Below, in pieces: positions 1 to 59,977 of a stretch of DNA of 59,977 nt (position 1 is its first letter; every line of letters starts with the position of its first letter). The notes beneath the pieces are model-generated. The model was not told the DNA's origin. It saw only the letters and a list, made by a program, of their open reading frames with translations, and made no database searches. Position numbers and translations under genes: made by a program. This DNA is from Dehalococcoidia bacterium (lineage in GTDB: Bacteria > Chloroflexota > Dehalococcoidia > Tepidiformales > Tepidiformaceae). The stretch is taken from contig JAGQHB010000031.1 of NCBI GenBank assembly GCA_020432045.1, positions 1 through 59,977 of the forward strand. The letters run 5' to 3'.

Positions 1-28
1 GCAGTGGATGGGGCGGGCCGCGGTTCGC

Positions 29-34
29 TAGGAT
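29..34 (+). promoter_or_regulatory. -10-like hexamer
   Basis: TAGGAT ends 6 nt before the ATG of the AlkD-like gene; no Shine-Dalgarno is visible, so the mRNA may be leaderless. Confidence 0.45.
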
Positions 35-40
35 CAATCC

Positions 41-709
41 ATGGACTCGGCAACGGTATTGGAACGTCTGCGAGAGATGGGCACCGAACAGAACCGAAAG
101 GTTTATCCGCGCCATGGCCTCGGCAACGACGTGCTGGGCGTCAGCTTCGCGAACATCGGCAAGCTGCGGAAGGCAATCAAGAAGGACCAGGCAATCGCCG
201 ATGAGCTCTGGGAAACGGGAATCTTCGAGCCGCAGACGCTCGCGTGCATGGTCGCCGACGTGGCGGCGTTCGACGAGGCGAAGGTGGAACGATGGGCGCG
301 AGAGGCTTCGAGCCACGGGGTCGCGGATGAAGTTGCGAAACAGATAGCCGTAAAGACGCCATGGGCTTTGACGTTGGCGCGAAAGTGGATTGCCTCGCAC
401 AACCCGTTGCTGCAGCGGGCAGGCTGGACGTCATACGCACTGCTGGCGATGTCAGACGAGATCCCGGACAAGGAACTCGCTTCTGCGATCGAAGTCATCG
501 AGCACGATATTCACCACTCGGAGAACCGGACCAAGGAAGGGATGAACAACGCGCTCATCGCGATCGGCGGGAGCCGCGCGACACTGCGTAATGCGGCAGT
601 GGCCGCCGCTGAGCGTATCGGGAAGGTGAAGGTGGACCACGGCCAGACGAACTGCAAGACGCCCTTCGCGGTGCCGTACATCGAGAAGATGTGGGCGCGG
701 CGGGGTTAG
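41..709 (+). CDS. DNA alkylation repair protein, AlkD-like
   Basis: A 222-residue all-helical protein resembling the AlkD/DNA alkylation repair family, HEAT-like-repeat glycosylases that remove alkylated bases. The family-like features are the early segment around residues 20-45 (HGLGNDVLGVSFANIGKL), the run of paired helices, and the late segment with GMNNALIAIG near residue 168. The C-terminal part (CKTPFAVPYIEKMWARRG) is typical of the short AlkD-like branch found next to unrelated genes. The ATG at 41 follows TAGGAT by 6 nt. The TAG stop overlaps the stop of the convergent RusA-like gene. Substrate is not determined by sequence, and I did not verify the catalytic Asp. Confidence 0.75.
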   Translation: MDSATVLERLREMGTEQNRKVYPRHGLGNDVLGVSFANIGKLRKAIKKDQAIADELWETGIFEPQTLACMVADVAAFDEAKVERWAREASSHGVADEVAKQIAVKTPWALTLARKWIASHNPLLQRAGWTSYALLAMSDEIPDKELASAIEVIEHDIHHSENRTKEGMNNALIAIGGSRATLRNAAVAAAERIGKVKVDHGQTNCKTPFAVPYIEKMWARRG

Positions 710-1296
710 GGGACGATCGGCCATCCGCGCACGGTGAGCCCCTCCTCCGCGTGGGCAGATGCACCCGACTTGGTCGCATGGATATGCTGGATGCGCGTGG
801 CCGGGAACCCTGTGCCTCGAACCACGGAATCAGCAATAGCGGCAACCGCTGGCACCACGAGATTGTCGATGTCCGTCCGCGCCATTTCGGCGGGCCGCAA
901 ACTAAACTCCAAATCCAGCCCGACCGACTCAAACCGAGTGGATCCCAGCTCACCCGAAACGGCTTCGCGAATCGACGCCTTCCACTCCGCTTCGCCTCGC
1001 GTTATCCAGGGCCGAGGGCGCCCGTTCACGCGGGCCATGAACTCGTTCGCATGTGGCTGGCTGTGTTCGCCGGGTACCGATACAGCGATGGTTACGGCTG
1101 GCGCGGCCGCAGTGACCTTGGATGCCGTCAGCTCAACGATCCACCAGTCCTCGCGGTCCCATGGGCCGCGCTTGCTCGCGGCTTCTACATCAAACAGGAC
1201 ATGACTGAACCCGTCGATCGAGTGCTTCAATACGTTTTGCAGCGCTGTGCTTTCGAAACTTCGCCGGGGAAGTTCGAACATGAGGCTCAGGGCCAC
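706..1296 (-). CDS. RusA-like endonuclease domain protein
   Basis: A 196-residue protein. The first 65 or so residues are not recognised. The rest resembles RusA Holliday-junction resolvases: a segment around residues 90-110 with PWITRGEAEWKASIREAV, where RusA has its W/K-rich first helix, then RTDIDNLVVPAVAAIADSV around residue 142, matching the RusA metal-site motif DIDNL followed by a helix. RusA cleaves four-way junctions and is normally phage-borne; no phage genes adjoin it here. The start is GTG at 1296; ATG at 1281 is an alternative. It ends convergently on the AlkD-like gene with overlapping stops. Assignment rests on the DIDNL block and is moderate. Confidence 0.5.
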   Translation of the reverse strand: MALSLMFELPRRSFESTALQNVLKHSIDGFSHVLFDVEAASKRGPWDREDWWIVELTASKVTAAAPAVTIAVSVPGEHSQPHANEFMARVNGRPRPWITRGEAEWKASIREAVSGELGSTRFESVGLDLEFSLRPAEMARTDIDNLVVPAVAAIADSVVRGTGFPATRIQHIHATKSGASAHAEEGLTVRGWPIVP

Positions 1297-1431
1297 CGGT
1301 TCACGGAGAGGCTTACCATTCCATGATCGCCGAGCTTCCTCGACGATCTTTCACTTCCATGCTGTTGCCAAGGGGCCCGGAGCCGTCAGTCCAGCCGCCG
1401 GGCCGTCTACCCTTATGTTCAATCGCAATCC

Positions 1432-2277
1432 TTACCCACGGAACGCGTCCTTCACTTCGGCGTAGCGCTTGAGGCGCGTCAGCGCGTCGGATGCTTCGAC
1501 CGGAGGGAGGACGAAGATTGCGCGGTCCACGCCCTGGCTGGCGAGCTGCTCGATGACCTCGGCGGAGGGGATGGCGCCAAACACGGAGATGTCGATATGA
1601 CTGCGACCGGCTTCATTCGCGCGAGACTGGAGCGTGGCGATCTTTTCGCCGAAGTCGCTCTGGTTGCGGCCGTAGATAGGCATCCAGCCGTCGCCATAGT
1701 CGATGACGCGATCGAGTGTCCGGGGGCCGTCGCCACCGATCAGGATCGGCGGATAGGGCTTCTGCACCGGCTTCGGCCACGACCACATCGGGTCAAAGTT
1801 GACGAACTCGCCGTGATACTCCGCCTCGTCCTGGGTCCAGATCGCCTTCATGGCCTGCACCCGGTCCTTCATGATCTTCCAGCGAAGCGTTGGCTTCGTG
1901 CCGTGGTTCTCCATCTCCTCGTAGTTCCAGCCGCCGCCGATACCAAAGAGGACGCGGCCGCCGGAGAGATGGTCGACGCTCGCCACCTCTTTTGCGAGCG
2001 TGATCGGGTCGCGCTCGACGACAAGGCAGATGCCGGGGCCGACCTTCAGGTCCTTCGTCACGACAACGGCGGCCGCCATGGCGACGAACGGATCGAGGGT
2101 GTGCCAGTACTGCTCCGGCAGCTCGGCGCCGCCGCCCCAGGGGCTCTTGCGGCTCGTCGGGATATGGGTGTGCTCGGGAAAGAAGAGGGATTCGAAGCCG
2201 AGGTCTTCGCAGGCGCGCGCGAGTTCGTGCGCGGGGATGGCGTAGTCGGTGGGGAACATAGCGATACCGAATTTCAA
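1432..2277 (-). CDS. LLM class F420-dependent oxidoreductase
   Basis: A 281-residue TIM-barrel oxidoreductase of the luciferase-like monooxygenase superfamily, close to the TIGR03619 F420-dependent group. Visible blocks are LKFGIAMFPTDYAIP at the N-terminus, GFESLFFPEHTHIP around residue 27, LSGGRVLFGIGGGWNYEE around residue 105 and PPILIGGDGPRTLDRV around residue 178. The likely start is TTG at 2277, preceded six bases earlier by GGAGG; an upstream ATG at 2340 would add residues with no family resemblance. It lies 81 nt downstream of a second LLM gene on the same strand and is probably cotranscribed. Substrate unknown; F420 rather than FMN is inferred from the subfamily. Confidence 0.85.
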   Translation of the reverse strand: MKFGIAMFPTDYAIPAHELARACEDLGFESLFFPEHTHIPTSRKSPWGGGAELPEQYWHTLDPFVAMAAAVVVTKDLKVGPGICLVVERDPITLAKEVASVDHLSGGRVLFGIGGGWNYEEMENHGTKPTLRWKIMKDRVQAMKAIWTQDEAEYHGEFVNFDPMWSWPKPVQKPYPPILIGGDGPRTLDRVIDYGDGWMPIYGRNQSDFGEKIATLQSRANEAGRSHIDISVFGAIPSAEVIEQLASQGVDRAIFVLPPVEASDALTRLKRYAEVKDAFRG

Positions 2278-2358
2278 GGGGAGCCTCCGGGCGCAAGAGC
2301 GCCGATATGCCCGGAAGCATAGCCTAACGGCGCACGGCATCGCCGCGCCTGATGACCC

Positions 2359-3309
2359 TTACTCCTTCGCCAACGCTCCCAGCACATCAAGCACGCGTTG
2401 GAGCGAGGCGCGCTCGTCGCCGGGGGCGAGAATCGGCATCGCGAGCAGTTCGCCGACGCCGTACTCAGCCTGCAGCGTGCTCAGCTTTTCGCGGACGGTG
2501 GCGGCGTTGCCGTTGATCACGATTGCGTCTGCCATGCGGTTGCTGAACTCTCCGTTGGCTGCCTCGGGGAAGCCGGCGTCCTGGAACATCTGCGAGTAGT
2601 AGGGCACGCGGGCGTAGAAGCTGACCTGCTTCTGGGCGCCGGCATAGAGCGCGTCCTTGTCCTCCGTGACCATCACCGGCACGTGCGCGACGAGCGGTGG
2701 CGCTTCGCGGCCAGCGGCGGCGGCGCCCTCGGCGATCGCGGGGACAGCGACATCGCGCAGGTAGGGAAGCGGACACATCCAACTTATGGCTCCATCCGCG
2801 AGTTCGCCGCAAACCTTGAAGCCGTTGTGACGCAGAGCGCTGGCCATGACCTTGACGCCTGTCGGCCCGGCGAGCTGGGCCTTTGCGGTGATGCGCTTGC
2901 CTTCGAAATCAACCTTCCCGTCGTAGAGCGCCGCCCGGAGGATGGTGAGGTACTCGCGCAGGTGTTCGAGAGGGCGGACGAACGGGATGCCGAAGCTGCC
3001 TTCGATGCCGGGCTTGTGGCTGGGGCCGACGCCGACACGGAGCCGCCCCGGCGCGAGTGAGTCGACAGCAACGGCGCCCTGCACAACAGCAAGCGGATGG
3101 CGCGGGAACGTCGGGATGATGGATGTACCGAAGAGGATTCGCTCAGCACGCATGGCCGCGGCGGCGAACACGGCGAGTGGGTCGGGCGCGACACCGCCAC
3201 TCGTCATCCATGCGACATCGATGCCGGCCTTTTCGGCGGCAACGATACCATCGACGAGCCCGGCGGCATCGCGGGCGGTGACGTGGACACCAACTTTCAT
3301 GTCTTTCAT
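2359..3309 (-). CDS. LLM class flavin/F420-dependent oxidoreductase
   Basis: A 316-residue luciferase-like monooxygenase family protein. The N-terminal strand MKVGVHVTARDA, the segment RILFGTSIIPTFPRHP around residue 57 and LAPGRLRVGVGPSHKPG around residue 84 fit the TIM-barrel family, resembling methylenetetrahydromethanopterin-reductase-like members. AGGAG lies 7 nt upstream of the ATG at 3309. It is the first gene of a probable two-gene LLM operon and is divergent from a GlxA-type regulator 130 bp away, which may control it. The substrate cannot be read from sequence. Confidence 0.85.
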   Translation of the reverse strand: MKDMKVGVHVTARDAAGLVDGIVAAEKAGIDVAWMTSGGVAPDPLAVFAAAAMRAERILFGTSIIPTFPRHPLAVVQGAVAVDSLAPGRLRVGVGPSHKPGIEGSFGIPFVRPLEHLREYLTILRAALYDGKVDFEGKRITAKAQLAGPTGVKVMASALRHNGFKVCGELADGAISWMCPLPYLRDVAVPAIAEGAAAAGREAPPLVAHVPVMVTEDKDALYAGAQKQVSFYARVPYYSQMFQDAGFPEAANGEFSNRMADAIVINGNAATVREKLSTLQAEYGVGELLAMPILAPGDERASLQRVLDVLGALAKE

Positions 3310-3439
3310 GTGTGTGCTCCTGTGTCTGCTTGTGGCGGAAGCCTAGGGAGTGCGGCGGGGTGGCGCCACCGGGTCGCTCCTGGCAGGGTCCATCAATCTC
3401 TGGCCATTGACGCCACGCGGGCAACTGATCGAACGTTGA

Positions 3440-4453
3440 GTGATGCGGTTTCGTTCAGTCGCATTCGTTGTGTTCGATGGCGTGCAGGGCCTCGATGTGT
3501 TCGGCCCGGCGGACGTGTTCTACTTCGCGAACTATCTCGCCTCGGTCGCCGGTGAGGCCGAACCACCGTATGCCGTCGAAATAGTCGCGCGGGAGGTTGG
3601 ACCGGTGCGTACAGCCGCCGGGCCCGCGATCCACGCAGAACGCGCAGTTGGCGACCCGGCGCTCCGGCCGGATGTATTGCTAGTCGCCGGGGGCCTGACG
3701 GTCGGAGAGGCGGCCGCCGATGCGGAGTTCGTTCGCGACCTCGCGGCCCTCGTGGAACGAAGTGGAGAAGCGGGCTCGATCTGTAGCGGGGCACTCCTGC
3801 TGGCGGCGACTGGATTTCTCAACGGGCGGAGGGCGGCGACACACTGGGCCTCGGCCAACGACCTCGCGCGCCTGCACCCTGAGGTCATCGTTGAGCCGGA
3901 CAGGATCTTCGTTCACGACGGGGCGTGGACCTCGGCCGGGGTGACCGCCGGGATCGATCTCGCGCTCCAGCTCGTCAGAAACCACCACGGCAGCGAGATG
4001 GCCATGGAGGCAGCGCGAAACTTGGTCGTCTACCTGCAGCGATCAGGCGGACAGCAGCAGGTCAGCACGCACCTCGCAGCCCAGCAATCGGCGAACCCGA
4101 CGATTGCGGACCTGCTGGCGTACATCGCCGACCATCCGGATGCCGACCTCTCGATCGAAGCGCTGGCGGCGCACGTCAGCATGAGCGAGCGTAGCTTCCA
4201 GCGGCTATTCACGGCGGAAACAGGGCTGAGCCCTGGCCGCTACGTCGAGCGCTGCCGGATCGACGCAGCGCGAGCACTGCTGGAACAGACAGAGGATGGG
4301 CTTGCCGCCATTGGTGCTCGCTGCGGCTTCGCGAGCGCGGAGACATTCCTGCGCTCATTCAAGCGCATCGTCGGAGTGAACCCCACGGCGTACCGCCGCC
4401 GCTTCCCAAGGCTGCCCCTCGTTGAAATCGACGCGGTAGTCACCGGCCCCTAG
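3440..4453 (+). CDS. GlxA-family AraC transcriptional regulator
   Basis: A 337-residue two-domain regulator. Residues 1-180 form a DJ-1/PfpI-like class I amidotransferase fold, with the nucleophile-elbow region GEAGSICSGALLLAATG near residue 112 keeping the Cys, followed by ATHW. Residues 215-325 carry paired AraC HTH motifs (LAAHVSMSERSFQRLF and IGARCGFASAETFLRSFKRI, ending NPTAYRRRF). In this family the DJ-1 part is thought to sense a ligand. The gene is divergent from the LLM operon, the obvious target candidate. The next in-frame ATG, three bases on, is an equally good start. Confidence 0.88.
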   Translation: MMRFRSVAFVVFDGVQGLDVFGPADVFYFANYLASVAGEAEPPYAVEIVAREVGPVRTAAGPAIHAERAVGDPALRPDVLLVAGGLTVGEAAADAEFVRDLAALVERSGEAGSICSGALLLAATGFLNGRRAATHWASANDLARLHPEVIVEPDRIFVHDGAWTSAGVTAGIDLALQLVRNHHGSEMAMEAARNLVVYLQRSGGQQQVSTHLAAQQSANPTIADLLAYIADHPDADLSIEALAAHVSMSERSFQRLFTAETGLSPGRYVERCRIDAARALLEQTEDGLAAIGARCGFASAETFLRSFKRIVGVNPTAYRRRFPRLPLVEIDAVVTGP

Positions 4454-4621
4454 CGTGGGCCGGAACGAACACGCCTCAGATTGGCGCGAATCATCAACGA
4501 TTCGCCGTGGCAAACGGCGTCCAACGCGCACAGACTCCTCCCGTGGCATAGATCGTCAGTCGCGTAGTGAAACGGTGCGTCGATCAAGCCAAATCCGATA
4601 GCCGTAGAAAGGCAGGAACTC

Positions 4622-5326
4622 ATGACGACGAAACAGCAGGCGGGCGGGATCGCGGCGATAGTCGCGGCAGCCACGTTCATCATCGGCATCGCGATGTTCG
4701 CGTCGCTGCTCATCGACTACACGTCCGGCAACCCAACGCCTGCGGAATCCGTCGCGTTCGTCGCGGATCACCAGGTCGCGCTCTACGTCTGGAACCTCGT
4801 CATCTTCATCATCTTCGGGCTGGCCCTTGTTCCGCTCGTGCTGGCGCTGCACGACCGGCTGAAGAGCGGAACTCCCGCGCTGGCGCAGGCGGGTGCGGCC
4901 TTCGGACTGATCTGGGCGGGCCTTGTGCTTGCCACGGGAATGATCACCAACATCGGGCTGGGGACCATCGCGGACCTTGCGAGCACGGACCCGGCACAGG
5001 CGGCATCGGTGTGGTCGGCACTCGATTCCGTCCAGAACGGGCTTGGCGGCGGCAACGAGATCGCGGGCGGTATCTGGGTTCTGCTCGTGAGCGTGGCAGC
5101 GCTCCGATCGGGAGCACTGCCGCGAGCACTGAACTACCTGGGCGCGGTGAGCGGGGCCGCCGGCCTTGTCACCGTGCTCCCGGGTCTCGAACCGGTTGGG
5201 ATGGTCTTCGGTCTCGGACTGATTGCCTGGTTCGGCTGGGTTGGGGTGGTCATGGTGCGACAACCGGGAGCGTTCCGGGAAGAAGGCCGCGTTTCAGCAG
5301 CCCGACAGGCGGGCGAGCCCGCTTAG
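4622..5326 (+). CDS. DUF4386-like integral membrane protein
   Basis: A 234-residue membrane protein with about six hydrophobic segments, starting AAIVAAATFIIGIAMFASLL near residue 10. The layout resembles DUF4386 proteins, whose function is unknown. AGGA lies 6 nt before the ATG. The gene is followed by a strong hairpin at 5358-5385 and runs convergent to rplL. No catalytic motif is apparent. The 170 bp upstream of it hold no gene. Confidence 0.6.
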   Translation: MTTKQQAGGIAAIVAAATFIIGIAMFASLLIDYTSGNPTPAESVAFVADHQVALYVWNLVIFIIFGLALVPLVLALHDRLKSGTPALAQAGAAFGLIWAGLVLATGMITNIGLGTIADLASTDPAQAASVWSALDSVQNGLGGGNEIAGGIWVLLVSVAALRSGALPRALNYLGAVSGAAGLVTVLPGLEPVGMVFGLGLIAWFGWVGVVMVRQPGAFREEGRVSAARQAGEPA

Positions 5327-5357
5327 CGTCCGAAGGCCCAGGCCGGAACGAACAAGA

Positions 5358-5385
5358 ACGGCCGGGAGCGTTTGCTCCCGGCCGT
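5358..5385 (+). terminator. Hairpin terminator, probably bidirectional
   Basis: A perfect 12-bp stem (ACGGCCGGGAGC and its complement) with a GTTT loop sits between the convergent membrane-protein gene and rplL. The flank is modestly T-rich when read on the minus strand (CGTTCTTGTTCGTT), so it may end rplJL transcripts as well. Confidence 0.7.
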
Positions 5386-5431
5386 TTCGTCGTTCGCCTT
5401 GCGGGTGGCAGGCTTTTGCGCCCCTCACCCT

Positions 5432-5459
5432 GCCCTTCCCCCCCAGCGGGGGCGAGGGC
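5432..5459. repeat. C-rich/G-rich imperfect inverted repeat
   Basis: GCCC-TT-CCCCC faces GGGGGC-GA-GGGC across a short loop, flanked by CCCCTCACCC. The composition is like dispersed intergenic palindromes of some GC-rich bacteria, but I see only one copy here. Confidence 0.25.
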
Positions 5460-5472
5460 TCAATGGTTCGAG

Positions 5473-5859
5473 CTACTCGATCTCGATGGTAGCGCCGGCT
5501 TCGGCAAGCTTCGCCTTGATCGACTCGGCCTCGTCCTTGGTGATGCCTTCCTTGACCTTGGTGGGAGCGGCTTCGACGAGGTCCTTGGCTTCTTTCAGTC
5601 CGAGACCGCTGACAACTTCGCGGATCGCCTTGATGACGTTGATCTTGTTGTCGCCGAAGGACTTGAGGACGACGTTGAATTCCGTCTTCTCTTCCTCGGC
5701 AGCTGCGGCGCCGCCACCGGCGGCAGGTGCGGCAGCCATCGCCATCATGGGCGCGGCGGCGGTGATGCCGAACTCTTCTTCGATCGCCTTGTTGAGGTCG
5801 CGAAGTTCGAGGATGGTCATGCCTTTGAGGATTTCGAGGACGTCTTCGACTTTAGCCAT
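5473..5859 (-). CDS. rplL: 50S ribosomal protein L7/L12
   Basis: A 128-residue stalk protein that recruits translation GTPases to the ribosome. Residues 1-30 are the dimerising N-terminal domain ([19 protein letters not shown]), then an Ala-rich hinge with EEEKTEF, then the C-terminal domain from residue 60 containing [11 protein letters not shown] and [15 protein letters not shown]. Length and all conserved blocks are normal. It lies 69 nt downstream of rplJ and is the last gene of the unit; rpoB, which often follows, is absent, and a convergent membrane-protein gene comes next. Confidence 0.98.
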
Positions 5860-5928
5860 TTCTTTGAGTTCTCCTTGGTTCCGGGTCCGTGGTGGGGAGG
5901 CTGGTGCGGGCGCGGCCCGCCGGTGAGC

Positions 5929-6459
5929 CTAGGCGGCGTCACCTTCGAGCTGGTTCGCGCGCGCATCAACGAGCCCGGCGAAGTTGCGGACGCTGGCGGT
6001 GATGAGGCCTGCGAAGTTGTAGATCGGCGACTGGATCTTGCCGGCGAAGTCGGCGATCAGTTGCTCTTTTGATGGGAGCGTGGCGATATCATCGACACCG
6101 GCGCGGTCGACGATCTGTCCATCGATCCAGCCGGCGTTGATCGTCACATTCATGCGCCGGGTGCGGAAATGCTCTGTGAGCGCCTTTACCGGGGCGACCG
6201 GGTCGGCGAAGCCGATAGCGATAGCCGTTGGGCCGGTGAGCAGCCCCTTCATCTCCGGACGGCCGACTGCGTCGGCTGCCATCGAGGCAAGGGTGTTCTT
6301 GACGATCTTCACCTCGGCGCCGGTGGGCCGGAGCGCGCGCCGCAGCTCAGTGAGCTGGGCGACCGTGAGGCCACTGTAGTCGGCGCTGACAGCGACCGTT
6401 GCACGCCCGAGCGAGTCCGTGATCTCGGCGAGCATGGCGACCTTGCGAGGATTGGGCAT
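5929..6459 (-). CDS. rplJ: 50S ribosomal protein L10
   Basis: A 176-residue protein that anchors L7/L12 dimers to the 23S rRNA. The N-terminus MPNPRKVAML, the block SADYSGLTVAQLTELRRALR and VKIVKNTLASMA around residues 50-62, and the C-terminal helix ending ARANQLEGDAA are typical. The start at 6459 is chosen because GGAGG lies 4 nt upstream and homology begins there; a longer frame to 6531 runs into the leader. It is transcribed from a promoter near 6674-6702 through an L10 leader and attenuator. Confidence 0.97.
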   Translation of the reverse strand: MPNPRKVAMLAEITDSLGRATVAVSADYSGLTVAQLTELRRALRPTGAEVKIVKNTLASMAADAVGRPEMKGLLTGPTAIAIGFADPVAPVKALTEHFRTRRMNVTINAGWIDGQIVDRAGVDDIATLPSKEQLIADFAGKIQSPIYNFAGLITASVRNFAGLVDARANQLEGDAA

Positions 6460-6509
6460 GGCGCCTCCATGGGTATGCCTGGGGCCGGGAATCCCGGCCG
6501 GGGCGGCAC

Positions 6510-6542
6510 CGAAAACGAAAATCCCTGCCACCGGGGCAGGGA
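6510..6542 (-). terminator. Intrinsic attenuator in rplJ leader
   Basis: On the minus strand TCCCTGCC pairs with GGCAGGGA across a 6-nt loop and is followed by TTTTCGTTTT. It lies between the L10-binding leader and the rplJ start, the place of a transcription attenuator. Confidence 0.7.
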
Positions 6543-6666
6543 CGGGGCGGACACGGCGGCCTTAAAGCCGGCGTCCGGGTCACTGCCTCGGCAGGCGCCT
6601 TGCGGCTTATCCCTCCGCCCGAAAGCGGCTCACACAGGGACCTGCGGTCTTCGGCTGTTTGTTGTC
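6543..6666 (-). ncRNA. Ribosomal protein L10 leader
   Basis: The transcript upstream of rplJ carries the two blocks I associate with the bacterial L10 leader: CCGAAGACCGCAGG at about 6637-6655 and CCTGCCGAGG at 6586-6595, separated by a hairpin with the loop region CCGCTTTCGGGCGG. In known leaders, excess L10 or L10-L12 binds here to repress its own operon. Exact ends are inferred from the promoter and the following attenuator. Confidence 0.7.
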
Positions 6667-6673
6667 GGCCCTT

Positions 6674-6702
6674 ACCGTACGGCTAGCCGGGATTCGGAGC
6701 AA
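6674..6702 (-). promoter_or_regulatory. Promoter of rplJ-rplL
   Basis: Read on the minus strand, TTGCTC (6702-6697) is followed after exactly 17 nt by TACGGT (6679-6674). The start would fall near 6666, just before the L10 leader motif. Confidence 0.6.
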
Positions 6703-6799
6703 TGGAACGGGGAGTGGAGTTCCGGCGCGAAGGATAAAGATCGGCGCACCGCGTCCTCGACCTCAAAGCTCAACGCACGTCGAAAGTCGCCAAACCCGC

Positions 6800-6805
6800 T
6801 ACGCT
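6800..6805 (+). promoter_or_regulatory. -10-like hexamer
   Basis: TACGCT ends 7 nt before the ATG of the PPOX gene. Confidence 0.45.
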
Positions 6806-6812
6806 CAGGATC

Positions 6813-7208
6813 ATGAACGACCAAGAACGCGATGCTTTCCTTCGTCTCCCGCTGACCGCGGTGCTCAGCACCATCGACAACGCCGGCCGCATCCACTCCG
6901 TGCCGGTCTGGTTCCGGTGGGACGGCAAGGCTGCCCGGATCGTGACTGGCCGGACGTCAGCGAAGATGCCCAACATCGCCCGGACGGGCCGCGCAACGCT
7001 CTGCGTCGACCAGCGCGAAGGGTCGATGCGCTACGTGACGATGGAAGGGCCGGTAGAAGTGGTCGACCCGCTGACCAGGGAAGAACGGCTGGCACTGCGT
7101 TCGCAGTACCAGGACCCGGCGGAGGCCGAAAAGATCGTCGCGCGAGGCGGCCACGAAGAGATGGTGTTGCTGATCCTCCGGCCGGAGCGCTGGCTCACGA
7201 TGGGTTAG
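6813..7208 (+). CDS. PPOX-class F420-type split-barrel protein
   Basis: A 131-residue single-domain split beta-barrel of the pyridoxamine 5'-phosphate oxidase-like superfamily. The N-terminal block LPLTAVLSTIDNAGRIHSVPVWF is the hallmark of F420-binding PPOX proteins, followed by TGRTSAKMPNIARTGRATL around residue 46. Members reduce or bind F420, flavin or haem; with several LLM proteins nearby, F420 is likely but not shown. Its last 14 bases overlap the 3' end of the convergent Dam-like gene. Confidence 0.8.
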   Translation: MNDQERDAFLRLPLTAVLSTIDNAGRIHSVPVWFRWDGKAARIVTGRTSAKMPNIARTGRATLCVDQREGSMRYVTMEGPVEVVDPLTREERLALRSQYQDPAEAEKIVARGGHEEMVLLILRPERWLTMG

Positions 7209-8058
7209 GGAGTTGCCCAGCGAGCACGTTTGCGTTCGAAACAAGCAACTCGGGGATCGAATCGCGCCGGTCGCCGCGTGAGTTAATCGCTCGCGACATC
7301 GGCACCTCCTCCACCTCGAAGCTCTCGTACAGCGCGGAAATCGCCGGGTGGGCGGAATTCGAGAGCAGGGCGAAGACACCGCGCCGGGTGAGGTCGCGAA
7401 AGACAGCGGCCAATCGTTCCTGCTCAGGCCAGCCGAATCCATTGGCGGTGTATGCCGTGAACCGCGAGGTCGTGCTCAACGGAAAATAGGGCGGGTCCAG
7501 GTAGACGGCGTCGCCCGGTGCGGCGGCTGTGCACGCGGCCCCGAAATCGAGCGAACTCACGTCGGCGCTGGCGAGTGCGGCGGCACAGGCCCGGAGGTTG
7601 TCCTCATCCAGGATGCGCGGGCGCAGGTAACGGCCGTGGGGCACGTTGAAGCGGCCGGAGCGGTTGATGCGGTGGAGCCCGTTGTAACAGGTTCGGTTGA
7701 GGAAGATGAGGCGGGCAGCACGTCCGGCGGGATCGGCAGGCTCAGATGCGCGCACCGCGTAATAGAAGGCGGCGCGGCCAGCAGCATCTTCCCCAAGATA
7801 GTGGTCCGAGAGCGAACGCAGCCGGTCGAGAAGGGTATCAGTCTGGTCTCGAAGCACCCGGTAGGTCTCGGCAAGCGTCTCGTTCTGGTCGTTGATCCGC
7901 GCCTGGGAGCCGGGATGCACGTCGCCGAAGCGGAAGAAGACGGCGCCGCCACCAAGAAACGGTTCGTGATAGGCGCCGAAATCGCGGGGAAACCGGTCAA
8001 GCACCGCCTGCGCGAGCTTCGCCTTTCCGCCGGCCCATTTGAGGAATGGGGTTGCCAC
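7195..8058 (-). CDS. DNA adenine methyltransferase, Dam/D12 class
   Basis: A 287-residue N6-adenine methyltransferase of the D12 class. Motif I is FLKWAGGKAKLAQAV at residues 5-20, with YHEPFLGGGAVFF near residue 30 and the catalytic motif IV DPPYFPLS near residue 187. FLNRTCYNGLHRINRSG near 120 is also characteristic. The likely start is GTG at 8058, just before the conserved ATPFLKWAGG. TAGAAT ends 7 nt upstream, so it may be leaderless. No restriction endonuclease adjoins it, so it looks like an orphan methylase. Dam-type GATC recognition is probable but unproved. Confidence 0.85.
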   Translation of the reverse strand: MATPFLKWAGGKAKLAQAVLDRFPRDFGAYHEPFLGGGAVFFRFGDVHPGSQARINDQNETLAETYRVLRDQTDTLLDRLRSLSDHYLGEDAAGRAAFYYAVRASEPADPAGRAARLIFLNRTCYNGLHRINRSGRFNVPHGRYLRPRILDEDNLRACAAALASADVSSLDFGAACTAAAPGDAVYLDPPYFPLSTTSRFTAYTANGFGWPEQERLAAVFRDLTRRGVFALLSNSAHPAISALYESFEVEEVPMSRAINSRGDRRDSIPELLVSNANVLAGQLPNPS

Positions 8059-8065
8059 ATGATCA

Positions 8066-8071
8066 ATTCTA
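8066..8071 (-). promoter_or_regulatory. -10-like hexamer
   Basis: TAGAAT ends 7 nt before the GTG of the Dam-like gene. Confidence 0.45.
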
Positions 8072-8130
8072 CGCGGGCATCGATCCCGGGCCAGCCTCAA
8101 CCGAGATGGTCTGAAGCACTTCTCTTCTTT

Positions 8131-9129
8131 CTATTGGTAGACGACGAACGAGGGTTGCGGCACGAGCGCATTCACATCAGCAGGCGACATGAGTCCGATG
8201 TCTTCATCGAAGAACAGCTTCATCCCGCCGAACTGTGCACCGTCGGCGGCGATGTAGCGGTTGTAGTTATCGATCTTCTGGCGCGGGTAGCCAAACCCGT
8301 CGGTGTCGATGAGCAGGTCGACTCCGGGGTACCAGCTGAGTTGCGGCTTGTCGCGGATCATCTGTGGCACAAACTGGTGGACCATGAGCATACGGTTCGC
8401 AAGACCGTGGGCGGCAATGTAATCGGACATGAGCGACTGGGCACGGTTGATGGCAGAGGCATCCATACCGCCGATGATCGCCCCTGGCGCGACGCCAGGT
8501 GGCATCGCCCATTCGGGATCCAGCGCCAGGTGCACGCGCGGGTTGGACAGGTACGGCAGGACATAGGCGAGTTCGATATCGATGGTTGAATGGCCCATCT
8601 GGATGTCGAGGATCACAAGGAAGTCGTTCCGCTCGGCCGCAGCGATCCATTCTTCGATGAGCGCGGACGGCATGCGGACCAGCCACGAGCCGTCGGCAGT
8701 CGCGCTGGCCTGGGCGACGGCAGCGATCAGGTGGTAGGCGCCGATGACGCCAATCGTGCCGTTCGCCGCGTCGAACTGGGCCGCGTACGCGCGAATGCGC
8801 TCCGCGGTGGTATCAGGGCCTGTTTCGCCAAGGACACCGAGGCCGGGAATGCCCGGATAGCCGTAGAACGCGACGATCTGGCAACCCCGCAACACGGAAT
8901 CAGCGTCGGCGGGCGCACGAACAAAGCCATCTGGCGCGGGTGCTTCGTAGCAGCGCGCGAGCGGGTCCGGAGGAGGCGGCGGCGGGGTGGGGGTGGGCAT
9001 CAGTCCGTCGTGAGCCACCTGCGGGACGGGGACACGGTAGGGATTTTCGGCATGCGCGAAGGATGCCCAGCCGAGCAACGCCCCGATCGTTAGTACCGCG
9101 ACCGCGCCGGCGTACTCGAGTGAACCCAT
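8131..9129 (-). CDS. Exported TIM-barrel-like protein, unknown function
   Basis: A 332-residue protein with an N-terminal signal or anchor segment (GAVAVLTIGALLGWASFAHA), a Pro/Thr linker at about residues 40-55, then a folded domain. The blocks IVAFYGYPGIPGLGVLGE, VILDIQMGHSTIDIE and VHLALDPEWAMPPG suggest alternating strands and helices with acidic residues at strand ends, as in glycosidase-like barrels. I recognise it as a conserved exported protein in Gram-positive-like lineages without a known activity. The ATG lies 2 bases after the stop of the preceding gene, so they form an operon. Confidence 0.6.
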   Translation of the reverse strand: MGSLEYAGAVAVLTIGALLGWASFAHAENPYRVPVPQVAHDGLMPTPTPPPPPPDPLARCYEAPAPDGFVRAPADADSVLRGCQIVAFYGYPGIPGLGVLGETGPDTTAERIRAYAAQFDAANGTIGVIGAYHLIAAVAQASATADGSWLVRMPSALIEEWIAAAERNDFLVILDIQMGHSTIDIELAYVLPYLSNPRVHLALDPEWAMPPGVAPGAIIGGMDASAINRAQSLMSDYIAAHGLANRMLMVHQFVPQMIRDKPQLSWYPGVDLLIDTDGFGYPRQKIDNYNRYIAADGAQFGGMKLFFDEDIGLMSPADVNALVPQPSFVVYQ

Positions 9130-9131
9130 GC

Positions 9132-9848
9132 CTACCGTGCCTCGACCTGGAGCGTGGCCTTGAGCGAGCCTTCGACCACGTACGTGACGCCGTTGTACGT
9201 GATCTGTTCCGCCCCTGTGAAGCGAAGCGTGAACGTGAGGCGCCCGGCCTGCACGGTCCGGCTGACGCCCGGAGCGATCTCCGATGCGCTGAGCGAGATC
9301 ACAGCGTCGGCCCCGGCGGCGTCGTTCACGAGGAACAGGATGTCCGGGAAGATGCCGACGTAACGGCCGTCGCGAGGCAGGTCATAGGCCTGCCCCTGCC
9401 ATTTGTACCAGTAGGCGTAGCCAAGCGTATCCCCGGCAGCACTGCGGATCGTCACCGTGCTGCCGCGGCAACAGAACGGACCGATAGTGCCACCGTTGTT
9501 TGCAGTGGCGTCACCCGGCAGTGCGAATGATGCCTGTTGAAGGATCACGCTTCCGTTGGAGGGCGTGACCGCCGGCGTCGTCATCGCGGTGGCGGCAGCT
9601 GTCGCTGTCGACACGGCAGTGGTGGCCGGCGTTGCAGGCGGGGTCGCAACAGACGCTACAGCGGTGGGCGTGCGGCCTCCCTGGGTCGCCGCGGCAGTGG
9701 TGTCCTGCTGTATAGGAAAGGCGACCAGTTCCGGCTGGTTGTCCCGAAACCGGTCCATGAAAAACACGCCAGCCCCGGCGCCGGCAAAGGCAAGGACAAC
9801 GCCCGCCAGGGCGAGAAGGGGCTCCCGCGAGTTGCGCCGCCGGTGCAT
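9132..9848 (-). CDS. Membrane-anchored protein with Thr/Ala stalk
   Basis: A 238-residue protein with a basic N-terminus (MHRRRNSR), one membrane segment at about residues 11-30, a Thr/Ala/Pro-rich stalk to about residue 96, and an extracytoplasmic beta-rich domain containing GPFCCRGSTVTIRSAAGDTLGY reduced to the key CC pair at about residues 125-126. No family recognised. TACGGT ends 6 nt before the ATG. It is followed immediately by the exported TIM-barrel-like gene, so the two probably act together at the cell surface. Confidence 0.6.
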   Translation of the reverse strand: MHRRRNSREPLLALAGVVLAFAGAGAGVFFMDRFRDNQPELVAFPIQQDTTAAATQGGRTPTAVASVATPPATPATTAVSTATAAATAMTTPAVTPSNGSVILQQASFALPGDATANNGGTIGPFCCRGSTVTIRSAAGDTLGYAYWYKWQGQAYDLPRDGRYVGIFPDILFLVNDAAGADAVISLSASEIAPGVSRTVQAGRLTFTLRFTGAEQITYNGVTYVVEGSLKATLQVEAR

Positions 9849-9854
9849 GCCCGA

Positions 9855-9860
9855 ACCGTA
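9855..9860 (-). promoter_or_regulatory. -10-like hexamer
   Basis: TACGGT ends 6 nt before the ATG at 9848. Confidence 0.4.
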
Positions 9861-9899
9861 GCGGAGCCAGGGTGTCCGCGAAACCCCACGTGGCCGAGG

Positions 9900-10106
9900 C
9901 TACAGGCGCGAGAGACCCGCGCGGATCTTTTCGAACGGTGTCCCAGGCCGTGCGCTGAGCCGGGGCGGTGCACCGGCCGGGACGATGGCGACAGGTTCAG
10001 GCTGGACGGCGGCCTCGATCGCTGCCAGCGGCCTGGCCGACGATATTTCAGCGGGCGTCTCAGCACACGTGACGGCACCGCCGATGACAGGCTCTGGATG
10101 GTCCAA
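9900..10106 (-). CDS. Possible small protein, TTG start
   Basis: A 68-residue reading frame in the 370-bp space between the stalked membrane protein and a lipoprotein gene. It would start at TTG 10106, preceded by GGAGG at an 8-nt spacing, a good ribosome-binding site. The product is Pro/Ala-rich with a basic C-terminus (FEKIRAGLSRL) and no recognised domain. It lies 51 nt upstream of the next minus-strand gene. The ribosome-binding site is the main support; it may be chance. Confidence 0.3.
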   Translation of the reverse strand: MDHPEPVIGGAVTCAETPAEISSARPLAAIEAAVQPEPVAIVPAGAPPRLSARPGTPFEKIRAGLSRL

Positions 10107-10204
10107 GGATCACACCTCCGGGAGGAATTGGGACGATGGTGGGCAGACGGAAAAGGAAGGGCCAAGGCACGCGTGACATGCTGGCCCGGCTGAAGGGCCG
10201 GTGC

Positions 10205-10210
10205 TAGCCT
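10205..10210 (+). promoter_or_regulatory. -10-like hexamer
   Basis: TAGCCT ends 8 nt before the ATG at 10219. Confidence 0.4.
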
Positions 10211-10218
10211 CGACGACA

Positions 10219-10746
10219 ATGCGATCTCTCCGGATTCTGCTCGTCCCGGCGGCCATCGCGGCTGCCGTCTTCGTCTCAGCCTGTGGCGACGGGCCAGACC
10301 CGGTCTCCACGGCCACGGCCGCACCGACGGCCACGCCCGTGGCGCAGCGCCCGACAGCCATCCCGTCTCCCACGCTGCCGGATGGGTTCTTCGAAGCGAT
10401 CTTGCCGGCGCACGGCGCCAAGGTGACGCAGGCATCCACTCGCACGCCGGACCCAAACAGGCCCGGCGGCGTGTGCTTCCAGGTGAACTTCAACGGGCTC
10501 GAAAAGAACACGCTCTGGTTCCGGATGGTGCTCGACGAAAAGGAAGTGACCGTGGAGAAGGGCTTCACCTGGGTCCTGCCGCAGGGAAGCGACACGACGC
10601 CGCCAGAGGGTGGCAAGGGGTGTTTCGCGCCTGCCGAAGGGTTCACGGTTGGCATCCATCACGTCGTGGTCGCGGTCCAGAATCCGGACAACCCACAGGA
10701 ACCGACGCGCCAGTTCCTTGAATGGCAGTTCGAGGTGACGAAGTAG
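10219..10746 (+). CDS. Lipoprotein, unknown function
   Basis: A 175-residue lipoprotein. The signal peptide MRSLRILLVPAAIAAAVF is followed by the lipobox VSAC, with Cys near residue 21. A Thr/Pro/Ala stalk to about residue 55 leads to a domain with two Cys residues (GGVCFQVNFNGLEKNTLWF and GKGCFAPAEGF) that may form a disulfide. The beta pattern is Ig-like in appearance, but no family is recognised. ATG 10219 is preferred over the upstream in-frame ATG at 10201 because it gives a standard signal peptide. Confidence 0.65.
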   Translation: MRSLRILLVPAAIAAAVFVSACGDGPDPVSTATAAPTATPVAQRPTAIPSPTLPDGFFEAILPAHGAKVTQASTRTPDPNRPGGVCFQVNFNGLEKNTLWFRMVLDEKEVTVEKGFTWVLPQGSDTTPPEGGKGCFAPAEGFTVGIHHVVVAVQNPDNPQEPTRQFLEWQFEVTK

Positions 10747-10767
10747 GGGTGTGCGCGCCGCGGCGTC

Positions 10768-12570
10768 CTATTCGAGCCTGCACTGCACTTCGATGGTCAC
10801 GGCCTCCCCCGGGGCGCCAAGGTAGCGGCTGAGGCTCCAGCAGGGGGCATCCAGCGGGACGGTCGCGGGAGCAAGGTCAGCGAGGATCCGCGCCCAGATA
10901 GTGACCGGATCCGGCGAAACTGCGCCGCGGGCCAACGGCTGGGCGTCGCAAACGAGCACATAGGCGGCAGAGTCCGCCGATTCGGACACGGGGAGAAGGT
11001 GTTCGCGGATCGAGTTGCAGGTGCCGTCGCCACCGGAGTTGGGCTGCGGAAGGGTGATCTTCGCGAGGAGCAGAAGTTGGACGCCCAGCAGGTAGTAGGT
11101 GTCGCCGCCATCTGACGCGAAGTGAAGCCGGGAGAGGTCGCCGGTGCAGGTGAACGGCTTCGCGGCGACGGAACCGGCGGCCGCGGCGGGCACCATATCG
11201 CCCACGATTTCGATGCAGATGTCCGAAGCGGGGGTCACATCTGCGTAGAGCCAGACGGACGGGTCGCCGCGCAGTTCGGCCACCGGCTTCAGACCGCCCG
11301 CGAGCGGTGTTGGTGATGGCTGGACGGGTGGAAGCGGCGGCCCGAGCACTTCGAGCTTCGTGATGCCAGTTGCGTCGAAACAGCCGGGCGGAGCATCGAG
11401 CAGCACGTCGGTGGCATGGCCCACGAGTGTAAATCGAAGGTAGAACGGGCCCGGATCGCCGCACCAGTTGTACCAGGAGAAGCGGGCCACGGGGTCCAGG
11501 GCCGGGAGGTTAGCGGAGACGCTGGCGGACGCTCCGTTCGAGAGGATCGTCGTCACCGGCTCCCGCGCGGCAGAGAGGACTGTGAGCGAGATCGGGTCGG
11601 CGAGGTGGCATGGAGGCGGTGTTGGGTCACCCCAGAGCTGTGCATCAACGTCGATTTGGAGAAAGGCGCCACCCTGATAATAGGTCATCTTCGGAAAGAG
11701 CAAGATGCCAGCGCCCGCGTTGCACACGGGTAGCGAAGGCGACGGTGCGTCCGGGTCCAGCGCGCGAGCTTCGAAAAGGGCAGGCTTCGCGGCGCCCGTA
11801 CATGGCGGGGCGGCGAACGAACCCGACTGGGTCGTCTTCGAAAGCAGCGTCACCGAGGCGCCGAGGGCGGCGGATTCGGCACACCAGTTGGACACCGTTG
11901 CCTCGGCGACCTGGACGCTCGTTGCTGATGATGCCGTGTAGTTGATGGAAACCGACGCGGGGTTGCCGTCCGCCGGCGCCAGGGCTGCGCCGTTCGCCAG
12001 TTCGAGGCGGATGGGGATGTCGAGCGAGAGGCGGCAGGCGCGGAGAAAGTCGACATACACCGCGAGATAGGTCTCCATGGGACGCTCGACCGCGCGCAGC
12101 GAGGGGATGACGTCGTCATCGGTGCAGGGCCTGACGGCCACGGCCGGAGATGGCGTAGCAGCCGGAGAAGCCACGGGCGTGGGGCTCGGCGCCGGAGATG
12201 CAGGTTCGTCGTCAGCATCGCCCAACAAGACGATCGCCGAGACAGCAGCGGTGGCGACGACCCCGGCCGCGAGTCCCGCCGTGAGGAGCCAGCGCGCCGT
12301 CATCATCCCGGCAAGGTCGCGCCAGGAGCGGCCTATCCGCGCAACCGGGCGCTGCTGGTGCCGCCACCACTCGGCAGCCTGTTCACGGCTCTCGAACCCC
12401 AGCTTCCCGAGGATCTCGCGGACGTGGTACTTGGCGCCGTCGAGACTGATCCCAAGGTCGTCCGCGATCTCCGCGTTGGTCTTCCCTGCAGCGATGAGGT
12501 TGAGCACCTCTTCCTGGCGGTCCGTGAGATCAAACCGGCGAGCACTCTGAAGGTGGGTCGGACGAGGCAT
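10768..12570 (-). CDS. Membrane-tethered LuxR-type regulator with ectodomain
   Basis: A 600-residue protein with a DNA-binding domain at the wrong end for a classical LuxR protein. Residues 13-70 are a GerE/LuxR HTH (LTDRQEEVLNLIAAGKTNAE, then LGISLDGAKYHVREILGKLG). A single membrane segment follows at about 92-116, then a Pro/Ala/Thr stalk and a long extracytoplasmic part. That part holds repeated units with SNWCAES and WYNWCGDPGPF, reminiscent of DUF4232-type domains. This implies a one-component sensor that binds DNA while anchored in the membrane. TACCGT ends 6 nt before the ATG. Ligand and targets unknown. Confidence 0.75.
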   Translation of the reverse strand: MPRPTHLQSARRFDLTDRQEEVLNLIAAGKTNAEIADDLGISLDGAKYHVREILGKLGFESREQAAEWWRHQQRPVARIGRSWRDLAGMMTARWLLTAGLAAGVVATAAVSAIVLLGDADDEPASPAPSPTPVASPAATPSPAVAVRPCTDDDVIPSLRAVERPMETYLAVYVDFLRACRLSLDIPIRLELANGAALAPADGNPASVSINYTASSATSVQVAEATVSNWCAESAALGASVTLLSKTTQSGSFAAPPCTGAAKPALFEARALDPDAPSPSLPVCNAGAGILLFPKMTYYQGGAFLQIDVDAQLWGDPTPPPCHLADPISLTVLSAAREPVTTILSNGASASVSANLPALDPVARFSWYNWCGDPGPFYLRFTLVGHATDVLLDAPPGCFDATGITKLEVLGPPLPPVQPSPTPLAGGLKPVAELRGDPSVWLYADVTPASDICIEIVGDMVPAAAAGSVAAKPFTCTGDLSRLHFASDGGDTYYLLGVQLLLLAKITLPQPNSGGDGTCNSIREHLLPVSESADSAAYVLVCDAQPLARGAVSPDPVTIWARILADLAPATVPLDAPCWSLSRYLGAPGEAVTIEVQCRLE

Positions 12571-12576
12571 GCATCC

Positions 12577-12582
12577 ACGGTA
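12577..12582 (-). promoter_or_regulatory. -10-like hexamer
   Basis: TACCGT ends 6 nt before the ATG at 12570. Confidence 0.4.
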
Positions 12583-12647
12583 GCCGCGACGAGTGGCGAG
12601 TTCACTACTCTATGCCATGCATATTGACCCGTGATGTCCGGCCTACG

Positions 12648-12983
12648 TCAGGGTCCTGGCGCGGCGCGCTTCGCCTTCTTCGCGGCGGCATCGGCTTCGA
12701 TGGCAGCGATGCGTTCGTTGACGAGGGCCGGGATGAGATCCTCGGCAGGCAGCTCGCCGTGGGCGAAGCGGAGCGTACTGCCGCGCGTGGTGCCGTGGAG
12801 CGCCCAGTGGGCCTTCGCGCCGCCGAAGCTGATCAGCATCTTGCCGTCGTGTTTGTAATAAGGGATGCCGTAGTTGATGGACTCCGTGGCCGTGGGGTCC
12901 GCAGCGCGGACGCGGCGGCGCACCTCGGCGAGCGTAGCGTGCAGGGACTCCGGCTGCGCGGCGATGTAGGTATCGACGTCCAT
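12648..12983 (-). CDS. DUF1801 family protein
   Basis: A 111-residue protein matching DUF1801 (YdhG-like). The pattern DVDTYIAAQPESLHATLAEV at the start, then ESINYGIPYYKHDGKMLISFGG around residues 33-55, is diagnostic. The family has a small mixed fold; its function is unknown. The C-terminus is Lys/Ala-rich. The start at 12983 is chosen because family similarity begins there and TACCTT ends 7 nt upstream. Confidence 0.8.
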   Translation of the reverse strand: MDVDTYIAAQPESLHATLAEVRRRVRAADPTATESINYGIPYYKHDGKMLISFGGAKAHWALHGTTRGSTLRFAHGELPAEDLIPALVNERIAAIEADAAAKKAKRAAPGP

Positions 12984-12990
12984 GCGCGGG

Positions 12991-12996
12991 AAGGTA
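12991..12996 (-). promoter_or_regulatory. -10-like hexamer
   Basis: TACCTT ends 7 nt before the ATG at 12983. Confidence 0.4.
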
Positions 12997-13589
12997 GCGG
13001 CGGAGCTGCCGGGCGTCCAGTGAGGAGGCCTCAGCGCCAGATGAGCAACCATTACCGGTTCTTGACAAGAACGGATAGAAGCGCGCACCCCGCGCCTGCT
13101 ACGATCGGTGACGTTATCCCACTCGAGGGCGAGCCGACCCCTGGTGGCGGGGCCCGGTCTCAAGGACAAGTCAAGGAGGACCGACGAAAGACAGGGGTAT
13201 TTGCAAGTTTCTCCAGTGTCATATCAACAAAAAGGGACAAATAATCCAGAAACTATAGAAAGTACATTGCGAGAGTAAGCATTCCCGTCTTGGACGGGTA
13301 TTTTAATAAGGAAGTATATAACAAATATGTATGCATGTCTGTTTGGTATAGTAATATCGCCAAAATAATAAATCTGCTTTGCACCGGGAACACCAGCTTC
13401 GGAAGCAATCAGAGAGCGACCTTCGACAACCGAATAGCCACAACAGACGTCCGGTGGGCACAACGATGCGAGATCTCGGCCACCGACGAACAAGAAGGAG
13501 GAGCCGAAGACACCTACGGGAATACGTCAACAACGCTTTCTCGGCCCGGCCGATGCGGCCAGCCGGAACCACTAATGGAGGAACTGACC
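12997..13589. other. Long intergenic region with AT-rich core
   Basis: About 590 bp without a convincing gene. The first 200 bp have ordinary composition; a TTGACA occurs at 13062-13067 but lacks a -10 at the right distance. From about 13195 to 13390 the base composition turns sharply AT-rich, unlike anything else in the window, with a terminator-like hairpin inside. The remaining 200 bp return to GC-rich sequence and form an open frame continuous with the next gene, but they read as low-quality coding sequence. Confidence 0.7.
13284..13305 (+). terminator. Hairpin with T-rich tail
   Basis: CCCGTC pairs with GACGGG across a TTG loop and is followed by TATTTTAAT. It resembles an intrinsic terminator on the plus strand, although no coding sequence ends just upstream. 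Confidence 0.5.
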
Positions 13590-14150
13590 TTGTCCGATAG
13601 CAATCCAAGCCACTCCGAAGACTGCCCCCGTTTTCAACGCGAGGTCGTAGACATCCTGTCCAACAGCTGGCCAGCCTACCGACTTCGCGACCGTCTCTGG
13701 GATCAATACCTGACCTTCCGCGAGCGGCTGACCCTCGCAGAATCCGTCCGACGGGTCGGCCGTCTTGTGCTTGAGTTCGGCTACCGCTCGTCCCAGACGG
13801 CCACCATCTTGGATCGTGATGACGAAGACACACGCGAGTGGGTGGAAGGGCCACAGGGTCGTGCCTTCGTCTCGGAACTTGAGCGCGCACGTTGGACACA
13901 ATGCAGTCTGCTCGAACTCGACAAGCTGATCTTCGAGCAATTCGGGGCGCTCGCCAGAGAGAGCACTGACCGCCAAGCGCTTCAACTTGTTTGCCACGCG
14001 ACGCTCTCATTCGTCCCGGGAGCCGGCCGCAATCTCGATGAGATCCTTGATGCCGACGAGGGACCGGTGGGCGACTGGGCTGTTGAGGAGTCAAACAAAC
14101 TCTGGAAACACGTTTTCGGCGAGTCCACTCCGTTAGCAACTGTGAAGTAG
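13590..14150 (+). CDS. Orphan protein of unknown function
   Basis: A 186-residue, mostly helical and acidic protein (LSDSNPSHSEDCPRFQ start). The segment RLTLAESVRRVGRLVLEF around residue 46, followed by YRSSQTATIL, looks like helices of a small DNA-binding or adaptor fold, but no family is recognised. TTG 13590 is preferred because GGAGG lies 8 nt upstream; ATG 13575 is the alternative. The frame is open further upstream into the AT-rich island, beginning inside a terminator-like hairpin, so that extension is unlikely to be translated. It is convergent with the gene downstream of rsfS. Confidence 0.55.
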   Translation: MSDSNPSHSEDCPRFQREVVDILSNSWPAYRLRDRLWDQYLTFRERLTLAESVRRVGRLVLEFGYRSSQTATILDRDDEDTREWVEGPQGRAFVSELERARWTQCSLLELDKLIFEQFGALARESTDRQALQLVCHATLSFVPGAGRNLDEILDADEGPVGDWAVEESNKLWKHVFGESTPLATVK

Positions 14151-14167
14151 ATCCGGGTCGTGGCCGC

Positions 14168-14704
14168 TCAGCGCCAGGGGCGCTCGCTGACCACGATCGT
14201 CTTCCACTCCTCCACCACCTCCGCGAACGCTCCGGGCATGGCTTCGTGCAGTTGGTATTGGGCGGCCCGTGAGGCGGTGAGCAGCGCGGCACGGAATTCG
14301 TCACGGTCGCACGTAACGGTGGCGATCTCGGGTTCCGGCTCCCAGCCAAGCTGCTCGTTCAGGCGCGTGTTGATGTAGCCGATAGCCAGGTAGAGCCGGG
14401 AGCCATCGTCAAGAAGTGCGTAGCGGAGCGGGCTGAGCCCGAGCGTGGCGGTGAAGCCGCCATCTTCGGCGAGCGCTGTGAGCTGCGATTCGGGTTCGAG
14501 CGCGAGCGAGACGAGGCTCACCAGTGGAAGCTCATCGAACGGGATGAGTTCATGGCCATCGACCGTAAACTGCACCGTGGTGAGCAGGAGGAACTGCATC
14601 GCGTAGGCGTAGCCGAGGCGGCCGCGCAGCTGGCCCAACGGCGTGTCACGGAATTGGTACCAGCTTTCGGCAGACGGGCGCGGGAAGCTGATCTCGACGG
14701 TCAC
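14168..14704 (-). CDS. Hypothetical protein downstream of rsfS
   Basis: A 178-residue soluble protein with a beta-rich first half (VTVEISFPRPSAESWYQF, FTVDGHELIPFDELPLVSLV) and a helical C-terminus (FRAALLTASRAAQYQLHEAM). No family recognised. The likely start is GTG 14704, 19 nt after the rsfS stop, so it is probably cotranscribed with rsfS; the longer frame would cover rsfS itself. A ribosome-binding site is not obvious. Confidence 0.55.
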   Translation of the reverse strand: MTVEISFPRPSAESWYQFRDTPLGQLRGRLGYAYAMQFLLLTTVQFTVDGHELIPFDELPLVSLVSLALEPESQLTALAEDGGFTATLGLSPLRYALLDDGSRLYLAIGYINTRLNEQLGWEPEPEIATVTCDRDEFRAALLTASRAAQYQLHEAMPGAFAEVVEEWKTIVVSERPWR

Positions 14705-14723
14705 GGCGATGCCCGGATGGAAG

Positions 14724-15071
14724 CTACGTAAACCGCACGATCGGCGTCGTCCGGCCCCAGAGTTCTTCGAGGCGGTAGTACGCGCGCTTCTCGGGCGAAA
14801 AGAGGTGGACGATGATGTCGCCGAAGTCGAGCAGCACCCAGCCACTATCCCGCTTGCCTTCCTGGCGGCGGAGGTCGTGGCCGGCGGCTTTCAGGTCGCG
14901 TTCCAGGTGTTCGGCAAGCGCGTTAAAGTGGAGAGGCGACTGAGCGGTCGCGACGACGAAATAGTCCGTGAACGAGGACGTCTTCGAGATGTCCAGCATG
15001 GCGATATCGAGCGCCTGGCGATCTGAGAGAATGTCTACGGCCCGGTTGGCCAGGGCTTCAGGATCCAGCAG
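14724..15071 (-). CDS. rsfS: Ribosome silencing factor RsfS
   Basis: A 115-residue protein of the RsfS/Iojap family, which binds L14 on the large subunit and blocks subunit joining in starvation. Diagnostic segments are [20 protein letters not shown] at about residues 18-37, [20 protein letters not shown] around 74-93 and YYRLEELWG near the end. No ATG lies at the expected place. GGAGG is followed after 7 nt by CTG at 15071, which gives the normal family length, so an unusual CTG start is proposed. It is divergent from mnmA 59 bp away. Confidence 0.9.
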
Positions 15072-15130
15072 CGAGAGACCTCCGGGGGTGGCGTTCGACG
15101 CCCAACCCGACCAACAGGAAGCGTAACACA

Positions 15131-16225
15131 GTGACAAAAGGGCGCGTCGTGGTGGGCATGTCGGGCGGAGTTGATAGCTCCGTTGCGGCGGCATTGCTCG
15201 TGGAGCAGGGGTACGAGGTTATCGGCGTCACCATGCGCCTCTGGACCGAAGAGCGGCCGGACGAGCTGAAAGGCCACCAGCAGTGCTGCAGCGTGGAGGA
15301 CATCGACGATGCGCGGCGCGTGGCCGGGCAGCTTGGCATCCGCCATTACGTGATGAACTTTGAACAGGAGTTCCGCGAGACCGTGGTCGACCGCTTCGTG
15401 AGCGAGTACGCGGCCGGGCGGACGCCGAACCCGTGCGTACGCTGCAACGAGCACATCAAGTACCGGGCCCTGCTAGAACGGCTGCCGGCACTCGACGCCG
15501 ACTACATGGCCACCGGCCACTACGCGCGCGTTGAACATGGCGCGGACGGCGCCGCACATCGCCTGTTGCGTGCAGCGGACGACGCCAAGGATCAGAGTTA
15601 TGTGCTGTACATGCTCGGGCAAGAACAGCTCGGACGGCTGCTGCTGCCCATCGGCGGGCTGGCCAAGGGGCAGGTGCGCGAGGAAGCGCGGCGGCTCGGG
15701 CTGGATGTCGCGGAAAAGCCCGATAGCGTCGAGATCTGTTTCGTGCCGGGGAACGACTACCGCGCCTTCGTCCGCGACCGCAACGAATCGCCAGCAGGAG
15801 AGCTACAGGACAGCGACGGCACGGTGCTGGGCGAACACGAGGGTGTGCTGGGATTCACGCTCGGTCAGCGTAAGGGGCTGGGCATCGCGGTCGGCGAACC
15901 ACGCTTCGTCACGGCGATCGACCCGGAGCGGGCAATCGTGACCATCGGCCCGGAAGAGGACCTCTTCACTGACACGCTGACGTTCGACGAAGCCGCCTGG
16001 GTCACGGGCTCGCCGCCGGCGGCAGGGACGCGTGTCGAGGGGAAGGCACGGTACAAGGCGACGCCTGCGGCGGCAACGGTCGTGGAAACAGCGGACGGAC
16101 GCGGCACGCTGCGCTTTGAGCGGCGGCAGCGCGCGCTCACCCCCGGGCAGGCACTGGCCATCTACTCCGGCGAGGAAGTGCTCGGCGGCGGCACGATCGA
16201 GCGCTCGTGGCGGGCAGACAGCTGA
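15131..16225 (+). CDS. mnmA: tRNA-specific 2-thiouridylase MnmA
   Basis: A 364-residue enzyme that thiolates U34 of Lys, Glu and Gln tRNAs. The PP-loop [14 protein letters not shown] is at residues 10-23. The catalytic Cys pair is represented by [14 protein letters not shown] near residue 97 and the later VEICFVPG near 198. [14 protein letters not shown] near 156 is also typical. The start is GTG 15131, with AGGA about 11 nt upstream. Length is normal. The gene is divergent from rsfS and precedes the RNase HI gene. Confidence 0.96.
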
Positions 16226-16255
16226 GGCAGAAGCGCCCCGGTGTTGCGCTTCCTG

Positions 16256-16261
16256 TACGCT
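16256..16261 (+). promoter_or_regulatory. -10-like hexamer
   Basis: TACGCT ends 7 nt before the GTG of the RNase HI gene. Confidence 0.4.
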
Positions 16262-16268
16262 CGAATCC

Positions 16269-16943
16269 GTGAGCAACGACTTCACCTGCACAAACTGTGG
16301 CGACCCGTTCACCATTTCTGCGACGGCTCGTGCGAAGTATCCGAACTGGACGCCGTCCACCTGTTTGAAGTGCCGCGGCACGCGCGTCTCGGAGAGCCCG
16401 GCAGCAACGCAGTCCAAGACCGCCCCGAAGGCGAGACGCCCCGGCGGCACCGTGACGCGTGAGCTGAACCTGCCGGTCGCCGAGATCCTCGATCGGTTCA
16501 CCGAGGGACCGGATACGGGCGTCTTCACCGACGGCTCATGCGCGGGCAACCCTGGCCCCGGTGGCTGGGGCGCCGTCTGGGTTGAAGGCGGCAAGATCAT
16601 CGCCGAGAAGCATGGCAACGACCCCGCGACGACCAACAACCGCATGGAGTTGATGGCGATGATCGCCGGGCTGGAGATGCTGGCGCCCGAGGACGAGATC
16701 ACCATCTATTCGGACAGCCAGCTCGTCGTGAACACGCTGACGAAGTGGGCGGCTGGCTGGGAGAAGCGGGGATGGGAGCGCAAGGAAGGCCCCGTGAAAA
16801 ACCTTGAGCTGGTCCAGAAAGCATGGGCGCTGGTGAAACAACGGCCGAAGGCACGGTTGGAATGGATCCGCGCGCACGATGGCTCGCGCTGGAACGAATA
16901 CGCGGATGCGCTGAGCACGGCGTACCTGCGCGAGGTGGTCTGA
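16269..16943 (+). CDS. rnhA: Ribonuclease HI with N-terminal zinc-ribbon-like domain
   Basis: A 224-residue protein. Residues 5-40 hold two CxxC pairs (CTNCGDPF and CLKCRG), a likely zinc-binding module. The RNase H1 domain follows from about residue 77: GVFTDGSCAGNPGPGGWG carries the first catalytic Asp, MELMAMIAGL the Glu, IYSDSQLVVNTL the second Asp, and WNEYADALS the last. This enzyme cuts RNA in RNA-DNA hybrids. GTG 16269 is chosen because it just precedes the first Cys pair and TACGCT lies 7 nt upstream. The Nudix gene starts 1 nt after its stop. Confidence 0.92.
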   Translation: MSNDFTCTNCGDPFTISATARAKYPNWTPSTCLKCRGTRVSESPAATQSKTAPKARRPGGTVTRELNLPVAEILDRFTEGPDTGVFTDGSCAGNPGPGGWGAVWVEGGKIIAEKHGNDPATTNNRMELMAMIAGLEMLAPEDEITIYSDSQLVVNTLTKWAAGWEKRGWERKEGPVKNLELVQKAWALVKQRPKARLEWIRAHDGSRWNEYADALSTAYLREVV

Positions 16944-16944
16944 G

Positions 16945-17418
16945 TTGCAGCGGCATTTCACGGTCACGGGCTTCGTCTCCGCGGACGGCAAGACGGCGCT
17001 CCACTGGCACAAGTTCGGGATGTGGTTGCCGCCGGGCGGGCATATCGAAGCGGACGAGGACCCGGTGCAGGCCACGCTGCGAGAGGTACTGGAAGAGACG
17101 GGACTGGAAGTAGAACTCGTGCCCTCGGAGGCACCGTTCCCTTATCAGTCGCCGCCGCAACTGCCGCCACCGGCGACCATCGGCGTGTTCGAGATTCCGT
17201 CGGATGGCTCGCTGAAGGAGCCGCATCAGCACATCGACTTCATCTACTTCACGCGGCCACGTGCGCTTGCGCTGCCGGAAACGGATGGCTGGTGCTGGGT
17301 GGACGCGGCAACCCTGCGGGATAACGTGCCACTGGCGCCGCCGTCCGGGGGCAACCCGGTCTACATCGCGGACGATGTGCGGGAGCTTGGGCTGGCAGCG
17401 ATCGCGGCGGTGGGTTAG
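16945..17418 (+). CDS. Nudix hydrolase
   Basis: A 157-residue Nudix hydrolase. The Nudix box reads GGHIEADEDPVQATLREVLE followed by ETGLE at about residues 32-56, intact with the metal-binding REVLEE core. These enzymes cleave nucleoside diphosphates linked to another moiety; the substrate cannot be assigned. The start is TTG 16945, one base after the RNase HI stop, indicating an operon. Its stop is convergent with the small sulfur-carrier gene. Confidence 0.9.
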   Translation: MQRHFTVTGFVSADGKTALHWHKFGMWLPPGGHIEADEDPVQATLREVLEETGLEVELVPSEAPFPYQSPPQLPPPATIGVFEIPSDGSLKEPHQHIDFIYFTRPRALALPETDGWCWVDAATLRDNVPLAPPSGGNPVYIADDVRELGLAAIAAVG

Positions 17419-17423
17419 GCCGC

Positions 17424-17663
17424 CTATCCGCCCTGGATGCTGACCATGAATTCGAGCGTATCGCCGTCCTTGAGTGCGGTGGTTTGGTCGGCCTGCGAAT
17501 CGTTAATCACGACCATCACGGCCTCGGCGTCGGCTTCGTTGAAGCCTTCGGCGGTGAAGACGGCGAGTGGGGTAAGCCCGGCTTTCCAGTCGACCGTGGT
17601 CGTCGGCTGCTTCGACTTCGTGCGCTTGATAAGCGTGGGGAACCACTTCACTTCGACGGCCAT
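17424..17663 (-). CDS. MoaD/ThiS-family sulfur carrier
   Basis: A 79-residue ubiquitin-like protein ending in the required C-terminal GG (FMVSIQGG), which in this family is adenylated and thiocarboxylated to carry sulfur. The beta-grasp pattern VEVKWFPTLI at the start and LKDGDTLEFM near the end fit. No moaE, thiG or activating enzyme adjoins it, so molybdopterin, thiamine or another pathway cannot be decided. GGAG lies 6 nt before the ATG. Confidence 0.8.
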   Translation of the reverse strand: MAVEVKWFPTLIKRTKSKQPTTTVDWKAGLTPLAVFTAEGFNEADAEAVMVVINDSQADQTTALKDGDTLEFMVSIQGG

Positions 17664-17757
17664 GGACTGCTCCTCGGGCAGGGTTGTGCTCCGATCTTAG
17701 CGTGTCCGGGAGCCGCAGTGGCTGACACAGGCAACGGCATCCAGAAGCGACGCCCGG

Positions 17758-18402
17758 TCAGGAATCGAGCCAGCTGACGTCGCCGTGCAGGTCCGGGTCG
17801 TGCTCCTTCGCCGCGAACACCTCGTATTCGGCCCTGGAAAGATCAATCGTTGTCGTGGCGCCGTGGCCGGGCCAGATGGTGGTGTTGCCGGGGAGTGTGT
17901 AGAGCCGCGAGGTGATCGACTCAAGTTCCTGCTTGAGCAGAGCATTGCTGCCAGAACGGCCCGGACCGCCGGGAAAGAGCGTGTCACCGACGAAGGCATG
18001 GGCACCGGTCACGAAGGTCGTGCTGCCGGGGGTGTGGCCCGGGTTGTGGATAGCGCGGAATGCGAGGGAGCCCATCTTCACCGTTTCACCGTGGGCTACG
18101 GCCGTGTCGCGGTGCCCCTCGGCAAGGTTCGTCTCTTCAGCGCCGGCGTACACATGGCAGCCGTATTTCTGTTTAAGACCATCGATACCTGGCGTGTGGT
18201 CGAAATGGGAGTGGGTGAGTAGGATCGCCTTCGGCTGCACCCCTGCCTCTTCGGCGACGGCGATCAGTTCCTCTGCGGTGCCCGGCGCATCGACAAATGC
18301 GGACTCGCCGGTGGCCCGGTCAACAACGATGTAGATATTGTTTCCGAACCCCACGGGGCCGGCCGAGATAATCGAAAGATCCCCGTCATCGTGGCGCTGC
18401 AT
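17758..18402 (-). CDS. Metallo-beta-lactamase-fold hydrolase
   Basis: A 214-residue single-domain hydrolase of the glyoxalase II-like type. The metal-binding motif THSHFDHTPG is at about residues 62-71, with NPGHTPGS near 120, FVGDTLFPGGPGRSG near 137 and WPGHGATT near 177. All expected His/Asp ligands appear present. GGAGGAG precedes the ATG at 18402. The substrate, possibly a glutathione- or other thiol ester, is not determined. Confidence 0.9.
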   Translation of the reverse strand: MQRHDDGDLSIISAGPVGFGNNIYIVVDRATGESAFVDAPGTAEELIAVAEEAGVQPKAILLTHSHFDHTPGIDGLKQKYGCHVYAGAEETNLAEGHRDTAVAHGETVKMGSLAFRAIHNPGHTPGSTTFVTGAHAFVGDTLFPGGPGRSGSNALLKQELESITSRLYTLPGNTTIWPGHGATTTIDLSRAEYEVFAAKEHDPDLHGDVSWLDS

Positions 18403-18558
18403 GGCATCTCCTCCTGCTGTACATGGGCTAGCGTAGCGACCGCTGGCAGCCATTGCGACCCATACACCAGCCGCTGAAAGCGGCTGCAAGAGCCCAAAGC
18501 GGCAATAGAAATGGTGAATCGGTCATGTGACGACAGGCCGTATCGAGTGTCCGCCCGG

Positions 18559-18589
18559 TTGCATCTACACGGATGGCCGATGCTATAGT
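18559..18589 (+). promoter_or_regulatory. Possible promoter of the propeller gene
   Basis: TTGCAT (18559-18564) and TATAGT (18584-18589) are separated by 19 nt, slightly long. Transcription would begin near 18596, about 50 nt before the proposed start codon. Confidence 0.35.
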
Positions 18590-18647
18590 CGAACATTCGG
18601 ACGTAGCGGGGTGCCTGTTTCGGCAGGGCGTCCGGGTGTGTATTGTC

Positions 18648-21098
18648 ATGCCCCACCCCGATCCTGAGTCGAGAAGGACGGCCAACGGTTTGACCGAACC
18701 GCTCCAAATAGGCCAATTCGCGATCGTGGACCACGAGCCCGTGGAACGCGGCCCGAACGCCGGAACTTTCCAGGGCAAGGGGCCCGCGGGCGAGCGAGCG
18801 GAGCTCTACCTGCTTGCGGAAGGCACGACGCCCGCCGGCGAATCGTTCGCCGGTCATGTGATCTCGAGTGCGGGCCAGCGATGGCAAACGCTCGACATCA
18901 GTGTGACCGGTGCGCTTCGCGACGTGTTCGCCGAAGCGGATGGCAGCCTCCGCGAATGGAACCGCAAGAGCATCGCGCAGCACCGTGTCCGTATCGGCCT
19001 GACGGCGATCGCGCGCAAGGCCGGCCAGACGATCCTCGCCCAGGCCGGGCCATCGGTGGTGTTCCACTGGATGCCCGAAGGCGTGCAGGTGTACGCACCC
19101 GATGAGGAGTTTGCGACGCCGCTTGGCATGAACGAAAAGGCCGAGCCGCAGCTGCGCCGGATCGACGTCCGCACGGGTGACCGGCTGCTGCTGATCTCGA
19201 CCGCTGCCCTGTCCGAGATGGATGACAACATCGTCGCCGGGATCCTTGGACTGCCGGCCGACACGGTGCTGCCTAATCTATTCCGGCGCGTGCGCAGTCT
19301 GCGCGATGTGACCGCACTGCTCCTCGCCGGCGAATCTGGCGCCCAGTCGATGCTGCCGCCGGGTGAGAGCGACGGGGTCATCGGCGGGGGAGCGGACGGG
19401 ACGGAGCGTGGCGGCGAAGCGCGGCCCGGATTTCAGCCGAGTCTGTTTATCAGCGACCGGGCTGAGGACGATGTCGCCGTTGCCCGCCGCCAGATCATGG
19501 CCGTCACGGAGCGACTGCGAGCCCGGGAAGCGGTCCAGCCATCGCTTGCCACGAGCAGCGCCGTCCCGGCGCCGTTGCGGCGCGCAGCCGGTGGTGAAGA
19601 GTTCCGGGGCTACATCGAAACGCGAACGTCCGCCTCCGTTGGCGCAGGGACAATGACGCCGGGCCGGTACCTCGCGGTCCAGGCCGAGCCTCCCAAGTCC
19701 GAACACACTGGCAGCCGCCGGGAAGCAAGTTTCTCCCGGAGCCTTTCGCGACGGCGGGCAGCGGCGCCGCCAGTTCGCCCCGTAAGTGACGCACCTCTTG
19801 CAGCGGAGATGGCGGCCGACCGCATCGCATCACAGCAGCCGGTGGCACTCTCGTCCACGGGTGTCGAGTCGCTGGTCAGCGACGGTGGAGCGGCGATGGA
19901 GACGACGCCGCTCGTAAAGGTCCGCTCGTCTTCCGGTGGCCGCTGGCGCCCGGATGGACCACTTTCGCGCCGCGAGCTGATCCCGGCGGGGAGCCTGCCG
20001 CCGACCTGGATGATCATCGCCGCCGGACTGGCCGTGCTGCTGGTGGTCGTTGGGTTCATCGCCGGACCACGGCTCATCGGCCGGAGCGACGACGAACGGT
20101 TTATCTCGCTGGTGAACGATGCCGAGCGGAACCTCGCCTCTGCGAGGGCTCTCCAGGACCCGGCACAGCGCCGCGAAGCACTCACAGCAGCGCAGGCACA
20201 GCTCCTCGAAGCGCGCGGCCTCGCCCCGGAATCGACAGAGGTGAGCCGCCTCCTGTTGGAAGTAACCGACGGACTGAATCAGCTCGACGGGGTTCGGGCG
20301 CCGGCCAAAGTGGAAGCTATTGCCGATCTCCGCCAGTTTGGCGAGCGGCCGCTGACCCCGGACACGATCGTTGCCGGCGGGGGCCAGCTGTTCCTGCTCG
20401 ATGGGAGCGGGGAGCAGGTGGTTGAAGTCGCACTTGATGGCGGTGCAACCCGCTCCGTCTACAAGACCGACGCAAGCCTCGGACAGGGGCGGCCTATCGC
20501 GATCGCCTACTACGAAACATCGGATGTGGGGGCGCCGGCGCTCCTCGTGGCCGACGCAAACAAAAAACTCTGGCTGGTGAGCGATCGCGAGGCACGACAG
20601 CTGCCCTTCGCCGTCACCGGCGGTGTGACGGACATCGCCACGCGCGGCCAGGAACTGTTCGTACTCGATGCGAGCGCGAAGGCGGTGTTCCGGATGGCGC
20701 CGAGCGACGGCGGCTTCGTGAGCCCCTCGAAGGTCGCCGAAGGCGACGATCTGACGAATGCGGCGCGGCTCACGATCGATGGCGACGAGATCTTTACGTC
20801 TGACAAGGACGGAACAATCCACCGCTTCGCCGGGAAGCTTGCGCTGACGATGTCAACGGCAGGAATCGACAAGCCGTTGACCGCCGCGCGGCGGGCCTCG
20901 CCGGTCGGCGAGGATGGCGAGGTCGCAGTGCTCGACCCGGCGAACGACCGGATCGTGGTCTTGCGCCGCGACGGCACCTTTGCCTACCAGTACCGGCATG
21001 CGGATTTCGCGGCGAGTGCCGCGATGGCCATCGATAGCGGCGTCGTTTACCTGTTCAGCGGCGGCTATTTACGGCAGGTAACACTGACCACGGACTAG
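18648..21098 (+). CDS. Membrane protein: degenerate PP2C-like domain plus beta-propeller
   Basis: An 816-residue protein. Residues 15-205 resemble a PPM/PP2C phosphatase: NRKSIAQHRVRIGLTAIARK, then AGPSVVFHWMPEG, then GDRLLLISTAAL, where active enzymes have TDG in place of TAA. No aspartates matching the metal sites are evident, so it is probably inactive. A low-complexity region to about 440, one membrane segment (about 452-474) and a short helical segment precede an extracytoplasmic propeller of repeated strands (LFLLDGSGEQVVEVALDGG and others) to the end. Start is uncertain: ATG 18648 or TTG 18690. Sensor role is inferred. Confidence 0.6.
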   Translation: MPHPDPESRRTANGLTEPLQIGQFAIVDHEPVERGPNAGTFQGKGPAGERAELYLLAEGTTPAGESFAGHVISSAGQRWQTLDISVTGALRDVFAEADGSLREWNRKSIAQHRVRIGLTAIARKAGQTILAQAGPSVVFHWMPEGVQVYAPDEEFATPLGMNEKAEPQLRRIDVRTGDRLLLISTAALSEMDDNIVAGILGLPADTVLPNLFRRVRSLRDVTALLLAGESGAQSMLPPGESDGVIGGGADGTERGGEARPGFQPSLFISDRAEDDVAVARRQIMAVTERLRAREAVQPSLATSSAVPAPLRRAAGGEEFRGYIETRTSASVGAGTMTPGRYLAVQAEPPKSEHTGSRREASFSRSLSRRRAAAPPVRPVSDAPLAAEMAADRIASQQPVALSSTGVESLVSDGGAAMETTPLVKVRSSSGGRWRPDGPLSRRELIPAGSLPPTWMIIAAGLAVLLVVVGFIAGPRLIGRSDDERFISLVNDAERNLASARALQDPAQRREALTAAQAQLLEARGLAPESTEVSRLLLEVTDGLNQLDGVRAPAKVEAIADLRQFGERPLTPDTIVAGGGQLFLLDGSGEQVVEVALDGGATRSVYKTDASLGQGRPIAIAYYETSDVGAPALLVADANKKLWLVSDREARQLPFAVTGGVTDIATRGQELFVLDASAKAVFRMAPSDGGFVSPSKVAEGDDLTNAARLTIDGDEIFTSDKDGTIHRFAGKLALTMSTAGIDKPLTAARRASPVGEDGEVAVLDPANDRIVVLRRDGTFAYQYRHADFAASAAMAIDSGVVYLFSGGYLRQVTLTTD

Positions 21099-21165
21099 GC
21101 CACCAAACCTTCACGCGGCGGAGATGACGCACACGCGAAACGGTGCAATACTGCCGGAAGCTACC

Positions 21166-21606
21166 ATGACATCGATCGAATCCGCAGGAATGCAAGATTT
21201 GGCAGGTTTGCCAGCGGGCCAGGTGAACCGCCACCGCCTCGTGCGCTGGTTGTTCGCAGGCCTCGGCTTCCTACTCACGGGTATCGGCATCCTGGGCATG
21301 ATCCTCCCATTGCTGCCCACGACGGTATTCCTCCTGGGTGCGGCCGGGTGCTTCGCCAAGGCCTCTCCGGGCGCCTACAAGTGGCTCACGACAAACCGCC
21401 TGTTTGGCAGCTACCTTCGAAACTACCGCGAGCACAAGGGTGCGACGCTCGGCACGAAGATCTTTTCGATCTCGACCCTCTGGGTTGGACTCGGGTTTTC
21501 AGGGTTCGTCATCGGCCCGGTGTGGTGGGTCGACCTGGTGCTGGGCGCGGTTGCGGTCGGTGTCACGTGGCATCTGGTCAGCCTGAAGACACTCCCCCGT
21601 TCGTAG
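21166..21606 (+). CDS. YbaN/DUF454 family membrane protein
   Basis: A 146-residue inner-membrane protein of the YbaN-like DUF454 family. The block GILGMILPLLPTTVFLLGAAGCFAKAS, given here by its core LPLLPTTVFLL at about residues 44-54, followed by SPGAYKWLTTNRLFG, is diagnostic. Three hydrophobic segments. Function unknown. ATG 21166 is preferred to ATG 21124 by family length, although neither has a clear ribosome-binding site. Confidence 0.8.
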   Translation: MTSIESAGMQDLAGLPAGQVNRHRLVRWLFAGLGFLLTGIGILGMILPLLPTTVFLLGAAGCFAKASPGAYKWLTTNRLFGSYLRNYREHKGATLGTKIFSISTLWVGLGFSGFVIGPVWWVDLVLGAVAVGVTWHLVSLKTLPRS

Positions 21607-21646
21607 CGGCCTGTTGGGCGCGACCCACGCTGCCGATCCTTTGAAC

Positions 21647-21904
21647 ATGGCCTCATTCTGGAAGCACGCCGTCCGCACGCCGATGCTTGGCATCACCGTC
21701 GCATTTATCGCGCTGGGTTGGTGGGGCGCACTGGATTGGGGCCCGGCACTGTCAGCCGCCACGATTGCCGCGCTCATAGCCAAGGCCGCAGACTCGTTCG
21801 CACGACGCTACGACGAGGACGACGAGCCGCCCGCGATCATCACGGATCTCCCCTCGACGCCTTCCTACCGGCAGTACGAAAACAAGTACGACCGCGCCGC
21901 GTAG
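21647..21904 (+). CDS. Small membrane protein
   Basis: An 85-residue protein with two hydrophobic segments (GITVAFIALGWWGAL and ALSAATIAALIA) and an acidic soluble tail containing YDEDDEPPA and SYRQYENKYD. No family recognised. GATCCT ends 6 nt before the ATG, one base off the TANNNT pattern. It follows the YbaN-like gene by 40 nt and may be cotranscribed. Confidence 0.5.
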   Translation: MASFWKHAVRTPMLGITVAFIALGWWGALDWGPALSAATIAALIAKAADSFARRYDEDDEPPAIITDLPSTPSYRQYENKYDRAA

Positions 21905-21992
21905 CCCGTATCCATCGTCCTGGCCAGCCAGCACACCGAATCTCCGGTACAACGATACGTGCACTGTCACGTCCTGGCGGACCGGCGGCCAA

Positions 21993-21998
21993 TAGACT
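21993..21998 (+). promoter_or_regulatory. -10-like hexamer
   Basis: TAGACT ends 6 nt before the ATG at 22005. Confidence 0.4.
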
Positions 21999-22004
21999 GC
22001 GCCG

Positions 22005-22865
22005 ATGGCCACATTCAGGGTCCGCCCGCTCATCCCCGATGATGCATCGTCCGCGGACGACGCCGTGCGGGAGGCGTTTGAAGGGCTGGAGACTGACTTT
22101 CCCGGCTGCGAGGAAGCGCTCGCTCGCGGGCTGCTTTTGCTAACGCAGACCGGCTCGCGCGTGCTCATCGCGGAAGATGCCGCAGGCTTCGCTGGCGTCG
22201 TCCGCTGGTGGGATGACGACGGCATCGCCTGGTTCGACCTGCTGACGGCCGCTGCCGTATGGGCAGGCCTCGCCCTGCTGCGGGAAGTCGAGCGATCGGC
22301 ACAGGAACAGGGATTGCGGCTGGTGCGCGTACATATCCCCGAAGATGGTGCGCTGGAGGGCTACTTCTGGCGCGCCGGCTACCGCGAGGTTGGCCGTGAG
22401 GGCGGTCAGCTGTTGCTCGAACGCCGACTGCCGCTGCTCACCGTGCGGGCGCAGCGCCGGGCCGACGCGGCCGGAATCGCGGCGCTCACGGGCGCCGACC
22501 CGTGGCCATTCGAACAGGGCGCGCGGCCGGGCTGGTTCGTCCTGGCAGACGGCGAGCGGATCTGCGGGACCGCGGCCGTACGCGAGGTCTCGCCCGGCAT
22601 GGCGCTGGTCCATTCCATCGAATTGGACGAGGCACACCGGGGCCGCGGTATCGAAACCTGGATGCTCGAACGGGCGGCCGAATGGGCGGAGACACACGGG
22701 GCGTTCGCGGTGGAAACGGAATCAGCGATCATCCCGGACGCGCTTGAGCGTGACCTGGAAGACCGCGGCTGGTTCCGAGAAGGCGAGCGGTACGTGCGGA
22801 GGGCGGTGGGGGGGCCCGTCGAAGGGGACGGCCCCGACCGTCCCTTCGGCAACGACGAGTGGTGA
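22005..22865 (+). CDS. Tandem GNAT acetyltransferase
   Basis: A 286-residue protein with two GNAT-like halves. The second (about residues 147-270) keeps the acetyl-CoA-binding pattern in ELDEAHRGRGIETWMLERAA, close to the Q/RxxGxG/A motif. The first half (residues 1-145) has the strand-helix order, with AVWAGLALLREVERSA, but lacks an obvious pyrophosphate-binding loop, so it may be inactive. The substrate is unknown. Its stop nearly abuts the convergent exported-protein gene. Confidence 0.75.
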   Translation: MATFRVRPLIPDDASSADDAVREAFEGLETDFPGCEEALARGLLLLTQTGSRVLIAEDAAGFAGVVRWWDDDGIAWFDLLTAAAVWAGLALLREVERSAQEQGLRLVRVHIPEDGALEGYFWRAGYREVGREGGQLLLERRLPLLTVRAQRRADAAGIAALTGADPWPFEQGARPGWFVLADGERICGTAAVREVSPGMALVHSIELDEAHRGRGIETWMLERAAEWAETHGAFAVETESAIIPDALERDLEDRGWFREGERYVRRAVGGPVEGDGPDRPFGNDEW

Positions 22866-22867
22866 GC

Positions 22868-23302
22868 CTAGTTTGAGTCCTCTTCTATCGGGCCTCGGGT
22901 CTGCCGCATCCAGACCTCCTGTACGTCATTCAGGTTTGCGTTGAGACATTCGTACATCTTCGTCCCGAACCGCTGAGCCTCCTCGGTGGTCGATCCGGCC
23001 GTGTAGCCGATGGTGGCGCCTTCTCCGGGCGCGGAGCCACGGGTCACCGTGGCCTCGAGCCCAGCTGCCGTCATGCATGCCTGGAATGCAGCGATTGCCT
23101 GATCATACTCCGCCGGCGTAACCACGCCGTCGGCGAGGGCGATGGCCTGCGCACCCGTGGCTCGCTGCTGAAAGTCCGCGGTCGTGGCCGGCCGCGCCCC
23201 GTCCTCCGCGAAGCCCGGGACGATTGCAGCCACCGCTCCAGCGGTCGCGACGATCCCGGCTGCCGCGGAAAGAACGAACATTCGGCGATTGCGTTTCATC
23301 AT
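22868..23302 (-). CDS. Exported protein, unknown function
   Basis: A 144-residue protein with a basic N-terminus and a hydrophobic segment (FVLSAAAGIVATAGAVAAIV) serving as signal peptide or anchor, then a small helical domain. The repeated pattern TPAEYDQAIAAFQACMTAAG and FGTKMYECLNANLNDVQEVW has two Cys that may pair. Similar small domains occur in exported proteins of Gram-positive-like bacteria; function unknown. GGGAC precedes a GTG-ATG-ATG cluster, so the start may be 23305, 23302 or 23299. It begins 12 nt after the stop of the preceding exported-protein gene. Confidence 0.6.
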   Translation of the reverse strand: MMKRNRRMFVLSAAAGIVATAGAVAAIVPGFAEDGARPATTADFQQRATGAQAIALADGVVTPAEYDQAIAAFQACMTAAGLEATVTRGSAPGEGATIGYTAGSTTEEAQRFGTKMYECLNANLNDVQEVWMRQTRGPIEEDSN

Positions 23303-23314
23303 CACTGTCCCTTC

Positions 23315-23728
23315 TTACGGATACGCGTGGGTTTCCATGGGACCGCTCTGGCTACCGCCGTTCTTGAGATAGTGGTAGCCGTAGATGCTGTTCGTCCAGT
23401 AGTTGTACAAGACGGCAGGGCCTTGATTGGTTCCCGGAGCATAGGCTTCATTGTGGTACGAATGCCAGGCGGAGTCGGAGCCCCAGAACCAACCATCGAC
23501 GACGAACGTGTACGAGCACGTTCCAGAATTCTTCCAGGTCGCAGCGATGTTATTGTGCGGTCCACTTTGTATGATCGAGTACCCGTGGAATGAGCAGCCA
23601 TTCCATGTCGAGTCGCCCTCAGCTGGATTCGCGGCCCGGGCAATGCCGAACGACATGACGAAGACCGCGAGGAGCCCCGCAGCGATCAATCTGCCGGGGC
23701 TGGGACGAGGGGACCAGATTGCGTTCAT
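23315..23728 (-). CDS. Secreted protein rich in aromatic residues
   Basis: A 137-residue secreted protein. A signal peptide with LIAAGLLAVFVMSFGIARA is followed by a mature part of about 100 residues rich in Trp, Tyr, Ser and Asn (WNGCSFHGYSII, GTCSYTFVVDGWFWG, YNYWTNSIYGYHYL), with two Cys likely to pair. It looks like a small beta-sandwich, bacteriocin-like or surface protein, but I do not recognise it. GGAGG lies 9 nt before ATG 23728. It forms an operon with the following exported-protein gene. Confidence 0.6.
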   Translation of the reverse strand: MNAIWSPRPSPGRLIAAGLLAVFVMSFGIARAANPAEGDSTWNGCSFHGYSIIQSGPHNNIAATWKNSGTCSYTFVVDGWFWGSDSAWHSYHNEAYAPGTNQGPAVLYNYWTNSIYGYHYLKNGGSQSGPMETHAYP

Positions 23729-23812
23729 TGATCGAGACCTCCACCGAGGTGGACGCCTGTGGCAAAGTAGCGTCCTTGGGTGAGGTGCCCTCCTTTCTCC
23801 GAGGGACACAGG

Positions 23813-23847
23813 GTCGCGCAGGGAGATGTGTCATCTCCCTGCGCGAC
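23813..23847. repeat. Perfect 16-bp inverted repeat
   Basis: GTCGCGCAGGGAGATG and its exact complement enclose a TGT loop. It lies between the DUF937 gene and the secreted-protein operon, both on the minus strand. No T-run follows on either strand, so it is either a terminator without a U tail or a structured 5' leader. Confidence 0.7.
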
Positions 23848-23886
23848 AAATCGATGAGGATTTGTAATCCCTCCGTAAAACGCGCC

Positions 23887-24504
23887 CTAACGCTTCTTCT
23901 GGAAGAACTTGCCGAGCAGCCCGCCGAGGCCTGACTGCTTTGGCGCCGCCTTCGCGGACGTTGAAGCGGTGGTGCTGCCGCCAGCGAGCCCGCCGAGCAG
24001 GTCGCCGAGGCCACCGGGGAGTTGCAGGCCACCACCGCCGCCGGAACCACCGCCGAGCATGCCCATGAGGTCGCCGATATCGAGGCCGCCGCCGGACTTC
24101 TGCCTTCCGAGGTAGCCCATGACGAGCGGGGCAAGCATTTTCAGGAGCTCGCCGCCCTGCATGTTGTCGAGGCCGCCGAGGGACGACACCTGCGACTGCA
24201 CAGCCGGGGTCTGCCCGCCAAAGACATGACCGAGAATCTTCTCGCCCTGGCGCTCTTCATAGGCGTCGAAGTAGTGGTCGTCATCCAGGACGGAGCCGTC
24301 GTGGTCTTTGTCGAGGGCGCTCGCGAGCGAAGCTGCGCCCTGCGGCTCCTTCGCGTTGCGGGCGAGTCCGGCGAGGATGGCGGGAATCGCCGTCGTCGCA
24401 GCGGAGCTGGCCTTGTCAGGCGGGACGCCGAGCTTTCCGGCGATCTGGTCCATCGCGCCGCGGCTTTGCAGCTGTTCCATCAACGAATCAACAAGTGATG
24501 TCAT
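23887..24504 (-). CDS. DUF937 family protein
   Basis: A 205-residue protein of the DUF937 family. Features are the N-terminal helices LVDSLMEQLQSRGAMDQIAG, AIPAILAGLARNA near residue 40, SALDKDHDGSVLDD, an EF-hand-like acidic loop near 66, and GEKILGHVFGGQ near 88. The C-terminus is Gly/Leu-rich with LPGGLGDLLGGLAGG and ends KKR. Function unknown. GGAGG lies 5 nt before ATG 24504. Confidence 0.82.
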   Translation of the reverse strand: MTSLVDSLMEQLQSRGAMDQIAGKLGVPPDKASSAATTAIPAILAGLARNAKEPQGAASLASALDKDHDGSVLDDDHYFDAYEERQGEKILGHVFGGQTPAVQSQVSSLGGLDNMQGGELLKMLAPLVMGYLGRQKSGGGLDIGDLMGMLGGGSGGGGGLQLPGGLGDLLGGLAGGSTTASTSAKAAPKQSGLGGLLGKFFQKKR

Positions 24505-24545
24505 ACATACCTCCGCTCCAGTATCGGCTGGACGGAGGTGCGGGG

Positions 24546-25610
24546 CTACCGCGCCTGTGCTTGCACGCCGACGAGCCCGTGTTGGTACGCGAGGATCGCG
24601 GCCTGGGTGCGGTCCCGGACTTCGAGCTTCGAAAGCACGCGTTTGACGTGCGTCTTCACGGTTCCCTCGCTCACGACGAATGCCTCGGCGATCTCTGCAT
24701 TGGAATAGCCCGAAGCGAGGAACAGCAGTACCTCGCGTTCGCGCGGCGTGAGGTCGCGAAGGCCTGCATAGCTCCAGCGCACATCGGCAGCCGCCCCCAT
24801 TTCGGGAGCAGCAGTGATTGTCTCGACGGGAGCCAGCACCGGCGCAACGCGCGACTCGGGTTCGGACACGACTGCTTCGTCCATCGGCGTGCCGGGGGAA
24901 GGCGGAGGCTGCGGCGGGTCACTGACGGGCGACGATGGGACGGAGCGCGCTCGCGAGGCCAGCATGAACCGCGCCCAGGTGGTGTGAAGCTTCGAAGCGC
25001 CCTTGATGACGTAAGCCACGAGCAGCCAGAGCACGAGGCCAACGGGGACGAGCGCGAGCGCTTCCAGCGGCGTTTCTATTACCCATTCGCGCGATGTCCC
25101 ATCGAAGAGTGACAGTTCGCCGCTGAAAAGGACGATCGCCGGGGCGGCAATGAGGCTGCCGGCGACCGCGCCACCAACGACCAGGACGATGAATGCCGCG
25201 AGGCCGATGGGGAACTGGAGGAACAAATACGCGATCCCGGTCCAGGTCGTGGGGTCGATAAGCCGTAGCTTGATGCGCTCACGGAAGCTCAGGACGCCTT
25301 CTAGCCGGAACGGTGGACGCCGAAGTGGTTGGCCGGAAACGAAGCGGACGAGCAGCGCTTCGACATCGGCGAGCCAACGGCAGATAAAGACCGTCGCGAG
25401 CAGGATGGGCGGCCCGACGAACGTCCAGACCAGGGCGCCACCGACGCTGACGGTGGTCACAAGGAAGACGAAGTAGCCCAGGCCGAGCGGGAACATCAGT
25501 CCGAGGTGTGCGGCGCGGAGAAAGGTCCGCGGGTCGACTGCCGGCCAGACCAGGCGCGAAAGCAGCGGGCGGCGGGACGGAAACGGCGCTGTCGTCATTG
25601 CGTGTGTCAT
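24546..25610 (-). CDS. Membrane Sensor-domain LuxR regulator
   Basis: A 354-residue one-component regulator. Residues 10-190 hold four hydrophobic segments in the pattern of the putative Sensor domain (PF13796) usually found in actinobacterial histidine kinases: [16 protein letters not shown], then [16 protein letters not shown], then [20 protein letters not shown] cytoplasmic Pro/Glu-rich linker leads to a GerE/LuxR HTH at about residues 285-345 ([37 protein letters not shown]). Here the sensor is fused directly to the DNA-binding output. ATG 25610 or 25598 may be the start; the upstream frame is not hydrophobic and is unlikely. Confidence 0.78.
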
Positions 25611-25696
25611 GGCGAAACAATGCCTCGCCCGGCGGGACAGCACGTCCCCCAGAGGGGGTATTTTGCCCGATCTTTGGAGTGAGGGCCTCTCAGGTG

Positions 25697-25996
25697 CTAC
25701 GGATCCTGCGAGTCGTCCGCGAATCCACGGGCGCCGTGGACATCGAACTTCATACTGTAGACCTTCTGCAGGCCAGCGATGACCTCGAGGTCGCGTTTGC
25801 CGTGGGGACTCGCACACCACTCGCCCTCTTGCCCGGGCAGCGGTTCGAAGGAATGCCAGACGATATTTTCGAGGAGCGCGGCGAGGCTGGTGCCTTTGAA
25901 TTCGGCCAGGCCTTTGAGCACCTGGACGGTCGTCTTCTCCATGCGGACTCCGAGCTGGACGCGTTCGACGGGACGGGTTTCTGACGGTTCGGGCAT
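25697..25996 (-). CDS. Ribbon-helix-helix-like small protein
   Basis: A 99-residue protein. Residues 15-47 read [20 protein letters not shown] followed by [14 protein letters not shown], the strand-helix-turn-helix spacing of ribbon-helix-helix DNA-binding proteins. The C-terminal half ([20 protein letters not shown]) is unfamiliar. The start ATG 25996 lies 4 bp from a GGTAACCTG palindrome, a natural autoregulatory operator. It is downstream of murT on the same strand. No toxin-like partner is adjacent. Confidence 0.55.
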
Positions 25997-26000
25997 AGCA

Positions 26001-26030
26001 GGTAACCTGATCACTTGTTACCAGGTTACC
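26001..26030. promoter_or_regulatory. Palindromic operator candidate
   Basis: GGTAACCTG and CAGGTTACC form perfect 9-bp arms around 12 bp, and GTTACC-like 6-mers recur every 8 bp through GTCACC at 26033-26038. The site sits between the murT stop and the RHH gene start. Confidence 0.55.
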
Positions 26031-26053
26031 TTGTCACCGTTATCGAGCTACGT

Positions 26054-27442
26054 CTACTCCCGTTCCCAGAACGCGCCGGCGGCACCTCGGCGGACGAGCT
26101 CGGCGCGGAAGTCGAGCATCGCGGTATACGTCGGGATCACGAAGATGCGAGCGCCCGAGGGTGTGTCGCGGAGGATGGCATCGAGGAGCGCGGCCGGGTC
26201 GGCGACGGTGGCGCTGGACTCGGGCCAGCCGGCGTACTTGAGGCGGAGGGCCATGTCGGGGCCGCGGTCACCGCCAGCCCAGCAACGACCGACGTGCCCG
26301 GCGAGCAGTTCGTAGTCGACGTCCCACGTCCAGGAGACGTCCTGTCCGTCGGCGAAGCGGTCGTTTAAGAGGACAGCGACATTCACGTTGCCATCCGGCG
26401 CTTCGCGCGCCACCGTCGCCAGCAACCGCAGGACCTCGTTCGCTCCGGCGGGATTCTTGGTGAGGAGGAGCCGGACGTCGCGGCCGTCGACGCGGACGGC
26501 CTCCTGGCGGCCAAACGCTGGGGCGACGGCGGCGACCCCCTGGCGGATTGCTTCGGACGGCAGGCCAAGGACGCGCGCGAGGCCGATCGCGGCGAGTGCG
26601 TTGTAGACGTTATACGTGCCGCTCAGTGGCATGGTCAGTTCGCCAATGCCGGGCACGTCGAAGGATGCGGAATCGAGCGCGAGGCGTACGTTGGTGCCAG
26701 CGGTGTCGGGCGCCGGACGGGTACGCCCGCAGCCTGGGCAGGCCCAGATGCCGGCGTGGGCGAAGTAGCGCCGCTCGTACGTGAACGTGCTCCCGCAGCG
26801 GCGGCACCAGCGGGCATCGAACGCGCCGGCCGAGGTCGTGGCGAACGCTTCGTCATCGAGGCCGAACCAGTGCACGGGGCCGGCCCAGTCGAGCGCCAGC
26901 TCGGCGACGGAAGGGTCGTCGGCGTTGAGGATGAGCGTCGCGTCACGGGGAGCGGCGGCAAGTGCTTCGCGCCACATCGCGGCTACGGTGTCGACCTCGC
27001 CGTAGCGGTCGAGCTGGTCGCGGAAAAGGTTCGTGAACGCGAGTGCGCGAGGGGCGACGGCGGCCGTGGCTGCGGGCATCGTCGCTTCGTCGACTTCGAG
27101 CAGGAGGAGGCGGTCATGGTGCGGAGCGCGGATGCCGCGATCGAGAAGGAGGGTGCTGCCGATACCGCGCATGAGGTTCGAGCCTTCGCGGTTGTGGAGG
27201 AACGGCACGTTCGACGCCTCGAGGATGCTGGCGAGCGCCCGGCTGGCAGTGGTCTTGCCGTTCGTGCCGGTGACCGTGACCGCCCCGCGGCCGAAGCGAA
27301 GTGCGAGCTTTCGGACGACGGCGGGGTCGACGCGCTCCGCGACAAGGCCGGGCAGCGCCGTACCGCCGCCACGCCGCAACAGGCGCGATGCTCGGGCGGC
27401 GGACCTGCCCGCGACGACGGCAGCAGCGAGCCGTATGTCCAC
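26054..27442 (-). CDS. murT: MurT-type Mur ligase
   Basis: A 462-residue Mur ligase-like protein matching MurT, the ATP-using subunit of MurT-GatD that amidates D-Glu of lipid II. It has the ATP-binding loop VTVTGTNGKTTASRALA near residue 55, LFRDQLDRYGEVDTVA near 145, a zinc-ribbon insert with RWCRRCGSTF and WACPGCGRT at about 210-240, and a DUF1727-like C-terminus (LLTKNPAGANEVLR). GTG 27442 is chosen because TACCCT ends 6 nt upstream and homology begins there; a 786-nt upstream extension is antisense to a lipoprotein gene. The usual partner gatD is not adjacent. Confidence 0.9.
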   Translation of the reverse strand: MDIRLAAAVVAGRSAARASRLLRRGGGTALPGLVAERVDPAVVRKLALRFGRGAVTVTGTNGKTTASRALASILEASNVPFLHNREGSNLMRGIGSTLLLDRGIRAPHHDRLLLLEVDEATMPAATAAVAPRALAFTNLFRDQLDRYGEVDTVAAMWREALAAAPRDATLILNADDPSVAELALDWAGPVHWFGLDDEAFATTSAGAFDARWCRRCGSTFTYERRYFAHAGIWACPGCGRTRPAPDTAGTNVRLALDSASFDVPGIGELTMPLSGTYNVYNALAAIGLARVLGLPSEAIRQGVAAVAPAFGRQEAVRVDGRDVRLLLTKNPAGANEVLRLLATVAREAPDGNVNVAVLLNDRFADGQDVSWTWDVDYELLAGHVGRCWAGGDRGPDMALRLKYAGWPESSATVADPAALLDAILRDTPSGARIFVIPTYTAMLDFRAELVRRGAAGAFWERE

Positions 27443-27448
27443 CGTGGG

Positions 27449-27454
27449 AGGGTA
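27449..27454 (-). promoter_or_regulatory. -10-like hexamer
   Basis: TACCCT ends 6 nt before the GTG of murT. Confidence 0.45.
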
Positions 27455-27511
27455 GCGCACGGCAGGTTTGTGATTTCTGGACATTGCGGTGGCACAGGAC
27501 GCGCGCGCGAC

Positions 27512-27517
27512 TATCCT
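27512..27517 (+). promoter_or_regulatory. -10-like hexamer
   Basis: TATCCT ends 6 nt before the ATG at 27524. Confidence 0.45.
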
Positions 27518-27523
27518 CGGGCC

Positions 27524-28477
27524 ATGCGCCTTGCAGTCCTGGCAGCGTCGCTCTTTGCACTCGCCGTGGTCGTGGCCGGATGCGGGCGCGGCGGCGGCGA
27601 GAGCGCGCTCAATGCGCCGCGCGGTGTTTCGCTTTCCCCCGACGGGGTGACGATGCTCGTGGTGGATGCGGGGACGGGCAAGGACGACGGCAAGGTCGTA
27701 TCGTTCCCGGTCCCGGCCGCGGGCAAGACGGGCGACTTTAAGCCCGTGGGAACGAAAGTCGTCTTCAAGGACCTGCCCTCCCAGAAGATGAAAGATGAGG
27801 GTTATGCGACGGTCGCGGGCCCGAGCGCGGCGGCGATGGCCCCGGATGGCGTCGTGTGCGTGGTGATCGGTGAGGGTGGCGAGTCGCAGCCGGGCGAACT
27901 GCGCTGCACCGACGGTCTCAAGGTGGACCTCACAGCAGTCGAACGCGACCGCAACCCGGACAAGGGTCCGGTGGTGAGCGACCCTTTTGGGATCGCTGCC
28001 GACGCGGACGGCGGCTGGTTCGTGAGCGACCTGCGGGCGAACAGCGTGTTGTTCATCGATCGCGCCGGGGAAGTGACGGTGGTGGCAGTGTTTAAGGATA
28101 TCGAAGGGCTGCCCTCGAACGGCCAGCCCGCGGGCGTTTACGCGATCCAGGGTCAGCGCGGGTCGCCGGTCGTCGGTGTGGCGTTGTACGGCGGCGCGTT
28201 GGCCGGTTTCTCGCCGGCGCTCCAGCAACCACCCGTCGTGCAGCAGATGGACGGGCGGGCAATCGCGCTCCAGGACGACGGGGCGGAAACTCTGGCCCTG
28301 CTCTGGAGCGACTCTTCAGGAGCACCCGGCACCGGCTCGGTGTTCAACATGACACTCGGGCTCACCGTGGCCCAGAAGCTGAACCGGCCAAGCGGATTCG
28401 TGAAGCTGCCTGACGGACGGTTGCTGATCAGCTACGAACGGACGGGAAAGCTGGAGATCGTGGGGAAGCCCCGCTGA
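27524..28477 (+). CDS. ScyD/ScyE-like propeller lipoprotein
   Basis: A 317-residue lipoprotein with the signal [20 protein letters not shown], Cys at residue 20. The mature part has propeller-like repeats: [20 protein letters not shown], then [11 protein letters not shown], then [18 protein letters not shown] with [11 protein letters not shown], then [17 protein letters not shown]. This matches the ScyD/ScyE group of extracytoplasmic propellers, whose activity is unknown outside scytonemin clusters; no such cluster is here. It is divergent from murT. Confidence 0.75.
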
Positions 28478-28502
28478 TCTGTCCCGCTGACGCGCCCGGC
28501 GC

Positions 28503-28508
28503 TACCCT
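28503..28508 (+). promoter_or_regulatory. -10-like hexamer
   Basis: TACCCT ends 7 nt before the ATG of fabI. Confidence 0.45.
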
Positions 28509-28515
28509 ACCGGCC

Positions 28516-29301
28516 ATGGGAATGCTCGACGGCAAGACGGCACTGATCTTCGGGGTCGCGAACGACCATTCAATCGCATGGGGCATCGCGGAGGCGTTTC
28601 AGCGCGAGGGGGCTACGGTGGGCTTCTCTTACGCCGGTGAGAACCTTGAAAAGCGTGTGCGGCCGCTGGCAGAAAGCCTCGGATCGGACTTCATCGAAGA
28701 GTGCGACGTGGCCTCAGACGAGGCAATAGAAAAGGTGATGGCGAAGGCGAAGGCCCGCTACGGGACGATCGACATCCTCATCCACTCGGTCGCATTTGCC
28801 AGCCGCGAAGACCTGATGGGGCGCTTCGTCGATACGAGCCGGGCCGGTTTCCTGCTGGCGCACGACATTTCGGTCTATTCACTGATCGGGTTGACGCGGG
28901 CGGCTCTACCGATCATGAACAAGGGCGGGAGCGTGCTGGCGCTGACCTACTACGGCGCCGAAAAAGTCGTGCCGAAGTACCGTGTAATGGGGGTCGCCAA
29001 GGCGGCCCTTGAGGCAACCGTGAAGTACCTCGCCAACGACCTCGGGCCGGATGGTATCCGTGTGAACGCGGTAAGTGCTGGGCCGATCCGCACACTGGCA
29101 GCCTCCGGCATCGGCGGGTTCCGCACCTACCAGAAGGCGTTCGCGGAGATGGCGCCGCTGCGGATGAACGTGACGAAGGAAGACGTGGCAAACACTGCCG
29201 CATTCCTCTGCAGCGACCTTTCGCGCGCGACGACAGGAGAGATCGTCCACGTCGATGCGGGCTACAACATCCTGGGAGTGCCGGAGACGGACGAAGAGTA
29301 G
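28516..29301 (+). CDS. fabI: Enoyl-ACP reductase FabI
   Basis: A 261-residue short-chain dehydrogenase-type enoyl-ACP reductase, the last step of each fatty-acid elongation round. The cofactor motif [20 protein letters not shown] at residues 5-24 and the catalytic [20 protein letters not shown] at about 152-171 (Tyr-x6-Lys) are diagnostic, with [16 protein letters not shown] near 191. Length is normal. It starts a likely operon with the GNAT gene 6 nt downstream. Confidence 0.96.
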
Positions 29302-29307
29302 GCTGCC

Positions 29308-29790
29308 GTGAGCGCGCCGTTCCGCATCGTGGCGTACGACCGCTCAGCCCACGGCGACGGGCCCTGGCACGTGGTGAAGACAGTCTTCGACGAGTACGGC
29401 TTCCCCTTCGACGAAAACGACTACGACGCGGACGTGCTCCATCCGGACGTCTATTACTCAGGCGAGCGCAATGCGTTCATGGTCGCGGAGATCGATGGCA
29501 CGGTGGTGGGCTGCGTGGGGCTGACGGACGAAGGCGAGGGCGTGTTCGAGCTTCACCGGCTCTATGTGATTGCCGGGACTCGGAAGCATGGACTGGGGCA
29601 AGCACTGGTGCAGCTCGTGATCGACGCGGTCCGAAAGCGTGGAGGCCACCGCATCGTGCTGTTCAGTGACATCGCCTTCGATGACGCGCACCGCCTGTAC
29701 ACGCGTATGGGCTTTCGCTGTAACCGTTTCCGCTACGCCCCGGACCCGTGGCAAAGCCGCGAATGGGGCTTCGTGCTCGACCTTGCGTAG
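29308..29790 (+). CDS. GNAT family N-acetyltransferase
   Basis: A 160-residue acetyltransferase. The core ELHRLYVIAGTRKHGLGQAL near residues 75-94 carries the acetyl-CoA loop (RKHGLG), and YTRMGFRCNRFRY near 131 is the late helix-strand. The start is GTG 29308, 6 nt after fabI, with no clear ribosome-binding site, so coupling to fabI is probable. The substrate is unknown. Its 3' end overlaps the proposed TTG start of the thermonuclease gene by 8 nt. Confidence 0.85.
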   Translation: MSAPFRIVAYDRSAHGDGPWHVVKTVFDEYGFPFDENDYDADVLHPDVYYSGERNAFMVAEIDGTVVGCVGLTDEGEGVFELHRLYVIAGTRKHGLGQALVQLVIDAVRKRGGHRIVLFSDIAFDDAHRLYTRMGFRCNRFRYAPDPWQSREWGFVLDLA

Positions 29791-30271
29791 GTCAGCGGCG
29801 ACCGTGGCCGTTATGGTCCTCTCTGTAGCCATGGCAGGCTGCCGGGAGGCGGCGGCACCATTTCCGAAGGAGACAGGCTGCATCGTTCAACGCGTGGCCG
29901 ACGGCGACACAATCACGGTCAGCGGCTGCATGGAGTCGCGCGTGCGGTTGCTGCTGGTCGATGCGCCGGAAGTCGCGCAGGGCGGCGGCGAGGCCGAGTG
30001 TTACGGTGTCGAGTCCCAGGCGTACCTGCGGTCGAGGCTCCCGGTTGGGACGATCGTGCAGCTGGAACGTGGCGTGCGCGACCGCGACCGGTTCGATCGG
30101 GCGTTGCGCTACGTGTAGCTCGGAGACGAGCTGCTCAACGAAACGCTCGTGCGCGAGGGCTATGCGGTGCGTTACCGGGATGCGGAAGACACGGCATACC
30201 GGACGCGTATTTCAGAAGCGGAAGACGAGGCGAGAAAAGCCAGGCGCGGACTCTGGAGCGCGTGCCCCTGA
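29783..30271 (+). pseudogene. Thermonuclease-like lipoprotein interrupted by TAG
   Basis: A staphylococcal nuclease-like frame with a signal peptide and lipobox (VAVMVLSVAMAGC). It contains RVADGDTITVSG, VRLLLVDAPEVA and RDRDRFDRALRYV, the usual catalytic Arg/Asp/Glu region, then an in-frame TAG at 30116-30118 (codon 112). Homology continues at once in the same frame with LGDELLNETLVREGYAVRY to ARRGLWSACP at 30271. Homologues have an aromatic residue where the TAG stands (RYVYLGD), so one base change explains it. The truncated product would lack the last third. The start is a TTG overlapping the GNAT gene. Confidence 0.8.
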
Positions 30272-30319
30272 GGCCCAGAACCCGGCAACCGGTATCATCG
30301 GGGCACAGAGGAGGGATTC

Positions 30320-30802
30320 ATGGAAGCCTATCGAATCCAGATGTTTCTCCATATCGTCGCGGTGGTCGTCGCGTTTGGCATCACGTTCGCGTTCCCATTC
30401 ATGATCGCGTTCGCCGAAAAGAACGGCGTCGCTGCGACCCGATTCGCACTGAAGTTCACGGACCGCGTGGACAAGATGGTGGTCACACCGGGCGCCGTCA
30501 TCGTAGGTCTGCTCGGGGTCGGCCTGATCTTCGACGACAACACCGGTTACAAAGACGACTTCCCCATCTGGCTGGTGGTCGCGATCGTCTGGTATGTGGG
30601 CGCAATCGGTGTCTCGCAGACGATCATGCGGAGCAACACGCGGGCCTCGATCCGGGCACTGGAAGGTGTGCCGGACGGCGCCGAGCTCCCGGTTGCGTAC
30701 CGGGCGCTGGCGAAGCAGGCAAGCATGATCGGCGGGCTGCTCGGCCTCTCAGTCGTCGGGATTACGTTCATGATGGTCTGGGGTTCGCGCGGGGGTTTCT
30801 AA
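30320..30802 (+). CDS. DUF2269-like membrane protein
   Basis: A 160-residue protein with four hydrophobic segments (FLHIVAVVVAFGITFAFPFM, VVTPGAVIVGLLGVGLIF, IWLVVAIVWYVGAIGV, and MIGGLLGLSVVGITFMMVW). The His in the first segment and the overall layout resemble DUF2269 proteins of unknown function. GGAGG lies 5 nt before the ATG. An upstream TATCAT at 30293-30298 could be a -10. Confidence 0.7.
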   Translation: MEAYRIQMFLHIVAVVVAFGITFAFPFMIAFAEKNGVAATRFALKFTDRVDKMVVTPGAVIVGLLGVGLIFDDNTGYKDDFPIWLVVAIVWYVGAIGVSQTIMRSNTRASIRALEGVPDGAELPVAYRALAKQASMIGGLLGLSVVGITFMMVWGSRGGF

Positions 30803-30868
30803 GCCCTGCGGTGGCAGCAGCTTCCTCCGGCGCGTAGGCTCTGCCCACTGACCGGAGGAAATCGAGCC

Positions 30869-31810
30869 ATGGCGAAACAAGTCCACTTCGGGGTAACGAT
30901 CCCGCAGATCAAGCGCACCTGGGAAGAAGCAAAGGCCGCTTCCATCGAATTCGAAGCGATGGGCTATGACTCGCTCTGGGTGTGCGACCACCTGTATGGG
31001 CCGCAGTCCCCGAGCATCCCGATCCTGGAAGCGTGGTCCGAGCTGGCGGCCGTCGCGGCCATCACCTCGAAGGTCGAGCTTGGCACGCTGGTTACGCCCG
31101 CGGGCATGCGCAACCCGGCGCATCTCGGCAAGATCATCGCCACGGTCGACAATATCGCTGGCGGGCGCGTCATCGCGGGCCTCGGTGGCGGCTGGATGAC
31201 GCGGGAGTTTACGGACTTCGGCGTGCCGTTTCTGCCGACGGGCCAACGGCTCGGACAGCTTCGCGAGACCGTGGAACTGTTGAAGCGGATGTGGGACCCG
31301 GCAGAGGGCGAAGTCACCTACGAAGGCAAGTACATCAATGTGCAGAACGTAGTGACTGAGCCGAAGCCACCACGGCGCGTGCCGATCCTGATCGGTGGAT
31401 CGGGCGAAAACGTGACTCTGAAGCTCGTGGCGCAACATGCCGACTGGTGGAACAACAGCGCCGGCAACCAGGGCAACCTCGAACGCAAGGTCGGCGTGCT
31501 ACGCCAGCATTGCGAGTCGATCGGCCGCGACCCGGAGGAGATTACGGTCAGCCAGCAGTGCCTCGTGACGATTGCGCCGGATGACGCGGCGGCAGGCCCG
31601 ATGATCGATACGGCGAAGAAGATTTTTGGCGGGCACATGGGCGACCCGACAGGCCCACTTGCAATCGCCGGCAGCCCGGAGCGAGTGAAGGAGCAGATCC
31701 AGAAGCACATCGACCTGGGCTGTACCGCCTTCGTCATGGAGTTCTTCGGGCGCGACACGAAGACGCCTGCGCAGCTGTTCGCGGACAAGGTGCTGCCGGC
31801 GTTCAAGTAG
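30869..31810 (+). CDS. LLM class F420-dependent oxidoreductase
   Basis: A 313-residue luciferase-like TIM-barrel protein. Diagnostic stretches are MGYDSLWVCDHLYGPQ at about residues 31-46, VELGTLVTPAGMRNPAHLGK near 70, IAGGRVIAGLGGGWMTRE near 95 and RVPILIGGSGENVTLKLVAQ near 170. The pattern fits F420-dependent TIGR03560-like enzymes. GGAGG stands 10 nt before the ATG at 30869. It is the third LLM gene in the window and unlinked to the first two; the substrate is unknown. Confidence 0.88.
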   Translation: MAKQVHFGVTIPQIKRTWEEAKAASIEFEAMGYDSLWVCDHLYGPQSPSIPILEAWSELAAVAAITSKVELGTLVTPAGMRNPAHLGKIIATVDNIAGGRVIAGLGGGWMTREFTDFGVPFLPTGQRLGQLRETVELLKRMWDPAEGEVTYEGKYINVQNVVTEPKPPRRVPILIGGSGENVTLKLVAQHADWWNNSAGNQGNLERKVGVLRQHCESIGRDPEEITVSQQCLVTIAPDDAAAGPMIDTAKKIFGGHMGDPTGPLAIAGSPERVKEQIQKHIDLGCTAFVMEFFGRDTKTPAQLFADKVLPAFK

Positions 31811-31836
31811 CCGGGGTTCCCTATCGGCCGTGGCCC

Positions 31837-31842
31837 TACAAT
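31837..31842 (+). promoter_or_regulatory. -10-like hexamer
   Basis: TACAAT ends 7 nt before the ATG at 31850. Confidence 0.5.
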
Positions 31843-31849
31843 CAGGCGG

Positions 31850-33628
31850 ATGGCATCAGCCGGACCGCCAACCAGCCCTGAAGGGCCGCGCGCCGACCGC
31901 CTGACGCTTGAGGCTGTGGCGATCATCGCGCTCGCCGCGGTGGCGCTGTTTGTCATGGCGGACGCTATCGAGACCGTGCGCAGCCTTCACACGGTGCTGC
32001 CCTACTGGAATGGCTGGGCACCGGTCATCGAGTGGGACGAACTGAAGTCCGGCAGCTTTACGGCTGCCGATTGGTTCGGGCAGCACAATGAGCACCGGCC
32101 GGCATTTGCGCGGCTGTTCTACTTCCTCGATATCGCGGCCTTTGGCGGCCGGAACATCGTTCAGGGGCCACTGGCGTTGCTGCTCCAGTTCTCCATAGCG
32201 GGCCTGCTCGCGACCGCATCGCTGCTCCTCTTTCGACGGCGCGAAAGCTGGCCCGCGATCGTGTCCGTGTGTGCGATCGCGGCGGTGGCACTCCAGTTCT
32301 CGATGGCCCAGGTCGAGAATTTCGTCCTGCCGTTCAACCTGCACTGGATCCTGGGCTATTCCGCCGCTGCCTGGTCGCTCGCATGCGCGGCGGCCGTCCC
32401 CGCGCGCGCGGGATGGCGCCGCCGGGCGCTGCTTGGCGCGGCGCTTCTGCTCGCGGTCTGCGCCCAGTTCAGCGTTGCGTACGCCGTGATGGTATGGCCG
32501 GCGATGTTCGGTATGGGCCTCCTCCTGCGAATCCGGAAGGTCGAACTGGCGGCTATCGCAGCAACCGGGTTGGCAGTGACAGCCGGCTACTACGCCACCT
32601 ATGACGCGCCGAGCGGTCTTGGAAGCCCGAGCAATCTCGTGACGCAGCCGCTCGACACCGTCGCGTTCCTCCTCAGCGTGCTCGGCGACCCGTTCCAGCC
32701 CGTTGCCGGGACACCGCTGGCACGGATCGCCGGATTCTTCGGCATCCTCGCTGCCGCGTGGCTCCTGGCTGACATGCGCCTGAGGCCCCGTGCATATGGC
32801 GCCGCGGGCGCGTTTCTCGTAGCCGAGATGGCGTTCGTGCTACTCGCGACGATATTCATCACGGTGTTGCACGCACCGGACGGTGCGGCAGGGGCCGAAG
32901 CACCGCACTATGCGGTTGGGCCAGCAGCGTTCTGGACCTGCCTGCTCTTACTGTCCTGGCACGTGGCACTCCGCCGCGTTCGGGGGCCAGTGGCGATGCG
33001 CCTGCCGCAAATGGCCGCGGCCGTCCTCGTGCTCATCGCCGCCGCGACTCCGTGGCAATCGGTGGAGCCGTGGCGCGAACAGCTCACGGGCCTGCGGCCG
33101 ACGGCCGACGCGATGCGTGCCGGTGTGTACGACGACACGGCGCTCGCACGGATCTATCCAGCAGCGCGCGTCGACGAAATCGGTCCGCTGATCGAGATCC
33201 TGAAGAAGCGCCATCTCTCCGTGTTCCACGGCGCCAACGATTCCGAGGTCATCGGACGCCCACTGGAGGATGTGTTCTTCGTCTCGCCGGGGTCGTGTGC
33301 CGGGTTCTTCGACAGCGTGCTTGACGCTCATTCTGGCGCGGGAGCCGGCGTTTCGGGGTGGGCGTGGGACCGGGTAAACAAGCAAACGGTGGCGAAGGTT
33401 GTCATCGCCGGCGCCGACGGGACACTTATCGGCCTCGCAACGACTTCGACACCGAGGCCGGATGTGGTCGTGGGCGCCCCGGAAGTGAAGTCCGCGGATA
33501 GCGGTTGGTTCGGGTATAGCCGGGTCTCGGCAGGCGAGGCGACTGCCTACGCAATCCTGCCCGGCGGTGTCGCGTGTCCACTCGAAGGGACACAGGTGGT
33601 AGCACCGGAGAACGCCACTTCCCGTTGA
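31850..33628 (+). CDS. Polytopic membrane protein with C-terminal exported domain
   Basis: A 592-residue protein with roughly ten membrane segments over residues 20-405, then an extracytoplasmic C-terminal domain of about 180 residues. Near residue 76 it has WFGQHNEHRPAFARLFYFLD; an acidic/His motif after the first membrane helix recalls GT-C glycosyltransferase-like proteins, but I cannot assign it. The C-terminus has a beta-rich segment with GVSGWAWDRVNKQTVAKVVI. It stands alone, with a terminator at 33685-33714. Confidence 0.55.
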   Translation: MASAGPPTSPEGPRADRLTLEAVAIIALAAVALFVMADAIETVRSLHTVLPYWNGWAPVIEWDELKSGSFTAADWFGQHNEHRPAFARLFYFLDIAAFGGRNIVQGPLALLLQFSIAGLLATASLLLFRRRESWPAIVSVCAIAAVALQFSMAQVENFVLPFNLHWILGYSAAAWSLACAAAVPARAGWRRRALLGAALLLAVCAQFSVAYAVMVWPAMFGMGLLLRIRKVELAAIAATGLAVTAGYYATYDAPSGLGSPSNLVTQPLDTVAFLLSVLGDPFQPVAGTPLARIAGFFGILAAAWLLADMRLRPRAYGAAGAFLVAEMAFVLLATIFITVLHAPDGAAGAEAPHYAVGPAAFWTCLLLLSWHVALRRVRGPVAMRLPQMAAAVLVLIAAATPWQSVEPWREQLTGLRPTADAMRAGVYDDTALARIYPAARVDEIGPLIEILKKRHLSVFHGANDSEVIGRPLEDVFFVSPGSCAGFFDSVLDAHSGAGAGVSGWAWDRVNKQTVAKVVIAGADGTLIGLATTSTPRPDVVVGAPEVKSADSGWFGYSRVSAGEATAYAILPGGVACPLEGTQVVAPENATSR

Positions 33629-33684
33629 AACCAGCGGCGGGACGCTCGACCGGGTTTCCGGCCAGACAACAGCCAGACGTACAA

Positions 33685-33714
33685 CGCCCCCGTGCCGGGT
33701 GTAGCACGGGGGCG
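33685..33714. terminator. Terminator hairpin between convergent genes
   Basis: CGCCCCCGTGC pairs with GCACGGGGGCG over an 8-nt loop. It separates the membrane-protein gene from groL and could serve both. Confidence 0.65.
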
Positions 33715-33748
33715 CTGTTGAGGGGAATGGCGTTTTCAGCCGGCGGTG

Positions 33749-35787
<2,039 letters not shown>

Positions 35788-35834
35788 AGTTCGGTAAATC
35801 CTCCAAAGGGTGGCTGGGGTTTAGCAAGGGGATG

Positions 35835-35861
35835 TTAGCACTCTCTCTGTGAGAGTGCTAG
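35835..35861. promoter_or_regulatory. CIRCE operator, groS-proximal
   Basis: TTAGCACTC, 9 bp, GAGTGCTAG: the HrcA operator consensus with only the last base different. It lies 48 bp upstream of groS. Confidence 0.93.
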
Positions 35862-35865
35862 TGGC

Positions 35866-35892
35866 CTAGCAGTGATCAGGTGAGATTGCTAA
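35866..35892. promoter_or_regulatory. Second, degenerate CIRCE-like operator
   Basis: CTAGCAGTG, 9 bp, GATTGCTAA: same 9-9-9 geometry, with 6 and 8 of 9 consensus bases in the two arms. It begins 31 bp from the first copy, about three helical turns. Confidence 0.6.
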
Positions 35893-35896
35893 CCGC

Positions 35897-36703
35897 CTAC
35901 CCGCGCTCGCCCGCGGCCAGGTCGTCGTGCAGCAGGCAATCGCCCAGCGCGGCCGAGGTGACATCCGTGGCGGCGACCCACCCCATCACTGGCGAACTGA
36001 TGTAGTACCAGCCTTCGCCCTGGCCACCATCGACCGCGAACGAACCCGGCTTCGTCAGCACGAACGCCTCGGCACGAAGCACTACCAGCCGGGCGACGCT
36101 GCCAGTCGACGATGAAAGGGCTGCCGGCCCCGCGAATACCGCGGCCGGGCCGGCAGCACTACAGGCGAGCAGGTCCGCGGGGAGCGCATCTGGCACCTCG
36201 GACTGCTGCTGCGTGCCGAACCAGAACGCCCACTCGCCTGCAAGATCGCGCCCCATGTAGAAGCGGAATCCACCGCCATCGAGCGACCCCGCCGTGAAGC
36301 GAAGGAGACCGGACGCCGCCTGTTGCGCGGCACTCTGGAGCGAGATGCAGAGGCCCTTCGGGGGGTTCGCAGCTTCGCAGGCGGCACGCGCCAGCACATC
36401 GAGATGGACGGCACCGAGCTGTTGTTCGGCGGCGGAGATGGCGGCTGGGGCCCCGGGCCCGCCGGTCGAGGGCGTCACAACGGCGGGAGCGGGCGTGGCG
36501 CTCGCGGTAGGAGAGAGCGTGGCCGTGGGTGTCTCGATACGCTGCGTCGTCGTCACCGGCGCGGCGGGACTCTGCGGTGCGCTGGTTGGAGTGGGCGTCG
36601 CCGGTTCGCTGCCAGCACCGCCACAGGCGGTCGCAGCCAGCGACAGGAAAAGGACAAAGGCCGCCACGCCGGGTTTCCGGCGTGGCGGCCTTCGAAGATT
36701 CAC
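35897..36703 (-). CDS. Lipoprotein with C-terminal SH3-like region
   Basis: A 268-residue lipoprotein. A basic n-region (LRRPPRRKPG) precedes the hydrophobic segment VAAFVLFLSLAATAC with a lipobox Cys near residue 27, then a long Thr/Pro/Ala stalk. The mature domain includes FYMGRDLAGEWAFWFGTQQQ and ends with an SH3-like stretch (EGWYYISSPVMGWVAATDVT). The start is GTG 36703, 13 nt after the stop of the CHAP/SH3 gene. A perfect terminator-like hairpin lies inside the signal-peptide codons (36659-36690). Function unknown, probably at the envelope with its neighbour. Confidence 0.6.
   Translation of the reverse strand: MNLRRPPRRKPGVAAFVLFLSLAATACGGAGSEPATPTPTSAPQSPAAPVTTTQRIETPTATLSPTASATPAPAVVTPSTGGPGAPAAISAAEQQLGAVHLDVLARAACEAANPPKGLCISLQSAAQQAASGLLRFTAGSLDGGGFRFYMGRDLAGEWAFWFGTQQQSEVPDALPADLLACSAAGPAAVFAGPAALSSSTGSVARLVVLRAEAFVLTKPGSFAVDGGQGEGWYYISSPVMGWVAATDVTSAALGDCLLHDDLAAGERG
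36659..36690 (-). terminator. Hairpin within the lipoprotein signal-peptide codons
   Basis: GGCCGCCACGCC pairs perfectly with GGCGTGGCGGCC over an 8-nt loop, followed on the minus strand by TTTGTCCTTTT. It could end CHAP/SH3 transcripts or attenuate the lipoprotein gene it overlaps. Confidence 0.6.
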
Positions 36704-36716
36704 CGGCAGAACGCCG

Positions 36717-37784
36717 TTATTCGACAAGGAACTCACTGGCGACCCAGCCTTCGATGCCCGCTTCGGTGCGGACAAAGACCCAGGCGTAGCCGTCGGTGTA
36801 GATGCTATCCGGAAGCGTGACCCGGACCGGGGTCCCGGCAGCCAGGCAGGTGATGATGCTGCCGCCAAGGCCAGCCGCGGTCCGCATGCGGAGGCAGCCG
36901 CCGCTGTAGTCGACGTGGATCCAGCGGTCGAGGACGGAATCCCCTGAGGAGGACTCGGGTGCTGCAGCGACAGCTGCTGGTGCCTCTGCAATCGGCGCAA
37001 GGGCGGCGGGCGCTGATGCAGCGGCGGCCTGCGAAACCTGGAGGAAGTCAGCCGCTACCCAGCCAGTACCACGCGCCGTATCGACCGGCACCCATGTGTA
37101 GCCGTCAGCGACGACAGAATCGCCGGTGATGCTGACCGCCGAGCCAGCGGGGATACAGCCCACGCGGCTGGCGGAGAGACCGGGCGCCGAACGGAGATTC
37201 AGGCAGTCACCGCCGGTAGCGACCGTCGCGGGCGTCCCCTCGGCAAGCTTGAACGAGACGGGCGTATCGCCCACGGAACCGCCGGGGAACCGGTAGATAT
37301 GCACCTGGAGCCCGTTCCGGGCGGCGGCGGCGTACGGATCGTAGTTCGGACGGAGGCTGACCCACTCGTCCCAGTTCTGGTTGGAGTCGATCGAGTCGAA
37401 GCGGCCGCCACCGAGGTTCTTGAGGATGATGGCAGTGTGGAGGCCGGGATATGAACCCCAGCCGGGGCTCGCATCAGAGGCAATCTGGATAACGTCGCCG
37501 GCGGCAGCTTCGTCGGCAGAGACCTCGACAGCGCCAGCGTTGAAATAGCTCTGGCGATAGCCAGGCCCTGTGATGCGGATGCCGGTGGCTTCCGCGACGA
37601 CCTGTTGCATGAACGTCCAGCACTGGCCGCCATGGCTATCGAGGTGGCGGAGCGCGGCGTCGGCGATGGGGCTGCCCGTGCCCTCGGCGCGTGCGGGGGT
37701 GGGCGAAGAAATGAGCGTAAGGGTCATGATCGCGGCTGCCACGAGCGTCAGAGCGATCCGGTTTTGTGCGGTGAAACCCGTCAC
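36717..37784 (-). CDS. Exported CHAP-like protein with two SH3 domains
   Basis: A 355-residue exported protein. A signal peptide (IALTLVAAAIMTLTLI, ending PARA) precedes a CHAP/NlpC-like domain of about residues 40-170. GGQCWTFMQQV carries the likely nucleophile Cys, GDVIQIAS follows, and LHTAIILKN carries the His. Two bacterial SH3 repeats follow, near 180-250 (CLNLRSAPGLSASRVGCI) and 290-355 (CLRMRTAAGLGGSIITCL). This suggests peptidoglycan binding or cleavage. GTG 37784 is chosen for its GGGAGG 5 nt upstream. The lipoprotein gene follows closely. Confidence 0.75.
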   Translation of the reverse strand: MTGFTAQNRIALTLVAAAIMTLTLISSPTPARAEGTGSPIADAALRHLDSHGGQCWTFMQQVVAEATGIRITGPGYRQSYFNAGAVEVSADEAAAGDVIQIASDASPGWGSYPGLHTAIILKNLGGGRFDSIDSNQNWDEWVSLRPNYDPYAAAARNGLQVHIYRFPGGSVGDTPVSFKLAEGTPATVATGGDCLNLRSAPGLSASRVGCIPAGSAVSITGDSVVADGYTWVPVDTARGTGWVAADFLQVSQAAAASAPAALAPIAEAPAAVAAAPESSSGDSVLDRWIHVDYSGGCLRMRTAAGLGGSIITCLAAGTPVRVTLPDSIYTDGYAWVFVRTEAGIEGWVASEFLVE

Positions 37785-37984
37785 AAGCACCTCCCGGCCA
37801 ACAAGGCCGTGACCGAGGGTATGGGCATCCCGTGCTTGTAAACGACCCGAATCGGCCAACTTTTCGTAAACTGTGTGTAAACTCGTCGAGATTTATGGAA
37901 AGACCACGGGGACTGGTAACCGGCAGGGAGAGTTCCCGTGGCTCTTGTGGCGGTGCCGAACCTGGCCCGGCGATACTTTGCATC

Positions 37985-38413
37985 ATGCTGACCATCACGT
38001 ACGACGCCAGAGTCGATGCTGCCTACGTTTACCTGGGTGAGCGCGGCGGCTTCGGGTTCACGGAGACGTGTGAAGAGTCGGGAACCTTTTCCATCGTTAT
38101 CGATTACACGGCGGCGGGGCGGATCATCGGCATCGAGATCCTCGACGCAGGCTACTTGTTCCCCTCAGAACTCGTTGAGAAGCTGCGGGCAGTCCGTGGC
38201 CATCGCGAAGTCAGTGGACCCGACGTGGGCATCACGACCGCTGTCCGTGGCGGGACGTTTCGGATCAACCTTGGCCCCTATGCCCAGGCGATGAACCGCA
38301 GCCGATGCAACAGCAGGAAGCCATCCGACGCCGTGGAGTTCCTATGGGCTGACAGGCGGCTGGTCGCAATCGTCGTCTGGGGCTACGAACCATCGCCGTG
38401 CCTCAGCGGTTAA
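37985..38413 (+). CDS. DUF2283 family protein
   Basis: A 142-residue protein whose first 55 residues match DUF2283: MLTITYDARVDAAYVYLGER, then VIDYTAAGRIIGIEILDAG. The remaining 85 residues extend past the usual short domain and are not recognised. ATG 37985 gives the exact family start. TACTTT ends 5 nt upstream, slightly close for the local leaderless pattern. Confidence 0.8.
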   Translation: MLTITYDARVDAAYVYLGERGGFGFTETCEESGTFSIVIDYTAAGRIIGIEILDAGYLFPSELVEKLRAVRGHREVSGPDVGITTAVRGGTFRINLGPYAQAMNRSRCNSRKPSDAVEFLWADRRLVAIVVWGYEPSPCLSG

Positions 38414-38475
38414 CGTCGACCGGTGCCGCTGCTGAGCGGCCGGCTATCGCCCGAACGTTGAAGCGAGGGCCTGCC

Positions 38476-38898
38476 ATGTTCGAGCGACCGCAGCTCCGTA
38501 ACGGGTTCGAGTGCCTTTCGGCGGCTCTACTGGTGCTTGTGGCCCTTGCCGCTGCCCTCGTGGCGCAATGGCTGGTCCTGATTGGGATAGCCGGGGCACT
38601 CGTCATCCTGTTCACCGTCTCGCCGCGGGGTGGGCGGCACCACGACCCAAGCAAGGCACGCGCCACCAGGCGCACCACCGGGACGGCACTGTTGCTGGCG
38701 GGTGTGTTCCTGGCTAGAGCGTTTCAACAGTGGGGACCTGCCGGAACGGGGCTGGTCATCGCAGGGCTTTTGCTCGCTCGGCCTTGCAGCGACGGCGGGT
38801 GGATGGCGCCAGGCTTGAGGGCGAACTGGACTGGCTACGCGCTCATGGCAGGCGGCCTCGGGCTCTGGGCCCTCAACGTCATGCTGATCGGGACGTGA
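38476..38898 (+). CDS. Small polytopic membrane protein
   Basis: A 140-residue protein with four hydrophobic segments (LSAALLVLVALAAALVAQWL, IGIAGALVILFTV, TALLLAGVFLARAF, YALMAGGLGLWALNVMLI) and a basic loop (GGRHHDPSKARATRR). No family recognised. GAGGG lies 6 nt before ATG 38476. It ends 11 nt from the convergent radC stop. Confidence 0.55.
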   Translation: MFERPQLRNGFECLSAALLVLVALAAALVAQWLVLIGIAGALVILFTVSPRGGRHHDPSKARATRRTTGTALLLAGVFLARAFQQWGPAGTGLVIAGLLLARPCSDGGWMAPGLRANWTGYALMAGGLGLWALNVMLIGT

Positions 38899-38909
38899 GC
38901 CGCGACCCA

Positions 38910-39620
38910 CTACCGGAACACGTAGCTCTGTTCGCGGAATGACAGGTACACGCCCGCGCCGATGATCACGTGGTCGATCACGTCGATGCCGAGGAGCTTG
39001 CCCGCCGCCGCCAGCTCGCGCGTCACGGTGAGGTCCGCGGGGCTGGGGCGCGGGTCGCCGGATGGATGGTTGTGGACCAGGAGGATGGAGATCGCCTCGT
39101 TGACGATCGCTTCGCGGAATACATCGATGGAACGCGCGGGCACGGAATTCACGGCGCCATGCACTCGCGCGGGAGCACCCAGCATCCGCCCGCGTGTGTC
39201 GAGCGCGATGACGTAGAGCTCTTCCTTCGTCTTGCCGATGTAACGCCCGGCGAAGTGGGCGAAGACGGCCTCGGGCGAACGCATCATCGGACGCGCCTCC
39301 GGGCCGAGCTGCTGCATCCGCCGCCCCAGTTCGATCGCGGCAGCGAGCTGCGCCGCGCGCGCCGGGCCGAGCCCGCGGGCACGCTGTAACGCCTTGGTAT
39401 CCGCGCGGACGAGGCCGGGCAGGCCGCCCTGGTCGGCCAGCAGGGAGCGCGCCACCTCGACAACGTTTTGCCCGGCAATGCCGGAGCCGAGAAGGATGGC
39501 AATCAGGTCGGCGTCGCTGAGCGTATCCGGGCCGTGCTGGAGCAGCCGCTCTCGCGGGCGGTCGCCGGTCGCCATCTCACGCATGGTGCGATAGGCGGGG
39601 GCGCCTTCACCATCGGACAC
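38910..39620 (-). CDS. radC: RadC family JAMM protein
   Basis: A 236-residue RadC (UPF0758) protein. The N-terminal helices contain RERLLQHGPDTLSDADLIAI, then helix-hairpin-helix residues RARGLGPARAAQLAAAIELG near 85. The JAB/MPN domain has SILLVHNHPSGDPRPSPAD near residue 185, with the metal-binding HxH-x-D pattern intact. A role in DNA repair was proposed historically but is not established. GTG 39620 is chosen, 8 nt after the stop of the upstream membrane-protein gene, so the two form an operon. Confidence 0.93.
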   Translation of the reverse strand: MSDGEGAPAYRTMREMATGDRPRERLLQHGPDTLSDADLIAILLGSGIAGQNVVEVARSLLADQGGLPGLVRADTKALQRARGLGPARAAQLAAAIELGRRMQQLGPEARPMMRSPEAVFAHFAGRYIGKTKEELYVIALDTRGRMLGAPARVHGAVNSVPARSIDVFREAIVNEAISILLVHNHPSGDPRPSPADLTVTRELAAAGKLLGIDVIDHVIIGAGVYLSFREQSYVFR

Positions 39621-39628
39621 GGCAGCGC

Positions 39629-40174
39629 CTAGAACTCGGGCCGGACGGCGCGGCTGCGGGGCTGAATCGGCTCCTCGGGCTGCGGCGGCGGGCCGTCCTG
39701 CTCTTCCGGCTCGACCGGCTCGGGCGGCGTTTCCCTCCGGATGGCGAGCACGACGCCGGAATGGCGGTAGAGGCGCAGGGTGACGACATCGCCCGCGATG
39801 ATGTCGCCGAGCGTCTCCTGGTCTCCGCGATAAATGTTGCGCCCGACACGGATATACCAGCTCTTGATCACGAAGGAATCGCGCTTGGTCCACTTGCGGG
39901 CGACGGTCCCCGAAACCTCCGTCGGACCACGGCGCAGGTCGCGGACCGCACCGAGGGCCGGGACGAGGAACACGATGCTAAAGAAGGTGAGCACACCGGT
40001 AAGGAACCAGGTGCCGCCATGTTCTGGCCCGGTTATCCGGTCGTACGTGAAGTAGACCAGTGCACAGACGGTCGCGAGGAACACCGGGCCCCAGAGCACG
40101 GCGTTGCGCACCAGCGACCGTTTCACGGCCCGTTCGCGCGCGGGATTGATCTGGAGAGGGGCTTCATCCGCCAT
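39629..40174 (-). CDS. Membrane protein upstream of radC
   Basis: A 181-residue protein with two hydrophobic segments (NAVLWGPVFLATVCALVYF and FLTGVLTFFSIVFLVPALG), a conserved-looking beta segment (SGTVARKWTKRDSFVIKSWY), and a Pro/Glu-rich tail. It resembles small membrane proteins of unknown function. TAGAAT ends 6 nt before the ATG. It is cotranscribed with radC. Confidence 0.55.
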   Translation of the reverse strand: MADEAPLQINPARERAVKRSLVRNAVLWGPVFLATVCALVYFTYDRITGPEHGGTWFLTGVLTFFSIVFLVPALGAVRDLRRGPTEVSGTVARKWTKRDSFVIKSWYIRVGRNIYRGDQETLGDIIAGDVVTLRLYRHSGVVLAIRRETPPEPVEPEEQDGPPPQPEEPIQPRSRAVRPEF

Positions 40175-40180
40175 GGGGAG

Positions 40181-40186
40181 ATTCTA
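40181..40186 (-). promoter_or_regulatory. -10-like hexamer
   Basis: TAGAAT ends 6 nt before the ATG at 40174. Confidence 0.5.
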
Positions 40187-40198
40187 CCCGGCCCGCGT

Positions 40199-40738
40199 TC
40201 AGGGCGCGGGAATGACGATTTCCTGGCCGATCTGGATGTCCTCGGTCAGGCCCGGGTTTGCGGCAATGAGAGCAGCCACCGTGACTCCGTTCGCGGCAGC
40301 GATGCCCGAGAGGCTGTCACCGGGCTGGACCCTGTACGTCTGCTGACCCCTGGGCGTCGCGGTTGGGCTCCCGAATACGGTTCCGGTGGCCGCAACCGGC
40401 GTGGCGCCTGCCGGGGTCGTTCCTCCGGGAACGGTTCCGCCGCGCGGCGTGGGCGTGGCCGTCGGCTGCAGCTGCGGCGTGGCCGTTGGCAGCACGCGTA
40501 CCGCATCCTGCGAGCTGCGGGACTGTGGCGGGCTGATCACCAGGTAGATGGTCACGGCGACGGCGACGGCGAGCGCGAAAACGGCGCCGCGAAAGACGAA
40601 TGGCGATGGCGTTGCGGCTTCGGGTGAAAGGCAGCGGAGGCAGACATCCTCGCCGTGTTCGGCACAGTAGAGTCGGCCACAGGTGTGGCATTCTTCCTGT
40701 GCCGGCTTCGTGCAGTAGTGGCAGCGTGCCTCGGCCAT
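40199..40738 (-). CDS. Zinc-finger, membrane-anchored LysM protein
   Basis: A 179-residue protein. Residues 5-37 hold repeated Cys/His pairs (CHYCTKPAQEECHTCGRLYC and CLRC), resembling a B-box or rubredoxin-like zinc site on the cytoplasmic side. One membrane segment spans about 48-68 (GAVFALAVAVAVTIYLVI), then a Pro/Thr stalk, and a C-terminal LysM domain (YRVQPGDSLSGIAAANGVTV and IQIGQEIVIP). LysM binds peptidoglycan, so it may link the envelope to a cytoplasmic partner. TACCTT ends 6 nt before the ATG. It is divergent from a GNAT gene. Confidence 0.78.
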   Translation of the reverse strand: MAEARCHYCTKPAQEECHTCGRLYCAEHGEDVCLRCLSPEAATPSPFVFRGAVFALAVAVAVTIYLVISPPQSRSSQDAVRVLPTATPQLQPTATPTPRGGTVPGGTTPAGATPVAATGTVFGSPTATPRGQQTYRVQPGDSLSGIAAANGVTVAALIAANPGLTEDIQIGQEIVIPAP

Positions 40739-40744
40739 GCCTCG

Positions 40745-40750
40745 AAGGTA
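40745..40750 (-). promoter_or_regulatory. -10-like hexamer
   Basis: TACCTT ends 6 nt before the ATG at 40738. Confidence 0.45.
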
Positions 40751-40800
40751 CAGGCATCGGTGTACAAGGAACAGAACGGGTGCACGCGGGAGATGGACCG

Positions 40801-41400
40801 ATGGATAGCATCGTCGAAGTTGTCGCGAACGGAAGGCAGGTCGTGCTGCGCCCGTTCCGGTACGAAGACGCTGACTACGCACGCATGGTCCGCTGGCTGA
40901 GCGACCCGCGCGTACTCGAGTGGTACGAAGGCCGGGACAACCCGTTCGACCTGGCGATGGTCCTGGCCGAGTTCGGACCGGTGGGCGAACATGCCCGCGA
41001 CGGCGTGCTGCAAACGATCATCGAACGTGACGGGGAATCGATCGGCTACGTCCAGTATTACCCGGTCGGGGCCTGGGCAGCCGGCTACGAGATCGAGGAT
41101 GCCACGGACACGTGGGCTATCGACCTCTTCATCGGCGAGCCCGAATACTGGAGCGGCGGGATCGGCGGCGCGCTGCTCGCGGCGCTGATTGCGCACCTGT
41201 TCAAGAAGGAAAACGCGATGCGCGTCCTCATCGACCCGCGGGTCGTGAACGAGCGCGGGATACGCGCCTATGAAAAAGCCGGGTTCCGCAAGGTGAAGGT
41301 GCTGCGAGACCACGAGCTGCATGAAGGGCGGAAGTGGGACAACTGGCTGATGGAGGCACTTGCGCCGCAGCCAAAGCGCCAGCGTCAGGCCGGCACGTAG
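40801..41400 (+). CDS. GNAT acetyltransferase, AAC(6')/RimL-like
   Basis: A 199-residue acetyltransferase. Features are VVLRPFRYEDADYARMVRWL at the start, WAIDLFIGEPEYWSGGIGGA near residue 100 with the acetyl-CoA loop, and VLIDPRVVNERGIRAYEKAG near 141, followed by FRKVKVL. This layout is shared with AAC(6')-type aminoglycoside acetyltransferases and RimJ/RimL-like enzymes; resistance is not implied. The gene is divergent from the LysM gene, 62 bp away, and overlaps the 3' end of the next convergent gene by 16 nt. Confidence 0.82.
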   Translation: MDSIVEVVANGRQVVLRPFRYEDADYARMVRWLSDPRVLEWYEGRDNPFDLAMVLAEFGPVGEHARDGVLQTIIERDGESIGYVQYYPVGAWAAGYEIEDATDTWAIDLFIGEPEYWSGGIGGALLAALIAHLFKKENAMRVLIDPRVVNERGIRAYEKAGFRKVKVLRDHELHEGRKWDNWLMEALAPQPKRQRQAGT

Positions 41401-41975
41401 AGTCTCCGTCCCCGCACCCGGTTGCGGCGGCCGTACTGGTGCAGGAGCTGGCGAAACGCCGTTAGCCGTGCTCGCGCATATCCCGCAAACCGCTCCGATG
41501 CCACGCCGACGTTGGTCAGCGCATCCGCGACCTCTGAGGATTCGGCGAGGGCGGCAAACGCGGACGCTCCGGTGACGAGTACCTCGACCTGGAACGTGGT
41601 CAGCGTCGTGCCACTGCCATCGAGCGTGTGCCGGGCGGTGTAGCGGACGGTGGCGTCGTCGCCCGTGGGCTCGGCATCGACGTGCAGGGTCAGCAGGCTC
41701 TCCCAGCGCTGGAAGCCGACGAACGCGGGCGGATAGGCATCGGCGGGATACTCGACTGCTTCCACCTCGACGAGCCCCGCCAGGGAAGAAAGCGAGAGTG
41801 TGCGGCTCCCGGCCGTGGTCTCGAGAGCAGCGCTGGCTTCGCGCGGCCACGCGGCGGAAAGCTCGTCGAGCGCGTGCTCGATGTGGCGGTCGAGATCGGC
41901 ATCGGACCAACGGGCGCCGCCGGGGTCGCCAAGGTCGGCGCGGACAAGGTCACGGACATCAGAAAGGGTAGGCAT
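41385..41975 (-). CDS. Phage head-tail adaptor-like orphan
   Basis: A 196-residue protein whose beginning, MPTLSDVRDLVRADLGDPGG then ARWSDADLDRHIEHALDELS, has the helical pattern of phage adaptor or connector proteins (short LxD....W+D..L...IN.A helices). The rest is beta-rich and ends basic (YGRRNRVRGRRLYVPA). No other phage gene is near, so it may be a domesticated remnant or an unrelated protein of similar fold. The 226 bp upstream of it hold no convincing gene. Confidence 0.45.
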   Translation of the reverse strand: MPTLSDVRDLVRADLGDPGGARWSDADLDRHIEHALDELSAAWPREASAALETTAGSRTLSLSSLAGLVEVEAVEYPADAYPPAFVGFQRWESLLTLHVDAEPTGDDATVRYTARHTLDGSGTTLTTFQVEVLVTGASAFAALAESSEVADALTNVGVASERFAGYARARLTAFRQLLHQYGRRNRVRGRRLYVPA

Positions 41976-42201
41976 GGGGACAGGTTGGGGGAGGGGATGC
42001 GGAATCGCGGAGGGGGCCGTGGCAGCGGAGGGATAGGGCTATTGCCCGGAGAGCAGCCCGACATCGCGAGCCACGGCAACCTCTTGCTCAAGAGCTAACT
42101 CCATTGCCGATCTCACCTCGCGATGCCCCGCCCACGCGAGTGTATCGCCGGCCCGCGACGTGACTTATCGCGCTCCTCGAAAGAAACGACTCCTTCGCCC
42201 G

Positions 42202-43164
42202 CTACCCCCGCCCTACCGCCGCGTCGAACCGCGCCATGAGCGCGGCGTCGAGCGGGCCCATGGCTTCGGCGGCGATACATTCGCGGAGTTCGGTGCGGTT
42301 CTTGACGCCGAGGACGATGGTTGAGACGCCAGGCACGCTGAGCGCGTAACGGTGCGCGAGCGAGGCTGGCGATTCGCCAAGCTCCTTCGCGATGGCACGG
42401 AAGGGGGCGGCGCGCCGGTAGTCCACCATCTCGGGATGGTCGTCCGCCAGCGGGCGATCGATGGCGTCGGTGAGGGCGCCGGCCTGCACGGCGCGGATGC
42501 CCATGACGGCGACGCCCCGGCGGTTGGCGGCAGCGAGGATGTCGCGCGGGCGCGCCGGGCCCTCGTAGCTCTTCATCCCGCCGGGGGAATCAAGCAGGTT
42601 GATGACGACCTGGGCCGCGTTTGGTGGCGGGTCATCGTCGATCGCGGCGATGCAGGATTCGGGGATGCCGGCGGCGGAGATGCCCCACGCGCCGATACGC
42701 CCTTCGCGCACAAGCCGTTCGAACGTGGGCCGGACGTGTTCGCGGAAGAGGCTGAGCGGCGACCCACGGTGGCCCGGCTGCCCGGCCTTATCGTCGGGGA
42801 AGACCTGGCCGTGGAGGAAGAAGAGGTCGACGCGCGAGAGGCGCATGCGTTCGAGGCTGGCGGCGAGGGAGGCTTCGAGGCGCGAGGCTACTTCCGCGGG
42901 GGGCGGGTTGCCGAGCATGCACTTGGTCGTAATGCGGACACCAGCCGGGAGCCTGCCGCCGAAGGTCTCGCCGATCACGCTCTCGGCCTCACCGTTGCCA
43001 TAGCCGGGCGCGAGGTCGAGCAGGGTGATGCCGGATTCGACAGCCTCGCGGGTGGTGGCGATGGCTTCGTCGCGCGTGGTGGCACCCCAGACCTGCCCGG
43101 TACCACCCCCGCCGAGCGTGAGGGCGGAGACGGCGCCGAGGGATCCGAACGGTCGTTGTTGCAT
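42202..43164 (-). CDS. Aldo/keto reductase
   Basis: A 320-residue aldo/keto reductase with a TIM barrel. The catalytic Tyr is in TLLDLAPGYGNGEAESVIGE near residue 54, the Lys in RITTKCMLG near 80, and the His-like position in LFFLHGQVFPDD near 117. GVSTIVLGVKNRTELREC near 280 is the NADPH-binding end. The physiological substrate is unknown. TACTCT ends 7 nt before the ATG. Confidence 0.88.
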   Translation of the reverse strand: MQQRPFGSLGAVSALTLGGGGTGQVWGATTRDEAIATTREAVESGITLLDLAPGYGNGEAESVIGETFGGRLPAGVRITTKCMLGNPPPAEVASRLEASLAASLERMRLSRVDLFFLHGQVFPDDKAGQPGHRGSPLSLFREHVRPTFERLVREGRIGAWGISAAGIPESCIAAIDDDPPPNAAQVVINLLDSPGGMKSYEGPARPRDILAAANRRGVAVMGIRAVQAGALTDAIDRPLADDHPEMVDYRRAAPFRAIAKELGESPASLAHRYALSVPGVSTIVLGVKNRTELRECIAAEAMGPLDAALMARFDAAVGRG

Positions 43165-43171
43165 AAGGGGG

Positions 43172-43177
43172 AGAGTA
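43172..43177 (-). promoter_or_regulatory. -10-like hexamer
   Basis: TACTCT ends 7 nt before the ATG at 43164. Confidence 0.45.
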
Positions 43178-43236
43178 GCGGGTTCGGGGCGCGAGCCGCT
43201 ACGCGAAATGGCGCCGGCGGTCGCCGCCAGGCCACC

Positions 43237-43539
43237 TCAAACGAGGTGTTTGCGAATGTCCTCGAACTGCTCGATGGTGATTTCGCCACGTGCAAGGCGT
43301 TCGCGCGCAATGGCGATTGGCTCGGGCCGGTCGCCATTGCCGAGGCCCCCGGCCGGGGACGCGGGCCGATGGCTGGTGAGGCGGTGGACGGTCCAGGCGC
43401 CGAGTGCGAGGACGCCAAGCCAGAACAAGGCCATCGCGAAGAACATCGTGACGCCCCAGCCGTCATCCCATCCCATGTGGCCGTGGCTGTCGTAATTCGG
43501 CCTCATCTGCAAGAACAGGGTCGCCAGGTTGGTCAACAT
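43237..43539 (-). CDS. SHOCT-domain membrane protein
   Basis: A 100-residue protein with one membrane segment (MFFAMALFWLGVLALGAW), a His-rich N-terminus (YDSHGHMGWDDGWG), and a C-terminal SHOCT motif (ARERLARGEITIEQFEDIRK). SHOCT is a short helical motif often at the end of membrane-associated proteins; function unknown. Confidence 0.8.
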   Translation of the reverse strand: MLTNLATLFLQMRPNYDSHGHMGWDDGWGVTMFFAMALFWLGVLALGAWTVHRLTSHRPASPAGGLGNGDRPEPIAIARERLARGEITIEQFEDIRKHLV

Positions 43540-43662
43540 CGAATGAACTCCGCCGGCAGGTTGCCTGCTGCCTTCAGGTTATGGCTTCTGAGCCAACTCC
43601 GGGAGCGGCTCGCGGGGCCCTGAATCCGGGCCTTTCGGGACCCTGAACGGGCCGCGCCATCA

Positions 43663-44724
43663 TTAGTGCGCGGCTTCCGCTGACTGGTCCCGCACAACGA
43701 TCACGGACTTTCCGCTCGCCTGCCCCGCCTCCAACCGGCGAATTGCCTGTGCGGTATCTTCGAGGGGGAAGCGCTGGCCGATGGCCGGGACGACCTCGCC
43801 GGACGCGATCAGTTCCGCCAGCTTCTCGATCGACGAACGCTGCTCTTTGCTGATGAATGTGGTGAGGCGCTGCTTCACGAAGGGTGACAGCAGCTTCGCC
43901 CGGAGCTGGAGGCCGATCCCGCCCGTGAGGCGGTCGCCGCCCTCGCCACCGACGATGACGAGCGTGCCGCGTTCAGACAGCACACGCCGGAGGCGACCGA
44001 GGCTGTTGCGCCCGCCGGTATCGATGATCAGGTCGTAGCGGCTGTCGCCGGTAGCGAAGTCGTCGCGGGTGTAGTCGATGACGTGTTCTGCGCCGAGCGC
44101 GCGGACCATGTCGAGTTTCGCGGTACTGGCGACGCCGGTGACATGTGCGCCAAGCACCTTTGCGATCTGCACGGCAAAGGTGCCAACGCCTCCCGATGCA
44201 CCGATGACGAGCACGCTTTGCCCCGGCCGGAGCTTGCCGACATCCATCAGCGCCTGGAGTGCGGTAATGCCTGAGACAGTCGACACAGCCGCCTGTTCGA
44301 AGGTCGCCTGGCGCGGCTTGAGCACGAGCTTGTCCTGGCTCGCCGCCGCGTACTCGGCGTACGAGGCTCTTGCGATGCCGAAGACTTCATCGCCGACGGC
44401 GAAGCGGGTGACGGCGGAGCCGACTGCCGCGACCCGGCCGGCGACATCGAACCCGGGGTTGAGGCGGTTCGGCTTCGTGAGGCCAAAGCCCGCGAGTCGG
44501 ACCAGGTACGGCATGCCGGTCATCAGGTGCCACGTGCCCCGGTCCACGCCAGCGGCATGCACTTCGACCAGGACCTCGGTGTCGCTGATGGCAGGGCAGG
44601 CGACCGTCTGGAGCGAGAGCGTACCGGCAGATCCATAGGCCCGCTGGACAATGGCCCGCATGGTCGAATCCCGGGGCGAGTCGCCGGTGGAGGTGTGCGA
44701 AGGGCGTGAGGTTGCGGTGGTCAT
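43663..44724 (-). CDS. NAD(P)-dependent alcohol dehydrogenase, quinone reductase-like
   Basis: A 353-residue medium-chain dehydrogenase/reductase of the zinc-independent group. It has VLVEVHAAGVDRGTWHLMTG near residue 51, GFDVAGRVAAVGSAVTRF near 88, the Rossmann loop VLVIGASGGVGTFAVQIAKV near 172, and AEHVIDYTRDDF near 210. Structural-zinc Cys residues are absent. AAGGAG stands 5 nt before the ATG; an alternative start is MRAIVQRAYG at residue 23. It is divergent from a TetR gene with palindromic operators between, so TetR control is probable. Confidence 0.87.
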   Translation of the reverse strand: MTTATSRPSHTSTGDSPRDSTMRAIVQRAYGSAGTLSLQTVACPAISDTEVLVEVHAAGVDRGTWHLMTGMPYLVRLAGFGLTKPNRLNPGFDVAGRVAAVGSAVTRFAVGDEVFGIARASYAEYAAASQDKLVLKPRQATFEQAAVSTVSGITALQALMDVGKLRPGQSVLVIGASGGVGTFAVQIAKVLGAHVTGVASTAKLDMVRALGAEHVIDYTRDDFATGDSRYDLIIDTGGRNSLGRLRRVLSERGTLVIVGGEGGDRLTGGIGLQLRAKLLSPFVKQRLTTFISKEQRSSIEKLAELIASGEVVPAIGQRFPLEDTAQAIRRLEAGQASGKSVIVVRDQSAEAAH

Positions 44725-44768
44725 GGGTGCTCCTTGTGGTGTCGGGGCCGATGCGCCGGGAGGTCTCT

Positions 44769-44819
44769 CGTACTAAGTACGCCTGATGTGGACGTACAGT
44801 AATCGTACTTAGTACGATT
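44769..44819. promoter_or_regulatory. Paired TetR operator palindromes
   Basis: CGTACTAAGTACG (44769-44781) and CGTACTTAGTACG (44804-44816, extended as AATCGTACT-T-AGTACGATT over 44801-44819) are near-identical palindromes, with a GACGTAC half-site between at 44791-44797. They lie between the divergent dehydrogenase and TetR genes. Confidence 0.85.
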
Positions 44820-44847
44820 GTCAAAACCAGACCAGTCAAGAGGCCGC

Positions 44848-45546
44848 ATGACAGCCATTCCTGAAACCACAGGCGAACCGGGGGGCGTCGCCAACCGCCC
44901 GGCCCTCACGCGAGACCGCATCATTCAACGCGCCGTGGCACTCGCCGACGTGATCGGCGTCGACGCGCTTACGATCCGGAAGCTGGCGGTGGCGCTCGAC
45001 GTGAAGCCGATGTCCATTTACCACTACGTCCCCGGCAGGGAGGCGATCCTCGACGGCATGGTCGACGTGGTCTTCAGCGAGATAGACCTGCCGCCCGTCG
45101 GGGCCCACTGGAAGGCCGCAATACGCCAGCGCGCGACTTCTGCGCGCGCCGTGCTGTTGCGACACCGGTGGGCTGCACCGCTGATGGAATCGCGCACGTC
45201 CCCCGGCCCGGCAACGTTGCGGCACCACGACGCGGTGCTCGGCTGTTTCCGCACGGGTGGCTTCCCGGTCGAAATGACGGCCCACGCCTATGCGCTGCTG
45301 GACGCGTTCATCTACGGGTTCGCGCTGCAGGAGGCGAGCCTCCCGGCGACCACTGGCGAGGAGATGGCCAGCCTGGCGCAGGCAATGACCGAATCAATGC
45401 CCGCTGGCGACTATCCGAACCTGGAGGAGTTCACGCGCGAGCACGTGCTACAGCCGGGCTACGACTTCGGCCAGGAATTCGAGTTCGGGCTGGAGTTGAT
45501 TCTCGATGGGCTGGAGGCTGCTGCGGGGCAAGCAACAGGGCCGTAG
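44848..45546 (+). CDS. TetR-family transcriptional repressor
   Basis: A 232-residue repressor. The N-terminal HTH is [20 protein letters not shown] then [20 protein letters not shown] near residues 20-60. The C-terminal ligand domain resembles the TetR_C class of tetracycline-type repressors ([20 protein letters not shown], then [16 protein letters not shown]). ATG 44848 has AGAGG 5 nt upstream. It probably binds the paired palindromes at 44769-44819 and represses both itself and the divergent dehydrogenase. The ligand is unknown. Confidence 0.9.
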
Positions 45547-45554
45547 CCCTCTTG

Positions 45555-46499
45555 CTACGCCAGGCAGCGCAGAGGCTGGCCGCCGTTGTAGGCGACCATC
45601 TCATCGAACATCTGCATCATCGGCAGGTGAGCGCCGCGTTTGCCCCCGCGGAGTTCGAGATAGGCACGGTGCAGGTTCGGGACGATGCGCTCCGGGTCGG
45701 TCAGCTCGCCGAACTGCCCGAGGTCGAGGTCCCTGGCCAGCTCGGCCGGTTCGACGCCGGCATCGAACCCGCGTTTCGCCGTGTCGCGGACAAACTCCAG
45801 GTAGGCACGGACGCGGGCAATCACCTCGGGGCCACAGACGGCGCCGTGGCCGGGCACGATCACCTCCGGCTTCAGCGCCTCAATGCGGTCCAGCGCCTCC
45901 AGCGAACCGGCGAGTGAGCCAAACATCATGAACGGCGTGCCGCCATTGAACAGCACATCGCCGGCGAACAGCAGCTTGCGGTCCGGGATCCAGGCGACGA
46001 CATCATTGGTCGTGTGCGCGGGCCCGACGTATGAGAGTTCGATACGCAGGTCGTCGACGTAGGTGGTCAACTTATCCGCAAACGTGACCGTCGGCGGGGT
46101 GGGCGGGCAGTCGCCGAAGTCGGTGCCGGGAAAGCGCGGCGAGAAGCGCGGGAATTGGCCCGCGGTCACGATCTCGTGGCGGCAGAGTTCGTGGCCGATG
46201 ATCGTGGCGCCCGGTGCGAAAGCAAAGTTGCCGTTCGTGTGATCGGCGTGGTGATGCGTATTAAGAAGGGTAGTAACGGGGTTGCTGGTGATGGACGAGA
46301 CAGCGGTGCGCCAGGCGTTGCCCCGGGCCTCCGTACCCGTGGTGTCGATCAGCGTGGCCGTGCGCGAACCAACGATGCAGCCCGCATTGTTGAGAAACCA
46401 TGACCCGTCGAGCTGGATGTAGGCGAAGATACCGGGACTGACCTCTTCGATACTGGGGGCCGGGATACCGGCGCCGTGAGGCACATGCTGGCTGGACAT
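45555..46499 (-). CDS. MBL-fold hydrolase
   Basis: A 314-residue metallo-beta-lactamase-fold hydrolase. The metal motif LLNTHHHADHTNGN is near residues 78-91, then YVGPAHTTNDVVAW near 157, FAGDVLFNGGTPFM near 175 and VIVPGHGAVCGPEV near 213. The layout resembles SoxH- or quinoprotein-relay-like MBL hydrolases. GGAGG stands 8 nt before ATG 46499. The substrate is unknown. It faces the TetR gene convergently, 8 nt apart. Confidence 0.88.
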   Translation of the reverse strand: MSSQHVPHGAGIPAPSIEEVSPGIFAYIQLDGSWFLNNAGCIVGSRTATLIDTTGTEARGNAWRTAVSSITSNPVTTLLNTHHHADHTNGNFAFAPGATIIGHELCRHEIVTAGQFPRFSPRFPGTDFGDCPPTPPTVTFADKLTTYVDDLRIELSYVGPAHTTNDVVAWIPDRKLLFAGDVLFNGGTPFMMFGSLAGSLEALDRIEALKPEVIVPGHGAVCGPEVIARVRAYLEFVRDTAKRGFDAGVEPAELARDLDLGQFGELTDPERIVPNLHRAYLELRGGKRGAHLPMMQMFDEMVAYNGGQPLRCLA

Positions 46500-46566
46500 G
46501 GGCGGTTCCTCCTCGTTGCGCGCGCAGTCAACACGAATGCGCGCCGGAACGCAAAGGGCCTGACCG

Positions 46567-47139
46567 CTACCGCCCCGTGGCTGCGAGCGCGATCCCGGCC
46601 GACCAGCCCGGCGCCCGCCCACCCGGCGGGATGGCCACCTTCGAAAGGTCGATGCCCGCGCTCCGGAGAAGCCAGGAGATCACTGAGTCCGAGGTCCACA
46701 TCTCCTTCGTGCCGCGCACGCGGCGGCCCCAGACATGCGGCGGCGTAGACGGAGCGAGCGCGACGATCCTACGGACCGCGTCGCAGTCGCCGGTCAGATG
46801 GATGGGTTCGCCCTCGGCCCATTCCTCGTCCGGGAGTGTTTCGCCCGGCACGCGACGCAGCTGATAGCGGAAGAGCCGAATCCGGTCCGCGCCTCTGATG
46901 CCAACCGGGCCTGTTGCGAGCGGCGGCAGCGGCCCGCCGACGAATGCTGGCGTCAGTTCCAGCGTGAACGCGCCCTCCCCGGCGAGCGAGAGCTTGAGCG
47001 CCGAATGAAAGAGCCGAGCGCGTGGACGGTGAGCACGTGCCGCCTCGATCGACTCCCAGAAGCGGAGGCTCGCCTGCTGGAACCCGGACGTGCCGGCGCC
47101 GACGGGCATCCAGTAGAGGTCAGCGGAGCATTCCGTCAC
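46567..47139 (-). CDS. Conserved protein coupled to an alpha/beta-hydrolase-LuxR gene
   Basis: A 190-residue protein beginning VTECSADLYWMPVGAGTSGF, with LFHSALKLSLAGEGAFTLEL near residue 43 and RIRLFRYQLRRVPGETLPDE near 85. This LYW-PxGAG family is, to my recollection, conserved in actinobacteria and relatives with no known function. The late WTSDSVISWLLRSAGI may be a helical substrate or ligand region. GTG 47139 overlaps the stop of the upstream LuxR fusion as GTGA, so translation is coupled and a joint role is likely. A longer frame to 47352 would overlap the coding part of that gene. Confidence 0.6.
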   Translation of the reverse strand: MTECSADLYWMPVGAGTSGFQQASLRFWESIEAARAHRPRARLFHSALKLSLAGEGAFTLELTPAFVGGPLPPLATGPVGIRGADRIRLFRYQLRRVPGETLPDEEWAEGEPIHLTGDCDAVRRIVALAPSTPPHVWGRRVRGTKEMWTSDSVISWLLRSAGIDLSKVAIPPGGRAPGWSAGIALAATGR

Positions 47140-48167
47140 GTGAGGCCGTTTTCGCGACCGGTGTTTACAGCGGCTATGCGAGTGCGGACACCGAGCTTCG
47201 AGTAGATGTTCGAGAGGTGATGCTCCACCGTTCGCCGGCTCAACACAAGCGCTTCGGCGATCTCCGCGTTCGAGCAGCCATCTTCCAGCAACCGGAGGAC
47301 TTGGGACTCCCGTTTCGTTAGCAGCCCGGAAGCTACCCGGCCCGGACGCCACGCACCCCGCGACGCGGGTTCGCCAAGGCGGGATCCCAGGTGTTCGTCC
47401 CAGTCATCGCAGTCGCGTCCGAGTTGATCGAGCGAGGCAAACGCGGGCTCGGAGATGCTGAGCCGCACGTCGGGCAAGAGAGAGGCCATGACGGCCGCAG
47501 GCGCGTAGTCGGTGATCTGATTGGCCCGGACAAACGCCGGCACGTGAATGCTGGGCAGCACGTCCGTGAGGTCCACACGGCGGTCGGCTTCGAGGTACGC
47601 CTCGAACGTCTCCATGGGCACTTCCCGCGCCCAGCGCGCAGCGAGACGGAGCGCCGCCACGGGATCCATTCCGAAGTAGTGGCGGAGCAATCCCAGGAGG
47701 TGTTCGACATAGTTCGCCTGCCACCCGTCCCGGTTGACGATGCCAAGCCAGGTGTCATCGATGTTCACAGCCCCGTTGACGATTTCGATGCTGCGATAGC
47801 GATGCGGATGGCGGGCTGCGTGCAGGCATCCCGCGAGACATCCGCGGGCCATGAATCGGCCGTCGACCGGCTCTCCGGCCGCGTCCGCGATTGCTTCGAG
47901 ATCGGCGATCAGGTCCTCGGCGGAGAGGGGACCGGGCTGCGAATCGGAATTTCCCGTGCAGCGCCATTCGAAGAAGACGACGGAACGGCCGCGCGCGAAA
48001 CGGTCGACCCCCTCCTGGGCCAGTGCTGGGATGGCCTCGCTCACCGAAAACGGCATAGCTCCGGGACTGTGAACGATGAGGAACGGCGGCGATGCACCGG
48101 CGTAGCGGCGGTACGCAATGCGCAATCCGTCGGATGTCACGGCGTACTGGATTGGCGGCGATTCCAT
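47136..48167 (-). CDS. Alpha/beta-hydrolase-LuxR fusion regulator, copy 1
   Basis: A 343-residue hybrid. Residues 1-260 follow the alpha/beta-hydrolase order: QYAVTSDGLRIAYRRYA, VVFFEWRCTGNSDSQ, FMARGCLAGCLHAARHPHRY, IHVPAFVRANQITDYAPAAV. The nucleophile elbow lacks GxSxG, and no His matches the catalytic His, so activity is doubtful. Residues 275-335 are a LuxR HTH (LLTKRESQVLRLLEDGCSNA, VLSRRTVEHHLSNIYSKLGV). It is the promoter-distal member of three tandem copies and is coupled to the next gene by GTGA. The function as ligand sensor is inferred. Confidence 0.8.
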   Translation of the reverse strand: MESPPIQYAVTSDGLRIAYRRYAGASPPFLIVHSPGAMPFSVSEAIPALAQEGVDRFARGRSVVFFEWRCTGNSDSQPGPLSAEDLIADLEAIADAAGEPVDGRFMARGCLAGCLHAARHPHRYRSIEIVNGAVNIDDTWLGIVNRDGWQANYVEHLLGLLRHYFGMDPVAALRLAARWAREVPMETFEAYLEADRRVDLTDVLPSIHVPAFVRANQITDYAPAAVMASLLPDVRLSISEPAFASLDQLGRDCDDWDEHLGSRLGEPASRGAWRPGRVASGLLTKRESQVLRLLEDGCSNAEIAEALVLSRRTVEHHLSNIYSKLGVRTRIAAVNTGRENGLT

Positions 48168-48176
48168 TTCAAAGCA

Positions 48177-48184
48177 AGTATGCC
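48177..48184 (-). promoter_or_regulatory. GGCATACT element, copy 1
   Basis: GGCATACT lies 9 nt before the ATG at 48167. Confidence 0.5.
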
Positions 48185-48212
48185 ACGGCGGTATAGCCGG
48201 AGGCGGAGAGGG

Positions 48213-49271
48213 CTATGTGAAGTGATCTGACTCGCTGCGGGAAACCAAGCCCGCGGCCCGCGCGGCGTTCACCGCAGCAACCCGGTTGTGCACGCCAAGC
48301 TTCGAATAGATGTTGCCGATGTGGAACTCGATCGTGCGCGTGCTGAGGGTGAGCGCTTCCGCGATTTGAGCGTTCGAGGAGCCGGCGACGAGCAACTTGA
48401 GGACTTCCCGCTCGCGTGGCGTGAGGCCCGTTGCACGGTGGCGCTTGGCCGCACGTGGGCTGCCAGACGGCGGATCGCCAAGGCGCGATCCCATGTGCAC
48501 ATCCCAGTCATCGCGGGCGCGGTCGAGTTGATCGAGCGAGGCGATCGCGGGCTCCGAGATATGGAGCCGCGCATCAGGCAGCAGCGAGGCCATGACGGCG
48601 GCGGGTGTGTAGTCGGCGAGATCGTAGGCGCTGACCAACGCAGGGACGTGGATGCGCGGCAGCACGTCGGTAAGGTCGACTGCGTTGTCAGCTTCGAGGT
48701 ACGCCGCGAACGTCTCCATGGGCATTTCCCGCGCCCAGCGCGTTGCGAGCCGCAGCGCTTCCGCCGGTTCGAGGCCGAAGTAGTGACGGAGCGTTCCGAT
48801 GCGGTGATCGACGTCGCTCCCCTGCCAGCCGTCCCGGTTGAGCATACCCAGCCAACTTTCGCTCATCCTCAGGGCGCCGTTGACGAGTTCGATGCTTCGA
48901 TAGCGATGCGGATAGCGGGCAGCGTGCAGGCACCCGGCGAGGCAGCCTCGCCCCAAGAACCGGCCGTCGACCGGCTCTCTGACTGCGCCCGTGACTGCCT
49001 CAAGGTCGGCGACCAGATCACCAGCCGACAGTGCGCCGGCGGACGGGTCAGATTTCCCAGTCCCGCGCCACTCGAAGAAGACGACGGACCTGCCGCGGCC
49101 GAATCGATTCACACCCTTGTGCGATAGCGCAGGGATCGCTCGGCTCAGCGCGAAAGGAATCGCGCCGGGGCTGCCGACGATTAGAAACGGCGGCGACGCC
49201 CCGGCGTACCGGTAGTGGGCGATGCGCAGACCATCGGATGTCACGGCGTACTGTACCGGCGGGATCTCCAT
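48213..49271 (-). CDS. Alpha/beta-hydrolase-LuxR fusion regulator, copy 2
   Basis: A 352-residue paralogue close to copy 1 throughout (QYAVTSDGLRIAHYRYAGAS, VVFFEWRGTGKSD, GRGCLAGCLHAARYPHRYRS, YTPAAVMASLLPDARL). The elbow at residues 107-113 is GRGCLAG; no histidine is found at the usual catalytic place near residue 240 (ISEPAIASLDQ). The LuxR HTH is at about 282-340 ([40 protein letters not shown]). A short tail ends SESDHFT. It starts at ATG 49271, just downstream of GGCATACT, and stops 45 nt before copy 1. Confidence 0.82.
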   Translation of the reverse strand: MEIPPVQYAVTSDGLRIAHYRYAGASPPFLIVGSPGAIPFALSRAIPALSHKGVNRFGRGRSVVFFEWRGTGKSDPSAGALSAGDLVADLEAVTGAVREPVDGRFLGRGCLAGCLHAARYPHRYRSIELVNGALRMSESWLGMLNRDGWQGSDVDHRIGTLRHYFGLEPAEALRLATRWAREMPMETFAAYLEADNAVDLTDVLPRIHVPALVSAYDLADYTPAAVMASLLPDARLHISEPAIASLDQLDRARDDWDVHMGSRLGDPPSGSPRAAKRHRATGLTPREREVLKLLVAGSSNAQIAEALTLSTRTIEFHIGNIYSKLGVHNRVAAVNAARAAGLVSRSESDHFT

Positions 49272-49279
49272 GGTTTTCG

Positions 49280-49287
49280 AGTATGCC
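49280..49287 (-). promoter_or_regulatory. GGCATACT element, copy 2
   Basis: GGCATACT lies 8 nt before the ATG at 49271. Confidence 0.5.
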
Positions 49288-49339
49288 AGAAACACCTTCG
49301 AGCGATGCCCCGAACACTTCCGCGCGAGAAACGCTCCCG

Positions 49340-50374
49340 CTATGCGAGCCCGAGTTCGCGGGCGGCATTCACGGCAGCAACGCGGCTGTGGACGCCAAGC
49401 TTCGAATAGATGTTGGCGAGGTGGTACTCAACGGTCCTGGGGCTCAGTGTCATGGCGGCTGCAATTTCAGCATTCGAGGCCCCCGATGCGAGGGCCACGA
49501 GAGTTTCTCGTTCGCGAGCCGTCAGGGCGAAGCCGCGCCGCGTTGTCTCCGAATTCGGAATAGGTTGCGAGGGCAGATCACCAAGCCTCGCCCCGAGCAG
49601 GCGGTCCCATTCCTCGCGATCGGTGTCGCCGGATTCCGGGCCCGAAGCCCGCGGTTCGCGCAATGAGAGCACCGAGTCCGGCAGGAGCGCTGCCATGAGC
49701 GCCGCCGGTTCGTAGTCGCTGGGATTCAAGGCCATGACAAGCGCGGGAAGCGTGATCAACGGCAAGACCGTCGTCAGGTCGACGCCACGATCGGCCTCAA
49801 GGTACGCAGACCTCACATGGGCCGGGACGCCCTGCTCCCAGTGCGCCGCGAGCCGCATGGCCTCAGCGGCCGAGACATCGAAATAGCTGCGGGCGAGGCT
49901 TCGCAGGTGTTCGCGGTAGTTTCGCTCCCACCCGGGCCTGCTGTGCAACCCTTGCCAATTCTCGCCCGCTCGAATGGCGCCCCCTGTGATCTGGATGCTG
50001 CGGTAGCGTGCCTGGTTGCGCACGGCGTGGAGGCATCCCGCCAGGCTTGCTCTCCCGACGAAATTCGCGTCGACCGGCTCGCCGATAGCGCTCGCCACTG
50101 CGTCAATGTCGGCGACAAGGTCGTGGAGGGACATTTGCCCGGCGATCGGATCCGAGCCACCTGTGCCGCGCCAGTCGAAATAGACGCCGGCGCGGCCCCG
50201 CAGGAACCGCGGCCACCTTCCGGCTCCGTATGCCGGCATCGTTGCCCGGAGTGACAGAGGCGGGACGCCAGGCGTGCTCACCGTGAGAAACGGCGGCGAT
50301 ACGCCCGGATAGTGGAGGTAGGCGATTCGCTGACCATCGCTGGTGGTCGCGTACCGGGTCGGAGGTGTCTCCAT
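49340..50374 (-). CDS. Alpha/beta-hydrolase-LuxR fusion regulator, copy 3
   Basis: A 344-residue paralogue, the most divergent of the three. Matching blocks are RYATTSDGQRIAYLHYPGVS, VYFDWRGTGGSDPIAGQ, FVGRASLAGCLHAVRNQARY and YEPAALMAALLPDSVL. Here the elbow is GRASLAG, so Ser stands where copies 1 and 2 have Cys. The His is again missing. The HTH near residues 280-340 is LTARERETLVALASGASNAE with LSPRTVEYHLANIYSKLGVH. The likely ATG is 50374. It is the first of the tandem array, 68 nt upstream of copy 2. Confidence 0.8.
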   Translation of the reverse strand: METPPTRYATTSDGQRIAYLHYPGVSPPFLTVSTPGVPPLSLRATMPAYGAGRWPRFLRGRAGVYFDWRGTGGSDPIAGQMSLHDLVADIDAVASAIGEPVDANFVGRASLAGCLHAVRNQARYRSIQITGGAIRAGENWQGLHSRPGWERNYREHLRSLARSYFDVSAAEAMRLAAHWEQGVPAHVRSAYLEADRGVDLTTVLPLITLPALVMALNPSDYEPAALMAALLPDSVLSLREPRASGPESGDTDREEWDRLLGARLGDLPSQPIPNSETTRRGFALTARERETLVALASGASNAEIAAAMTLSPRTVEYHLANIYSKLGVHSRVAAVNAARELGLA

Positions 50375-50383
50375 GGTGTTGGG

Positions 50384-50391
50384 AGTATGCC
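50384..50391 (-). promoter_or_regulatory. GGCATACT element, copy 3
   Basis: GGCATACT lies 9 nt before the ATG at 50374. Confidence 0.5.
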
Positions 50392-50568
50392 ACATACGGA
50401 TGACGGGTGATGAGGCCTGTCTCTCATCCGGGCCGACACAACCAGGCCAACTCCCGGAGGTCGTAGCGAACGCGAACCAGGATCCCCGTAGTTTCCACAG
50501 TCTTTGCACCGGCGAGTCCAGTGGATCCCCGGATCCGATGTTCCGGCCCCGACTTCAAACTGGTCAGT

Positions 50569-51015
50569 ATGCGATACGGTCATGCCTCCAGGAAACTCGT
50601 CGCTCGGCTCGGTCCACCCTTCGCCGAACGAGGACCCATCGTCGTCATCCTGGCGTTGCTTGCGGCGGGGACGGTGGCAATGGTCCGTTCGGCTCCCGCA
50701 GCCGAACTGCCATTGCCACCGGCAACAGCGGAAGCGGCACCCGCACCGGCAGATCCCACGGCACACGTTTCGGCCAGCGTGGCCAGGCAATCGCACATCA
50801 TTCTCATCGTCGCTTCCGAGGCTGACGCGGATGCCCTCCGAGTGAAACTCGCGGCCAGCGGCCTCGCTGGTGTGCGTAACAGCTTTGTGACCGTCGTGTG
50901 GCTTCCCGACGACGATGAAGAGAACCTGGTGTTTCGATCCATGCTTCTCGGCAACGAAGCCATGTGCCCGCGGACGTGCGGCCACGTGGCGCTGATCGAC
51001 TTGCGCGACCACTAG
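50569..51015 (+). CDS. Single-pass membrane protein, unknown function
   Basis: A 148-residue protein with a basic N-terminus, one hydrophobic segment at about residues 24-42 (IVVILALLAAGTVAMV), a Pro/Ala-rich linker, and a small domain with HIILIVASEADADALRVKLA and FVTVVWLPDDDEEN. This last part looks like an alternating strand-helix module. Two late Cys (CPRTCGH) may bind metal or pair. No family recognised, and no ribosome-binding site is evident. It is divergent from the hydrolase-LuxR array. Confidence 0.45.
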   Translation: MRYGHASRKLVARLGPPFAERGPIVVILALLAAGTVAMVRSAPAAELPLPPATAEAAPAPADPTAHVSASVARQSHIILIVASEADADALRVKLAASGLAGVRNSFVTVVWLPDDDEENLVFRSMLLGNEAMCPRTCGHVALIDLRDH

Positions 51016-51192
51016 TCACGTACCGGTTGGCAATTGAGCACCAGACGGCTCCTCGCGCGATTGAATGTTTCGCCTATGAAGCATAGGCTCACGGCGGCCG
51101 TCGCCTGACGGTTGACCACCTACTTATGGGTAGCGCCGCGCTCCGGTTCTTCTGGACTGGCATGACGGTTGCGCCGACGCCGGAGACAAGGA

Positions 51193-51615
51193 ATGGCTGA
51201 GTACAACAAACCAATCCCGCAGCCAGACCCCCATTCCCAGCCGTTCTGGGACGGGGCGAAGGAGGGGAAGCTGATGCTCCCCCGCTGCACGACCTGCAAC
51301 CGGGTGCACTGGTACCCACGGTTGATCTGCCCGTTCTGCCACTCGCGCGATATCGAGTGGATCCAGGGTAGCGGCGAAGGGCGCATCCACACGTTCGCCG
51401 TCCAGCACCGCGCCTTTGGCGGCTGGGCCGATGAAACACCGTTTGTGACGGCCTACATCGACCTCAACGAGGGCGACCGGATGATGACCGTGCTGCGCGG
51501 GGTGGACCCGAACAAGCCGGAGACGATCAAGTGCGGGGCCAAGGTCCGCATCGAATTCGAGAAAGTCAGCGACGATGTGAGCATCTCGTTCTGGCGCGTG
51601 GTTGAGGGGGGTTAA
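51193..51615 (+). CDS. DUF35 zinc-ribbon/OB-fold protein
   Basis: A 140-residue DUF35 protein: a rubredoxin-like zinc ribbon (LPRCTTCNRVHWYPRLICPF with CHS following) at about residues 29-52, then an OB fold (GRIHTFAVQHRAF, FVTAYIDLNEGDRMMTVLRG). These proteins bind acyl-CoA and act as partner subunits of SCP2-type thiolases. The thiolase gene starts 3 nt after its stop, which fits that role. GGAG lies 7 nt before the ATG. Confidence 0.92.
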   Translation: MAEYNKPIPQPDPHSQPFWDGAKEGKLMLPRCTTCNRVHWYPRLICPFCHSRDIEWIQGSGEGRIHTFAVQHRAFGGWADETPFVTAYIDLNEGDRMMTVLRGVDPNKPETIKCGAKVRIEFEKVSDDVSISFWRVVEGG

Positions 51616-51618
51616 GCA

Positions 51619-52827
51619 ATGCCAGGACCAGCTTCCCGCGCAGCGGCCATCATCGGCGCCGCAGAGGCGAACGAGATCGGCTATCCGGAAACACCGAAGA
51701 CGGCCATCCAGCTTCATATCGAGGCGATTAAGAACGTCAGCGACCAGACGGGCATCCCGATCTCGATGATCGACGGCATCTTCAGTGCCGGCTGGTCTTC
51801 GCAGATCGCCGAGCACCTGGGCCTGCACCCGAACTACATCGACACCACCTCCGTCGGTGGATGTTCGTTCGAGATGCACGTACACCATGCGCTTGCGGCG
51901 ATTCACGCCGGCATCGTGAACGTTGCCCTCGTCAGCCACGGCGAGAACGGCTATTCGGCCCGCGCTACCAAGGGACGCGGTACCGGCCGCCCCCAGGGCG
52001 GCGACCCATGGTCCCCGGACGCGATGTTCACCGCGCCCTACGGCGTGGCCGGCGCGCCATCGAACTATTCGCACGCGATGACGCGCCACAACCACGTTTA
52101 TGGCACGACGCCCGAAGACTTCGCGCACATCGCCGTCGTGACGCGGCAGTGGGCGACGCTCAACCCGCGCGCAATCATGTATTCGAAGGACACGCACCCG
52201 GCGGGCGGCCCGATCACCGTCGAGGACGTGGCCAACTCGCGGATGATCTCCTGGCCATTGACGCTGCTCCACGTCTGCCTGGTCACGGACCACGGCGGCG
52301 CAGTCCTCGTCGTCAGCCCCGAGATTGCCCGCGCGGCGAAGACGAAGCCCGTCTGGATCGCCGGCGCCGGCGAGAATATGAGCCATTCGAGCATGCTCGA
52401 AATGGGCGACTTCACCGCCACGTCGGCGGCGGCCTCTGCGGCGAACGCCTACAAGATGGCCGGGATGGGTCCGGAAGACATGGAAATGGCCATGATCTAC
52501 GACTCGTTCACGGTCACCGCGGGGATCACGGCCGAGATGCTCGGCCTCGCGCCACGCGGCGAAGGCTTCACGCTCTGGAAGGACGGCCGCGCTGCTCCTG
52601 GCGGCAAGTTCCCGATCAACACCAACGGCGGTGGCCTGTCGTTCAACCACTCGGGCATGTACGGCATGCAGCTGCTCGTCGAAGCCTATCGCCAGCTTTC
52701 GGGCACGGCAGAGGACGGCGGTTTCAGCGGCGACAAGGGCAAGCAGACCAGTGCAAGGTCCTGCGTCGTCAACGGCACGGGCGGCAGCCTTTCGACCACA
52801 GGCACCCTGGTGCTCGTCGCCGACTAG
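51619..52827 (+). CDS. Thiolase-family protein, SCP2/nondecarboxylating type
   Basis: A 402-residue thiolase-fold protein of the SCP-X-like group. SVGGCSFEMHVHHALAAIHA near residue 76 holds the nucleophile Cys, IYDSFTVTAGITAEMLGL near 293 is typical of this branch, and NTNGGGLSFNHSGMYGM near 334 has the His region. NGTGGSLSTTGTLVLV ends it. Paired with DUF35, it probably handles acyl-CoA condensation or cleavage, perhaps in steroid or branched-acid metabolism. The direction and substrate are not determined. A 21-bp terminator follows. Confidence 0.9.
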   Translation: MPGPASRAAAIIGAAEANEIGYPETPKTAIQLHIEAIKNVSDQTGIPISMIDGIFSAGWSSQIAEHLGLHPNYIDTTSVGGCSFEMHVHHALAAIHAGIVNVALVSHGENGYSARATKGRGTGRPQGGDPWSPDAMFTAPYGVAGAPSNYSHAMTRHNHVYGTTPEDFAHIAVVTRQWATLNPRAIMYSKDTHPAGGPITVEDVANSRMISWPLTLLHVCLVTDHGGAVLVVSPEIARAAKTKPVWIAGAGENMSHSSMLEMGDFTATSAAASAANAYKMAGMGPEDMEMAMIYDSFTVTAGITAEMLGLAPRGEGFTLWKDGRAAPGGKFPINTNGGGLSFNHSGMYGMQLLVEAYRQLSGTAEDGGFSGDKGKQTSARSCVVNGTGGSLSTTGTLVLVAD

Positions 52828-52841
52828 GCAGTCCGCAATAA

Positions 52842-52887
52842 CACGAAGAAGAGGGGCTGGCCGCGGGGCCAGCCCCTCTTCTTCGTG
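52842..52887 (+). terminator. Strong terminator hairpin after the thiolase gene
   Basis: A perfect 21-bp stem (starting CACGAAGAAGAGGGG) with a 4-nt GCGG loop lies 14 nt after the thiolase stop. There is no long T-run. Confidence 0.75.
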
Positions 52888-52953
52888 CAGGCAGAGTCGC
52901 GAACGTGACATTGGTCGCATCGGCGGGCGCCGGATCAGGGGACGCTTGGCCCC

Positions 52954-54273
52954 ATGTCACACCATCCGGGAGACGTCCCGCTGTCCGTGGTCCGCCAGGC
53001 CCGGCCGACAGCCCATGCCACTCCTCGAACAACCATCGTGCAGAGCCCGTGGGTTTTTGCTGCCTGGATGGGAACCGGAGCGCTCGTCGCTGTCCTTGCA
53101 GGCCTCGTGTTGGGCGCGCTCGCAGGCGCTGAAGTCGGCATCGGCAACGGCCGGTGGACGCAAGCGGTGGAAGCGCACGGCCGGCTGCAGCTCTTCGGCT
53201 TCGTAGCGACCTTCGTCGTGGCACTTGGGCTGGAGTTCCTGCCGCGCCTGAATCAGCGCCCGCTCTTGCCGCGTTACGTGCGCACCGGCGTTCCCGGGCT
53301 CATCGTCGCCGGGAGCCTGCTCGGCGCAGCAGCACAGTTCTGGCACGAGGAAGCATCCTGGCTGGCCATCCCATCCGGGGTCATGCTCACGGCCGGCGCC
53401 ATCGCATTTGCCGTGGTCACGTGGCGGATCCCCCTGCCGCGGCCATTAAGCATCGACCCGCAGCCCCTGTTCGTGCGTTTTGCGGCGCTCTGGCTGGTCG
53501 CGGCTGCAGCTCAGTCAGCCTGGGCACTGGCAAACGCGACCGAAGGAGTCGTGCCCACGATCGATTCGCAGCTTGCGATCGAGATGTTCCTGCGCGGCTT
53601 TATCATCCTGACGATCACGGGAATCGGGCTGCGGGCATTCGTGGGCCATCTGAATCTGAACCCGATCGCCCCCCGGCACCAGGTCGTGCTCCTGGGGTTG
53701 GTCAACCTGAGCCTGCTGGCATGGTTGGCCGGGGAGGGGATTGGGCCACTCGCGGGCTGGGCCTGGCTCGTCCGGGCTGCCAACATTGGCTACGGGCTCA
53801 CGCTCCTCTTACTGGTCCGCGAGTTCCAGCTGTTGCCGCGGCTGACACGAGGGCCCAGGCACCCCCGCTACGAATGGTTCATCCCACTCGCATGGCTGGG
53901 CCTGGTCGTCTACGCGGTGATGCTCGTGGGCGCAAACCTGTTCTTCGGTGACGAGCGCCTGAACCTGTACCAGGAAGGGGCACTCAGGCACACGTTCATC
54001 CTCGGCTTTATGGTGCCGCTGATGGCCGCGATGGCGCACATCGTCCTCGCGCGATTCGCGACCGGCAGGGTCCACTGGGAACCTGCGCTCAACATGGCCT
54101 TCATCCTGGTGATGGTCTCCTGGCCAATGCGGGTCATCCCCGCGCTCGGTGATGGGGCGCCTTCTGCACTGGAACGGACCTCGCTTGGGCTTTCCGGCGT
54201 GGTTCTGATGTGTGGGCTGGGGCTGGTTGCTGCCGTGGCTCTCCGCGCGGCATGGGTGGTGAAGAGGCGGTAG
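52954..54273 (+). CDS. NnrS-like polytopic membrane protein
   Basis: A 439-residue protein with about twelve membrane segments. EAHGRLQLFGFVATFVVALG near residue 70, FWHEEASWL near 130 and LRAFVGHLNLNPIAPRHQVV near 228 fit NnrS-family haem-containing membrane proteins, which are linked to nitric-oxide stress and denitrification. The His residues at the end of helices are kept. No denitrification genes are near, so its exact role is open. GACGCT 7 nt upstream is a poor match to the local -10 pattern. Confidence 0.75.
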   Translation: MSHHPGDVPLSVVRQARPTAHATPRTTIVQSPWVFAAWMGTGALVAVLAGLVLGALAGAEVGIGNGRWTQAVEAHGRLQLFGFVATFVVALGLEFLPRLNQRPLLPRYVRTGVPGLIVAGSLLGAAAQFWHEEASWLAIPSGVMLTAGAIAFAVVTWRIPLPRPLSIDPQPLFVRFAALWLVAAAAQSAWALANATEGVVPTIDSQLAIEMFLRGFIILTITGIGLRAFVGHLNLNPIAPRHQVVLLGLVNLSLLAWLAGEGIGPLAGWAWLVRAANIGYGLTLLLLVREFQLLPRLTRGPRHPRYEWFIPLAWLGLVVYAVMLVGANLFFGDERLNLYQEGALRHTFILGFMVPLMAAMAHIVLARFATGRVHWEPALNMAFILVMVSWPMRVIPALGDGAPSALERTSLGLSGVVLMCGLGLVAAVALRAAWVVKRR

Positions 54274-54351
54274 AGGCGGAGGGCGCGGTGGATGGCGGCG
54301 CCGTTGCGCATGACGGCGCCGCTGCCGCCGCCTACGAACACCTTGGCGGCC

Positions 54352-55161
54352 TCAGCCCCCGAAGCTATCCATCGTAAGCAACAGACATTTCACGCTGCCG
54401 CCCGCCTTGATGAACTCATCCATCGGCGTGGCCAACGGGGTGAAGCCCCACTGCTGAAGCGCGGCCTCTGTCGCCGGGCAGCCACTATTGAGGATGACGT
54501 GCGAACGGCCGGCAACCACCGCGTTGCAGGCAAACCGGTTTGCTTCGACCTCAGGGACCGCGAACGTGTCACGGAAGGACGTCTCGATGAGTGCCAACCC
54601 CTGTGCGGTGAACGCGCCGGGATAGTAGACGATGCGACCGCCGCCCAGGGGGAAGAAGCACGTATCGAGGTGGTAGAAGCGCGGATTCGTAAGCTCCAGG
54701 CGGTGCACGGGCTTGCCGAGGATCTCATCGAGATGGTCGAGCGCGCCGGCGTGCGTCCGGAAGCGAAACCCGGCGAACACTGCATCGCCAGCGTCGAGCA
54801 CATCGCCTTCGCCTTCCCAGTAATGGGGTTCGTGCACTGTCCCGACCTGGAACCCATGGTCTTCGAACCATTCCACAAATAAGCCAGCCTCGGGCTGGCG
54901 CTCTGGGAAGCGGAAGTTGGAAGGGATGAACCGTCTCCCGAGCACGACGCCGGCGTTGGCGGTAAACACCATGTCCGGGACGTTCGCAGCCTGTGGGACG
55001 AGCAGGACGTCGACGCCGCTGCCACGGAGCAAGGTCACAAGGCTATCCCACTGGCGGTCTGCCACCGGGCCATCGACGGCGTTGGCACGGCGCATCCACG
55101 GGTTAATCTCGTAGTCGATGCGGTAGTACTCCGGGCGGCACATGAGGACAGAACGGGTCAT
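54352..55161 (-). CDS. Dimethylargininase/amidinotransferase-like enzyme
   Basis: A 269-residue enzyme of the arginine deiminase/DDAH superfamily, beta-propeller fold. PDMVFTANAGVVLGRRFI near residue 62, EGEGDVLDAGDAVFAG near 115, FYHLDTCFFPLGGGRIVY near 162 with the catalytic His, and GGSVKCLLLTM near 254 with the nucleophile Cys are all present. The substrate could be dimethylarginine, arginine or a similar guanidino compound. TAGGCT ends 6 nt before the ATG. Convergent with the NnrS-like gene. Confidence 0.85.
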   Translation of the reverse strand: MTRSVLMCRPEYYRIDYEINPWMRRANAVDGPVADRQWDSLVTLLRGSGVDVLLVPQAANVPDMVFTANAGVVLGRRFIPSNFRFPERQPEAGLFVEWFEDHGFQVGTVHEPHYWEGEGDVLDAGDAVFAGFRFRTHAGALDHLDEILGKPVHRLELTNPRFYHLDTCFFPLGGGRIVYYPGAFTAQGLALIETSFRDTFAVPEVEANRFACNAVVAGRSHVILNSGCPATEAALQQWGFTPLATPMDEFIKAGGSVKCLLLTMDSFGG

Positions 55162-55167
55162 CCATCG

Positions 55168-55173
55168 AGCCTA
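55168..55173 (-). promoter_or_regulatory. -10-like hexamer
   Basis: TAGGCT ends 6 nt before the ATG at 55161. Confidence 0.45.
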
Positions 55174-55234
55174 CAGGTTATGAGCGATGCCTTTGCGATC
55201 CGCTACACTCCCGCGCGGAACGGAGGACGCAGCA

Positions 55235-56095
55235 ATGGACATACGCCAGGAGTTCCGGACGAAGATGGTGCGGCCCACCGCGGAGCTGGTAGTCGCGCCG
55301 CTCGCACTCGACCCGCTTTCTGCGGCACTGGCGAGATCCGTCGGCTTTTCGGCGGTGTACCTGGGCGGGGGCGGCATGGGCTACGCGCGAGGCACCACCG
55401 AGGCGTTGCTCACGGCATCGGAGCTGGCTGACGCCTGCCGCGCGATCACTGAACGCGTCGATGTCGCCGTCGTCGTGGACGGTGGCGTGGGCTTTGGCGA
55501 TGCGGTCCACATGTACCGCTCCGTGCGGATGCTGGAACAGGCCGGCGCCGCAGCCGTCGAGATCGAAGACCAGGTCTCACCCAAGCGCGCACACCATCAC
55601 AAGGGCGTCGAACACCTCGTTCCCGTCGATGAGATGGCGGGGCGCATCGAGGCGGCGCGGCAGGGACGCCACGGTGATTACCCCGTGATCATCGCCCGCT
55701 GCAACGCCTTTTCGCATGAAGGGATCGAGGCCACGCTGGAGCGCGCGCGGCGCTACGAAGCGGCCGGCGCCGAGCTGCTCATGCTGTTGCCGCGGACGCC
55801 GGCGCAGTTCGAGGCTGCGACCGGTGGCACGCGCGTGCCGCTCGCCGCGATGACGACCGGGCCGGGGCGGACGCCATCAGAGATGACCAGCGCGGGCTAT
55901 GCGCTCTCGGTCGACGCGATGAGCGCGACGGTACTGGGATTCCGGGCACTGAAGGCCGGCTACGAGGGCATCCGCGACCGCCAGGACTATGGCCTCACGA
56001 GCGAGGAGGTCGCGGCGACTATCCGCGAAGTCGGCGAGACCATCGGCATCGAGCAGTTCTACGAGATTGAGCGACGGACGACAGAGCGAGGATAG
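55235..56095 (+). CDS. Isocitrate lyase/PEP mutase superfamily protein
   Basis: A 286-residue protein of the PEP mutase/isocitrate lyase superfamily. VVAPLALDPLSAALARSVGF near residue 19, VYLGGGGMGYARGTTEALLT near 41, VEIEDQVSPKRAHHH near 107 and VIIARCNAFSHEGIEATL near 145 fit. The lyase catalytic KKCGH segment is replaced by KRAHHHKG, and the metal-site DTGYG by GGVGFG, so it is not isocitrate lyase. It may be an oxaloacetate decarboxylase-like or other C-C lyase. GGAGG stands 8 nt before the ATG; TACACT at 55204-55209 is a plausible -10. Confidence 0.78.
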   Translation: MDIRQEFRTKMVRPTAELVVAPLALDPLSAALARSVGFSAVYLGGGGMGYARGTTEALLTASELADACRAITERVDVAVVVDGGVGFGDAVHMYRSVRMLEQAGAAAVEIEDQVSPKRAHHHKGVEHLVPVDEMAGRIEAARQGRHGDYPVIIARCNAFSHEGIEATLERARRYEAAGAELLMLLPRTPAQFEAATGGTRVPLAAMTTGPGRTPSEMTSAGYALSVDAMSATVLGFRALKAGYEGIRDRQDYGLTSEEVAATIREVGETIGIEQFYEIERRTTERG

Positions 56096-56112
56096 CGTCT
56101 TCTCGCTACTTG

Positions 56113-56889
56113 TTATGTCGTTTGCAAACGGGCCGAAAGCTGCCGCCAGAGCACCGGATTGGCAGCCACCAGCGTGAGGCGTTCGCCAGGCACGTCGACG
56201 AATTCCGTTCGGCCACCCGCCTCTTCGATGATGACGCGGCCGGCGGCCATATCCCACGGGTTCAGTCCTGACTCGTAGTAGGCATCGAGCCTGCCGCAGG
56301 CGACCGCGCAAAGGTCGAGCGCGGCCGAGCCGGCGCGGCGCAGATCCCGCACGATCGGCACGATCCGGGCCGCAACCTGGCCCTGTGCGCGACGCACATC
56401 CTTGTCGTAGCCAAAGCCCGTCCCCGTCAGCGCCTGCCCCAGCGTGGTGACGTTCGAAACGGCGACGGCCCGCCCGTTGAGCGTCGCGCCGTGTCCCCGC
56501 GCCGCCGAAAATAGCTCATCGCGCGATGGATCGAAGACAACGCCGGCCGCCAGCGCGCCATCAACTTCGACGCCGATCGAGACGCAGAAATCGCCGCGCC
56601 GGTAGAGGTAGTTCGTCGTGCCGTCCAGGGGATCGATCACCCAGCGGATGCCGCTCGTACCGTCACGCGCGCTGCCCTCTTCGCCGAGGATGCCGTCATC
56701 CGGCCGCACCGCCAGGATGCGGGAGACGATGAGTGCCTCCGACTCGCGGTCCACGTCACTGACCATGTCTGTCAGGCTCGACTTCGTGGCAACGTCCGTG
56801 CGGACCTCGTGCAGCCGCGTGAGCAGCACGGCCCCTGCCTCACGGGCGATCACTTCGCTGAGCTGTTGCAGTTCGAGCAGGTCCGCCAT
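56113..56889 (-). CDS. Inositol monophosphatase-family phosphatase
   Basis: A 258-residue phosphatase. The metal-site motifs are ILGEEGSARDG near residue 67, WVIDPLDGTTNYLYRRGDFC near 83 and NPWDMAAGRVIIEEAGGRTE near 209, all intact. The family includes inositol-1-phosphatase, histidinol-phosphatase and PAP phosphatases, so the substrate is open. TAGCAT ends 8 nt before ATG 56889. Convergent with the PEP-mutase-like gene. Confidence 0.92.
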   Translation of the reverse strand: MADLLELQQLSEVIAREAGAVLLTRLHEVRTDVATKSSLTDMVSDVDRESEALIVSRILAVRPDDGILGEEGSARDGTSGIRWVIDPLDGTTNYLYRRGDFCVSIGVEVDGALAAGVVFDPSRDELFSAARGHGATLNGRAVAVSNVTTLGQALTGTGFGYDKDVRRAQGQVAARIVPIVRDLRRAGSAALDLCAVACGRLDAYYESGLNPWDMAAGRVIIEEAGGRTEFVDVPGERLTLVAANPVLWRQLSARLQTT

Positions 56890-56897
56890 GTGTGGCG

Positions 56898-56903
56898 ATG
56901 CTA
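56898..56903 (-). promoter_or_regulatory. -10-like hexamer
   Basis: TAGCAT ends 8 nt before the ATG at 56889. Confidence 0.35.
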
Positions 56904-57398
56904 CGGGATGGGCGCGAACGAGTCGTGGTTCAGGGGGACAGTGCCAGACGGCACCGGGACCGCGATCACCGGTTGATTGTCCTGGCGCAGGCGCACCCAC
57001 GCGGGCACTGCGCCGCCGCTGGCGGGGAACTCGACGACCACGCCGGCGACGCCATCGCCGGTGATTCGCTCCGGCCCGCTCACCAGCGTGCCCGTGACGA
57101 CCGAGCCATCGTCAAGGAGAAGTGTCCAGTGGCGAAGGTCGAAGGCCGCACCGTCGCCAGACCGTTCGAACTCCGCGTTCAGCCTGTAGACGTCGCCGGA
57201 GCGAGTGATGCCGGAGACATCCCAACGCGTGGAAACGGATCCGCCGGATGAGTGCGTCCGGAGCGACGCTGCAGTGACGGCCGCCACGATCATGAGGACG
57301 AGCAGGAGGCCAAACCCGATCATCGCGAGCCGGAGTGGCCAACGCGGGAGCGTGAACTCGACGGTGACACCGCCTGGCCGGGGGAAGCTGGCATTCAT
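56901..57398 (-). CDS. Single-pass membrane protein, distal gene of a pair
   Basis: A 165-residue protein with a membrane segment near residues 24-45 (LAMIGFGLLLVLMIVAAVTA) and an extracytoplasmic beta-rich domain (TRWDVSGITRSGDVYRLNAE, HWTLLLDDGSVVTGTLVSG, FPASGGAVPAWVRLRQDNQP). No family recognised. Its ATG overlaps the stop of the upstream gene as ATGA, so translation is coupled. Its stop lies 12 nt before the phosphatase start, so the three may also form one transcript. Confidence 0.6.
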   Translation of the reverse strand: MNASFPRPGGVTVEFTLPRWPLRLAMIGFGLLLVLMIVAAVTAASLRTHSSGGSVSTRWDVSGITRSGDVYRLNAEFERSGDGAAFDLRHWTLLLDDGSVVTGTLVSGPERITGDGVAGVVVEFPASGGAVPAWVRLRQDNQPVIAVPVPSGTVPLNHDSFAPIP

Positions 57399-57832
57399 TC
57401 GGCGCCACTTTTCACAAGTGATTCCTGGAGGACCGTGAAGCCGTCGCGCACCAGGTATGCGGGCTCGAAGCCATCGGGAAGCGTCGCGATGAGCTCGACG
57501 ACGATGCCATCCGTACCGGCCGGTGCCGGGTGGGACCGCGTCGACAGCAGCAACACCTGGGAGCGGTCCGTGTTAGCGACGAACCAGCGTTCGCCGGGCC
57601 GGTCGATTGACCTTTCCGATTCAACGAGCAGGCTGCCAGTCCATACGTTTCCCTGGCTGGACTGCTGGAAGAGCGTGGCCGTTGGCTGGATTCCGCCGGT
57701 ACCGCCACCGGTGTCCCATGGTGTTTTCGCAACCAGCCACCACGCCAGCAGCGCGACCAAAAGCCCGACAACGACCCAGCCGGGGATTCGCAGCACAAAG
57801 TGGAAGTCGTTGTCGTGTGGCCGCGCAACCAT
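57395..57832 (-). CDS. Single-pass membrane protein, proximal gene of a pair
   Basis: A 145-residue protein with a membrane segment near residues 16-36 (IPGWVVVGLLVALLAWWLVA) and a small extracytoplasmic domain (NVWTGSLLVESERSIDRP, VLLLSTRSHPAPAG). It resembles the next gene product in layout, short cytoplasmic end and one beta domain outside, so the two may form a complex. No family is recognised. ATG 57832 follows TACGAT by 7 nt. An upstream extension is rejected because it is antisense to the next gene. Confidence 0.55.
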   Translation of the reverse strand: MVARPHDNDFHFVLRIPGWVVVGLLVALLAWWLVAKTPWDTGGGTGGIQPTATLFQQSSQGNVWTGSLLVESERSIDRPGERWFVANTDRSQVLLLSTRSHPAPAGTDGIVVELIATLPDGFEPAYLVRDGFTVLQESLVKSGAE

Positions 57833-57839
57833 GAACAAG

Positions 57840-57845
57840 ATCGTA
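57840..57845 (-). promoter_or_regulatory. -10-like hexamer
   Basis: TACGAT ends 7 nt before the ATG at 57832. Confidence 0.45.
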
Positions 57846-57879
57846 CCACCGTACGCCGTGCGCAGGCCCGTAGTCCCTG

Positions 57880-57908
57880 TTGACAATCGTTTGAGAACGG
57901 AACAGCAT
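57880..57908 (+). promoter_or_regulatory. Promoter candidate
   Basis: A consensus TTGACA (57880-57885) is followed after 17 nt by CAGCAT. Transcription would begin about 20 nt before the GTG start of the small gene at 57938. Confidence 0.4.
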
Positions 57909-57937
57909 TCCAGCCGATTCAAACAGGGGTGTCTCGC

Positions 57938-58249
57938 GTGCGCTTTCTCGTCATCACGAAAAACGTCCATCCAGTGCCGATGGAACTCTTCGGCATGCTG
58001 GTAGAAGGACTCCAGCAATGGGCTGACACCCACCTCGCCTCCGGGAAGATTGAGCAGACGTGGTCGTTCTCGGGTCAGCCGGCCGGGGGTGGCATCCTCA
58101 ACGTGGACAGCCACGAAGAGCTCGAGGAGATCATGACGGGGTTTCCCTTCGGCAACTGGGCCGAGACGCAAATCATCCCGCTCTCCGACCTGCATCGTTC
58201 GATCGCGGGGATGCGACAGGCAGCCGAACGGATGGCGCCTCCCGCCTGA
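57938..58249 (+). CDS. Muconolactone isomerase-like small protein
   Basis: A 103-residue protein with a ferredoxin-like alpha-beta pattern: MRFLVITKNVHPVPMELFG, a helix (LVEGLQQWADTHLAS), a strand (GGGILNVDSHEELEEIM), then PFGNWAETQIIPLSDL. It resembles muconolactone isomerase-like and dimeric alpha-beta-barrel proteins of unknown function. Start is GTG 57938 or GTG 57929, with AGGGG near 57924. Confidence 0.6.
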   Translation: MRFLVITKNVHPVPMELFGMLVEGLQQWADTHLASGKIEQTWSFSGQPAGGGILNVDSHEELEEIMTGFPFGNWAETQIIPLSDLHRSIAGMRQAAERMAPPA

Positions 58250-58284
58250 GGCTGACGGGGAATCACCGAGCCCAACAGCCCGGG

Positions 58285-59634
58285 TTACGCCCCCTCCCAG
58301 CGCAGCTCCCACAACCGCACCGGCTCCTCCAGTCCCTTCAGCTCCTGGATTCCGGCGTCCGCGAACAGGAAGCCCTTGCCCGCGACCAGCTGCCGCACCA
58401 CATCCGAGACCAGCACCTGCCCGCCCGAAGCCTTCCCCGCGATCCTCGCGGCGGCGATGACGCTCGAGCCGAAGAGGTCGTCGTCCTCGGCGATCGGCTC
58501 GCCGGCGTTGATGCCAGCGCGGATGCGCAAGGCTTCCCCGCCGATGCCGCCAGCCACCGCCCGCTGCAACGCCACCGCGCAGTCCAGCGCCCGCTGCGCG
58601 GACCCGAAGCTGGCCATAAAGCCGTCGCCCATGGTCTTGACTTCCTGGCCGCCGTGGGCCGCCAGCGCCTCGCGGGTGATCCGTTCATGCTCCCGCAGCA
58701 CCTCGCGACCCTTCGCATCGCCCAGCCGCGACATCATCGCCGTGTGCCCTTCGAGGTCCGTGAAGAGGAGTGTGCGAAAGACACCGGGCTCCTCGCCGGT
58801 CGCGGCCGATCTGGACTCGAGGTCGGCAAGGAAGCGCCTCACTTCCGCGGTCACGTTCGGCGCCCACGAAGCCGCGCCGCCCGCGGGAAACACCATGAGC
58901 TCTGCCTCCGGGATCTCGCTCGCACACTTCTGAATCGAATCCGGATCTCCGATCCTTTCCGCGCCATGAGAGATGATGAGGGACGGCGCCTTCACTTCTC
59001 GGAGAAACTCCGATCCGCGCAATCCGGGTACGGCGCGCCGGACAGCGGCGCCGTCTTCCCATGTGGTGCTTACTCTTTGGATGCGAGCGAGGTCCCGGGT
59101 CAGGAACGGATCTTGCTCAAGGCCCGCGATGAGCACGGCTGTCATCTCCGCACCAACCTCGTGGTTGGCCTCCATTAGCGCATAGACGCCACGGAGGAGT
59201 GGAGTCGTGTTTTCGCCGGTCGAGTGACGGCCGAGAGCCGGGTTGTAAAGAATGAGACCGCGAACCATCTCGGGCATTTCGACTGCCGCCCGGATTGCCA
59301 GGGATGCCATCTCGCCGTGCGCGAGCAGCACCGCCGGATCCGCGACCGCAGCCAGGACTGCGCGGAGATCTTCGACGAGATCAGAAGGTGATATGTCGCG
59401 AAGGCCGCGGGTCGACATCCCATGATTGCGAAGGTCGAAACGCACAAGACGGGCGTACTCAGCGGCCGCGCGACAGTAAGCCCAGGCGGTCTCCAATTCG
59501 ACCTCCTCTTGAACGTGGCTGAAGTCGATCGCGTGAATCCGTACAAGCGGAATGCCGCTGCCAAACGACCAGTACGCGATCGAGGCGCCACCGGCGGAGG
59601 GCACGTAGCGAATCCGGGGCTTCGCGTCCATCAT
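58285..59634 (-). CDS. Alpha/beta-hydrolase-class III cyclase fusion
   Basis: A 449-residue signalling protein. Residues 1-270 are an alpha/beta-hydrolase-like domain (IRYVPSAGGASIAY, VRFDLRNHGMSTRG, LLAHGEMASLAIRAAVEMPE) without GxSxG or the usual His (AGGAASWAPN). Residues 286-440 are a class III cyclase: FTDLEGHT with metal Asp293, EVKTMGDGF with Lys333 and Asp337, then DLFGSSVIAAARI with Asp386 and Arg397. Lys and Asp favour ATP; the usual Asn is Ile393. ATG 59634 overlaps the previous gene's stop as ATGA, so it is coupled to it. Confidence 0.88.
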   Translation of the reverse strand: MMDAKPRIRYVPSAGGASIAYWSFGSGIPLVRIHAIDFSHVQEEVELETAWAYCRAAAEYARLVRFDLRNHGMSTRGLRDISPSDLVEDLRAVLAAVADPAVLLAHGEMASLAIRAAVEMPEMVRGLILYNPALGRHSTGENTTPLLRGVYALMEANHEVGAEMTAVLIAGLEQDPFLTRDLARIQRVSTTWEDGAAVRRAVPGLRGSEFLREVKAPSLIISHGAERIGDPDSIQKCASEIPEAELMVFPAGGAASWAPNVTAEVRRFLADLESRSAATGEEPGVFRTLLFTDLEGHTAMMSRLGDAKGREVLREHERITREALAAHGGQEVKTMGDGFMASFGSAQRALDCAVALQRAVAGGIGGEALRIRAGINAGEPIAEDDDLFGSSVIAAARIAGKASGGQVLVSDVVRQLVAGKGFLFADAGIQELKGLEEPVRLWELRWEGA

Positions 59635-59977
59635 GCCCCCTCCCAGCGCAGCTCCCACAGTCGCACGGGCTCCTCCAGCCCCTTCAGGTCGTGCAAACCC
59701 GTATCCGAGAACAGGAACCCCTTTCCTGCGACCAGCTGCCGCACCACGTCCGAGACGAGCACCTGCCCGCCCGACGCCTTGCTCGCGATCCGGGCGGCTG
59801 CGATGACGCTGGAGCCGAAGAGGTCGTCGTCCTCGGCGATCGGCTCGCCGGCGTTGATGCCAGCGCGGATGCGCAAGGCTTCCCCGCCGATGCCGCCAGC
59901 TACCGCCCGCTGCAGCGCCACCGCGCAGTCCAGCGCCCGCTGAGCGGACCCGAAGCTGGCCATGAAGCCGTCGCCCA
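59631..59977 (-). CDS. Class III cyclase, C-terminal part, cut by window end
   Basis: The last 115 or so residues of a second cyclase, on the same strand and upstream of the previous gene. It repeats GDGFMASFGSAQ, DLFGSSVIAAARI and LEEPVRLWELRWEGA. Over 110 residues it differs from the neighbouring cyclase at only six positions, so the duplication is recent or kept alike by conversion. The same Ile replaces the expected Asn. The N-terminal sensor part lies outside the window. Its stop overlaps the next start as ATGA. Confidence 0.85.
   Translation of the reverse strand, partial: GDGFMASFGSAQRALDCAVALQRAVAGGIGGEALRIRAGINAGEPIAEDDDLFGSSVIAAARIASKASGGQVLVSDVVRQLVAGKGFLFSDTGLHDLKGLEEPVRLWELRWEGA

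Follow-up and report, generated by a model that had tools for sequence, protein, structure and literature searches.

A membrane protein of Tepidiformaceae with an inside PPM-fold domain devoid of its metal site and an outside NHL propeller, belonging to a predicted Chloroflexota pseudophosphatase family

The locus and the layout of the membrane protein

The window, which is the whole 59,977-nucleotide stretch of Tepidiformaceae DNA analysed here, carries on its forward strand a gene for a large membrane protein. The parts of this protein, three positions of its former metal site and the next downstream gene are listed below.

18648..21098, forward strand: whole gene, an 816-codon open frame encoding a membrane protein of 816 residues
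18684..19355, forward strand: cytoplasmic PPM/PP2C-fold domain without metal site, residues 13-236 (AlphaFold2, Foldseek, profile)
18819..18821, forward strand: E58 (in LLAEGTT) where intact PP2Cs have the DG-motif Asp; 67 of the 99 propeller-type proteins also have E
19050..19052, forward strand: P135 (in QAGPSV) where intact PP2Cs have the GD-motif Asp; 84 of the 99 also have P
19200..19202, forward strand: T185 (in LLISTAAL) where intact PP2Cs have the SDG/TDG Asp; 39 of the 99 have T here and 31 have S
19356..20009, forward strand: variable cytoplasmic linker (mean pairwise identity 37% among 28 own-family proteins)
20010..20081, forward strand: single transmembrane helix, about residues 455-478 (from the sequence; hydrophobic, positive N side)
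20160..20285, forward strand: two-helix hairpin just outside the membrane (C-terminal AlphaFold2 model, helices 6-26 and 31-47)
20289..21095, forward strand: extracytoplasmic six-bladed NHL-type beta-propeller, about residues 548-816 (AlphaFold2 and structural matches)
21124..21606, forward strand: DUF454 membrane protein, next downstream gene (PF04304, E 6.5e-34)

The earliest in-frame ATG of the 816-codon frame lies at 18573 if the frame is followed upstream. Conservation with relatives begins near residue 12-14 of the version starting at 18648, which is therefore a fair start. A scan of 18400-21700 found no promoter. Homologues occur in 46 of the 61 genomes searched (the window genome included) and in 36 of 37 genomes of its own taxonomic family, and the window genome contains no second match at E 0.01. 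The 15 loci from a contig scan carry titles that name Tepidiforma, Dehalococcoidia, Chloroflexi, Thermoflexaceae or Anaerolinea, or a bacterium without further name.

In all 99 propeller-type proteins compared, a hydrophobic helix or stretch separates the PPM-like domain from the propeller, which agrees with the single membrane helix proposed in an earlier note on this DNA. The positive-inside rule is a guide to membrane topology, and in 85 of the 99 proteins the N side of the helix has the greater net positive charge, while 7 show a tie; this extra charge fits an orientation with the N-terminal half inside. The outer part was modelled by AlphaFold2 together with the hairpin (residues 500-816) at a pLDDT of 93.2, and the predicted structure has the six-bladed NHL fold. 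Its best structural matches are NHL propellers, namely those of Brat (1q7f, E 1.5e-12) and PknD (1rwl, E 5.2e-10; 1rwi_A, Z 23.8), and a profile of the outer part finds PknD from sequence at 1.9e-11. The PknD-type outside propeller suggested previously is supported by the NHL matches. The Pfam NHL model PF01436 matches 14 of 35 members at E up to 0.1, the window protein itself not being among them. As shown by computation, Tepidiformaceae, and Chloroflexota more widely, encode a single-pass protein that consists of an inside PPM-fold domain lacking the residues for metal catalysis, one membrane helix and an outside NHL propeller.

Four other frames of the window, all outside this gene, were noted. 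On the reverse strand, 26054-28228 is an over-long frame for a MurT-like Mur ligase (PF08353, E 2.3e-27; PF08245), which we take to be a peptidoglycan amidation enzyme; overlapping it on the forward strand, 27521-28477 resembles a lipoprotein with propeller-like repeats recognised by eye and no Pfam match. Also on the reverse strand, 24546-25820 encodes a fusion of a LuxR-type DNA-binding domain to a membrane 'Sensor' domain (PF13796). The reverse-strand frame 10768-12570 encodes a 600-residue protein that starts with a LuxR-type DNA-binding domain and, as judged by eye, also has a membrane helix and an extensive outer region.

A PPM fold without its metal site

The inside domain (residues 13-236) was predicted by AlphaFold2 with a pLDDT of 90.6, using the 36-row alignment A1. 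In Foldseek, its top PDB match is the Ser/Thr phosphatase of S. agalactiae (2pk0, E 2.8e-14), and VIA-align likewise ranks 2pk0 first (Z 23.4, rmsd 2.9 over 211 residues), followed by S. aureus Stp1, tPphA and PstP. By sequence alone, a profile of 36 relatives detects the PP2Cs tPphA (E 6.5e-12) and PstP (3.4e-5) in the PDB. Because structure prediction, structural matches and sequence profile all lead to PP2Cs, the predicted PPM beta-sandwich is a firm assignment. The earlier note had described a degenerate PP2C-like domain, quoting the blocks NRKSIAQHRVRIGL and GDRLLLIS, both of which are present in the 816-residue protein, and two of the checks that it proposed, profile search and structure prediction, support this. 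The single sequence scores weakly: SpoIIE (PF07228) reaches 20.9 bits with the domain alone and misses the curated cut-off of 25, and for PP2C (PF00481) and PP2C_2 (PF13672) no match to the window protein was reported. PF07228 is the commonest Pfam family match among the members (27 of 36 at E up to 0.1).

Aligned with intact PP2Cs, the window protein retains none of the five catalytic Asp residues (motifs NED, DG, GD, SDG and DN). DG has become EG, GD has become GP, the Asp of NED is lost and that of the last DN is replaced. The stretch LLISTAAL pairs with the LLCSDGL row of intact PP2Cs. The note was right that this metal-binding motif is lost, but its register, with TAA in place of TDG, was shifted: the lost Asp corresponds to T185 and the triplet to STA. 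The same residues were counted in 111 proteins (28 from the own family, 16 from the class and 67 from the phylum), retrieved with a profile that represents the degenerate type but also picked up intact PP2Cs. The own-family proteins come from those 28 of the 36 matching genomes whose retrieved locus contained a long frame, and all 28 have lost all five Asp. Among the 99 propeller-type proteins from across the phylum, 72 retain none of the five, 26 retain one and a single protein retains two, in samples that lean to better-scoring members. The phylum loci were hand-picked from the better-scoring rows among those listed for the profile scan; two of the loci, L121 and L160, are copies in one genome (G267). 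No Asp is left in four class proteins that lack a propeller match, and three phylum proteins that lack this match and are truncated by the locus edge (L083, L086, L091) have one. In the five canonical PP2Cs that this profile also retrieved, all five Asp are present, and none of these proteins matches this propeller. With zero to two Asp in all 99 propeller-type proteins, the loss of the metal site is old and common to the phylum instead of being private to the window, and an active PPM phosphatase is rejected on these motif counts.

An enzyme with a remodelled site, using another metal or none, would also lack the canonical motifs. The conserved Glu at the E58 position would suit such a site, as would N105, Q132 and C/A120, which are conserved throughout the phylum. 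However, the GD motif has turned into GP in most of the propeller-type proteins, the SDG Asp is retained only in L119 among the rows listed, and known PPMs need two or three metals (PMC12002173). We therefore regard a surviving enzyme as extremely improbable.

The disabled domain is maintained and not decaying, as its dN/dS is low and its sequence identity is the highest of all parts. Mean dN/dS of the PPM-like domain in three genera, sampled with 5, 3 and 3 proteins, is 0.174, 0.076 and 0.084, compared with 0.366, 0.163 and 0.144 for the linker. Among the 28 own-family proteins, mean pairwise identity is 58% in the PPM-like domain and 49% in the propeller, with the linker lowest. The PPM-like domain is the best conserved part of the protein and is under purifying selection. 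It combines the attributes of a pseudophosphatase, namely a PPM fold, lost catalytic residues and retention by selection. Across the phylum, helix alpha2 and the core strands are highly conserved, and the former DGxGG loop less so. The alpha1-alpha2 helices form a regulatory switch in the active PP2C SpoIIE, as described in PMC5468089. Since alpha2 (conservation score 1.67) is no better conserved than several core strands (1.76-2.03) and alpha1 is average (1.06), a retained switch is treated as a lead.

Two further loci contain a different architecture: L136 (7462-9756, forward strand) and L140 (6095-8365, reverse strand) encode an intact PP2C followed by one helix and an outer part of roughly 400 residues. 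These proteins are perhaps active receptor phosphatases. They were considered as the ancestral type and rejected, as profile comparison of their outer part with the window propeller gave a probability of 5%, and for the same reason no homology between the two outer parts is claimed.

Gene neighbours, kinases and wall genes

The protein family is present in 52 of the 118 class genomes. This count was made after removal of three canonical PP2Cs (G043, G449, G490), recognised by their motifs; the raw profile tallies, 268 of 400 in the phylum scan and 55 of 118 in the class, still contain canonical PP2Cs and should not be read as family counts. In 11 of the 52 genomes, the inside domain occurs alone, without a propeller match, and may thus be able to work without the outside part, a point against a receptor-like role. 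The genes in G042, G465, G478 and G334 were examined as possibly broken; this was rejected because the stop sits at the end of the domain, and they therefore represent complete stand-alone domains. For two more genomes, G457 and G505, the position at contig ends does not allow the stand-alone status to be judged. One locus, L050, seems to consist of helix and propeller only, ahead of tsaD.

Gene order around the target is fluid within its own family, and the DUF454 cluster lies within four genes of it in 8 regions. Across the phylum, the recurrent neighbour is tsaD, found in 19 of 91 regions; in 14 of the 91, its aligned start lies 0-66 nt past the target stop on the same strand. Within the class, tsaD follows within 6 kb in 33 of the 51 genomes compared, these 51 being the genomes with a TsaD row among the 53 of 55 profile-positive genomes that were typed (G043 was kept, the weak PP2C hits G449 and G490 were not). 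Moreover, 10 of the 11 stand-alone domains directly precede tsaD. They include L245, L246 and L247 (genomes G042, G465 and G478 of f7), where the PPM-like domain alone sits just before tsaD and no FtsW/RodA match was found. This arrangement would be expected if the inside domain, as a PPM adaptor free of metal, were to tune or anchor TsaD, an enzyme of t6A modification of tRNA, or a partner made together with it, the propeller being an optional input from outside. Set against this are the window genome itself, where tsaD lies on another contig (C66, the target being on C91), and most of the own family, where it is likewise elsewhere. Furthermore, TsaD occurs in 112 of the 118 class genomes, many of which lack such a protein. 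In several loci groES and groEL also follow downstream, so old housekeeping gene order may be all that the neighbourhood reflects; in the window, groEL lies 12.7 kb downstream of the target on the opposite strand. We consider a TsaD adaptor decidedly unlikely. A broader proposal, in which ancient phylum-wide transmembrane pseudophosphatases would work outside Ser/Thr phosphorylation, with the PPM adaptor tied to TsaD by gene order and an envelope state read by the propeller acting on t6A or translation, is highly speculative and has a slender chance of being correct.

A link to Ser/Thr kinases was implied by the earlier note, together with a search for a conserved kinase neighbour. The pseudophosphatase might regulate a membrane Ser/Thr kinase or shield its substrates, much as the PPM pseudophosphatase TAB1 binds the kinase TAK1 (PMC12002173). 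The window genome has 11 Pkinase matches, and the propeller resembles that of the kinase PknD. One canonical PP2C with intact motifs is located beside a kinase in this genome, on another contig. The 816-residue protein itself yields no Pkinase match and no Hanks kinase domain, its inside domain being PPM. When all frames of 91 regions, which include the five canonical PP2Cs, were scanned for the motif of a kinase (HRD..P.N-like with DFG), a single match was obtained beside L132 and none in the window, so that a kinase neighbour is rejected as a general rule. Of 16 family-holding genomes, six of them chosen for having no kinase in an earlier scan and ten as their relatives, 14 have no Pkinase above the cut-off; in the same 16, no PP2C exceeded the PF00481 cut-off. 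Profile and kinase matches coincide weakly in the 118 class genomes (29 with both, 26 with the profile match only, 15 with kinase only, 48 with neither; phi 0.30). On a TsaD tree of 80 of the 112 genomes with TsaD (G490 and G449 have no TsaD row), nine independent pairs with support differ in kinase presence, and on average the family tracks this difference in about 0.4 of them. Thus, neither neighbourhood nor shared gains and losses sustain the implied kinase link, many genomes have the family and no kinase, and a kinase regulator is very unlikely.

A different association was found with wall genes. By hand recount, and excluding the three canonical PP2Cs, 48 of the 118 class genomes have both the family and FtsW/RodA, 4 the family only, 5 FtsW/RodA only and 61 neither; phi between profile and FtsW/RodA was 0.90 before removal of the PP2Cs and about 0.85, calculated by hand, afterwards. 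All 4 family genomes without FtsW/RodA carry stand-alone domains, and among the 118 genomes the propeller type was not seen in any without an FtsW/RodA match. Such a pattern is in line with a passive envelope anchor or wall scaffold, whose propeller grips the wall or an outside protein and whose PPM-like domain is a mere stable anchor inside. On the TsaD tree, however, FtsW/RodA changes only 4 times and just one independent pair has support, so both may go back to the same single event. The link is strong in numbers, rests mostly on one deep split and is kept as a lead only. In addition, an inside domain more conserved than the propeller, as in the own family, would be superfluous for a mere anchor. 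A passive anchor is unlikely, although it is the alternative to which we would turn first.

Proposed role and comparison with known systems

The explanation that we favour, with moderate confidence, is a receptor- or anchor-like envelope pseudophosphatase whose inside domain serves as a metal-free binding module. The propeller would bind a ligand or a structure of the cell envelope. Inside, the domain would have lost phosphate cleavage and retained the PPM scaffold, including helices alpha1-alpha2, which could bind a cytosolic partner. The state outside would then be relayed, or the partner held, through binding alone. This partner would not be an obligate Ser/Thr kinase and may be related to TsaD or to some housekeeping process expressed along with tsaD. 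Of the pseudophosphatase receptor put forward in the earlier note, the pseudophosphatase with receptor-like layout stands, as fold, lost site, helix and propeller agree with it; the receptor function, with its ligand, partner and signalling parts, we infer.

As judged from the sequences, this is a phylum-wide pseudophosphatase family of Chloroflexota and not one decayed gene. A literature search found no description of it, and the PPM pseudophosphatases met in that search (TAB1, PHLPP) come from animals, whereas the present one is retained by a bacterial phylum. The receptor-like form occurs both where Ser/Thr kinases are present in a lineage and where they are absent. If confirmed, the family would indicate that a phosphatase fold became a metal-free binding domain early in the history of the phylum, and it would account for a group of proteins that have no Pfam name. 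It would also offer a natural test of the idea, put forward in PMC5468089, that the switch helices of PP2Cs prepare the fold for pseudoenzyme stages.

Among known systems, the bacterial PPM/PP2C phosphatases Stp1, tPphA and PstP share the fold and the domain length, whereas in the window protein all five catalytic Asp positions are replaced. SpoIIE has its PP2C domain joined to a membrane part, and its Pfam family is the one most often matched by the members; the window protein falls below that cut-off and differs in domain order and active site. The animal proteins PHLPP2 and TAB1 likewise have a PPM fold with a disabled metal centre, but their M2 site still binds one metal ion (PMC12002173), whereas the Asp positions of the window protein are gone from its sequence. 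Unlike both, it is bacterial, membrane-bound and combined with other domains. The layout is like that of PknD of M. tuberculosis, in which one helix connects a signalling domain inside the cell to a six-bladed NHL propeller outside (PMC1262709). In place of the kinase, the window protein carries a PPM-fold domain, and a helical hairpin and a long linker are added.
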